Shown: piece after piece, positions 1 to 41,463 of the stretch
How the letters are laid out: every line of letters begins with the position of its first letter
How positions within the stretch are numbered: position 1 is the stretch's first letter
Assembly (NCBI GenBank): GCA_028066245.1
Contig: JALCBR010000036.1
Coordinates: forward strand, 1 to 41,463
Length of the DNA stretch: 41,463 nt
Reading direction: 5' to 3'
Source of the DNA: Pirellulales bacterium
GTDB taxonomy: Bacteria > Planctomycetota > Planctomycetia > Pirellulales > S012-138
The notes under the pieces: model-generated
The model's input: the letters and a program-made list of their open reading frames with translations, nothing else
What the model was told of the DNA's origin: nothing
The model's database searches: none
Made by a program: the position numbers and the translations under genes

Positions 1-357
1 CTATTTCTTCGGTCCAACCTGATCATCAGAGAACCGATAGCTGAAACGAGAGGTGTCAAAATCGTAAAAGACGCAAGCAGGATCGGCAGCGCAAGTCACT
101 TCCAACATATTGGCCGCGCCACTTTCAAGCATCACAACGAAACCCCACAGCTGACAACCGCAACCAGAGCACATAGAGGGCGTTCCGCCACTGCAAATCC
201 AAACATTATGGGGACTGGGTAGATAGCATTCTGCCCCGTAAACGTTCTGCGTCTCGCTGGCCTGAGCAAGGGAACCTGGGTGCGAGTATTCCTGTCCCAT
301 CGCGACCAAACCAGCACCCAGCATGCCAACCGCTAAAATCGTGACTAAAATTCTCAT
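1..357 (-). CDS. small Cys-rich secreted protein, function unknown
   Basis: A 118-residue protein I do not recognise. It starts MRILVTILAVGMLGAGLVA, a short signal peptide, and the rest carries about eight cysteines, several grouped in a CSGCGC stretch, which suggests a disulfide-bonded exported protein. I chose the ATG at 357 because a purine-rich GGGGGGAA run lies just upstream (361-368 on the other strand); two in-frame ATGs at 370-375 would add six residues but sit in front of that run. The stop is at the very edge of the window, so downstream context is missing. Export is inferred from the hydrophobic N-terminus; no domain was recognised. Confidence 0.55.
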   Translation of the reverse strand: MRILVTILAVGMLGAGLVAMGQEYSHPGSLAQASETQNVYGAECYLPSPHNVWICSGGTPSMCSGCGCQLWGFVVMLESGAANMLEVTCAADPACVFYDFDTSRFSYRFSDDQVGPKK

Positions 358-868
358 CACTTCCCCCCTCATCATTCAAAAATCTCGCCGAACGTGTCAA
401 CCAATCACTGAGCGCCAAGCGAGAGCACGTAAGTACAGTTCTAGCGATCAGCCTGTGCACATGCAAGCAGATTCAAGGTCAATCTGGGGAACGTGTGGGG
501 CCTAATTTTCGGTGCTTTGCAGATTGCTACGGGAATCAAGTGCCCCCCCCATTTCTGGGGGCAGTCATGCAAAGAATCCATGTGTCTGAACGGGAACACC
601 GGCAGAGGAACTTGGCAACCGGACTGCTACTTGGCTACCGCCAGACGCGGTGGTCAAGAGATAGTGGCCGATGGCAATGGCGGATCCGCCGCTGGTGCCC
701 CAAGCAGTGTAGATGCTGTTTATCACCTACTTCGGCGAGTTTGCAGCGCTAGAGGTGTTCCAGCGCCAGCAGTGAATCGCTCTGCCCACAAGTGGCCTTG
801 GCGCGGGGGAACTGTTTTGGCAGTATCCCGCCCCCTTCGGTAATCCTCTGGAAGCACGTGGAACGACC
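358..868. other. non-coding gap with a GC hairpin
   Basis: No convincing gene is seen between the two small exported proteins. The open frames here have arginine- and tryptophan-rich, shadow-like composition and no good ribosome binding site. A C-tract hairpin lies at 541-563 (7-bp arms TGCCCCC and GGGGGCA). It is not followed by a T-run, so it is not a typical intrinsic terminator. The gap separates divergent genes and should hold both promoters, but I cannot point to them. Confidence 0.4.
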
Positions 869-1120
869 ATGCACCAGTCAACAACACGTTGGATCAAGGT
901 GGCGCCGGTTTGCGCTGTGGCCGTACTCATGGCCTTGCCCGGCTGCGCGCCCTGGGGCCAAACGCAGGCGAGGATGAACAGCGCCTGGAATTCAGCGATT
1001 GATCCATGGCGTGAATTTGGCCAGGAAACGGCCAATGCGCTGAGTCCGGACGGCAACGGCGTCGCCAATGAAGCCCGGGAATTGCATAGTAACCTGGACA
1101 ACGGCCTGCAGAGGCGCTGA
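869..1120 (+). CDS. small putative lipoprotein
   Basis: An 83-residue protein with basic residues near the N-terminus, a hydrophobic core and a lipobox reading LMALPGC, with the cysteine at about residue 26. This predicts lipidation and cleavage by signal peptidase II (an lspA gene lies at 10.8 kb). The mature part is short, hydrophilic and rich in Asn and Ala, without a recognised domain; it loosely recalls entericidin-like small lipoproteins only in size. The ribosome binding site is weak. It converges on the TPR-like gene that follows. Lipoprotein status is inferred from the signal sequence alone. Confidence 0.55.
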   Translation: MHQSTTRWIKVAPVCAVAVLMALPGCAPWGQTQARMNSAWNSAIDPWREFGQETANALSPDGNGVANEARELHSNLDNGLQRR

Positions 1121-1151
1121 ATCTTCGGTCAAATTCCGAGATCGGAAATAG

Positions 1152-1181
1152 ATCCATCCTCCAGCTTGCCGGTGGGTGGAT
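1152..1181. terminator. weak hairpin between convergent genes
   Basis: Arms ATCCATCC (1152-1159) and GGGTGGAT (1174-1181) can form an 8-bp stem with one wobble and a 14-nt loop, between the 3' ends of the convergent genes ending at 1120 and 1278. There is no strong T-run on either side, so termination here is only a suggestion from position. Confidence 0.25.
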
Positions 1182-1277
1182 TCTTCGTGCGCGCGACAAG
1201 CGATCTGCGCAACAGGTAATCTCATGATCGGCCGGCAGCTAAGCCAATCCGCCACTGATTGATCGCAAAGCCGTTGG

Positions 1278-2432
1278 TCAGAAGATGCGACCGCGTCTAG
1301 TAGATGGCTGGCCGTTTTGGGCAGCCGCGCCGTTATCCTCAACTGCCGGCGGTGGCAGCCGTTCCTCGGAAAGATTTGACTCTCGCAGCAACTTCCTGGC
1401 CACGCGGTGCGGCAAACTCTCTGCCTCCGCCTGCCGTTCTACCTCTTCCAGTTGCACGGTGGCTTCAGTTTGATGACCTAAGCCCGCGTAGAAATATCCC
1501 AGCACCAAACGGGCTTCCACGTCGTGGGGGATGTCGCGTACGGCGGATTCCGCCTTGCGGAGCTGGCGCGTGAACGCTGCTGGCGATCCGTAGTACAGTT
1601 TGTAGTCTTTGGTGATCGTGTGCCACTTTTCGACGGGTGAACTGGCCAGCAACAGATCAAGGCCAGCAGCCGCGTCGGCATAGTTTCCCGAGCCCAATTC
1701 AGCGTGGATGGACAATGCCAGCGGCTCAACGCTCCCTGGTGCTTGTCGGTTCATTTCACCGGAAAATTCGATCGCCGCTGCAAAGTCGCCACGTTTCAAA
1801 GCCGCCAAGGCCTTCGATCGCACCGCCGCGAAACTTCCTTCAGCTCTCGGCTCGTGGACGGTGCTTTCGTTCGGCCCACCGCCTGACGTGTCTACGCGCT
1901 GATTCGCCCCAGAATCCTCTGCATAGACTGGGCGACTTTCCCAGGTCGTTGGGCTGCGCTGGATCGATTCCATTCCCATGGGCTGCCGAATCGGATTGTC
2001 ATAGCGATAGCCGAAGAGATCGACATTGCTCAACGGCAACCAAGGCGCTTGCATGACCGAATCCGCCAAAGTACCCGAGGGCGAAACACCGACAGCACCA
2101 GGGCCGTCATATGCCTGCCGAGGCGGCAAAGCGGAACGGCGACGCATCTCGTTGTTCCAACCGAGTTGTCGCGCCGCCGCATTCAGGCGTTGCTGTTCGG
2201 CAATCCGGTGAGCCTCTAGCCCTGCCTGGAGCGAATTCGACAACTCGGGCACTCGCTCGAAGCGGCCCACATTTTCGCCCTGCTTTGAGTTCTTATGTTC
2301 GGCAGTTGGTAACGGAAGGACATCCGCGTTGTTTTCTTCTTGAGCGATAACCGACGATGCCGCGGTGGAAGCGACAACCACCGCAAGAAGTGTAACGACC
2401 GTCCCGCGATCCATCTGCTTCCGCCTACTCAT
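1278..2432 (-). CDS. exported TPR-like repeat protein
   Basis: A 384-residue exported protein. The N-terminus has basic residues, then a hydrophobic stretch ending in an AxA-like site before QEENN, consistent with a Sec signal peptide. The middle is low-complexity and Pro/Ser/Asn-rich. The C-terminal part holds tetratricopeptide-like helix pairs (ALAALKRGDFAAAIEF, LGSGNYADAAAGLDLLL and LGYFYAGLGHQTEATVQLEE), so it probably scaffolds protein contacts in the periplasm. I chose the ATG at 2432 because GGAG sits 7 nt upstream; a GTG at 2477 would add 15 residues without a ribosome binding site. No partner can be named. The nearest codirectional gene upstream is cardiolipin synthase, about 150 nt away. 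Confidence 0.7.
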   Translation of the reverse strand: MSRRKQMDRGTVVTLLAVVVASTAASSVIAQEENNADVLPLPTAEHKNSKQGENVGRFERVPELSNSLQAGLEAHRIAEQQRLNAAARQLGWNNEMRRRSALPPRQAYDGPGAVGVSPSGTLADSVMQAPWLPLSNVDLFGYRYDNPIRQPMGMESIQRSPTTWESRPVYAEDSGANQRVDTSGGGPNESTVHEPRAEGSFAAVRSKALAALKRGDFAAAIEFSGEMNRQAPGSVEPLALSIHAELGSGNYADAAAGLDLLLASSPVEKWHTITKDYKLYYGSPAAFTRQLRKAESAVRDIPHDVEARLVLGYFYAGLGHQTEATVQLEEVERQAEAESLPHRVARKLLRESNLSEERLPPPAVEDNGAAAQNGQPSTRRGRIF

Positions 2433-2582
2433 GGCCTGACTCCGTTGGCGTTTTCGTGGTGGGGAGATAGCGTGCACGCAATCTGACTTCCTGTGTCCGC
2501 CAACTTCATTCTATCGCCTTGGCGGCCGATTCGGCAAAGAATTGGCTACTGTCAAGTGGCGAGCAACAAACTGCACCACCTC

Positions 2583-4142
2583 CTAAAGCAGCGGGCTCAT
2601 TAGCCGGACCATGTTCTCCCAAAGTCGTTTACCACGCGAGCGGCGGTGCCATTGAGCGAAGGTCATCTGCCGGCACCGATGGGCATAGTCATCCTGGAGT
2701 TCCCGAATTTGCCGCGTGGCTTCCCGCTGGTAGAGCAGCACGTTGAGTTCAAAGTTCAGCGCAAAGGAACGGATGTCGAAGTTCGCCGTGCCTACCAATG
2801 CGATATCGTCATCAACGGTCAAGGTTTTAGTGTGCAGCAATCCCTCGCCGAAAAAATGCAGCTCACCACCGACTTCAAGGAAGTCGTTATAGTAAGCTCG
2901 GGCCGCTGCACCGACGAGAATCTGATCGAGTTTGCGGGGCACAATCAAGCGGACCTGTACGCCTCGCAGCACGGCGGTTTGAATTGCCTGCATCAGGGGT
3001 TCGTCAGGCACGAAATAGGGCGTCGTGATGGTCACCTGCTGCCGAGCGCCGTGAATCGCAGTCAGGGCCACGCGCTGGTAGTTTTCCGTTGGATAACTGG
3101 GGCCGCTGGGAAGCGCCTGCGCGGGGATGTCGCCTGTCATTTCCGGATCGGGAAACAATCCTGGACTCTCCAGAACCTCTTCGGTCTCGTGATACCAGTC
3201 AGAGAGAAACACGGCCTGAAGTTCCAGCGTGACCGGCCCGGTCATGCGGATCATCATGTCATGCCAGACCAACCGGCGCTTGCCATAGTTGGCGTTGACG
3301 ATGTTTTGCGAACCAGTGTACGCAATCCGCCCATCAATAATGGCCAGCTTGCGATGATTGCGGATGTCAATCCGTGCCATCCGGCGGCGAAACAATCCCA
3401 CCGGCAACATCGGTCGAACGTCGACGCCGGACGCGCGAACTTGTTCAGCGTCCCGCTTGAGGAAGTTTGCCGAGCCAACTCCGTCGACCAGCAATCGGCA
3501 CGTCACACCACGTTCAACAGCTCGGGCGAGTGCGTCAGACACGCGGCATCCGGTTTCATCCGCGACAAAGATGTAGAAGAGAAGATTGACATGGTTTTCG
3601 GCCGCATCGATGTCGGCAATCAGTCGGCAAATGAAATCATTGGTCTGCGATAACACGTCCATGCGATTTCCTCCCAGGATCGGCATGTGACTGAGCTTTT
3701 CGGCGAGGTGCACGGCCGGCTGCGTGTGCGAGTCGACACGGGGACGGACGATGTTGGGGTGCTGATGAAATCGCTGCCAGAGAGCTTGGAATTTGGCCAT
3801 CAGCCGTGCGTGACGGGTGAGTCGCCGTCGGGGAAGCCGGTCTTCACCGATCAAGATGTAGGAGATCAATCCGAAGATCGGAAGAAAGAAGATTACCAGC
3901 AGCCAGGCCATCGCGGAGTTTGGCCGGCTGCGTTGCGTCACTACGGGGATCATCGTCAGGCGGATGAGCCAATCGGCGATGAAGAACCCCCAGTTCCTGA
4001 TGAAATCCCATGTCGAGGAACCTGAGACCTGGGGGTGAGCCCCGTTTGAGCCTTCTACGCCTAGCAGCAGGTCTAACCAGTCCATGAGCGGTTTTATCGA
4101 AGGTCGCAACAAGCGCGGCATCTCTCGCCGATAGCCAGACAC
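2583..4142 (-). CDS. cls: cardiolipin synthase (phospholipase D superfamily)
   Basis: Transfers a phosphatidyl group between phospholipids to make cardiolipin at the inner membrane. The 519-residue protein has two N-terminal hydrophobic segments (about 46-66 and 77-98; the second, with FFLPIFGLISYILIG, is the PLDc_N region), followed by two HxKxxxxD catalytic motifs: H263/K265/D270 (HRKLAIIDG) and H437/K439/D444 (HTKTLTVDD). Asn after the second motif (GTANFD) is also conserved. Length and order match bacterial ClsA-type enzymes. The start used is GTG at 4142 and has no clear ribosome binding site; an ATG seven codons in is equally possible. The gene is divergent from the sigma-54 activator, with about 115 nt between them. 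Confidence 0.93.
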   Translation of the reverse strand: MSGYRREMPRLLRPSIKPLMDWLDLLLGVEGSNGAHPQVSGSSTWDFIRNWGFFIADWLIRLTMIPVVTQRSRPNSAMAWLLVIFFLPIFGLISYILIGEDRLPRRRLTRHARLMAKFQALWQRFHQHPNIVRPRVDSHTQPAVHLAEKLSHMPILGGNRMDVLSQTNDFICRLIADIDAAENHVNLLFYIFVADETGCRVSDALARAVERGVTCRLLVDGVGSANFLKRDAEQVRASGVDVRPMLPVGLFRRRMARIDIRNHRKLAIIDGRIAYTGSQNIVNANYGKRRLVWHDMMIRMTGPVTLELQAVFLSDWYHETEEVLESPGLFPDPEMTGDIPAQALPSGPSYPTENYQRVALTAIHGARQQVTITTPYFVPDEPLMQAIQTAVLRGVQVRLIVPRKLDQILVGAAARAYYNDFLEVGGELHFFGEGLLHTKTLTVDDDIALVGTANFDIRSFALNFELNVLLYQREATRQIRELQDDYAHRCRQMTFAQWHRRSRGKRLWENMVRLMSPLL

Positions 4143-4257
4143 CGGGCGAAGGACTATAACGTCTCAAGTTCAGCTGCGCTGCTCCCTTGAGCCGGATCAG
4201 ATCGATATTGATCGCAGCGTCATCAGCCACTACCCATGTTATCGCTAATCAAATCCC

Positions 4258-6186
4258 GTGTCGTCCCGCCTGCCCTCCTTTGAACATCTGCCTGTCGCGA
4301 CGCTTGCTGCTCCAATCTTGTGGAGGGTCAACCAGGCAGCTGACACCGCTTCATTTTTGGAATGGCTTACCCTGACGCTGAAGGACGCGTGGTCTGCACA
4401 ATGCGTCATTGTCTACAGCCGCAATGAAGATGAGTGGCAACTGCGGGCCACGGCGGGGGAATCGGCGGAGTTGCCCACGTCTGATCTGTTAGCGGACGCG
4501 TGTGATCGAGAAGAGCCAACCCAGAGTGAACGCTGGCTGGCGATTCCTATGATCACATCGTCAACCCGTGTTGACACATTGGCAGTATCGCACGGCTCAC
4601 TGACTGCGGACATCGTGGAAGAAATTACGGCGACCTGTCAGGTCATAACGAGTGCATTAGGGCGGATTCGCCGACAAGCCCAGTTGCAGCGACGATTGCA
4701 GCGGCTGGAAGCCGTGCTGGAGATTGCCGCCGATTGGAACCAAACGCATGAGATGGTTCCGTTGTTGCGACGGATGGCGGAAGCCTCGACCAAGCTCCTT
4801 GCTGCGGATCGCGCCAGTATTTTTCTCTGGGACAAAACGAAGAAGATTCTCGTTGGTCGACCCGCCTTGGGTGTCGAGGGTGACGAGTTGCGAATCCCTG
4901 ATGACGCCGGAGTTGTCGGGCAAGTTGTGCAGACCGGTGAGCCAGCGCGGGTCAACCAACGCCGTGGCCAAGATCAAATTTCACGGTCTGTCGATGAACA
5001 ACTCGGCTATCAGACCGATACGCTGATCTGTGTCCCGCTTCGCGGCTACGGCGGCGAACTGTTTGGCGCGTTTGAAGTCCTCAACAAGTTGGAAGGAGAC
5101 TTCACGCCTGAAGATGAAGAAGCGTTGACGGAGTTGGCTCATCATGCGGCGATCGCCTTGGAGAATACTCAGGAACGTCAGCGGTTGCTGGAGGCCAAAC
5201 AGCGAATCAGTGCGCAAGCGGCTGAAGGCGTGCGGCTCGTCGGGGAAAGCCCTGCCATGCGCAAGCTGAGAGCAACTGTCCAGCGCGTGGCCGAGACTGA
5301 ATTGGCCGTGTTGATCTTAGGAGAGAACGGAACAGGTAAGGAAGTTGTCGCCCAAAGCGTGCATTACCTGGGCGCGCGACATGAAGAACCCTTCATTGCT
5401 GTCAACTGCGCAGCCATCAGTGAGACGCTACTGGAAAGTGAACTCTTTGGCCATGAAAAAGGCGCGTTCACCGGCGCTGATGAAATGCGCCGTGGCAAGT
5501 TTGAACTTGCCTCGGGCGGAACCATCTTTCTGGATGAAATTGGCGACATGAGCTTGAACGGTCAAGCCAAGCTGCTCCGCGTTTTGGAAGAAAAGGTCGT
5601 CGTCCGTGTTGGCGGTTCAGAGACCATTCCTACAGACGCGCGGGTTGTTGCCGCGACGAATCAGGATCTCGCCCGCCTGGTCTCCGAAAAGAAATTCCGC
5701 GAGGACCTCTATTTTCGACTGAACGTGGTGACGTTGCAGATTCCACCACTGCGTGAACGACCTGGCGATATCCTGCTGCTGGCCGAGTTTTTTCTGGGTG
5801 AGTTTTCTGCGCGGGCTCGCCGCCCGGCTCCTGGATTCTCCGAAGCTGCCAGGTCACGGCTAGAAACCCACGCCTGGCCGGGCAACGTCCGCGAACTCCG
5901 CAACTTGATGGAACGCCTGGCGTACCTCTTTCAGGGGACAAAAATTGACGCCGATGACTTGGCTTTCATCCTCTCGCCGCAGTCCGCTCAAGCGGAAAGC
6001 CCCATCTATGGCGACCTCACCCTGGCTGACGCCACGGCCGAATTTCAGGCGGACCACATCCGCAGGGCAATCGATCTCTCCCGCAACAACATGACCGACG
6101 CCTCCAAACGCTTGGGGCTGCACCGCTCCAACCTCTACCGCAAGATGCGGCAACTGGGAATGGATGTTGACGAGACCGGTAGGTGA
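4258..6186 (+). CDS. sigma-54-dependent activator, GAF-AAA+-Fis
   Basis: A 642-residue bacterial enhancer-binding protein that remodels the sigma-54 RNA polymerase closed complex using ATP. An N-terminal region (1-140) of unknown type, possibly a degenerate GAF, is followed by a clear GAF sensor domain (about 151-308), then the AAA+ domain with Walker A GENGTGK (355-361), the sigma-54 contact loop GAFTGA (402-407), Walker B FLDEIGD (424-430) and the [10 protein letters not shown] arginine-finger region (481-490). A Fis-type helix-turn-helix (about 596-634) ends it. There is no receiver domain, so control is likely by a small ligand or protein bound to GAF. The start is GTG at 4258 and lacks a clear ribosome binding site. 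A -24/-12 promoter lies only 300 nt downstream, before the next gene, which suggests that gene as a target. Confidence 0.9.
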
Positions 6187-6238
6187 AGTTGGTTGTCGTT
6201 TGATCTTGATATGGAGAGCGTAAAACTCGCGACGTTGT

Positions 6239-6351
6239 CTCCAGATGTCTGGAGCTACTGCTAACGTGCGCGCAAATGACGCAGAATACTCTGCGAACAT
6301 GAACTGAATCAGCCGAACTTGGCTGCTCTGGCGCGTGTCGTTTTCGCGACA
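6239..6351. promoter_or_regulatory. cluster of four palindromes upstream of the sigma-54 promoter
   Basis: Within 113 nt there are four inverted repeats: CTCCAGA/TCTGGAG at 6239-6254 (2-nt centre), CGCAGA/TCTGCG at 6280-6295 (4-nt centre), CAGCC/GGCTG at 6310-6325 and TGTCG/CGACA at 6336-6351. They sit 130-245 nt before the -24 element, near the range used by enhancer-binding proteins. The first could instead be part of the terminator of the activator gene. The four do not share one consensus, which weakens the operator reading. Confidence 0.35.
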
Positions 6352-6480
6352 GGTATTCTCATTCTGAGCCAAATTCTCATCAATCGCGAGATTCTTGGAT
6401 TTCACACTGGCAGGATTCACCTTCCATAAACCATTTCCAGGGAAAGATTTAACGGAATACAACCTGACAAGATCTCATCC

Positions 6481-6496
6481 CGGCATGACGCTTGCT
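6481..6496 (+). promoter_or_regulatory. predicted sigma-54 (-24/-12) promoter
   Basis: The sequence CGGCATGACGCTTGCT matches the sigma-54 consensus TGGCAC-N5-TTGCW. The invariant GG (6482-6483) and GC (6494-6495) are exactly 10 nt apart, and the -12 part TTGCT is perfect. Differences are C for T and T for C in the -24 part. Transcription would start near 6507, giving a leader of roughly 37 nt for the small gene at 6544. The position directly behind a sigma-54 activator gene adds support. Confidence 0.62.
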
Positions 6497-6543
6497 CTAA
6501 GTGGTACTGCATCAGAGACCACCAAATCGCCTGGAGAGCTGCC

Positions 6544-6861
6544 ATGACAACCAACCAGATTAAAACCGCCAAGCGAATCGTCGCCGCGGAAGGTTATTTG
6601 GAATTGGGTCTTCCGGACCGGGCTTTGGATGAGCTGTTTTCTTGCGACCCTTCTGAAAGCAACTTCCAGGCTGCGGCTCAGTCACTGGCAGCTGAAGCTC
6701 GTTCACAAATTGATGTTGGACTTGGAGTTGCAGTCGCGGTCGCGGAACCCATTGAGCGGTCGGAGCAGGCCGAACTACAATTGGCCGAATGTTATCGCCG
6801 CATCGGATTTGGCAGCCAGTCCGCCAATATCGTGGCTAGCAACACGCGAGGCGCGAAATAG
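6544..6861 (+). CDS. small TPR-like protein, predicted sigma-54 target
   Basis: A 105-residue soluble protein with no signal peptide. Residues 9-30 (KRIVAAEGYLELGLPDRALD, continuing) look like a TPR helix pair, and AELQLAECYRRIG (about 76-88) like the first helix of another. The protein stops just after that helix, so it may be a shortened member of a longer TPR family. A strong ribosome binding site (GGAGAG, 6 nt before ATG) fixes the start. It lies behind a predicted -24/-12 promoter and ahead of a strong terminator, so it forms a single-gene transcription unit next to the activator. Function is unknown; a role as adaptor or partner of the regulated response is inference only. Confidence 0.75.
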   Translation: MTTNQIKTAKRIVAAEGYLELGLPDRALDELFSCDPSESNFQAAAQSLAAEARSQIDVGLGVAVAVAEPIERSEQAELQLAECYRRIGFGSQSANIVASNTRGAK

Positions 6862-6965
6862 CCGCCTCCGATGCTCTGCTGACAGCTTCCTGCAATCTCC
6901 CGCACCCGTCCGAACCCAAACCGACCAGATACGCAGACTCTTTCCTCCCCAAAAGAACCCGCAGG

Positions 6966-6994
6966 AAAACCCAGGCTCACGCTTGGGTTTTCTT
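6966..6994 (+). terminator. intrinsic terminator of the small TPR gene
   Basis: Arms AAAACCCAGGC (6966-6976) and GCTTGGGTTTT (6981-6991) form an 11-bp stem with one G-T wobble and a TCAC loop. The stem ends in T-rich sequence (TTTTCTT) on the + strand, and on the - strand it ends in the complementary A-run region, so it could act in both directions. It lies about 105 nt after the stop of the small TPR gene and before the convergent BON gene. Confidence 0.75.
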
Positions 6995-7066
6995 GTGCGC
7001 GCATTGGCATTTGCCGCTTTGCCGGACTCCCGCATAAGGCGAATGACGGGCTCTTGGCACCGCCAT

Positions 7067-7312
7067 CTATGAGCTGCGTACAACAGTCTCATCAATAACG
7101 CGGAGGACGCCTGCCACGCGCGTGCAGACGTGACGGCAAAGCTGCTTCTCGTACAATGAACTGACGGAGCCTTGCAAGACTACGGTCCCGTGTTTTGCGT
7201 CTACCTGCAAGTCACAATCGGCAGGCGCAGCGCGGTGGCTAAGATACCGCGTTACCCGGTTTTGCAAATCAGCGTCCGCCTGTTGAGCGGGGAATACCAT
7301 CCGTGATCTCAC
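7067..7312 (-). CDS. small BON-domain protein
   Basis: An 81-residue protein that is almost entirely one BON domain: an N-terminal amphipathic helix (DADLQNRVTRYL), the strand pair around VDAKHGTVVLQGSVSS, a helix with paired cysteines (QLCRHVCTRV) and a final strand VLRVIDETV. BON domains occur in envelope and osmotic stress proteins and bind phospholipid or peptidoglycan-associated partners. No signal peptide is present, and the three cysteines are unusual for this domain. The start is either GTG at 7312 or ATG at 7300. It converges on the sigma-54 module, with the terminator between. Confidence 0.68.
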   Translation of the reverse strand: MRSRMVFPAQQADADLQNRVTRYLSHRAAPADCDLQVDAKHGTVVLQGSVSSLYEKQLCRHVCTRVAGVLRVIDETVVRSS

Positions 7313-7594
7313 TTCTTTGAAGAGTGTGAAGAAACATTGTATGCGCGTGCGCTAATCCGACAAGGAAAACTGAATAACAACCGCGAGATCATCAGCTAGC
7401 ATCGCATTCGCTTGGTGGCGTCATACTAAGAATGTGTGCATCCAGTAACCTTGAATTGCCCTCTCCTCCCAGTCCCCCAAGCTTGCAAGTTTCACGCTTG
7501 CAGATCCATTGCGGCTTGTCGCATGATGTTCCCGCAAACGAACTCTCAATTGATTGCTCTCCCTGTGAACAGCTCCTTCGTGGATTGTTAGTCA

Positions 7595-9589
7595 ATGAAG
7601 CTCATCAAAGTCGCCGCCGCGGTGCTCAACCAGACTCCGCTGGACTGGCCCGGCAACAAAACCAACATCTTGGCAGCCATTGAAGCCGCACGAGAACAAG
7701 GCGTCAGTGTCCTCTGCCTGCCAGAACTCTGTATCTCCGGATACGGTTGCGAGGACGCTTTTCTTTCGCCGGACGTTCAAGCAACGTCGTTGGATGTTCT
7801 TGCGGAAATCGTCACGGCAACTGACGGCATGATCGTTTCGCTGGGATTACCGCTGCTGTTCAACAACGCCCTCTTCAACACGGCCTGCCTGGTGGCCAAC
7901 GGCCGGATCTTGGGATTCGTTGGCAAGCAAAATCTGCCCGGTGACGGTATCCACTATGAACCGCGATGGTTCAAACCTTGGCCTGTGGGCGTGCGCTCCA
8001 ACATCCGCATCAACAAGATTGATTATGCCGTTGGCGACATCGACTTCGATTGCGGTGGTGTGAAAATTGGGTTTGAAATCTGTGAAGATGCCTGGGTGGG
8101 CGATCGACCAGGCGGCGAACTTTCCGAGCGCGGCGTGGACGTGATCCTCAACCCATCGGCCAGCCACTTTGCGTTCGGAAAGACCGAGGTGCGTCGGCGA
8201 TTTGTGCTAGAAGGTTCCCGGGCCTTTGGTTTGAGCTACATCTACAGCAACTTGCTGGGAAACGAGGCCGGCCGCGCAATCTACGATGGTGACGCGATGA
8301 TCGCCTGCAACGGCAAAATGCTGGCGACCGGCAAGCGATTCTCATTTGAAAACGTGCAGATCACGACCGCTATCATCGACGTCGAGCTCACACGGATGGC
8401 TCGGGCGAAGATGGCGATGTTCAAGCCAGACTTTCACGAACGAGAGAATGCCCGGATCGAGGCCGATTTTGACTTCCCCGAGGTCATGCCGGAAGTGCAA
8501 GACGTAACCAATGCTGCCTGGGAGTCATCACCGGATGTGAAGGAGGAGGAATTCACTCGTAGCGTCCGCCTGGCGCTATTTGACTACATGCGAAAGAGCC
8601 ACTCGCGGGGTTTTATTGTTTCGCTCTCTGGCGGAGCTGATTCGGCCGCCGTTGCCACGCTCGTGGCCTCCATGGTTTCCGCCGGAATTGACGAGTTGGG
8701 CTTTGACGGCTTTCGCAACAAGCTCTCATACATTGACAGCCTGGAGTCCGCGACAGATGTCCGCGGCGCAGTAAAGGCATTACTCACATGCGCGTATCAA
8801 GGCACACAAAACAGCTCCGAAGTCACCCGCAATGCGGCACAGAGCGTCGCTGATGGGTTGGGCGCTGACTACATGGAGTTTGACGTCGATGCGCTCGTGC
8901 AGGGCTATGTCGATCTCGTCGAAAAAGGTTTAGGCCGCAAGCTCACCTGGGAGCAAGATGACATTGCGCTGCAGAACATTCAGGCTCGTGTCCGTGCTCC
9001 CAGTGTGTGGATGTTGGCTAACGTCAAAGGCGCGCTGCTAACAGCAACCAGCAATCGCTCTGAAGCGGCGGTGGGTTATGCGACCATGGATGGAGATACC
9101 AGTGGGGGACTGAGTCCCATCGCTGGAATTGATAAAGCCTTCCTCCGTCACTGGCTGCGCTGGATGGAAACAACGGGACCGCTCGATGAAGCTCCCGTAC
9201 CAGTGTTGGGAACGGTCAACTCGCAACAGCCTACGGCCGAATTGCGCCCGCAGGCAGCCGAACAGACTGACGAAGGCGACTTGATGCCCTATGACCTGCT
9301 GGACTCCATTGAACGGCTGGCTATTCGCGACAAACACTCACCGCTGGAAGTCTTCAAACTCGTCCGGGCAGAGTTTGCCCAGTACGCACCTTCGCAACTT
9401 GGGCCCTGGGTGGAGCGGTTCTTCACGCTCTGGTGCCGCAACCAGTGGAAGCGAGAACGCTACGCCCCTAGCTTTCACTTGGACGATGAGAATCTTGACC
9501 CTAAAACCTGGTGCCGGTTCCCGATCCTCTCCGGCGGTTATCACAGGGAGTTAAATGAACTTCGCGAGTACGTGAAGCAGCTGGGCTGA
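7595..9589 (+). CDS. nadE: glutamine-dependent NAD+ synthetase
   Basis: Last step of NAD synthesis: amidates nicotinic acid adenine dinucleotide, using glutamine and ATP. The 664-residue protein has an N-terminal nitrilase-type glutaminase domain with the triad E44 (LPELC), K111 (GKQNLPG) and C163 (FEICEDAW), and a C-terminal synthetase domain with the pyrophosphate-binding loop SLSGGADSAA (343-352). The stretch RAPSVWMLAN and the ATSNRSE motif further on are also typical. The length fits the two-domain form, so no separate glutaminase is needed. The ATG at 7595 has only a weak ribosome binding site, but the protein begins at the expected point. It converges on the hydrolase gene with 22 nt between stops. 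Confidence 0.97.
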   Translation: MKLIKVAAAVLNQTPLDWPGNKTNILAAIEAAREQGVSVLCLPELCISGYGCEDAFLSPDVQATSLDVLAEIVTATDGMIVSLGLPLLFNNALFNTACLVANGRILGFVGKQNLPGDGIHYEPRWFKPWPVGVRSNIRINKIDYAVGDIDFDCGGVKIGFEICEDAWVGDRPGGELSERGVDVILNPSASHFAFGKTEVRRRFVLEGSRAFGLSYIYSNLLGNEAGRAIYDGDAMIACNGKMLATGKRFSFENVQITTAIIDVELTRMARAKMAMFKPDFHERENARIEADFDFPEVMPEVQDVTNAAWESSPDVKEEEFTRSVRLALFDYMRKSHSRGFIVSLSGGADSAAVATLVASMVSAGIDELGFDGFRNKLSYIDSLESATDVRGAVKALLTCAYQGTQNSSEVTRNAAQSVADGLGADYMEFDVDALVQGYVDLVEKGLGRKLTWEQDDIALQNIQARVRAPSVWMLANVKGALLTATSNRSEAAVGYATMDGDTSGGLSPIAGIDKAFLRHWLRWMETTGPLDEAPVPVLGTVNSQQPTAELRPQAAEQTDEGDLMPYDLLDSIERLAIRDKHSPLEVFKLVRAEFAQYAPSQLGPWVERFFTLWCRNQWKRERYAPSFHLDDENLDPKTWCRFPILSGGYHRELNELREYVKQLG

Positions 9590-9611
9590 GCCCACAGCAA
9601 ATCAAGTGGTG

Positions 9612-10610
9612 CTAGCCGCGTAACTCTGCCAAGCCTGTGGCGAGCTCGACGATCCGCCATTCAAGCCAGTGCCGATCTTGGTCTCGCTTGCGATGACTGA
9701 CAAAGCCTGTATGGCCGCCGGCGGGAACAATCATCACACGCACATGTGGGCTTTGCGGTAATTCGTGGAAGGCGTCTGCGGGGATCATCGGATCATCGGC
9801 CGCGGTCAAGATGAGCGTAGGCACGGAAATCTGGTCGACGACATTTCGCGCTGCCGCTCGTAGGTAATAATCCTCCACGCTGGCAAAACCCCAGAGCGGC
9901 GCAGTATAGACATCGTCGAACTCGCGCAGTGTCCGCGGACGCCGTGCGAAGCCAAGGTTGATGTCCTCCCGATGTTGTGCCCGGTAGCGAAGCCGCTTGT
10001 AGAGGACGCTGGTGAAGCACCAATCGTAGATTCGATTGAAGCCACGGCTCAGCATGTCGCTACAGCGGAGCATATCCAGGGGAGGACAAACAGCCATCGC
10101 GGCGTCTGGCAGCAGTTGCCCATGAGTGTTCGCCTCGCCGAGCATTTTGAGTAGCGCATTACCGCCCAGTGAAAATCCAACGGCCAACAACGGTGAGTCG
10201 GCGATCAAGCGGCGAACCGCTGAGGCTGCCACGGCGATATCTTCTCCGCAGCCACAGTGATAACTCTTGGTAGCCAAGAGTGCGCCTGCGCCCGCACCGC
10301 GGAGATCCAATCGCAGACAGCGGACACCACGCTCCGCAAGCTTGCGAGCCAAGCGAATCATGTAAGGGCTGCCATGGCAGCCCGCCAGCCCATGAATCAG
10401 CAGCGCCGCCGCGTCACCCTGCTTCCAGCCTGACGGGGCATCATCGTGCAGAGCCAGCTGATCACCGTCACTCAGCGAGACCTCGTGTAGCTGCGTGGGA
10501 AGGACGTGTCGCCCGGAGGGGAGCCAAGCAGACAAGATGGTCTGAACGTGTTGGTTTCGCAGCAGCCACGGCGTGCGGAATTCCGGCCAACTCTCTGGTA
10601 AAGCAAGCAT
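9612..10610 (-). CDS. YheT-type alpha/beta hydrolase
   Basis: A 332-residue alpha/beta hydrolase of the COG0429 (YheT, ABHD1/3) family; family members act as esterases or lipases with poorly known substrates. Visible features are the N-terminal family signature RNQHVQTILSAW (18-29), the oxyanion motif LLIHGLAGCHGS (70-81), the nucleophile elbow GFSLGGN with S147, an acid residue in TAADDP (272-273) and the catalytic H300 in PAGGHTGF. There is no signal peptide, so it should be cytoplasmic. It is divergent from lspA, with about 207 nt between starts. The family is clear; the substrate is not. Confidence 0.9.
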   Translation of the reverse strand: MLALPESWPEFRTPWLLRNQHVQTILSAWLPSGRHVLPTQLHEVSLSDGDQLALHDDAPSGWKQGDAAALLIHGLAGCHGSPYMIRLARKLAERGVRCLRLDLRGAGAGALLATKSYHCGCGEDIAVAASAVRRLIADSPLLAVGFSLGGNALLKMLGEANTHGQLLPDAAMAVCPPLDMLRCSDMLSRGFNRIYDWCFTSVLYKRLRYRAQHREDINLGFARRPRTLREFDDVYTAPLWGFASVEDYYLRAAARNVVDQISVPTLILTAADDPMIPADAFHELPQSPHVRVMIVPAGGHTGFVSHRKRDQDRHWLEWRIVELATGLAELRG

Positions 10611-10817
10611 GAATCTCAGCTTGATCGCTAGGTCAGCAGTTCACCAGCGAAGACAGAACACATGAACGGCCGAAGGAAGCCACGATTTTCACGATGCTGG
10701 CTGCCATTGCCCTGACCGCCCCATTGTGGCAGTCTACGGATTCGTTGCGTTTTTTCAGTCCGGTTTCCGAAGACTCAATTCTCAACATACCATTCTTCGC
10801 AGCGAAGGCCATCAACC

Positions 10818-11450
10818 GTGACCCAGGCGCCTGCCAAACGACACTTCGTTCTCTTCGCCGTGGTGGCGGTGTTGGGACTTTCGCTCGATTTGGCGAGCAA
10901 GAGCTATGCTTTTCATAAGTTAGGGCATCCGTCCGTCAACGGCGGAAAAGAGGCATGGTTGATTGAAGGCTTCTGTGGTTTCCAGACGAGCCTTAACGAG
11001 GGAGCACTCTTCGGTCTGGGCCAGGGGTACGCTTGGGCATTTATTACTCTCGCGTTTGTCGCTTTGCTGGGCATTGGGAGTTGGTTCGCACTGGGAGCTC
11101 CCGGCAAGGACAAGTTGTTGACCGTGGTGTTGGCGATGTTGGTGGCTGGGATTCTCGGAAATCTCTACGACCGCATGGGATTGCCGGCATGGGAAGGCGA
11201 TTGGACGTGGCCGGTTGATACGATCAACACCCGCGCCGGCATTGAACACGCCGCCGGTGACCGCATTTATGCCGTCCGCGATTTTATCTTGTTCCGCTTC
11301 GGCAGTTATCAATGGCCCAACTTCAATATCGCTGACAGCCTGCTGGTCTGCGGCGTGGCACTGATGTTCCTGCATGCCTACGTGCTAGAACCGCGGCAGC
11401 GAAAACGCGAGAGCGGGAAGGCGGATGCAACAGAAGTTGAATCGGCGTAG
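10818..11450 (+). CDS. lspA: signal peptidase II (prolipoprotein signal peptidase)
   Basis: Inner-membrane aspartyl protease that removes signal peptides from lipid-modified prolipoproteins. The 210-residue protein has four hydrophobic segments and the two catalytic aspartates in GNLYDRMG (D118) and FNIADS (D173). The N-terminal SLDLASK corresponds to the family's conserved Asp-x-xx-Lys patch. It is about 50 residues longer than the usual 160: about 25 of these form an insertion between the two catalytic motifs (from about 121 to 150), the rest an N-terminal and a charged C-terminal extension. Start GTG 10818 has GAAGG 9 nt upstream. The window holds at least one lipoprotein substrate candidate at 869. 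Confidence 0.92.
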   Translation: MTQAPAKRHFVLFAVVAVLGLSLDLASKSYAFHKLGHPSVNGGKEAWLIEGFCGFQTSLNEGALFGLGQGYAWAFITLAFVALLGIGSWFALGAPGKDKLLTVVLAMLVAGILGNLYDRMGLPAWEGDWTWPVDTINTRAGIEHAAGDRIYAVRDFILFRFGSYQWPNFNIADSLLVCGVALMFLHAYVLEPRQRKRESGKADATEVESA

Positions 11451-11499
11451 CAGTGTTCAAGTTGGCATCCTCCGTGGAGCCCATGCGCCAAGCTCTCAC

Positions 11500-11727
11500 G
11501 CGTACGGGCGAAATTGACATTGGTCAAATTTTGGGGGGCGTTTCGTGCCGCCCAAGGCGCTGCCGAGCGCCATAGGAGGTTGACGGTTAACAGGCTACTG
11601 AACGTAACGTCAAGGTTGTCGGTGATGTTTGCGGTCCCGTTGCCGGTCCATTGCATGGGCGTGAAGCGTTTGCGCCACCCCCCTGGAGGATGGAGAAATT
11701 TGACCAATGTTAATTTCGCCCGTACGC
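11500..11727. repeat. 228-bp unit with 32-bp inverted arms
   Basis: Arms at 11500-11531 and 11696-11727 are inverted copies of each other over 32 bp with one mismatch (key bases GCGTACGGGCGAAATT then CATTGGTCAAATTT). Between them is a 164-bp core with a small hairpin GGCGCT/AGCGCC at 11556-11571 and an inward-facing G-run and C-run next to the arms. The layout is like a miniature inverted-repeat element or a very large hairpin. A third copy of the arm is at 41413-41444. No target-site duplication was found, and homology to that copy continues outside the right arm, so the arms may not be the element's ends. Confidence 0.75.
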
Positions 11728-11937
11728 CTGGGAGCAGGCCGCGTGAGGAACGCCGCGGCAATTCCATCACGCATCCGCGAAGCGATGGAACTACCGACGA
11801 ACAATACGCAAATCGAGGAAATGCTCTCGATCGCTTTATTGATTCCGGTTCTGCTGGCAGTCGGGTGTCGTTCAACCCTCAGCAATATGCGAATTCGTCA
11901 ATGCGACGGAACGCCAACAAGCAAAGCGCTCTCGTTC
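11677..11937 (-). repeat. dispersed repeat, copy A
   Basis: Read on the minus strand, this block matches 41199-41463 over its whole length: the G-run and CCATCCTCC next to the arm, the arm itself, then a further 210 bp with shared stretches such as CGTGATGGAATTGCCGCG and CATTGACGAATTCG. Similarity decays away from the arm with small indels. Copy A ends five bases before the glyA stop, so it lies directly at that gene's 3' end. Open frames reading through it are repeat-derived and were not called as genes. Confidence 0.75.
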
Positions 11938-11942
11938 CCTTC

Positions 11943-13205
11943 TCACCCCATCATCTGCTGCGCCGGAACGGGGAAATCGCCGCACAGGCTACGGACGTCT
12001 TCGCGGATTGTCGTGAGCAGCTTCTCATCATCGGGCGATTTGAGCGCCTGAAGAATCCACGCGCCCACCTGCCGCAACTGGTCCGGCCCCATGCCACGGG
12101 TAGTGAGTGCCGGTGTGCCGATACGGATTCCGCTGGGGTCAAGCGGTTTCCGCTGGTCAAAGGGGATCATGTTTTTGTTGACGGTGATGCCACAGCGATC
12201 CAGCGTTTCCTCCGCTTGTTTGCCGCTGAGGTCAAACACCGTAACATCTGCCAACACCAAGTGATTGTCCGTGCCGCTGGAGGAAAGCCGCAGCCCGCCT
12301 GCGATCAACACTTCGGCCAAGGCTTTTGCGTTATCGACAATCGTCTGTGCGTACTGCTTAAATTCCGGGCGTAACGCTTCGCCAAAACAGATCGCTTTGG
12401 CCGCCACCACGTGCATCAACGGACCACCCTGCGCACCTGGGAAGATGTTACGATTGATATCCTTGGCGTACTCCTCGCGACAGAGGATCAAACCAGCCCG
12501 CGGCCCGCGCAGCGTCTTGTGCGTGGTGGTTGTGACGAAGTCTGACACCGGCACCGGGCTGTTGTGCACTCCGCCAGCTACCAACCCCGCGTAATGAGCC
12601 ATGTCAACAAACAGCTTCGCACCCACATCGTCGGCGATCTCGCGGAAGCGAGCGTGGGGGATTTCTCGCGGATATGCGGAAGCGCCCGCAACAATCAGTT
12701 TGGGCTTGTGCTCCTTCGCCAGTGTTGCCACCTGATCAAAGTCAATCAGGTGTGTATCCTCCGTTACGCCATAGTGCACAAAGTTGTAGAGCTTGCCGGA
12801 GATGTTGAGCTTCATCCCGTGCGTCAGGTGTCCGCCATGGGCAAGATCCAGTCCCAGTACAGTGTCTCCAGGTTGAACCGCAGAAACATAAACGCCGAAG
12901 TTAGCTTGGCTGCCTGAATGCGGCTGCACGTTGGCGTGCTCCGCGCCGAAGAGCTGCTTGGCGCGGTCGATGGCAATCTGCTCGGTGACGTCGACGTGCT
13001 CGCAACCGCCGTAATACCGTCGTCCGGGGTAGCCTTCGGCATATTTGTTGGTGAGTACGCTCCCTACGGCTTGCTGGATTGCCGGCGAGGTGTAGTTTTC
13101 GCTGGCAATCATCTCTAGTCCATCTTCCTGCCGTTTGATCTCGTCAGCGATGGTTTGCCAGACTTGGGGATCGGTTTCCTGGATGAAATTGCGTGAGCTA
13201 GTCAT
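11943..13205 (-). CDS. glyA: serine hydroxymethyltransferase
   Basis: Interconverts serine and glycine with tetrahydrofolate, supplying one-carbon units. The 420-residue protein has all family signatures: [11 protein letters not shown] (30-40), the [16 protein letters not shown] stretch (52-67), and the PLP-binding lysine K230 in [15 protein letters not shown] chose ATG 13205 because it gives the usual N-terminus and length; an upstream ATG at 13265 would add 20 residues without family match. No strong ribosome binding site is visible at either. The gene has an empty region upstream and repeat copy A directly downstream, with no ordinary terminator seen. Confidence 0.97.
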
Positions 13206-13539
13206 GGGCACGACAAGGCAGATATGTTGAAGATCGAGACAAGAAACAGAGCCCACTGTCGGCATTCATTCTCAAGCCAAGTCCCTGCGGCGTCAATTGC
13301 CAAGGAAAACTAGAGGCTGGCTGGCAGCGTCTTACGGTCGGTCTTGGCTGCCAATCTCTTTGACTGCCACACTCTCATCATTGAAGTCGGTCGTCCGTTG
13401 GTGAGATTGTCTGCTTCCGTGCCACTCAATGCGGATCACGGGTCACATTCAGCGAGCACTGAAGTATGGATGTGGGCAGCGTCTGAGCTGTTCAAGGCAA
13501 ATGTTCGATCATTTGCATTGGCACAGAAAGGATTCGGGC

Positions 13540-13728
13540 ATGCCACATCGAGATTCCCAAGATGAAAACGCGCGAGTGAAGCCTGTGGCGCTGGCGCATC
13601 TGATCGGCGTTGTTCGCCGCCAAACAACAAAACTCGAAGCACAACTCTTGCGTAAGCTTCCCGGCCCGACGATGATGTTGAAGCTCGCCAACCCCACCGA
13701 AACATTGGCGACAACTCAACGGACATGA
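13540..13728 (+). CDS. possible small ORF, function unknown
   Basis: A 62-residue frame starting MPHRDSQDENARVKP, with a central amphipathic stretch ALAHLIGVVRRQTTKLEAQL. It has a fair ribosome binding site, AAAGGA about 7 nt before the ATG, which is why it is listed. No homologous family is recognised, it has no signal peptide, and it may equally be the tail of a decayed gene, since the frame stays open upstream to 13429. Confidence 0.25.
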   Translation: MPHRDSQDENARVKPVALAHLIGVVRRQTTKLEAQLLRKLPGPTMMLKLANPTETLATTQRT

Positions 13729-13889
13729 GCGAATCATCTCGCTCTTAGAAGGCAGAACCGTTGACGACGACTCCCGCCATTCCCTTCACTGATCTCGAAG
13801 ATACAACTCGAATACCTCAAGCGATTCGTGTTTAAGAGAGTCACGATGAACCCATCCTTGGGAGGGGTGCTTCGGCGCTCTTGTTGCGC

Positions 13890-13971
13890 AACCACTCACG
13901 TGATGAGATGAAGAGCTTCGCGTTGCGAACAGTGCAAGTTGGAGCAGATCGAGTCGCGTACGTGAGTGGTT
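13890..13971. repeat. 12-bp inverted repeat, 58-bp spacer
   Basis: AACCACTCACGT at 13890-13901 and ACGTGAGTGGTT at 13960-13971 are perfect inverted copies. The 58-nt spacer contains GCGTTGCGAA. No T-run follows. It could be a small structured RNA, a remnant of a mobile element end pair, or an operator pair; nothing here decides between these. Confidence 0.5.
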
Positions 13972-14413
13972 CAAATTCAGGCCAGTGTTCCTAGAGCAAT
14001 GGCAAATCAGTTTGGTGTGGAAGAGCTGTCAAAAAGCAAAACCTCAGGGCAATGGCTGAAAGTTTGTTTCATCGCGCATTTCGGATGCTTATGATGCACC
14101 GTCTAATCTTCGTGGCTGACCAAATTCCACGAGGCGATCGCCAACACCCTTCCATCCCTTTCCTCCCTTCCTTTGCGGATAACACTCCAATCCGTAGCTG
14201 CGATTCTTGCTTGGTTACAAAGTACCGCCTGCGTCAAGATTGGGCCTGTGACGTACAAGTAACGGCGCAAGAGAAACACGTTCACCGCACAGACTCTGGT
14301 TCGACCGTGCAAGCGAGCTGACATCCTCCGGCACCTGTCAATCTTTGCAAAATTGACTTGTTGCGCTTGCTGGTTAACGTTCCATCAACGTTTCACATCA
14401 AGAGGGTCTCAAG

Positions 14414-17191
14414 ATGAGAGAATTCATGCGAATCGTCAAAGTTCTACTCCTATTCTCGGCGGTGATTCCTCTTACGAGTTCTACTTCGCACGGGCAAGAT
14501 CGTGATCAAAAAGCACGCCTTGCAGAATGGTCGAACTCGTTGGAGTGGAGGTCAATTGGACCCGCAACGATGGGAGGACGCGTCATCAGACTTGTCGTGT
14601 GTCCAACAGACCACGACCTCTACTGGGTCGCAACAGCGGGTGGTGGATTGTTCAAGACGGAGAATGGTGGTGACACATTTTCCCCTCAGTTCCAATACGA
14701 GCGCACGATGGCAATCGGGGACGCCGCGGTCGCACCGTCTGACCCGAACATACTTTGGGTTGGAACAGGTGAACACAACCCGCGTAACTCTGTGTCCTAC
14801 GGTGATGGCATTTATAAATCGACCGATGGGGGAGAAACCTGGAAGAACATGGGATTGGCGGAAACACGTCACATCGGGCGCATCGCCATTCACCCGCGGG
14901 ATCCCGATATCGTCTACGTTGGAGCAATGGGACGCACATGGGGTCGAAACGAGGAACGAGGGCTCTACAAGACGACAGACGGGGGAGAGACTTGGGAGAA
15001 GGTTCTCTACGTCGATGATCAGACGGGTGTCATCGAAGTCCAAATGAACCCGAACGAGCCAGATACATTGCTTGTTGCGACCTATCAACGACAACGCGAC
15101 ATCTACGATTCCGGAGAGCCTGCGGTCAGCGATGGGCCGGGAAGCGGTGTCTGGAAGACGACTGACGGAGGAGAGACATTTCGCCGACTCACCGAAGGAT
15201 TGCCTGAAGATGACATGGGACGGACGGGGATCGACTACTACGACGGCGACCCAGATATCGTCTACCTGATCACGGGCGGCGCGCGCGCCAACCGACGTGA
15301 GAATGGAACATATCGGTCAGACGACGGCGGCGAGTCATGGAAGCGAGTCAGTAGCGAGGCACAGCGTCCGATGTATTACAGTCAAATCCGAGTTGATCCC
15401 ACTGACCCGGATACTGTCTTTGCCATGGGGGTCAGACTTCGAAAATCGACCGACGGAGGGGAGTCATTTGAAAATGTTGGACGGGGAACACACGTCGATC
15501 ATCACGCACTCTGGATTGACCCAGATGACAATAGTCACGTCCTGCTAGGAAACGATGGTGGACTGTATGAAAGCAATGACGGCGGTGCGCGGTTTAGTGC
15601 TTTGAAGAAGATGGCACTCGGCCAATTCTATGACGTGGCCGTCGATACACGGCGTGACTACGCTGTTTCTGGAGGACTCCAGGATAACGGCACATACTAT
15701 GGCCCGCATATGAAACGCGGCTCACGGGGCCCGACAAATCGAGATTTTTACTCCATCGGCGGTGGTGATGGCTTCGTCGTTCAAATCGATCCGACTGATC
15801 CGACTCGCGTATTCCTAGAATCCCAGAACGGTAATATTCGGCGGACGACGATCAGGCCGAGAGGCCGGCGGTCAGGTCGAAACGAGACCTCGACTCGTGA
15901 AGGCCGAAGCTCAACGGAAACCAGCCAATCAACTTCAAGCCAAGATGAACACAGCGGTGATGATGACTGCGGCAGCCAAATGCAAGACACGGCTGAGAAC
16001 AATGGCAGTTCGCAAGATCAGCAGCAAAGCCAACAACGCAGTCAGCAACGGAATCAGCAAAATCGCTCACAAAATCGTCAGCGAAGGAGAAGGGGTCTCA
16101 AGCCAAGTGCTCCCGAAGGTGAGCGGGCACGTTGGGCATGGAAAACGGACTTTATTCTTTCACCACATAATCCGCGTATCTACTACCTGGCCGGAAACTT
16201 CGTCTACAAGTCATCAAACTACGCAGAAGATCTAAGGCCAATTTCCCCCCGGATTTCGCTAACGAACAGCGGAGCTGGTACTGCGATTACGAATTCACCG
16301 CTCAACCCGGATGTGATTTATGCGGGAACGGATGATGGTGGACTTTGGGTGACCCGCGACGGTGGATTCAGTTGGAAAGCGGTTCACGAAAATACTGGCG
16401 TTCCTGTCGCCTGCTATGTCTCAACACTTGAAGCCTCAAGGTACTCCGAGGGACGGTGCTACGTCGCATTTGATGGGCACCGATCGAATGACGAAAGGCC
16501 GTTCATCTATGTAACGGAAGACTTCGGGGAAACATGGCAGCCGTTGACGGATGACCTGCCGGAATTCGGTTCAACGCGATGTCTGCGCGAGGATACCGTC
16601 AACCCGGATTTGCTCTATGCTGGAACGGAATTCGGCGCATTTGTGAGTCTCAACCGTGGCGAAGATTGGGCGAAGCTTGGTGACCGCCTTCCGTCGGTTG
16701 CCGTACACGATTTCGCGATCAATGACGCAGCGGCCGAAATTGTCGCAGCGACACACGGAAGAAGTTTTTGGATTCTCGATATCGCATGGCTGCGGCAAGC
16801 GAACGCGGATGTTGCCAATTCCGATGCTCACTTATTTGAGCCAAATCCGGCGGTGCTGTGGCAATCGCCATCATCGCCTGGTCGCGAGCCAAGGACGGGC
16901 GAATTTGTCGGTGAGAACCCGCCATTTGGCGCCGTCATCTACTACATGCTCAAGTCTCCAGCTGATCGGGTCGCAGTGAGAATCCTTGACAGCGACGGTC
17001 AAGTCATCCGGCAGCTTCGCGGCGAAGGTTCAGCTGGTGTGAACCAAGTCATTTGGGACTTGAAGGACCCCCGCGGGGGGGCAGAAGAACTGGTTTGGCC
17101 CGGAGAGTTCCACGTCGAAGTGATCGTCGACAACAAGAAGCTCGAAACGACGTTGGAGGTTCACCCGGACCCCGCGACGGAACGTAACTAG
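14414..17191 (+). CDS. exported Asp-box (BNR/sortilin-like) repeat protein
   Basis: A 925-residue exported protein of the VPS10/sortilin-like beta-propeller family often annotated as glycosyl hydrolase in planctomycetes. After a signal peptide (about 1-27) come roughly ten Asp-box motifs of the form S-T-D-G-G-E-T-W (for example KSTDGGETWKN and KTTDGGETWEK), split into two blocks by a Gln/Ser/Arg-rich low-complexity insert at about 475-565. The C-terminal 110 residues look like an FlgD-type Ig domain (LKSPADRVAVRILDSDG). Asp-boxes are structural, so hydrolase activity is not shown. ATG 14414 has AGAGGG upstream. A perfect hairpin follows the gene, and an S9 peptidase gene lies next in the same direction; shared export suggests periplasmic or surface roles. 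Confidence 0.85.
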   Translation: MREFMRIVKVLLLFSAVIPLTSSTSHGQDRDQKARLAEWSNSLEWRSIGPATMGGRVIRLVVCPTDHDLYWVATAGGGLFKTENGGDTFSPQFQYERTMAIGDAAVAPSDPNILWVGTGEHNPRNSVSYGDGIYKSTDGGETWKNMGLAETRHIGRIAIHPRDPDIVYVGAMGRTWGRNEERGLYKTTDGGETWEKVLYVDDQTGVIEVQMNPNEPDTLLVATYQRQRDIYDSGEPAVSDGPGSGVWKTTDGGETFRRLTEGLPEDDMGRTGIDYYDGDPDIVYLITGGARANRRENGTYRSDDGGESWKRVSSEAQRPMYYSQIRVDPTDPDTVFAMGVRLRKSTDGGESFENVGRGTHVDHHALWIDPDDNSHVLLGNDGGLYESNDGGARFSALKKMALGQFYDVAVDTRRDYAVSGGLQDNGTYYGPHMKRGSRGPTNRDFYSIGGGDGFVVQIDPTDPTRVFLESQNGNIRRTTIRPRGRRSGRNETSTREGRSSTETSQSTSSQDEHSGDDDCGSQMQDTAENNGSSQDQQQSQQRSQQRNQQNRSQNRQRRRRGLKPSAPEGERARWAWKTDFILSPHNPRIYYLAGNFVYKSSNYAEDLRPISPRISLTNSGAGTAITNSPLNPDVIYAGTDDGGLWVTRDGGFSWKAVHENTGVPVACYVSTLEASRYSEGRCYVAFDGHRSNDERPFIYVTEDFGETWQPLTDDLPEFGSTRCLREDTVNPDLLYAGTEFGAFVSLNRGEDWAKLGDRLPSVAVHDFAINDAAAEIVAATHGRSFWILDIAWLRQANADVANSDAHLFEPNPAVLWQSPSSPGREPRTGEFVGENPPFGAVIYYMLKSPADRVAVRILDSDGQVIRQLRGEGSAGVNQVIWDLKDPRGGAEELVWPGEFHVEVIVDNKKLETTLEVHPDPATERN

Positions 17192-17289
17192 CCAACGTTT
17201 GTCCGGTAAAGATTCGATACATCGATACGAAGTGCGGATCTTGTTAACGACAGGACAGGCGAAAACGGAGCGCTAGTCCGATTTTTCGG

Positions 17290-17327
17290 AACGGAGCCGC
17301 GCGAGAGTAATCTCGCGCGGCTCCGTT
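17290..17327 (+). terminator. perfect 17-bp hairpin after the BNR gene
   Basis: Arms at 17290-17306 and 17311-17327 pair perfectly over 17 bp, closed by GTAA, a GNRA-type tetraloop. The stem is very GC-rich. There is no T-run after it (TGCTCG follows), so it is either a T-less terminator or a 3'-end stabilising structure. It is about 100 nt past the stop. The rest of 17192-17711 shows no gene. Confidence 0.5.
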
Positions 17328-17711
17328 GCTCGATTGGGCATTAGTTTATCACCGTGCGCTACACATATGACGATCGCGATCCATCACGGTTCATACTGCA
17401 TCGCTTTGGCTCAAGTTGCGCTCTCCTTGTAGGCAGCCAAATCAAGCTTGTTGGCAGGTGCATCGTCACCGGCACACCGGGCGGCTGGCCACGCGGCGTC
17501 CAACTGTCCGCTATCGCACTGTGGCTGCGCTATTTTCAGCGGATTATTCTGGTCGTGCGGTGTTTCCGCCAGATGCCTGTTGCTAAAGCTCAACGCCAGC
17601 GTTAGCTGCTTATTGACGCAACTTTCCTGGAACAATTGAGCTACGCTTTGGCAGCGAAATTGTTTCATGCGCCTGCCTGCTATTTGTCCATTTGCTTCCC
17701 GAGATCACCCC

Positions 17712-20279
17712 ATGCGTTCCACATTGCCACGAGTTATCGCGTTCTTGTTGGGTTTGTCTATCTTCTCGTTCCTTGTGGTGACGTCCGCGACAGCGATGGC
17801 CGTAAGTCAAGATGACGAAGGCCAGGACCAGGAGGACAACGAACTTACGCTGGAGAAGCTCTTCCCGGAGAAGGGATTGTTTGGCCCCCGCGCCAGCGGC
17901 GCAGCATTCTCTCATGACGGAAAATACGCGGCATACCTCTATCGCCCTTACGTGGAACGGCGACACGGCAGCGACCTGTGGTTACTGGATGTGGAGTCTG
18001 GCGAACCGCGTCGGCTCACGTCCGTAAGCTTGATGGCCAAGTTCCAGCAAGCAACAAAGAAGGTGCAGGACGACCGTGTGAAGAAAGCCAAAGCCACCGG
18101 CAATAAGAAAGACGCCGAAGAAGACAACGACAAAGATGAGGCCGAGAGCAATGCTGCAACCAGGAAGAACGGTGACTGGGTCAGCGATAAGGATGCAGAC
18201 GACGAAGACGCTCCACGATATGGCGGCATCACCGGCTTCGTCTGGTCGCCAAGTGCTGACGAGTTGCTGTTCACCTCCGGCGGAGACGTCTATCGGTATC
18301 AGGTCGAGGACGATGCCATCACGAGGCTGACCAAGACCAAAGACGCTGAAGCAGCGGTCGACTACACACCTGATGGCGGAGGCTACACGTATATCAGCGG
18401 CAACGCACTACTGCGGGTCAATTTTGGCTCTCATTTTGTGGAGGAGCTTGAGCCCAGACTTCCGCCCGATGAAAACATGACCTCATATCAACTGAGCGAA
18501 GATGGCACGCGCCTGGCTTTTTTGACGCAGAAGGGTGATTCTTGGTTCGGCGTTCGCACGGTCAAGATCGTCAACTATCGGGGGCGTTTTGCCGAGGTCC
18601 GGGAGACTCCTCGCACCGTTTCTGATGACAAGCTCCCAGAACTGGAAATCACGGCCTACGTCTATCAAATTCCAGATGAGCAGATGGAAGACGGAACGCT
18701 GTATCGTGTCCATCGCGAGAAGATCGAAAATCCCCAGGACATCTTCAGCACGCCTTCTTGGTCAGCCGATTCCAACCGTGCTGTCTTCTCCGTCTATGAA
18801 TACACATCTGGCCTGGTCAACGTCTTCCAGGCGAACCTTTCCGAGGAAGACCTCAACGAAGATGAGGGCGGGAAAGACAAAGATGAAGGCGATCAAGAGA
18901 GCGAGGACAACGACGAAAAGGGAGCCGAAAAACAAGAGTCCGAATCCACCGCCAAGGATGATGACAAGACCCAGAAGGACGAATATGCGACGGAGCGAGC
19001 GGCCCAAGTTGTCTATCGCTTCCTTCATTTCGGAGGTCCGAACACGCCGTCCATGATGCAGCCTGAATACCTGGCGGACAATCGCCGGATTGTGATGCTC
19101 ACAGAGCAAACTGGTTTTCGTCAATTGCATGTCCTGGATCCGGTGTACCAATCGATGAAGCAGTTGACCGGAGGCAACTTTGAGATCATCCCGCAGGAAC
19201 TGTCAAAGGACCGCTCGTCCATATTTGTGGTCGCAAATAAGGATAACCCTGCCCGGAACAATGTCTTCAAGGTCGATTTGGAATCAGGCGAGATGGAGCA
19301 ACTCACTGAGAACGCAGGGGTCTACTCCGATGTGGCTGTCAGTTCGGACGGCTCCGCAGTGTTGGGTAACTATGTGACCTACGGTCGCCTGGGCGAGCTA
19401 TCACTTATCCAGGATGGTGACGCGAAAGACCTGACAGATTCCCATCCCGAGAAAGCGCACGAGCTGACACAGGCTAAGCCAGAGTTCTTCAACTATGAGA
19501 ACCGCAATGGGCAGACGATCCACGGAATGCTGTTCAAGCCGGACGGCTGGAGCAAAGACGACAAGCGACCGTTGCTTGTTTACGTCTATGGTGGACCGCT
19601 CGGCACGCGAAAGATGGTAGATGATGGCAGCTATGCCGCGGACGCGTATTTCTTTGCCTGGTATATGGCAAAGAAACACGGATATGTCACAGCGACAATC
19701 GACCCGCGCGGAGTTTCGGGCTACGGTGGCTTTTTCGAGAAATCGAATTTTGATCAGATTGGCAAACCTCAGGTGGAAGACCTGACGGATGGCGTGAAGT
19801 TCCTGATCGAGAACTTCGGCGTGGATGAGAAACGCGTGGGGATTCACGGCTGGTCATTTGGCGGCTTCCAAACACAAATGTGCCTGTATACCGCGCCGGA
19901 GGTCTTTGCCGTGGGTATCGCGGGAGCAGGACCAACTGAGTGGGAAAACTACAACGCCTGGTACACCAGTGGAACCATTGGCCCCAGCAAGCCTGGCGAG
20001 GCAACGTTAAAAAAGTTCTCACTCCTTCCCTTGGCCAAGAACCTCAAGGGGAAGCTGCTGCTCGTTCACGGCATGGAAGACGCGAATGTCCTGTACCAGG
20101 ATACCGTGCGCGTCTATCGCGAATTGCTTAAAGCCGGTAAAGAAGCGCTGGTGGAGCTGTTTGTGGATCCCACGGGCGGCCATGGTTTGGGCGGCGACGT
20201 CAAAAGACTCAACCGCTATCGAAAGTACGAGGAGTTCTTGCTCAGAACGCTTGGCACAACGGACGATAGCAGCGCGTAA
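17712..20279 (+). CDS. S9 family prolyl oligopeptidase, exported
   Basis: An 855-residue exported serine peptidase of the DPP-IV/acylaminoacyl peptidase group, which cleaves short peptides, often after proline. A signal peptide (MRSTLPRVIAFLLGLSI then TATAMA-like site) is followed by a beta-propeller region and a C-terminal alpha/beta hydrolase domain with the triad S715 (GWSFGG), D790 (GMEDAN) and H824 (GGHGL). Two highly charged, Asp/Glu/Lys-rich inserts interrupt the propeller, at about 112-158 and 392-435. I chose ATG 17712 for the signal peptide; ATG 17667 is an alternative that adds 15 residues. It follows the BNR gene, but the 520-nt gap and hairpin between suggest separate transcription. 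Confidence 0.9.
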   Translation: MRSTLPRVIAFLLGLSIFSFLVVTSATAMAVSQDDEGQDQEDNELTLEKLFPEKGLFGPRASGAAFSHDGKYAAYLYRPYVERRHGSDLWLLDVESGEPRRLTSVSLMAKFQQATKKVQDDRVKKAKATGNKKDAEEDNDKDEAESNAATRKNGDWVSDKDADDEDAPRYGGITGFVWSPSADELLFTSGGDVYRYQVEDDAITRLTKTKDAEAAVDYTPDGGGYTYISGNALLRVNFGSHFVEELEPRLPPDENMTSYQLSEDGTRLAFLTQKGDSWFGVRTVKIVNYRGRFAEVRETPRTVSDDKLPELEITAYVYQIPDEQMEDGTLYRVHREKIENPQDIFSTPSWSADSNRAVFSVYEYTSGLVNVFQANLSEEDLNEDEGGKDKDEGDQESEDNDEKGAEKQESESTAKDDDKTQKDEYATERAAQVVYRFLHFGGPNTPSMMQPEYLADNRRIVMLTEQTGFRQLHVLDPVYQSMKQLTGGNFEIIPQELSKDRSSIFVVANKDNPARNNVFKVDLESGEMEQLTENAGVYSDVAVSSDGSAVLGNYVTYGRLGELSLIQDGDAKDLTDSHPEKAHELTQAKPEFFNYENRNGQTIHGMLFKPDGWSKDDKRPLLVYVYGGPLGTRKMVDDGSYAADAYFFAWYMAKKHGYVTATIDPRGVSGYGGFFEKSNFDQIGKPQVEDLTDGVKFLIENFGVDEKRVGIHGWSFGGFQTQMCLYTAPEVFAVGIAGAGPTEWENYNAWYTSGTIGPSKPGEATLKKFSLLPLAKNLKGKLLLVHGMEDANVLYQDTVRVYRELLKAGKEALVELFVDPTGGHGLGGDVKRLNRYRKYEEFLLRTLGTTDDSSA

Positions 20280-20432
20280 AGCAAGGCTCAATAACACAAT
20301 AGACGCAGTTAGCGGTCAGCGGGAGTCATTCAAAGGCATAGCTGGTGCCAAGCGAAAAAAGTTAACCAGTGTGATTTTGGGCGGAAGCGCTTTGAATCAA
20401 ACCCACACTTGCTAACATGTAGTCTCTGCGCA

Positions 20433-20475
20433 AAGTCTCCCTCTTCTTGCAAGAGAACTTGGGAGACTTGTTCTC
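20433..20475 (+). promoter_or_regulatory. leader hairpins over the ribosome binding site
   Basis: The ribosome binding site GGGAG (20461-20465) of the next gene lies inside a hairpin: AAGTCTCCC (20433-20441) pairs perfectly with GGGAGACTT (20461-20469). An inner stem CTCTT/AAGAG (20441-20445, 20451-20455) fits within it except for the shared base 20441. A competing stem GAGAAC (20453-20458)/GTTCTC (20470-20475) would instead place GGGAG in an 11-nt loop. The two forms exclude each other, the layout of a translational switch or thermosensor. No known riboswitch class is recognised. Confidence 0.5.
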
Positions 20476-21252
20476 ATGCCAAGGACTTTGCCCGCGCTAT
20501 GTGCTGCCAGTGCGCTTATCCTGATGGGAGTTCCGTGCACGGCATCCGCCGAGATTCTGATTGACTTTGAAAGCACGCCCAGTGGCGTTTTCCCGTCCTA
20601 CACCGAACAGGGCGTGACGTTCACCGCGCTTGGCGATGGCATGCTCACGTCAGAGCTCTTTGGCAATGCCCCCAACGGAACGCGCGGCTTGATCGGCGTT
20701 CCCGCGTCTGATGGTGAAGGAGGAGAAGGAGGGAGCGGGGAAGGAGGAGGAGGAGAGGGCGAATGGGGAGAATGGGACTTTCCGGAGGGCAACCCGTTCT
20801 TGCTAGAGCTGGGCGAAAGTGGATTTCCCGGACCGGGCGAAGGAACGTTTCCGGGCGATTTCCCTGCGCTGCGGGCAGACTTTGATTTCGTCGCAGATTT
20901 TGTTTGCGTGCATCTAGGCGACGACTGGGCGGATGACGATCACATCTTCCTCGAAGTCTACGACGAACTCGGCAATTCCATTGGCTACGTTTCCTCGTTC
21001 CCAGGCGCTGATCCGGGCGAGATGAAGGAACTGTCTATCCTCGCACCGGGCATCCGTTTCGCCATCTTTGGCGCGACGGGCGTTTCCGAATTGGGGAGTT
21101 CGGTATTTGCGGATAACTTTCGTGTGCGACCTGTGCCGGAATCTGATGGAACTGTCAGCTTGTTGTTGCTGATCGGCCTGACAGGCGGTGCTGTTGTTAG
21201 CTGGTATCGCCGATGGTGTACCACTCCGCAGCCTGCCCTGGCTGGAAAATGA
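20476..21252 (+). CDS. PEP-CTERM/VPDSG-like surface protein
   Basis: A 258-residue exported protein. It has a signal peptide ending ASA (about residue 25), a beta-rich body with the start pattern ILIDFESTPSG and the ending FADNFRV typical of PEP-CTERM proteins, and a C-terminal sorting signal: VPESDG, a hydrophobic helix, then RR. Such tails are recognised by exosortases, which process and anchor the protein in the envelope; no exosortase gene is in the window. A Gly/Glu-rich stretch (about residues 79-100) interrupts the body. ATG 20476 is fixed by GGGAG 10 nt upstream, which is buried in a hairpin. The tail is closer to the VPDSG variant than to strict VPEP. Confidence 0.75.
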   Translation: MPRTLPALCAASALILMGVPCTASAEILIDFESTPSGVFPSYTEQGVTFTALGDGMLTSELFGNAPNGTRGLIGVPASDGEGGEGGSGEGGGGEGEWGEWDFPEGNPFLLELGESGFPGPGEGTFPGDFPALRADFDFVADFVCVHLGDDWADDDHIFLEVYDELGNSIGYVSSFPGADPGEMKELSILAPGIRFAIFGATGVSELGSSVFADNFRVRPVPESDGTVSLLLLIGLTGGAVVSWYRRWCTTPQPALAGK

Positions 21253-21299
21253 AAGTGAACGGTAATCTCTTTCCAGTGACTTCGACTCTGCCTTAGCCG

Positions 21300-22067
21300 T
21301 CATGAGTTGCGGATGATGATCTTTTCCACCTGAGCTCGGGTGGATGGCGAATACCACAATTCGACGAACGCCTGGAGAGACTCTTCTTCAGTGGCGTCTA
21401 TTTGTGCAAGCAGCGGCGCCCGCGTTGTTTGTCGAATCAATGTCAGCGCAGCCGGGTCGCACGCCAGGTACTTTCTCGCCAAATCCGAAGCATGTCGCGG
21501 TACGTCTTCAGCGGCGCACGCGACATCCACCAGGCCTATCTCCAACGCGGCGTTCGCTGCGTAGACATCGCCCAGTTGGGCAACGCGGTCCGCTTGCTGA
21601 CCACCCAGGATGTGTCGGAGTAAGATGGAACTCCCAGCGAACAAACCAGCACCAAATCGCACTCCCGTGAGACCAATCTTGGCACGCCCTTGGGCCATGA
21701 CACGGTGATCACACGCAATGGCGATCATGCAGCCCCCAGCGGTCGCGTGACCGTTCAGCGCGGCTATGACCGGCTTTGGGCATGCGAAAATGTCACGATA
21801 GAGCCCCGCAAACTCTCTCAAGAAACTTGAGAATTGCTCGCGAGTCAGATCGAGAATCTCTGGCACATCCAGCCCAAAGGAAAAGAACGACCCCTGCCCC
21901 GTCAGAACGATGCTCTGGTTTTCGGCATCGTCTCCCAGAGTGCCAATTGCCGAACGGAGTTGCCAGATGGCATCTGCGTTCAACGCATTAACTGGTGGCC
22001 GTTGGATTGTTATCTGGGCGATTCCCGGTTCAAGAGTTCGAGTTGCGACGAGAGTTTGCTTGGTCAT
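21300..22067 (-). CDS. crotonase-fold (enoyl-CoA hydratase/isomerase) protein
   Basis: A 255-residue crotonase-superfamily protein; the family binds acyl-CoA and does hydration, isomerisation or hydrolysis. The oxyanion-hole regions are present (FSFGLDVPEI near the N-terminus and GHATAGGCMIAIACDH at about residue 107). By eye, however, the two catalytic glutamates of classical enoyl-CoA hydratase are missing: the usual PExxLG reads LTGVRFG, and the second position is Arg in DRVAQLGD. It may therefore be an isomerase-like or non-hydratase member. It starts 15 nt after the stop of the sensor kinase gene upstream, so the two are almost surely cotranscribed. Substrate unknown. Confidence 0.87.
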   Translation of the reverse strand: MTKQTLVATRTLEPGIAQITIQRPPVNALNADAIWQLRSAIGTLGDDAENQSIVLTGQGSFFSFGLDVPEILDLTREQFSSFLREFAGLYRDIFACPKPVIAALNGHATAGGCMIAIACDHRVMAQGRAKIGLTGVRFGAGLFAGSSILLRHILGGQQADRVAQLGDVYAANAALEIGLVDVACAAEDVPRHASDLARKYLACDPAALTLIRQTTRAPLLAQIDATEEESLQAFVELWYSPSTRAQVEKIIIRNS

Positions 22068-22082
22068 CTAGGAATGTGCTCT

Positions 22083-23864
22083 TTACACAACTTGATGAAG
22101 TGGCAGTGTGACGATGAACACGCTCCCTTGTCCCAGTTCGCTACGAACGGCGACGCTGCCACCGAATGCTTGTGAGAGGTGCTTGACAATTGACAACCCC
22201 AGCCCTGTTCCCCCCAGCTCGCGGCTGCGTGCCTTGTCCGCTCGATAGAACCGTTCAAAAATGCGAGACTGATCCGCTGGCGAAATCCCCAAACCTGTAT
22301 CCTCAACTTCCAGAACCGCGGCTGACTCGTCACTTGACTTGTTCCAACGAATCGCCACTGTTCCGCCGGCTTGGGAGTATTTGACCGCGTTGTCGATGAG
22401 GTTATCCAGGATCTGTCGTAGACCTTCACTATCGGCCATGACGGCAAGTTCTGGAGCAATGGTTTCGAGCTCGATCGATATACTCCGCATCTCGGCCTGT
22501 GGCGCATGATGTGAAACACACTCCTCCACGGCTTCTTTCGCATTCCGTGGAGCAACGTCAAGCGGTTCCTCGCCGGCTTCAATTCGCGCCAAGCTGAGCA
22601 GATCGAGAATGAGCTGTTGCAGCCGTTCACCCTGACGTTCAATGCTATGAACGAATTCCATGCGGTGACTTGGGTCATCAATGGCACCATGTCGCAGAGT
22701 TTCGGCACAAGCCAAGATGGCGGCCAATGGTGTTTTGAGTTCATGGGAAACGTTGGCCACAAACTCACTGCGCAGTTGCTCCAGACGTCGCAGTTCTGTC
22801 ACGTCATGGAAGCCAAGTACGAACCCTTTGCATGGCTCGCCCGGCATGGGAATGACAGTCAATTCGATCTTCCGGAGCGCTCCATCGAGCGTCTCAAATT
22901 CGATTTGCGCCCGCGTTTGATTGGTGGTTGACTCCTCAACAACGTTTTGCACGCTAGGGTGACGCACGAGTTCCCACAAAGGACGGCGGCGAACGTTGTC
23001 ATCCGGCAACGTGAAGAGTCTGCCCGCCGCACCGTTGACAAACAAGACGTGGTTCCGATCGTCGATAGCAATAATTCCATCGCCCATTCCCTCCAGCACT
23101 GCCGAAAGTTCATTGGCTCTCTGTTCAAGTTGGAGCAATCGCTTGTCCAGTTGTTTGCTCATTCTGCGGAAAGCATCCGCAAGACGGCCGAGTTCGTCCT
23201 TACGCTCGAAGGACGGCACGGCAGCCGCGTTTCCCTCGGCAATTGAAGTGGCCGCGACTTGAAGTTCGGCTACCGGACGCAGGATTCGCGAAACGACCCA
23301 ATAGGAAGCGACGAGTCCTGCAACGGAGATTCCCAACACAACACCCACCAAGGGCGCGGTCTGCTGCGCAACGAACTGGTCAACGGTCGCCACGGGGAGC
23401 GCTGTACGGACAAAGCCAGCTAGCTCTGTTTCACTGTCAACCCGGCGGGCACAATACAACATGGAAATTCCCAGCGTCGCGCTCTCGCGTTGGCTTGTGC
23501 CGATTCCTCTACGCACGGCGGCTTGTACTTCTGGCCGTTGCAGGTGGTTGTCCAATCCCCTGGGATCATTCTGGGTATCGACCAGCACAAGCCCCTGCGA
23601 GTTGATTAACGTGATGCGGCCTCCGAAGGCCGCTGCCAATTCCTCGGCTCGACGTTGGAACTCGTCAGTTGGCATGCTGCCGGAAAAGACATCCCCTGCC
23701 GCAGGCTGCAAGGCCGCGGCAGTTTCGGACAACCGGCGATCAAGCTGCGACAAGGCTTGTGTCTCGCGCCGCCAGGCCATGACAAAGTAGATGCCGATCG
23801 CCGCTAGGCCGCTGATCAAGATGTAGGAGCCAAAGAGCCTCCAAAAGAGCTTAGACCTGAGCAT
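22083..23864 (-). CDS. PhoR-like sensor histidine kinase
   Basis: A 593-residue membrane sensor kinase. Order: transmembrane helix 1 (about 10-29), periplasmic sensor region (30-170), transmembrane helix 2 (about 172-192), HAMP, a PAS domain (about 250-355), HisKA with phospho-accepting H374 in VSHELKTPLA, then the HATPase_c domain with N box LDNLIDNAVKY (486-496), G1 DTGLGIS and G2 GGTGLGLS. It resembles PhoR-type kinases that sense phosphate limitation, but the input is not known. ATG 23864 was chosen; a TTG two codons earlier is possible. No response regulator lies before or after it, which makes it an orphan. The crotonase gene follows in the same operon. Confidence 0.9.
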   Translation of the reverse strand: MLRSKLFWRLFGSYILISGLAAIGIYFVMAWRRETQALSQLDRRLSETAAALQPAAGDVFSGSMPTDEFQRRAEELAAAFGGRITLINSQGLVLVDTQNDPRGLDNHLQRPEVQAAVRRGIGTSQRESATLGISMLYCARRVDSETELAGFVRTALPVATVDQFVAQQTAPLVGVVLGISVAGLVASYWVVSRILRPVAELQVAATSIAEGNAAAVPSFERKDELGRLADAFRRMSKQLDKRLLQLEQRANELSAVLEGMGDGIIAIDDRNHVLFVNGAAGRLFTLPDDNVRRRPLWELVRHPSVQNVVEESTTNQTRAQIEFETLDGALRKIELTVIPMPGEPCKGFVLGFHDVTELRRLEQLRSEFVANVSHELKTPLAAILACAETLRHGAIDDPSHRMEFVHSIERQGERLQQLILDLLSLARIEAGEEPLDVAPRNAKEAVEECVSHHAPQAEMRSISIELETIAPELAVMADSEGLRQILDNLIDNAVKYSQAGGTVAIRWNKSSDESAAVLEVEDTGLGISPADQSRIFERFYRADKARSRELGGTGLGLSIVKHLSQAFGGSVAVRSELGQGSVFIVTLPLHQVV

Positions 23865-24660
23865 TTCCAACTACGCATAGGGTTTAGGTACTCCGCAATC
23901 GACAGTTCATCAAGATTGTACGCCAAGAATGGTCAGAATTGGCTCCCATGCCAAGCTTGCGAGGGAGGACGGGCGATCAATGGAGGCAAAAGCTGAACGA
24001 GCAGACGGTCACCAAACACACATTGGCATTCCTCCTTGGTCCGAGGGGTGCAGGTGAGACTCCAGGGTCATGTCCCCCCTTGTGATCCCCTAACTGCTCT
24101 CTGCCGCTTCTCGGCCACGAACTGTGCAGGTGATGACGGTTATATGAAGTCTGGATTTCCGGCCAATCACATGTTGACATGGGCCAATGGAAACCTAAGA
24201 TACCCGTAGGTTTAGGTGGCTCGATTGGCGAGATGATTGCGGTTTTCGCCTCATACCCCGTCTTCAGCCATCCTAATGAAAATAACACGGTTCGCTTTCG
24301 GCCTTGGTTAGCGCTGATTACCGGTGAACCGTCGCGTGGGCACCTCTCGCCCTGGTTGTCCGGTTTCTTTTTGAATTGGACTAGCAATTCTGGCGGAGCC
24401 GCGAGCTTCGATTCGGCTGTTTGCCTGAACCACTGACGGCCGTTGCGTTCTTGGCTACTAGCATTTTCCGCCAGCCGCAAAACAGAGTTCCGAAGCGCAA
24501 ACTGAGGATGACGTCACCAATTTCTGGTGGTGGTCTTGCTCTCGGGACGATGGCGAGAGTTCCCAACTCCGGAGTATGCCGCGCACTTTCTCGGCCGCTT
24601 TGGCTTAAGAATTGTGCTGCGCCATCGCATAACTATATCGCGTAACTGTGTCTTTCATTC
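23865..24660. other. 796-nt gap before rho with a possible promoter
   Basis: No gene is supported here. Two opposite frames overlap in 23977-24480, neither with a recognisable family or a ribosome binding site. A possible sigma-70 promoter is TTGACA (24174-24179), 16 nt, TAAGAT (24196-24201), overlapping a hairpin AAACCTA/TAGGTTT (24191-24213). If it drives rho, the leader would be about 450 nt. Rho genes in some bacteria have long leaders used for autoregulation, which makes the gap reasonable, but this is inference. Confidence 0.3.
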
Positions 24661-25953
24661 ATGGTAGACGGTATGGCCAAGAAGAAGAGGAGCCGCTCGC
24701 GTGGTCGCGGCGGTTACCGAGGACGTCGAGGGGACCGTGGCAAACGCAACGAGGGTGGCGGCGGTGACCGCGGCCGACGCGAGCCCCGGCCAGACGATTT
24801 TGCACCTGCGGTTTCCGAAAACGGCGAACCGCTGCCATTAGAAGACTTCGTTGGCATCCTGGAGCTTCACCCCAACGGTTATGGCTTCATTCGTAGTTGC
24901 GAAAACAACTTCTCCCGGGAACGTACGGATCCGTTCGTGCCTGGTACGCTGATCGAGAAATTCGGTCTTCGCGAGGGCGTTATGTTGGCCGCCAAGGTGC
25001 AGCAAAATCGCCGCCAGCAGGGACCGCGCGTCAAAGAGATTGTCGATGTCGATGGCGTGGTGCCGGAAGAGTATTGCAACGTCAAGAAGTTTGACGACCT
25101 CACGCCTATCAATCCTGAGGAGTGGCTGCGGCTGGAGACGGGACCGGAACCGCTCAGTCCGCGCGTCATGGATTTGCTCACGCCGCTTGGCAAAGGTCAG
25201 CGAGCGTTGATTGTGGCACCGCCACGCACCGGCAAGACCATCATGCTGCAGCAAATCAGCCATGCGATTGCCACCAACTATCCAGAAATCAATCTGGTGA
25301 TGTTGCTGGTTGATGAGCGGCCGGAAGAAGTCACGGACATGCGCCGCAAAGTCAAGGGCGATGTCCTGGCCAGCAGCTTGGACAAGGACGTTGAAAGTCA
25401 CGTGCGGCTTTCACAGTTGGTTGTCGAGCGCTGCAAACGCTTGGCCGAAATGGGCAAGGATGTCTTCTTGCTGATGGATTCAATCACTCGCATGGCCCGA
25501 GCATTCAACAAGCTCAACAACAGTGGACGAACCGGGACCGGCGGTTTGGATATCCGCGCCCTGGACATCCCCAAGAAGCTCTTCGCCACGGCACGCTTGT
25601 TTGAAGAAGGCGGCTCGCTGACCATCGTGGCCACTGCGCTGATTGACACAGGCAGCCGGATGGATGAGGTCATCTTTCAGGAGTTTAAGGGGACTGGCAA
25701 CATGGAACTCGTCCTGGACCGCAAGCTTTCGGACCGGCGCGTTTTCCCCGCCATCGATATTTCCCAGTCGGGCACACGACGGGAAGAACTCCTGCATGAC
25801 GCCGATACGCTCCACGCCGTGACCATGTTGCGGCGAACGCTTTCGCAAATGCATCATGTGGAAGCGATGGAGCAGCTGACCACGCAACTCGGCAAGCGCA
25901 CGTCAAATCGTGAGTTCATCGATTTGATTTCCAAGGCGAGGGTCTCGGATTAA
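24661..25953 (+). CDS. rho: transcription termination factor Rho
   Basis: Hexameric RNA helicase that ends transcription of untranslated RNA. The 430-residue protein has an N-terminal Arg/Gly-rich tail with RGG-like repeats (about 10-42), an RNA-binding cold-shock-like domain (about 61-130, with the GYGFIR motif), and the ATPase core: Walker A PPRTGKT (187-193), the catalytic [12 protein letters not shown] stretch (216-227), Walker [16 protein letters not shown], and the R-loop [10 protein letters not shown]. The A-loop has Arg-Thr where many Rho proteins have Lys-Ala/Gly. The start may be ATG 24661 or ATG 24673. Its stop codon overlaps that of the convergent aminotransferase gene, with no intrinsic terminator. 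Confidence 0.97.
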
Positions 25954-26894
25954 GCCGTCTGCCTATCGCGTGCGAACCGTTGTGCCTGGGCGATGATGTC
26001 AACACCCACCAGTTCACCCCAAGCGGCGATGATCCGCTTGAAAATTTTTCCCGGTTGACCGGTTCTAATCAACTGCCCGTCCAACCGGGTCACTGGTTGC
26101 ACGCACATGCTAGTGCTGCACAGCAAGACCTCGTCCGCTTGGCGGATTTCTTGCGGAGTAATTGGTCGTCTCGTGTGCGGGATCTTCAGTTGATCAGCAA
26201 ACTCGAAGACCGTGGCAAGGGAAACGCCTGGTAACACACTTTCTGCGGGGGGCGCCACCAGCCCTTCCTGAGCAGTGAACATGACCACGTTTGCCGTGGA
26301 CGCTTCAGAGACGTTACCGTCGGTATCCAGCAACAGAGCTCGTGCGGCCGCGCTATGGCGTCTGGCTTCCAGGTCGGCCAGGTAATAGTGCATCCGACTG
26401 CGGCACTTCAATTCCGCTGGCCAGCAAGCTTCCGGCACCTGACGGATCGTGGAAATCCACAACTCTTCGCCGGTGGTAAACTTGTCGACCCAATGCTGAA
26501 AGGGAAGTGGCTGCGTGTGCATGGCGACGATGGGACCAGCGAAAGCGCGATCTGCCACAGCCTGAGCTCCCGCCGGAGAAATTCCAGGACGACCGGGCGT
26601 GACAAACATCGCCAACCCCAGGTCATCACCTGGCTCCAGCAAAGCATGGTTTCGCGCGACGAGCTCTTCTGCGGCGTTGGCCAGTTCTGAGAGGTCTACC
26701 GGCGGAGACAGCTCGATGATTTCCAGCGATCTTCGCAACCGTTCAACGTGTGCGTTCAGCCGAAAGAGCTTGCCGTTGAAAGTCCGCAAACGTTCGGCGA
26801 CCGTCACGCCTTGGACGAAACCAAGATCATCGACCGGAATCGACAAGTCCGTTGACGGAAGCATTTTTCCATTGATGTATGCCAGAGGAGTCAT
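25950..26894 (-). CDS. class IV PLP aminotransferase
   Basis: A 314-residue fold-type IV PLP enzyme of the branched-chain aminotransferase, D-amino acid aminotransferase or aminodeoxychorismate lyase group. The N-terminus AYINGKMLP and the DLGFVQGVTVAERLRTFNGK stretch (23-42) are family hallmarks. The PLP lysine is K163 (ELKCRSRM), and E197 lies in GNVSEASTANVVMF. I chose ATG 26894 because it gives the family N-terminus; the frame is open 43 codons further upstream without family match. The subgroup cannot be settled: residues setting substrate choice are not clear. It ends in a three-base stop overlap with rho and lies 138 nt after gnd. Confidence 0.9.
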   Translation of the reverse strand: MTPLAYINGKMLPSTDLSIPVDDLGFVQGVTVAERLRTFNGKLFRLNAHVERLRRSLEIIELSPPVDLSELANAAEELVARNHALLEPGDDLGLAMFVTPGRPGISPAGAQAVADRAFAGPIVAMHTQPLPFQHWVDKFTTGEELWISTIRQVPEACWPAELKCRSRMHYYLADLEARRHSAAARALLLDTDGNVSEASTANVVMFTAQEGLVAPPAESVLPGVSLATVFEFADQLKIPHTRRPITPQEIRQADEVLLCSTSMCVQPVTRLDGQLIRTGQPGKIFKRIIAAWGELVGVDIIAQAQRFARDRQTA

Positions 26895-27032
26895 CGAGAC
26901 ACGGGGAGTAAAGTTCTGTGGAAATAGCCTATTCAAATTCATGCGGCAAGTACGGCAACGAACAAGCGATACACGCTGGAATGGAGAATCCACATTGAAA
27001 AGAAGATCGCCTTGCCATCCCAAAACACCATT

Positions 27033-28517
27033 CTAGCGACCGGGCAAGGGCTGGCGGACGGACGGCCAATCCGTGTGAAAAAAATCACCTCGTGCACGGT
27101 CCACACGCTCGTAGGTGTGGGCGCCAAAGTAATCTCGCTGTGCTTGAATCAGGTTGGCAGGTCCGCGACCACACCGATACCCGTCAAAGTATGATAATGC
27201 CGAGGAAAATGCCGGCGTTGGCAAGCCGAGATTGATGGCCATGTGCATTGTCCGCCGCCAAGCGTGATGGCATGCCTCAATGGCAGTGCGGAAGTATGGG
27301 GCCAGCAGCAAGTTTTGCAGTTGCGGATTCTCATCGTAAGCTTCCTTGATCCGTTCCAGAAAGCTGGCCCTGATGATGCAACCGCCCCGCCATAGTTCGG
27401 CAATCCGTCCACAATCTAGACGCCAGCCATGTTCGCTTGCCGCAGCTTTGAGTTGCGTGAAACCTTGCGCGTAACTGACAATCTTGGCCGCGTATAAGGC
27501 CTTGCGTACATCGTCGATGCCTTGCAAGTCAGTGGTCTTAAACGCCGTTTCCATCTTCAGTTCGGCATAGACCTGCTGGGCGGCTTGTCTCTCACTTTTG
27601 AGGGAAGACAGCGCTCGAGCAAAAACGGCTTCTGTCACCAGCGTACTTGGCACACCAAGATCAAGCGCCAGTTGGCTCATCCATTTGCCTGTCCCTTTCG
27701 CACCGGCACAGTCCAAGATACTGTCGATCAGATCGCCATCGCCTTCGGGGTCTTTGACCGTGAAGATATCTCGCGTGATTTCAACCAAATAGCTTTGCAA
27801 CTCTCCTCGGTTCCACTCGGCAAAAGTCGCCGCAAGCTGCGAGTTCGACAGCCGCATACCTTCTGAAAGAATACTGTAGGTCTCGGCGATGAGTTGCATG
27901 TCACCATACTCAATGCCGTTATGAACCATCTTGACGTAATGCCCTGATCCGCCGGGACCAATCCAGTCACAGCAGGAAGTTGTACCATCGGCACCAACTC
28001 TTGCCGCAATCGCTTGAAAGATCGGCTGGATTAAAGGCCAAGCAGATTCGTTTCCACCTGGCATCATGCTGGGGCCTTTGAGTGCTCCCTCTTCGCCACC
28101 GGAAACACCGGCCCCAACATACAGCAAGCCTTTTTCGACTGCGGTTCGGCAACGTCGCTCCGTGTCCGTATAGTGGGTATTGCCGCCATCAATGATCACA
28201 TCGCCGGACGAAAGCAACGGGACCAGTTGTTCGATGACCGAATCAACAGCTTCGCCAGCCTTGATCAACAGCATGACTTTCCGTGGCGGACTCAGCGAAG
28301 CCACGACGTCCTTCATACTCCGGCAACCCAGCAAGCCTGGCGAGGGGCGTTCGGCAGGTGTGTCCTGTGCGAATGTCCCACCGAATGAGCGAATGAAGTC
28401 TTCGGTCACCTCTGTTGAGCGATCATGGACCGCCACACTGTAACCGTGGTTGGCGATATTTCGGGCGAGACTCCGGCCCATCACGGCCAACCCGATAAGT
28501 CCGATGTCAGCAGGCAT
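27033..28517 (-). CDS. gnd: 6-phosphogluconate dehydrogenase
   Basis: Oxidative pentose phosphate pathway: decarboxylates 6-phosphogluconate to ribulose 5-phosphate with NADP. The 494-residue protein has the N-terminal dinucleotide fold GLIGLAVMGRSLARNIA (6-22), the substrate signature GPGGSGHYVKMVHNGIEYGD (about 187-206) with the catalytic Lys and Asn, and the C-terminal tail DFFHTDW typical of the long form. The length also fits the long form. ATG 28517 gives the expected N-terminus, though no strong ribosome binding site is seen. It lies 110 nt after the HAD gene and before the aminotransferase gene, all in the same direction, so a loose operon is possible. Confidence 0.97.
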   Translation of the reverse strand: MPADIGLIGLAVMGRSLARNIANHGYSVAVHDRSTEVTEDFIRSFGGTFAQDTPAERPSPGLLGCRSMKDVVASLSPPRKVMLLIKAGEAVDSVIEQLVPLLSSGDVIIDGGNTHYTDTERRCRTAVEKGLLYVGAGVSGGEEGALKGPSMMPGGNESAWPLIQPIFQAIAARVGADGTTSCCDWIGPGGSGHYVKMVHNGIEYGDMQLIAETYSILSEGMRLSNSQLAATFAEWNRGELQSYLVEITRDIFTVKDPEGDGDLIDSILDCAGAKGTGKWMSQLALDLGVPSTLVTEAVFARALSSLKSERQAAQQVYAELKMETAFKTTDLQGIDDVRKALYAAKIVSYAQGFTQLKAAASEHGWRLDCGRIAELWRGGCIIRASFLERIKEAYDENPQLQNLLLAPYFRTAIEACHHAWRRTMHMAINLGLPTPAFSSALSYFDGYRCGRGPANLIQAQRDYFGAHTYERVDRARGDFFHTDWPSVRQPLPGR

Positions 28518-28627
28518 GTTCAGGGATCGAAATCAATGGAGACAAATTTTAAGGCGAGAAATTCAAGCAGGCAGAAGAGAACCCACGATGGAGCTTTGCC
28601 AATCAAGATCCACATCCATTCGCCGAA

Positions 28628-29515
28628 TCAACTCGCCAAGACAGGCCAAGGAGGTTGCGATGGCAGGCATTGATCAAACTCGTCAAGAAGTTCTTGTTGA
28701 TAGGCGGCAGTGAATGTTCCCTGCAAAAACCGATCGAGCCCTTGCTCGGAAAATCGTTGCCAACTTTCTTCTTCCCGGCCCGGGTTGATAGGAAAGAACA
28801 ACGCGCCGGTAGTTTGGGCTGCGGCTAAGTCTCCCGGAGCGTCTCCAATCATCAGGACATGTCCCTGATCATAACCTTGGGCAGCAGTCAGAATTTCTTC
28901 TTTCGAGCCCGACTCCTGACCGTAAATTGCGCGCAAAAACCGATTCAAGTCATGATCGGCCCATTCTCGCTGCAATGCATCGTTGGGCGTGGCTGAAACA
29001 ACCACTAGGTCCGCATGGGGTTTCAGCCGTTCCAGGCTTTCGCGAACGAGTGGATAAGGTGGAACGCCGTGGACGATTTCCTCAATGGTCGTATTAACAG
29101 CTTCCGACCAGGCGAGCGCTTGCCGAAGGTGCTGGACATCATTCGCATCCGCCGGCAATGAAGCGATGGCTTCCGTAAGTTGCGGATTACTGAGTTTCGT
29201 CTCTTTGCCAAGCCAATTCACCAAGCCCAACGGAGGGTCCGCGTTCCAGCCCCGCGCGGCAACTTCTGGTCGCTTCTTTAACCATTGGAATGTCTTAACG
29301 AGCCCGGGAAAGCGGTTGCATCCGCGACTTTTTGAGTACAGGTTGACAAACTCCGCCGTCTCGCGAGCGTACTTGCTGATCGCCTGCATCCCGTAGTGCT
29401 GGATGATGTTGGGGATGAAACACTCCTTGTGCTTCAGCTCCATCGTATCGAACGCGCAACCATCGGAATCAATTCCGACAAAGAACTCGCGCTGTTTCTC
29501 AAATGGCACTGACAT
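28628..29515 (-). CDS. HAD-superfamily phosphatase
   Basis: A 295-residue haloacid dehalogenase-fold hydrolase. Motif I is GIDSDGCAFDTM (D16, D18), motif II VVVSATPND, motif III a Lys in GSKEEIL, and motif IV MIGDAPGD. The large cap between motifs I and II is helical. The fold suggests a phosphomonoesterase on a small metabolite; its place before gnd hints at a sugar phosphate, which is inference only. ATG 29515 was chosen because it puts motif I near the N-terminus as usual; 26 further codons upstream are open but not family-like. Confidence 0.85.
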   Translation of the reverse strand: MSVPFEKQREFFVGIDSDGCAFDTMELKHKECFIPNIIQHYGMQAISKYARETAEFVNLYSKSRGCNRFPGLVKTFQWLKKRPEVAARGWNADPPLGLVNWLGKETKLSNPQLTEAIASLPADANDVQHLRQALAWSEAVNTTIEEIVHGVPPYPLVRESLERLKPHADLVVVSATPNDALQREWADHDLNRFLRAIYGQESGSKEEILTAAQGYDQGHVLMIGDAPGDLAAAQTTGALFFPINPGREEESWQRFSEQGLDRFLQGTFTAAYQQELLDEFDQCLPSQPPWPVLAS

Positions 29516-30020
29516 CAACGAGCCTGGCTGCGAAAGACTTTGAGGGAAATCGTAATGAGCGAGTATGCCGACCGCGCTTTTTGGCAACGTCAAAGAAAGG
29601 TCATTTTACGGGACTCCTCGCAGTATGCGTAGAGCGGGAAGACGACGGATTGCCCGGCCTGGACGCCCCGTTGAAATACATCGTGATGCTTCTTAGCTGA
29701 GCATTGGATAAGAGCAAGAATCTCTTACAACTCACCAAATCACGGCACTTTTGTGCGGTGACTGGAATCTTGCCTCTGACTCCATATTCGATCGGATGTT
29801 ACGGCGAGCCGGATGAGTATGCGCGATTCAGATACGGTGGAATAAGCCTTGCCATTTGTACAACCGGAACCAACGGTCCCTCGCCTCGCCACGCCAGGAA
29901 CAACGGTTCAAGCTACGATTCAACTCAAGCTCACCAATGAGGAACTCATCGATTGAACATGGCGATTCCCGTCTTTGGACGAGGGGGCGTTGTGGCGGTC
30001 TGAATGCAACGGAGCTGGAA
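29516..30020. other. intergenic region between divergent genes
   Basis: This 505-nt stretch lies between the HAD phosphatase and phosphofructokinase genes, which point away from each other. It should contain both promoters. The pfk frame stays open back to 29856, but the residues coded there do not resemble the family. No hairpin or operator stood out. Confidence 0.4.
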
Positions 30021-31421
30021 ATGAGTTATCTTGCCACGCAGATTGATGTCTCCGCGAATTTCAATCAGTCTTCACCCGTCCCTTGGCACTCCACGTTTGA
30101 TCCAATGGCTGAGTTCCATGATTTTGACATTCGCACGCTGGGCGAATGTCAGATCGAGTCGCCGGTGTTGGCGTTAGAGCAATCCGGACCGTTTGAAATG
30201 CATTTCGTTGAGGATGCGGAACGGATCGTCTACGACGATCGGCTGCCCCTCTCCGTCTATGATTCTGCGAATCCTCCGCCAGCTTTGGAACTGGCCGGTC
30301 CACGGAAGATGATCCATTTTCGCCCGGAGACCACTCGGATTGGCATTGTCACATGCGGTGGACTGTGTCCTGGACTGAATGACGTCATCCGTGGACTTGT
30401 GATGACCGCATATTACCGATACGGTGTGCGCTCGATTCATGGCTTCCAATACGGATATCGAGGCATGGTCAAAGGCTCGGAGCATGAGCCGATCCCGCTT
30501 GATCCCGAGATGGTCAGTCACATCCATGAAAACGGCGGTACGATCTTAGGCGCTTCGCGTGGGCCCCAAGATGCGGATGCGATTGTCGATCAATTGCAAG
30601 CAATGGGGATCAACGTCCTGTTCACCGTTGGCGGGGATGGAACTCTGCGAGGTGCGATGGCAATCTCCGCAGCGCTCGACCGGCGTGGCCATGAGTGCGC
30701 CATTGTTGGAGTTCCCAAAACCATCGACAACGATGTCAAGTTCATCGATCAGAGCTTTGGCTTTGAGACGGCGTATTCTGAAGCCGTGGAATCCATCTTC
30801 TCCGCGCACATGGAGGCTGAGGGCGCCTATAACGGAATCGGCCTGGTGAAGCTCATGGGGCGGCATTCGGGGTTTATCGCCTGCCACGCGGCCATGGCAG
30901 CCAGTCACGTCAACTTCGTGCTGATTCCGGAAGTCCCCTTTCAGCTCGAAGGTGAACGTGGACTGCTGAACATGCTGCGTAAGCGACTTCAAGCAAGGCA
31001 ACATGCTGTGATTGTGGTCTCTGAAGGCGCAGGGCAAGATCTGTTTCCAGAGTCAGAAGTCGAATTCGATAAATCCGGCAACCGAAAGCTACTCGACATC
31101 GGCGAGTTCCTGCAGCGCCGCATGCGGAAATACTTCACTGAGATTGAGATGGAACACACGGTCAAGTATATCGATCCCAGCTACATCATTCGTAGCGTTC
31201 CCACGCGACCGCCTGACAGCGTATATTGCTGGCGGTTGGCCCAGAACGCCGTGCACGCAGCGATGTGCGGAAAGACCGAAATGGTAGTCGGCAGTTGGCA
31301 CGGGCGTCTTGTTCACGTGCCAATGAAGATGTCGATCTCTGAGCGAAAGCAAGTTGACCCCTCAGGCGATCTCTGGCTCTCCGTGCTCGAATCAACAGGC
31401 CAACCTTCCATGTGGGAGTAG
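30021..31421 (+). CDS. pfkA: 6-phosphofructokinase, plant/TP0108-like type
   Basis: Phosphorylates fructose 6-phosphate in glycolysis. The 466-residue protein has a roughly 100-residue N-terminal extension, then GIVTCGGLCPGLNDVIRG (108-125), GGDGT (204-208), PKTIDND (232-238, with the catalytic Asp) and KLMGRHSGF. Gly after GGD points to ATP as donor (PPi enzymes usually have Asp there), while Lys in PKTIDND is shared by PPi enzymes and by plant ATP enzymes. The combination fits the plant-like ATP group, but PPi use is not excluded. ATG 30021 has GGAG 6 nt upstream, much better than the open frame's earlier start at 29856. A nested hairpin begins at the stop codon. Confidence 0.93.
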   Translation: MSYLATQIDVSANFNQSSPVPWHSTFDPMAEFHDFDIRTLGECQIESPVLALEQSGPFEMHFVEDAERIVYDDRLPLSVYDSANPPPALELAGPRKMIHFRPETTRIGIVTCGGLCPGLNDVIRGLVMTAYYRYGVRSIHGFQYGYRGMVKGSEHEPIPLDPEMVSHIHENGGTILGASRGPQDADAIVDQLQAMGINVLFTVGGDGTLRGAMAISAALDRRGHECAIVGVPKTIDNDVKFIDQSFGFETAYSEAVESIFSAHMEAEGAYNGIGLVKLMGRHSGFIACHAAMAASHVNFVLIPEVPFQLEGERGLLNMLRKRLQARQHAVIVVSEGAGQDLFPESEVEFDKSGNRKLLDIGEFLQRRMRKYFTEIEMEHTVKYIDPSYIIRSVPTRPPDSVYCWRLAQNAVHAAMCGKTEMVVGSWHGRLVHVPMKMSISERKQVDPSGDLWLSVLESTGQPSMWE

Positions 31422-31460
31422 CATAGAAAAGTGGAGGGATCAGGCCTCCCGGCATGCTAC
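31418..31460 (+). terminator. nested hairpin at the pfk stop codon
   Basis: GTAGCAT (31418-31424, overlapping the stop codon) pairs with ATGCTAC (31454-31460), and GGAGG (31433-31437) pairs with CCTCC (31445-31449) inside it. There is no T-run after it. It is probably a 3'-end structure of the pfk transcript; terminator function is uncertain. Confidence 0.4.
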
Positions 31461-32491
31461 CGAACACCATAGGGCCGCAATTGCTAGACTACCGGGCGTG
31501 TCGAGGACAGCGTAACCCACTTTACTTCATCGCGGGGGATATCGTGACTGTCCAGCCATCCGAGCCTACGTTTAGCTGCACCGCTTCGATATCGCCGGAA
31601 GGTTTAGACTTAAACCGACACCAGTTCACAGAAGCAGTTCCATTGTCGAACTACACCCATGCAATTGGGAAGCCGTCTTGGACGCGGGATGGTGATGAAA
31701 AACTCCAGCACCCCACGGCAACCGAAACAACCAAATTCATGTGTTCGACGAGTTTGGGATATGTCTGTAGAGCATCATGCAACTACGCTTATTGACGCAG
31801 TTGTCTTTGTGTTAGACACATCAGAATATCACTGCCCAACTCGCATTCCGTTTTCTGGAAAGCTCTCCGTCGACGGCGTGTCATTCTACGCGGGAATGCA
31901 CGAATCCGATTTTCCTGAGGAAGTAGCATCAGATTCGAACGACACTTGCCAGGAAGGTACAGCATGCGTATGGGGCCGCATGACATCACTCTCACAAGCG
32001 TTGGCAAAAGCCTGGCGTCTGGCAGGAGAAGTCGCAAGAAACATTTCGTTGACTTGAGTTTTTGCTTCAAAACAAGTCGTAGGCAGTTTATTGAGAACTA
32101 CGCTGTCGTTGGACTGACAGCAGTTCCGCAGACTCCCCATTTTCCGGAATTCTATTAGCACGGGACAAATTCATGATCCGCGCAGTCGCCAATATGTGGG
32201 AAGTCCCAACATGCCACCAGACAACCTATCGTTGTCATTCATCGAAAAAAATCGTCTTACTTGCAGGTACTCTCAAGGTGGCAACCAACAAGTCAAGCAG
32301 CGCCCACGAAGGGATAATCCGTACATCCGCTACGACCTCTATATCCATCAAAGGGGTTGAAACAAACAGGCGGTTGGCGATGCATGCAGTATCGAGGCTT
32401 CCAGGAATCAGCCGAAGAAACTAAGGATACGCCGCGCGCCCGCCCCGCGTGCTACGTGGAGATATCACCCACTGTAAATTGGGAGAATTTC
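31461..32491. other. 1-kb gap after pfk
   Basis: No family-level gene is recognised between pfk and the secretin-like gene. It holds one weak candidate ORF (31761-32057). The upstream part of the secretin-like frame (32357-32491) is open but not protein-like. Base composition seems a little more A/T-rich here than in neighbouring genes, judged by eye. Confidence 0.4.
31761..32057 (+). CDS. possible small ORF, function unknown
   Basis: A 98-residue frame starting MSVEHHATTLIDAVVFVLD with a balanced amino acid composition and mixed codon use that looks more like coding than the other frames around it. Only GGGAT lies before the ATG, and no family is recognised. The frame is open back to 31659. 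It sits alone in a 1-kb gap. It may be a lineage-specific gene or chance. Confidence 0.25.
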   Translation: MSVEHHATTLIDAVVFVLDTSEYHCPTRIPFSGKLSVDGVSFYAGMHESDFPEEVASDSNDTCQEGTACVWGRMTSLSQALAKAWRLAGEVARNISLT

Positions 32492-33865
32492 GTGACGCAT
32501 GACAGATTTAGCCCAGCCGCGCGTTGTATGCAATTCCTTAGCAAAAGATGTCTTACCGCGGGCGTGCTTGCGACAACTTTCACGTTTTGCAGCTCACAGA
32601 CTGCCCTGGGGCAAGACTCGGTAGAGCCATCGTTTCGCGTAGCGACTTTGAATGTGCCAGCCATCGCGCCGGCTCCGTCGGTTGAGGGCTCGGAGGTCCA
32701 AACTCAAGATCCCGAAGCGGCCGCGCGGATGAAAGCCGCTTTGGCGCACGAAATTAACGCCGAGTTTTTCAATACGCCCTTGGGTGATGTGCTGAATGAC
32801 CTCTCAACCCAAAGTAAGATCCCCATCATCTTGGATCAGGCCGCGACGAATCGCCTGAAGTATCGTATTCACTCTCAACTGACAGTAACGGTCTTTGAAG
32901 CGCCGGTCATTTTCAAAGCTCAGTCTTTGCCGCTGGCGAATGTACTCGACTTGATTCTGCCCGGTTTGGGTTTGACATGGGGCACAAAGACCAATGAAAC
33001 GATCAGCGTGACAACGCCTGAGGTCGCGGACAATTGGGTCGAAGGACGACTCTATCCGGTTGAGCAAATTTTGGCCAAGAATGCGGAAAGCGTCACCGAT
33101 TCGCGCATTGGCGCGCGCGTCATCGCAAACTTTCTGACCTCGTTTGTCGCGCCCGAGTCCTGGCAGATCAACGGAGGAACAGGGGAAATTGTCCCGCTGG
33201 ACGGGGCCTTGCTCGTTCGAGCAACACGGTCCGTCCACGAGGAGGCTCGGCAGTTCCTGAATACGTGGAGCCAACCGCAGTTGCGCCAGCCTCGGCCAAC
33301 TGCCGCAGAACAGGAAATCCGTCGCGTGCTTGCGGAAGACATCGTCTTTGATGCACCAGAGCAAGCACTGTTCGAGGTGTTGCCGGATATGGCCGACCAA
33401 ACTTTGATTCCCATTGTGCTCGATTTCTACGCCCTGCTGGAGGAACGCATTCCTTATGACCGCCCAGTTGGTTTCAATGTTTCCGGTGCGTCACTTGCCG
33501 CCGTGCTTGACTTGATGCTTGATCCGCAAGGGCTTACTGCAATTGTTCACAAGGACACGTTGCTCATCACCACCAAGACTCGCGCAGCAAGGCTGATGTC
33601 TACTCGCATGTACGACGTGCGCGAGTTACTGGTTCCCAGGGATGCGGAGTCCACCGCGCCGATTGATCGCCGTACGCTCACGACCATCATCGATACGACC
33701 GTACAACCGGAAAGTTGGTTTGCCACTGGCGGAGAAGCTCGCAAGGAATTTTACGTGAGCGATAATGCCACGGAGGTTCTGCTTTTCGTGCGACAAACGG
33801 ATGCAGGGCATCGAGATCTGCACGAAAGATTGCAGCAACTCAAGCGGTGGGCGAGAACTGAATAA
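32492..33865 (+). CDS. exported secretin-like protein with doubled STN/PESW domain
   Basis: A 457-residue exported protein with a signal peptide (hydrophobic core about 22-36, cleavage near ALGQD). It is built of two similar halves. Each has an STN-like segment (FFNTPLGDVLNDLSTQSKIP in the first; LPDMADQTLIPIVLDFYALL in the second), a YPVEQIL/YDVRELL strand, and then a PESW motif with two Gly (VAPESWQINGG; VQPESWFATGG) and a final helix. STN segments are found at the N-terminus of secretins and TonB receptors, but no secretin pore domain is present. GTG 32492 has GGAG 7 nt upstream; ATG 32528 is an alternative. The gene ends 13 nt from the convergent oxidoreductase gene. Function unknown, probably periplasmic. 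Confidence 0.75.
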   Translation: MTHDRFSPAARCMQFLSKRCLTAGVLATTFTFCSSQTALGQDSVEPSFRVATLNVPAIAPAPSVEGSEVQTQDPEAAARMKAALAHEINAEFFNTPLGDVLNDLSTQSKIPIILDQAATNRLKYRIHSQLTVTVFEAPVIFKAQSLPLANVLDLILPGLGLTWGTKTNETISVTTPEVADNWVEGRLYPVEQILAKNAESVTDSRIGARVIANFLTSFVAPESWQINGGTGEIVPLDGALLVRATRSVHEEARQFLNTWSQPQLRQPRPTAAEQEIRRVLAEDIVFDAPEQALFEVLPDMADQTLIPIVLDFYALLEERIPYDRPVGFNVSGASLAAVLDLMLDPQGLTAIVHKDTLLITTKTRAARLMSTRMYDVRELLVPRDAESTAPIDRRTLTTIIDTTVQPESWFATGGEARKEFYVSDNATEVLLFVRQTDAGHRDLHERLQQLKRWARTE

Positions 33866-33878
33866 CAACGGTTTTTGT

Positions 33879-34955
33879 CTAGCTTGCTTCGCGATGTTCC
33901 GCCGGCGTCGCCACACGATCCCAGTGCGGCCCGCGCAAGATTGCCGGTGCAGGAGCGGGTTCGTCAGTCCAGTGGTGTTGGGCGATGCTGGACAGGACCA
34001 TTTCGGCAACTTCAATCGCCCTGCACGCCTCGGCTCCGCCACACCGCGGAGGCTCGCTCGACTGGATGCAAGCAGCAAATTCGCTGAGTTCTTCAGTCAA
34101 CTGGTCCACGGGTGGTGGGGTAACGGATTCCTCAGTCAGAACCCTAGCCACGGCCTCGGCTTGGCTTGCTGGCAGGACGTCATCAAGAGTGAATTGTCCC
34201 GAAGCTATCAGTTCCGAGGGACGAATGACCGTGGCACAACGGCCCGCAAAGTCCAATCTGGCGAAGCCGGACTTTGAGAAGACTTGCATTCGTCGCGTTG
34301 GCTGTGGACTGATGCGAGACGCAGAGACGTTAGCCACACATCCGTCCGCGAACGTTAGCCGCGCATTGGCAAGGTCCTCGTGTCCTCCCAACACCGCAAC
34401 ACCCACGGCATCAACTTGTTCCACGGGCGAGGCATTCATTGACAGGATGAGATCCAGATCATGGATCATCAAGTCCAACACAACGCCCACATCCTGCGAC
34501 CGACCAGTGAATCCACCACAGCGAACCGCATCAATGAACTTTGGGTGCTCCGTGATAGATTGAGCCGCTTGCAAAGCGGGATTGAATCGCTCGACGTGGC
34601 CCACTTGCAACACAACATGGGCATCCTTAGCGGCGGCGTGTAGATCGCGCGCTTCATTTGCGGTGGGCGCCAGCGGCTTCTCAATCAGCACATGCTTGCC
34701 TGCGGAAATCAGTTCCTTTCCCAGAGCATGGTGCAAAAACGTTGGCGCGGCGATGACCGCGGCATCAATATTGGGTATCAGCTCGCGGTGATCAGCAAAC
34801 GCCGCGGTACGCAGGTTGTCCGTGACCTGGCTGCGAGCTTCCGCGGACGGATCGGCGACTCCCATCAGTCGCACGCCAGCTAGCTTGGAGAGAATTCTCG
34901 CGTGGATACGCCCCAAATGACCGGCCCCAATCACACCAACTCGCAAACGTCTCAC
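33879..34955 (-). CDS. Gfo/Idh/MocA oxidoreductase coupled to lpxA
   Basis: A 358-residue NAD(P)-dependent oxidoreductase: N-terminal Rossmann fold with VGVIGAGHLGRIHAR (6-20), the family motif EKPLAPT (92-98), and a C-terminal substrate-binding domain. The start GTG 34953-34955 overlaps the lpxA stop as GTGA, with AAGGAG just upstream inside lpxA, so the two are translationally coupled. In Acidithiobacillus and Leptospira a member of this family, GnnA, next to lpxA oxidises UDP-GlcNAc as the first step to a 3-amino lipid A sugar; its partner aminotransferase GnnB is not in this window. GnnA-like function here is inference from context. It is the last gene of the skp-lpxC-lpxA operon. Confidence 0.92.
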   Translation of the reverse strand: MRRLRVGVIGAGHLGRIHARILSKLAGVRLMGVADPSAEARSQVTDNLRTAAFADHRELIPNIDAAVIAAPTFLHHALGKELISAGKHVLIEKPLAPTANEARDLHAAAKDAHVVLQVGHVERFNPALQAAQSITEHPKFIDAVRCGGFTGRSQDVGVVLDLMIHDLDLILSMNASPVEQVDAVGVAVLGGHEDLANARLTFADGCVANVSASRISPQPTRRMQVFSKSGFARLDFAGRCATVIRPSELIASGQFTLDDVLPASQAEAVARVLTEESVTPPPVDQLTEELSEFAACIQSSEPPRCGGAEACRAIEVAEMVLSSIAQHHWTDEPAPAPAILRGPHWDRVATPAEHREAS

Positions 34956-35758
34956 GCGGCTCTCCTTCGTTCGCGTGCCCGGCCATGGCGGCCATCTTGT
35001 TGTGTTTGAATGAAACTCAACAGGTGGCTCACGTGCGAAACCAATTTGTCGTTTCCCCGCAGTATCTCTCGGGCATGATCCAATCCGACTTTCGCTCGGT
35101 AGATTAGCCGATGAGCTTCTGCCAGGGCGGCGATCGATCCTTGCGAGAATCCGTTTCGCTTCAAGGCAACCACGTTGATACACCGAGGTCGGCAGGGAAA
35201 ACCCTCAGCCAACATATAGGGCGGAACGTCATGGAGAACTCGGCTCAATCCGCTGACGAAGGAATACGCGCCAATTGTGGCGAAATGATGTACGGCCACA
35301 GCGCCCGAAAGCGTGGCGCAATCATCCACGTGGACATGCCCGCCGAGCATTGTGCCGTTTGCGATAACGATCCCGCTCCCCAGATGGCAATCGTGCGCGA
35401 CGTGCGAGCATGCCATGAAGTAGCACCGGTTACCGATCGTGGTGATTCCCGTGTCTTTGGCGGTTCCCCGATTGACAGTGACCGACTCGCGAAAAACGTT
35501 GTTGTCTCCAACCACAACTTCCGTTGGTTCGCCCCGATAACTGATGTCTTGAGGTTCTCCGCCAATGACGACTCCAGGGTAGAGGTGGTTTTCGCGACCA
35601 ATGGTTACCTTGCCCATGATGGTAACGTTGTTTGCCAATCGCGTTCCCTGGCCGATTCTCGCCTGCGGTCCGACGACGCAAAAAGGGCCGATCTCAACAT
35701 CGGCGGCGATCTCAGCGCTGGAGTCGATGCTCGCGTGGGGTGAGATGTGTTGGGTCAT
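34952..35758 (-). CDS. lpxA: UDP-GlcNAc (or UDP-GlcNAc3N) acyltransferase LpxA
   Basis: First step of lipid A synthesis: transfers a hydroxyacyl chain from acyl carrier protein to the UDP-sugar. The 268-residue protein is a left-handed beta-helix of hexapeptide repeats (VTIMGKVTIG and similar), with catalytic H122 in the HVAHDCHLG stretch and the conserved DVPPYMLAEGFP region. A helical C-terminal domain follows. The length equals that of E. coli LpxA plus a few residues. ATG 35758 has GGAG 9 nt upstream; the frame is open for 71 more codons upstream, which do not match the family. It follows lpxC by 151 nt and overlaps the oxidoreductase start. Confidence 0.95.
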   Translation of the reverse strand: MTQHISPHASIDSSAEIAADVEIGPFCVVGPQARIGQGTRLANNVTIMGKVTIGRENHLYPGVVIGGEPQDISYRGEPTEVVVGDNNVFRESVTVNRGTAKDTGITTIGNRCYFMACSHVAHDCHLGSGIVIANGTMLGGHVHVDDCATLSGAVAVHHFATIGAYSFVSGLSRVLHDVPPYMLAEGFPCRPRCINVVALKRNGFSQGSIAALAEAHRLIYRAKVGLDHAREILRGNDKLVSHVSHLLSFIQTQQDGRHGRARERRRAA

Positions 35759-35909
35759 CGTGTTTCGCTCCGCGAATGGTTTCGCGCCGTGATCCCTCCC
35801 GATCAGCGGTCGCTCGCTCGGCGAATCCTTTCGCCTCGCGAATCTGCCCCAAAACTCTGCGCTTCGTTTTCGTCGAGGATGTCTCTGTGACTGAGTTTCC
35901 TCTCCGCTA

Positions 35910-36788
35910 TCATGCCGTACGTTTCCAGTCGCCGCAAATGACTTCACCTTCAGCGAGCAAGGCACGAACAAGCTCGGCGTTCAACCGATGTCCGCTGCGA
36001 TGCGCTGTGAACGCTCCCACCAGGTCACAGCCGGCCAGCGCCAGGTCACCGACAAAATCCAGCACCTTGTGTCGGACGCATTCATCGGGGAAACGCAGTT
36101 GGTTACCGAGGGGGCCCAGCGGTCCATAAATCAACAGATCACTCTGGCTTGTACGAGCACCCAAGCCTTGAGACCGTAGCCAGTCAGCTTCGTGTTCAAG
36201 AAGGAATGTCCGGCAGGGTGCGATCTCCCGACGAAACGCATCTGGCGTAATCCGCATCGCCAACGTCTGCCTGCCGATTGCGTTATCGCGCCCGTAGTCC
36301 AGGCGATACTTAACTTCAAAACCTGCTGAGCGGTTTGGGCGAACTTCAATCCACTGATTGTCGTCGCCAACCCGAGTTTGCTCCGACACAATCATATGAG
36401 GCTGAATCGCCGGCTGTTCCTCCACGCCAACGACCGTGAGCGCTTCCACAAACGGAAGACTGGACCCATCGCAACCGGGCATCTCGGCCGCATCAACCCA
36501 CACTTCGCAATTGTCGATCTGCAAGCCAGCCAGCGACGCCATGACATGCTCGATCATCTCGACACTTGCGCCGCCATGCCGCAACGTCGTGCGTCGTGGA
36601 CTCTCGACTCGATGTTCCAGTCGCGCTGGAATTCGCACGGCCGGTTGCAGGTCACCGCGAACGAACACAATTCCCGTTCGAGGTTCCGCCGGTCGAAACT
36701 CAAGGCGAATGTCCTGGCTGCTCCAATAACCAAACCCCTCGACTGTCGTGGGGGCTGCGATCGTTCGCTGTTGACGAGCCTCGTGCAT
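35910..36788 (-). CDS. lpxC: UDP-3-O-acyl-GlcNAc deacetylase LpxC
   Basis: Second, committed step of lipid A synthesis; a zinc deacetylase. The 292-residue protein has the zinc ligands H81 (EHVMASL), H240 and D244 (RHKVLDFVGDLAL), the catalytic acid/base H267 (HRSGHRLN), and the PGCDGSSLPFV loop. These are numbered two above the E. coli residues. The protein is LpxC alone, not fused to FabZ as in Bacteroidota. ATG 36788 was chosen by alignment; an upstream TTG at 36821 is possible and neither has a good ribosome binding site. It lies between skp and lpxA in the same direction. Confidence 0.95.
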   Translation of the reverse strand: MHEARQQRTIAAPTTVEGFGYWSSQDIRLEFRPAEPRTGIVFVRGDLQPAVRIPARLEHRVESPRRTTLRHGGASVEMIEHVMASLAGLQIDNCEVWVDAAEMPGCDGSSLPFVEALTVVGVEEQPAIQPHMIVSEQTRVGDDNQWIEVRPNRSAGFEVKYRLDYGRDNAIGRQTLAMRITPDAFRREIAPCRTFLLEHEADWLRSQGLGARTSQSDLLIYGPLGPLGNQLRFPDECVRHKVLDFVGDLALAGCDLVGAFTAHRSGHRLNAELVRALLAEGEVICGDWKRTA

Positions 36789-36939
36789 TAACGCGTGTGA
36801 GCAGAAGGGGCTGGGGTTCAAGTTGTCCGACAGGTTGCAGTCTCTGAACGTGGCAAATCAGCGACGAGTAGCTCAGTCAGGCAGTCCGTCTCTTACGAAC
36901 ACCTCTGGCTTGTTGAGCCGTGACGCCGATCGGCAAAGA

Positions 36940-37557
36940 TCACTGGCGGTTCACGCGAGGACCTTGCAAACCACCACCGACTTGCGGCTGATAGCGCCGG
37001 TTGAGCTGATCAAGAATCACCGGTGTGATGTCAATATTGCGGTCATAGAACAGCACAGCACGATTGAGGAACTTTTGCACTTCGGCTGGATCGGGATTCT
37101 CGCCAACGGTTTCCCCATTGAAGCGAAAGACCATCATCAAGCGGCGGCTGGCTGCGTAGGCGTTGACCTCGCCGATGATCTCCATGTAGGTGGTGTAGTA
37201 CAGCTTCGTCTCTTTACGCTCGAAGTCCCGCCGCATGATCTGCTTGTCGGCTTCAATGTCCGCCAGTTCCTTGGTGAGCTTTTCGTTCGCGGCATCCCAT
37301 TCCGGCGTGTTGCGGCGGTAGAGTTCGTCGCGCTGCTTCGCCTGGTTCTGGATGTCTTCCTGCCGGCGCTGGATCATCTGGCTGGCACCTTCAACCTCGC
37401 CTTTGAGCAAGTCCGTTGCGGCCTTGAATTTGGGATAGTTGTCGAAAATGTAGTTCAAATCGACGATAGCAATGCCGCCTTGGGCATGGGCTGATTGAGC
37501 GCCCGTTGTCATAACGGCTGCGAAGACAAGAGTCGCTAAGAAACCGAACTTCTTCAC
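36940..37557 (-). CDS. skp: OmpH/Skp periplasmic chaperone
   Basis: Periplasmic chaperone that holds unfolded outer-membrane proteins. The 205-residue protein has a signal peptide (KKFGFLATLVFAAVMTTG, cleavage near AHAQ), the short strand IAIVDLNYIF, then a long charged coiled coil (about 45-120) with Gln/Arg/Glu-rich heptads, and a C-terminal strand region DITPVILDQLN as in the OmpH family. Start GTG 37557 has AAGGAG 8 nt upstream. It leads the lipid A genes lpxC and lpxA, an arrangement known from many Gram-negative bacteria, though bamA, which often precedes skp, is absent here. Confidence 0.87.
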   Translation of the reverse strand: MKKFGFLATLVFAAVMTTGAQSAHAQGGIAIVDLNYIFDNYPKFKAATDLLKGEVEGASQMIQRRQEDIQNQAKQRDELYRRNTPEWDAANEKLTKELADIEADKQIMRRDFERKETKLYYTTYMEIIGEVNAYAASRRLMMVFRFNGETVGENPDPAEVQKFLNRAVLFYDRNIDITPVILDQLNRRYQPQVGGGLQGPRVNRQ

Positions 37558-37854
37558 GATGTGCACTCCTTGATAGGACGGCGGGTCGTTCCATGACCTG
37601 ACGTGGCTGCCCGTGCCACGCCCATAAGGTTTGCGATTCAAGCAAGGAATCGGGCGTTCAAAATGCGGGCGGTATTCTGCCGACATCGCTGCGGGGGGTA
37701 AAGAGCAAGTTCACCCGTTCATCGAGATGCGAACAGTAGCAGCGATAGCACGTCCGCTTGCCACCTGGAAGCACACAATGTGGACGAGCGATCCATCCGT
37801 GGCAAACAAGGGCAGCTCTGAAGTAGTCACACACTGTGACTGCAACCGCAGCGG

Positions 37855-39018
37855 TTATCCGCCGACCTGGAACAGGTGGCTCACGCGTCCGCCATCTGCG
37901 CGAAGGAGCTCAGAAGTCACGCGATACCTTTGCTTGCCGATCAGTCCCGCCCCCGACGAAAAATACCGAGAAAGTTCGGCGTCATCCTCGACGGTGATTT
38001 TCTCCATGGCTGACTGCAGCGAATGTGCAGACACCATCACGACCAGGTACTTTCCCTCTGATGGCAGTTTCAATCGGAACTCGCCCGTCGCATCCGTTCT
38101 GGCAAACGCACCGCCAAACTCCTCAATCGCCAGCACGCCAGGGTGGTTGGGGTTGGAGTCGCTGTCACCCGGCAGCAGCCCGGAAATATCTACTCGCTTT
38201 TGCGGATAGATATCCACAGGCAGCGCGATGACCACAGCGCCATGATCGGCGGCTGTTTCTCCATTGGCACGGGTGTACATCACTCCGCCACTGATGACAA
38301 TCTCTGACTCCGCCCAGCTTTCCGTGGAGACTCCACTCCGCCCAGCCCACCAGCCGGCGATAAACAACCCCGCTCCAAACGCCATCACTGCGACAGCCTT
38401 CAACCATTGACTGTGATGTTCCTTCGCTTTGCGGCGTCGATCCAACCGTGCGCTGGTCGCGCGTTCCGTATGCACTTCCGAGACGGCACTGCCAGTGACG
38501 GTGTTCTCTGTACCTTGGGCTTGCGCATCCTGCGTCGGAGCGCAAAACTCTTTGCTATCACGTTGTTCATCGAGCGGCAACTTAGCATCGGCCGTCCAAT
38601 CGGAAGATTCATCCGTGACAGGACTTTCGCCTGAGACAGGTCCGTCCAAAACGGGAGGCGTTGTTGCAACGCTCGCCTGAGGAACGTCATCCTCAGACTT
38701 GCCAGGGGCTGTTTTCCGCCGGGTTCGAGATGGAATCCCTTCGTGCTGATTTCGCCGTGGGTCAGAGAGAGAGTTCTTGGGTGCTGCCGATGCTCCGTGT
38801 GGCTCATCGAAGACAGCGAGTTCTGGAAATTTCAGTTCTCGCTTCAACCGACGCAGCCTACGACGTTCCTCCAAAGCGTCAATTCTCGCTTTGGCGTCAG
38901 CCTCAGTGGGGACGTGAACTCCTTTCCCGCAGCAGGGGCAATTGACAGAGACGCCAATCTTCCGCCGGCTAACGCTTAGCACCCTCCGGCACTCATCGCA
39001 GACAAACTTGACCGGCAT
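37855..39018 (-). CDS. zinc-ribbon membrane protein with carboxypeptidase-regulatory-like domain
   Basis: A 387-residue protein. The N-terminus is a zinc ribbon (CDEC at about 8-11 and CPCC at about 28-31). Then comes a long charged, Pro/Ser/Thr/Glu-rich linker, one transmembrane helix (about 210-226, AVMAFGAGLFIAGWWAG), and a C-terminal beta-rich domain with DATGEFRLKLPSEGKYLVVM, the pattern of carboxypeptidase regulatory-like folds. The expected topology is cytoplasmic zinc ribbon and periplasmic beta domain. ATG 39018 has GGAG 7 nt upstream. This architecture is frequent in planctomycetes, with no known function. It precedes skp by about 300 nt, so it may not share its transcript. Confidence 0.75.
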   Translation of the reverse strand: MPVKFVCDECRRVLSVSRRKIGVSVNCPCCGKGVHVPTEADAKARIDALEERRRLRRLKRELKFPELAVFDEPHGASAAPKNSLSDPRRNQHEGIPSRTRRKTAPGKSEDDVPQASVATTPPVLDGPVSGESPVTDESSDWTADAKLPLDEQRDSKEFCAPTQDAQAQGTENTVTGSAVSEVHTERATSARLDRRRKAKEHHSQWLKAVAVMAFGAGLFIAGWWAGRSGVSTESWAESEIVISGGVMYTRANGETAADHGAVVIALPVDIYPQKRVDISGLLPGDSDSNPNHPGVLAIEEFGGAFARTDATGEFRLKLPSEGKYLVVMVSAHSLQSAMEKITVEDDAELSRYFSSGAGLIGKQRYRVTSELLRADGGRVSHLFQVGG

Positions 39019-39115
39019 CTGCTGACTCCGTGACAACTGACGCTGAATTCGCGAAGACGATCTGCACAGGCAGGCTTCCCAGCCTCCCAATCCAAGTTAA
39101 CAGGCGCGGGTACAC

Positions 39116-40486
39116 TCAGCCAAGAAAATCATCAACACACGGCATTTCCATCATTTCGCCACCGTCATCAAATGACAAGTTGAAGAGTCCTGAGGTGATC
39201 GTCAGATCTTCACGAGCTTTGGCCGCGTCCAGGAAGAATTCCGAGCATGCGACGTGTTCCAGATGACGTGTATTGCGAATCCAGATTACGCCGGCATCCT
39301 GTGGAGGACAAAGCCCCAACGTGGAAAACACCGCCGTGGCAGTTTTCCGCTCCGTCTCAAACGACAACGGCACCAAACCGGCGCGAGGGTTGCCTCCGGT
39401 GGTGCAGTTGATCCGCGTGACATGGTGATCGATCTGTTTGATCAAGCCTGGGCTGCAATAGTCAGCCGCACCCAGACCGGTGGCGTTCCCTCGCGTTTCT
39501 TCGCTCAGCCGTCGTGCCCAAATGCGTTTGATGTTGGACTGAACGAGTCCCGGCTTGCGACCCACAATCGTTGTATCCATGCCGGCTCCAGAGATGTTCT
39601 TTCCTGTCTCATCAACGATCAAGACATCTGCGGACGCAAACGGGAGCTTCGCCATCAGCGACTCGGCTTGCTGCAAGAGTTCTCGCTCAGACGTCAGGAA
39701 ATCCTCCGGAGACAGACCGATTAGTTCTGCCGTTTCATCGAATCCATTCTCAATGATGGCCAGCCCTGCGGCACAATTGCTGTTGGCAATTGCCAGCTTT
39801 GCCCCTGCGTGCGCAATCCGCTGCCAGCCGTAGTCAATGGCCGCACGGTGGGCGAGCTTAGCGCCTTCATGCTTGCCGAGGCCAATGAGGAGCATCTTAA
39901 CCAGGCCGCTCTGGATATCTCCGACAAAGTGTGTATGCGGCTTAATGCGATTGATGACGAGCGTGTGGTCTGCCGACGAAGCATGCTCATCAAAATGCAG
40001 CGGCAGCCCACAACGTCTGGTTGGAAGGTCCACCGCACCGACGCCGTTTTCCTTGTCATCTTCGCAAAGCTCGCGTTCTTCCCACACCTGCTTAGGCGAG
40101 AGTTCTCCTAGCACGCGCGTCGCCATGCTGGACCGGATTGGGCAACCAACGGTTTGTTCGGTCACGCCCAGACGGGTAAGCACCTCAACCTGACCGTCCG
40201 CTGTTCCTCCACCGTGGCTGCCCATCGCCGGAACCAGAAACGGCTCACCACCACAACCACGAATGAAATCTACGGCAGCACGGAGGATCAGCGCAATGTT
40301 CGCAATGCCGCGGCTGCCAGCGGTGATGGCGACGGTTTCTCCTGGCCGAATTCGTGATGCAAATCCACACTTGGTGAGTTCTTCCGCGACAGCCGTCCGA
40401 ATCGCGCCTGCTGGATCTGCAGCGCCGTCTCCCAACCCGGGCCGCGGAAAACTCTGCTGCACGAGAAAGAATCGTGGGAAGGCCAT
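39116..40486 (-). CDS. LarA-like nickel-pincer (lactate racemase family) protein
   Basis: A 456-residue protein of the lactate racemase LarA/DUF2088 family, which uses a nickel-pincer nucleotide to move hydride on 2-hydroxy acids. Family features seen are TAGSRGI (55-61), GSHGGGTADGQ (89-99, with H91), and a KPHTHFVGDIQSGLVKM stretch (182-198) with H184 and K197 in the place of LarA's nickel-near His and cofactor-bound Lys. The C-terminal half differs from Lactobacillus LarA and is common among planctomycetes. LarB, LarC and LarE, which make the cofactor, are not in the window. Lactate is not assured as the substrate. It starts 62 nt after the ndk stop, probably in one operon. Confidence 0.85.
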   Translation of the reverse strand: MAFPRFFLVQQSFPRPGLGDGAADPAGAIRTAVAEELTKCGFASRIRPGETVAITAGSRGIANIALILRAAVDFIRGCGGEPFLVPAMGSHGGGTADGQVEVLTRLGVTEQTVGCPIRSSMATRVLGELSPKQVWEERELCEDDKENGVGAVDLPTRRCGLPLHFDEHASSADHTLVINRIKPHTHFVGDIQSGLVKMLLIGLGKHEGAKLAHRAAIDYGWQRIAHAGAKLAIANSNCAAGLAIIENGFDETAELIGLSPEDFLTSERELLQQAESLMAKLPFASADVLIVDETGKNISGAGMDTTIVGRKPGLVQSNIKRIWARRLSEETRGNATGLGAADYCSPGLIKQIDHHVTRINCTTGGNPRAGLVPLSFETERKTATAVFSTLGLCPPQDAGVIWIRNTRHLEHVACSEFFLDAAKAREDLTITSGLFNLSFDDGGEMMEMPCVDDFLG

Positions 40487-40548
40487 GGTATGCCGTCCAC
40501 CAAAGAGTGCCAGTCAGGGCGAACTCCGACTTGCTCGAAAAGGCGATG

Positions 40549-41019
40549 CTACTCGTCTTCCGCCTTCATCCACTTACGCAAGGTCGGCTCGTAATCCACG
40601 ATCTCGTCCGCGTTGAAATACAACTCAATCTCACGTTTCGCAGCGTCAGGCCCATCAGACGCATGCACAAGGTTCATCTGCCGGCTGCTAGAGAAATCAC
40701 CGCGAATGGTGCCGGCGGCAGCCTTCAACCCGCTGGTCGCTCCCAGCATGTCGCGAACCACTTGAATGGCTTGCAAGCCTTCCAAAACAGCAGCCACGAT
40801 AGGCGCCGACGTGATATAGGCTTCCAACGTCGGGTAGAAAGGTTTGTCAACGTGTTCTTCATAGTGCTGCTTGGATAACTCGGGCGTCACTCGCATCATT
40901 TTCATGGCGACAACGCTCAAACCCTTGTCTTCAAAGCGGCTGAGAATCCGTCCAACAAGTCGCCGTTGAACGCAATCCGGCTTGAAGAGGATCAGAGAAC
41001 GCTCAAAATTTCCACCCAT
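40549..41019 (-). CDS. ndk: nucleoside diphosphate kinase
   Basis: Balances nucleoside triphosphate pools by phosphate transfer through a phosphohistidine. The 156-residue protein has the N-terminal LILFKPDCVQRRLVG (9-23), the catalytic H119 in the NLVHASDG loop (116-123), and the EIxLYF ending. The C-terminal tail is a little longer than in E. coli. ATG 41019 was chosen because GGAG lies 6 nt upstream and it gives the family length; 12 more codons are open upstream. It precedes the LarA-like gene in the same direction. Repeat copy B begins 180 nt upstream. Confidence 0.97.
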   Translation of the reverse strand: MGGNFERSLILFKPDCVQRRLVGRILSRFEDKGLSVVAMKMMRVTPELSKQHYEEHVDKPFYPTLEAYITSAPIVAAVLEGLQAIQVVRDMLGATSGLKAAAGTIRGDFSSSRQMNLVHASDGPDAAKREIELYFNADEIVDYEPTLRKWMKAEDE

Positions 41020-41198
41020 TTCAATCTCCGACTTAAGACGAATGAAGGCCGACATTGGCCATCAATTGCGGTAACTCAGCACACGAGAGACGCGAAAGCA
41101 ATCCTCATCGCGAAATGCCCGCCGGATTCTAATGAAAACATCCACAGGCCGAAAGCGGGTGAGATGAACGAGAAGACTCACGAAACGAGCAAACGCCG

Positions 41199-41463
41199 GA
41201 ACGAGAACGCTTTTCTTGTTGACGTCCGTCGCCAGCATTGACGAATTCGGTGTTGCTCAGGCGTTGGTCGGCAGTCGACTACGAGCAGAACTGAAATCAA
41301 CAAAGCGATCCAGAACCATCTCCTTAATGGGTGCTTTGTTTGTCGGCAGTTCCCATCGCTTCGCGGGCCGCGTGATGGAATTGCCGCGACGTTCCGCGCG
41401 TCCTGCCTTCAGGCGTACGGGCGAAATTGACATTGGTCAAATTTTTCCATCCTCCAGGGGGGT
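41199..41463 (+). repeat. dispersed repeat, copy B, cut by window end
   Basis: This block matches the reverse complement of 11677-11937. The 32-bp arm is at 41413-41444, with the same CCATCCTCC and G-run after it (to the last base of the window), so the core probably continues beyond. Compared with copy A, the arm is nearly unchanged (one mismatch), while the outer 200 bp differ by many substitutions and small indels. It lies 180 nt upstream of ndk. Confidence 0.75.

Follow-up and report, generated by a model that had tools for sequence, protein, structure and literature searches.

The question raised by this locus is whether a Gfo/Idh/MocA oxidoreductase, whose gene overlaps that of the acyltransferase LpxA, helps to make an amide-linked lipid A in a planctomycete. 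The window, which is the whole 41,463-nucleotide stretch of Pirellulales DNA analyzed here, carries on its minus strand the gene run OmpH-LpxC-LpxA-oxidoreductase. The head of the cluster (36940..37686, minus strand) encodes an OmpH/Skp-like protein and is followed by lpxC (35910..36821, minus strand); both were named by reading, and relatives of lpxC in the same order precede lpxA or the oxidoreductase gene. Next come LpxA1 (P0002; 34952..35758, minus strand), an acyl-ACP--UDP-GlcNAc acyltransferase of 268 a.a. identified with the NCBIfam LpxA models, and a GnnA-like Gfo/Idh/MocA oxidoreductase of 358 a.a. with a GTG start (33879..34955, minus strand), identified from its sequence, from Pfam and NCBIfam, and from a structural model with fold and structure comparison. 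The LpxA1 reading frame runs from the ATG at 35758 to the TGA at 34954-34952, and that of the oxidoreductase from the GTG at 34955-34953 to the stop codon at 33881-33879. The four bases common to both genes, GTGA (34952..34955, minus strand, read from the sequence), comprise the final base of the last sense codon of LpxA and its TGA stop. An AAGGAG motif (34962..34967, minus strand, also read from the sequence), which runs from 34967 to 34962 and lies six bases upstream of the GTG, is probably the ribosome-binding site for the oxidoreductase. Convergent with this gene, the plus strand encodes a secreted-looking protein of 502 a.a. (32357-33865), the two halves of which appear similar by eye.

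The initial annotation had proposed that the GTGA overlap links the Gfo/Idh/MocA protein to LpxA, and this proposal is borne out by the four shared bases and by the junctions of related genomes. A 4-base overlap is present in 20 of 30 lpxA-oxidoreductase junctions of the order (L211-L240, the window's own among them, drawn from 30 of 40 order genomes searched), and a gap of 56-294 bases in the other 10. The script that assigned starts preferred any in-frame start that produced a 4-base overlap, and some of these starts are TTG. Because it is kept in 20 of 30 junctions, the overlap is not a product of chance, and its best explanation is that the oxidoreductase is made in step with LpxA. Among the order loci fetched around the oxidoreductase, lpxA adjoins it in 25 of 28 and lpxC alone in the remaining three; in the wider phylum sample, of which the 29 best-scoring loci were fetched, the oxidoreductase lies beside lpxA in 23, beside lpxC alone in three, and beside neither in three. 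The oxidoreductase itself was found in 39 of 40 order genomes, the single genome without it being 83% complete, and in 117 of 149 genomes of the phylum (E ≤ 1e-30). In one genome of the same phylum (L043, genome G057), two tandem lpxA genes lie directly upstream of a GnnA-like oxidoreductase gene.

Against the Pfam model GFO_IDH_MocA the oxidoreductase scores 95.5 bits (cut-off 24), and its best NCBIfam model is that of the archaeal UDP-GlcNAc 3-dehydrogenase (NF040723), at 197.8 bits and below the cut-off of 450. Twelve Gfo/Idh matches, the oxidoreductase included, were found in its own genome, and the others resemble it at 27-34% over parts of the sequence, with at most 51.7 bits. In a phmmer search of solved structures, 7bvj and 7bvk lead at 2e-50 and the runner-up stands at 3.6e-16. 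The PDB title of 7bvj is UDP-N-acetylglucosamine 3-dehydrogenase GnnA of Acidithiobacillus ferrooxidans, and a study of the biochemistry and structure of this enzyme is cited in PMC8549069. A structural model of the oxidoreductase, predicted from a 57-row alignment (A3) with a pLDDT of 93.9 (46.3 from the single sequence), retrieved GnnA in Foldseek at 1.8e-35, the next other enzyme being at 1.4e-24. Likewise, VIA-align 2 superimposed the model on GnnA with a Z-score of 40.7 and an rmsd of 1.5 Å over 300 residues at 36% identity, and the first protein other than GnnA scored 36.2. Residues Lys93, Arg145, Arg152, Asp161, His165, and Asp166 are invariant across all 57 rows of A3, with EKP at 92-94. 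A further set (Thr72, Asp161, Met163, Arg214, and Arg221) is kept by 57 or 58 of the 58 family rows, among them 7bvj; none of the five occurs in two WbpB-like enzymes, and three paralogues from the window's own genome each lack three or four of them. Since GnnA is the closest solved relative in both sequence and fold, and the family-specific residues are kept, the best inference is that the oxidoreductase is predicted to oxidize carbon 3 of UDP-GlcNAc. The window protein shares with A. ferrooxidans GnnA (7bvj, 7bvk) the fold, the EKP and DLMIHDLD motifs, and the family-specific residues. Unlike GnnA, it falls in a sister clade, has no gnnB alongside, and carries a low-confidence C-terminal tail past residue 330.

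The spread of the family beyond the phylum was followed in a scan of named genomes (the best 80 loci, with flanks of up to 5 kb), in which a DegT aminotransferase lies within the fetched stretch in 23 loci and lpxI in 17. A quick tree of 96 rows places 7bvj in a clade of 30 rows (SH-aLRT 99) together with 22 of the 23 homologues that have a linked aminotransferase; at one of the 23 linked loci (L093), the aminotransferase is about 4 kb from the oxidoreductase and falls with WbpE. The window oxidoreductase lies outside the 7bvj clade, in a 13-row clade of its own phylum (99) that groups weakly (82) with homologues from Verrucomicrobiota, Omnitrophota, and Nitrospirota. Many of these homologues have a linked lpxI, and none has an aminotransferase within its fetched stretch. 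In one early-branching Nitrospirota homologue (L148), a linked aminotransferase adjoins the oxidoreductase. The outgroup consisted of two WbpB-like rows, and three Gfo paralogues from the window's own genome were left out; because the root depends on these two very long rows, the deep branches are unsure. For this reason, and because the protein branches outside the 7bvj clade, the name GnnA-like is preferred here over GnnA. Thus, of the suggestion that the protein is a GnnA, the kinship stands, no other solved protein being as close in sequence or fold, but the protein scores below the NCBIfam cut-off and lies in a sister clade, apart from 22 of the 23 aminotransferase-linked homologues. The order lpxA-lpxI-oxidoreductase recurs in several phyla (L083, L106, L107, L120, L125, L127, L130, L131, L140, L141, L144, and L153), with no aminotransferase in any of these fetched stretches. 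Bdellovibrio lipid A contains GlcN3N. In a locus of the Bdellovibrionaceae (L077), lpxA adjoins the oxidoreductase, and an aminotransferase is absent from the fetched stretch.

A GnnA-type route would require a GnnB-like aminotransferase, which the initial annotation had found missing here and expected elsewhere in the genome. Its absence from the window is confirmed, as the lists of open reading frames hold no DegT gene and a genome-wide DegT search gave no match in the window. That search returned three strong DegT matches, of which P0003 (contig C43; 397.7 bits against Pfam DegT/DnrJ/EryC1, cut-off 19.8) is the divergent neighbor of lpxD-lpxI, 725 bp from lpxD. These neighbors were identified by the Pfam models LpxI_N and LpxI_C and by the LpxD model, the latter at 31.8 bits against a cut-off of 30.8. 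The match on contig C59, for which ArnB is the best solved chain, PseC the best NCBIfam model (below cut-off), and the neighbor dehydratase-like by reading, was not preferred as GnnB, nor was that on contig C33, the neighbors of which are uninformative. A relative of P0003, 53-63% identical, is present in all 40 order genomes (E ≤ 1e-90) and is the sole match at this cut-off in 35. The lpxD neighborhood was not seen at 57 other phylum and order loci (1.5-kb flanks) or at 38 more (about 3-kb flanks). In family f44, an LptD-type gene adjoins the P0003 relative in all three loci fetched (Pfam LptD 48.7 bits in one, LptD_N 26.5 bits in another). Loci of this family at which an lptD-type gene stands next to the P0003 relative are L060, L066, L068, and L256. 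A weak LptD-like match (22% identity, 120 bits) also lies by the aminotransferase of L321, from a 79% complete genome (G102) without an oxidoreductase match. According to the gene lists of P0003 relatives (14, 8, and 12 loci, by reading), the neighbors are mostly unrelated, which suggests a stand-alone role without pointing to any specific one.

P0003 is 41-47% identical to seven GnnBs that are linked to gnnA. It belongs to the same DegT family as the GnnBs whose genes accompany gnnA-like ones (L104, L126, and others) but, unlike them, it lies on a different contig from the oxidoreductase and in a clade of its own. In a careful tree of 57 hand-picked rows out of 129, the P0003 clade (100/99) is separate from the gnnA-linked GnnBs (99/89), and the grouping of clades I and II seen in the first aminotransferase tree (89) was not recovered. 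L274 was dropped from one aminotransferase tree as too short; L093, L274, L282, L285, and L286 were left out of another; and L266, which is placed beside the P0003 clade in one tree and elsewhere in another, was excluded from the counts. In topology tests, neither the union of the P0003 clade with the gnnA-linked GnnBs (p-AU 0.211) nor that with the WbpE clade (p-AU 0.522) was rejected. The WbpE/WbpB pair, which serves the synthesis of UDP-GlcNAc3NAcA, performs the same kind of carbon-3 chemistry as GnnA/GnnB, and the P0003 clade may be as near to WbpE as to GnnB. Unlike that system, however, the oxidoreductase is without the WbpB-like residues and the P0003 stretch is without a Wbp-type gene. 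A GnnB-like DegT protein is therefore found elsewhere in the genome, as had been expected, near lpxD-lpxI, but it lies outside the clade of gnnA-linked GnnBs and could equally be WbpE-like. P0003 is accordingly a plausible candidate GnnB. In Mesorhizobium loti, gnnA and gnnB are reported to be separable both from one another and from lpxA (PMC5644692).

Outside the order, the co-occurrence of the aminotransferase with the GnnA-like enzyme is loose and not strict. Of the best 80 loci, those with no adjacent aminotransferase were followed up in 29 genomes, and 28 of these gave an aminotransferase match at E ≤ 1e-60. Where the oxidoreductase lies outside the 7bvj clade (26 searched genomes, of which drafts may be incomplete), an unlinked aminotransferase of the P0003 clade is carried by 14, and 12 have none or an unsettled one; in four of the 14 (L261, L276, L277, and L278), Wbp-type genes are nearby. 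The best aminotransferase stands beside WbpA-, WbpB-, or WbpD-like genes in 11 of 18 oxidoreductase-less genomes (fetched of 32), vs. two of 20 oxidoreductase-positive genomes, which were the lower-scoring ones (Fisher p 0.0016, uncorrected for kinship, for hand-picked loci with the same flanks of about 3 kb). This contrast in Wbp-type neighbors fits a stand-alone partner in oxidoreductase-positive genomes. Speaking against the pairing, however, the aminotransferase falls in the P0003 clade (69 rows, 94) in only five of these 20 lower-scoring positives but in 12 of the 18 oxidoreductase-less genomes, and in seven of those 12 the P0003-clade aminotransferase lies by Wbp-type genes.

The genome also encodes two full-length LpxAs. 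LpxA1 scores 322.7 and 295.5 bits against NF003657 and TIGR01852 (NCBIfam cut-offs 226 and 231.05), and the second, LpxA2 (P0004; L241:2765-3628 on contig C113), scores 288 and 263.5 bits, above both cut-offs. No lpx gene was seen among the neighbors of LpxA2 read on contig C113. In an order-wide search (E ≤ 1e-30), 31 of 40 genomes gave at least two matches to LpxA, with only the second kind in six and only the first in three, as judged by score; at least two matches were found in 39 of 149 genomes of the phylum sample. At four loci (L016, L196, L197, and L210), LpxA1 is missing and the oxidoreductase still adjoins lpxC. LpxB (238.1 bits) was found in the window's genome, where LpxC, LpxD, and LpxI are also present.

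The LpxA of Leptospira interrogans is selective for UDP-GlcNAc3N. In a careful LpxA tree, from which three long rows were left out, LpxA2 groups with this enzyme (3hsq) and with two LpxAs from Rhodocyclales encoded downstream of gnnA-gnnB (91/85); six second copies from other genomes were checked by their place in this tree. This kinship of LpxA2 with the Leptospira enzyme, as judged by sequence, is no more than suggestive. Of the residues of E. coli LpxA, LpxA1 retains Asp74 and His122, His125, His144, and His160 and differs at 99 and 161. Asp74 is common to LpxA1, E. coli, and L. interrogans, but by reading LpxA2 has a histidine at this position, which speaks against simply extending the selectivity of the Leptospira enzyme to LpxA2. 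Positions selected between 68 and 205 (E. coli LpxA numbering) as markers of substrate separated none of the groups compared (aminotransferase-linked, lpxI-linked, other, and phylum). Gln68 of Leptospira LpxA was ruled out as a special residue, as it aligns to the conserved Gln73.

Taken together, the GnnA-like gene, the candidate aminotransferase, and the second LpxA in one genome make an amide- instead of an ester-linked lipid A possible. In the proposed route, the GnnA-like enzyme would use NAD+ to convert the 3-hydroxyl of UDP-GlcNAc into a 3-ketone, and P0003 would then add an amino group at carbon 3 to give UDP-GlcNAc3N. One of the two LpxAs would acylate N3 of this sugar, so that the primary acyl chains at position 3 would be amide-linked in part or all of the lipid A. 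The substrate and product, the pairing of the enzymes, the assignment of each LpxA to a sugar, and the lipid A structure are all inferred. The carbon-3 chemistry predicted for the oxidoreductase has good support. On balance, we lean towards the GnnA-like enzyme feeding an amide-linked lipid A together with P0003, and such a lipid A in the window's bacterium is plausible.

This reading has to be weighed against others. That the overlap is operon packing only, and the protein a housekeeping dehydrogenase of sugars with no part in LPS, is very improbable: gene overlaps are common in bacteria and Gfo/Idh proteins are numerous (as the 12 matches in this genome attest), but the association with lpxA or lpxC in the order and the phylum sample, the lpx linkage in other phyla, and the kinship to GnnA that is clear from Foldseek and VIA-align 2 all disfavor it. 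A more serious alternative is that the 3-keto product serves another sugar, either of the O-antigen or another UDP-diamino sugar, with P0003 a WbpE-like enzyme that has other partners and lipid A itself ordinary. Clade mates of P0003 do lie by WbpA-, WbpB-, or WbpD-like genes (e.g., L052, L058, L062, L276, L277, and L278), and the unrejected union with the WbpE clade is consistent with such a role. On the other hand, the contig stretch of P0003 holds lpxD-lpxI and no Wbp-type gene, lpxA or lpxC adjoins the oxidoreductase in all 28 order loci fetched, and both genes are near-universal in the order, which would be unexpected for a variable O-antigen cluster. We regard this alternative as unlikely.

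Alternatively, lpx-linked oxidoreductases without a linked aminotransferase, which include those of the window's phylum, Verrucomicrobiota, Omnitrophota, Nitrospirota, and many deltaproteobacteria, may have another job in lipid A synthesis (e.g., a different oxidation or a UDP-sugar epimerization) for which no aminotransferase is needed. The distribution of the linked DegT genes, which accompany only 23 of the best 80 homologues and in all but one case a member of the 7bvj clade, would agree with this, as would the 12 of 26 genomes with an oxidoreductase outside that clade in which a P0003-clade aminotransferase is absent or unsettled. However, the family-specific residues agree with 7bvj throughout, the early-branching Nitrospirota homologue has an adjoining aminotransferase, and in the other 14 of the 26 genomes an aminotransferase of the P0003 clade is present but unlinked, with Wbp-type genes nearby in four. 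A job of this kind therefore seems rather improbable as well, and the route through P0003 to an amide-linked lipid A is preferred.

A broader form of the preferred route can be offered tentatively, although we consider it doubtful: the split GnnA/GnnB-type route with two LpxAs would be old and core to the order, LpxA2 would take UDP-GlcNAc3N and LpxA1 UDP-GlcNAc, and the lipid A would be hybrid or fully amide-linked. The histidine of LpxA2 in place of Asp74 makes this form slightly less probable. The sister clades of the oxidoreductase and the aminotransferase (Nitrospirota, desulfobacteria, Gemmatimonadota, and others) would then imply that amide linkages in lipid A extend far beyond the examples known so far. 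Should the route be real, it would predict a specific lipid A chemistry for the whole order, with four genes named for testing, and would suggest an amide-linked lipid A spanning several phyla. A literature search, which mostly did not cover subscription papers, returned nothing for planctomycetes with diaminoglucose, and only a lake virus study for planctomycetes with GnnA. Nearly all lipid A genes are reported to be essential in Planctopirus limnophila (PMC10632474). A parallel is offered by Capnocytophaga canimorsus, which has a hybrid GlcN3N-GlcN lipid A backbone, two lpxA genes, gnnA, and gnnB, according to PMC3342949. It resembles the window's genome in having two LpxAs and an oxidoreductase and aminotransferase that lie apart. 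It differs in that both of its lpxA genes lie together with lpxC and lpxD, whereas the second lpxA of the window's genome stands alone, and in that its lipid A structure has been determined. Two LpxA genes within one gnnA-gnnB neighborhood were also observed in a metagenome-assembled genome of the Ectothiorhodospiraceae (L114).
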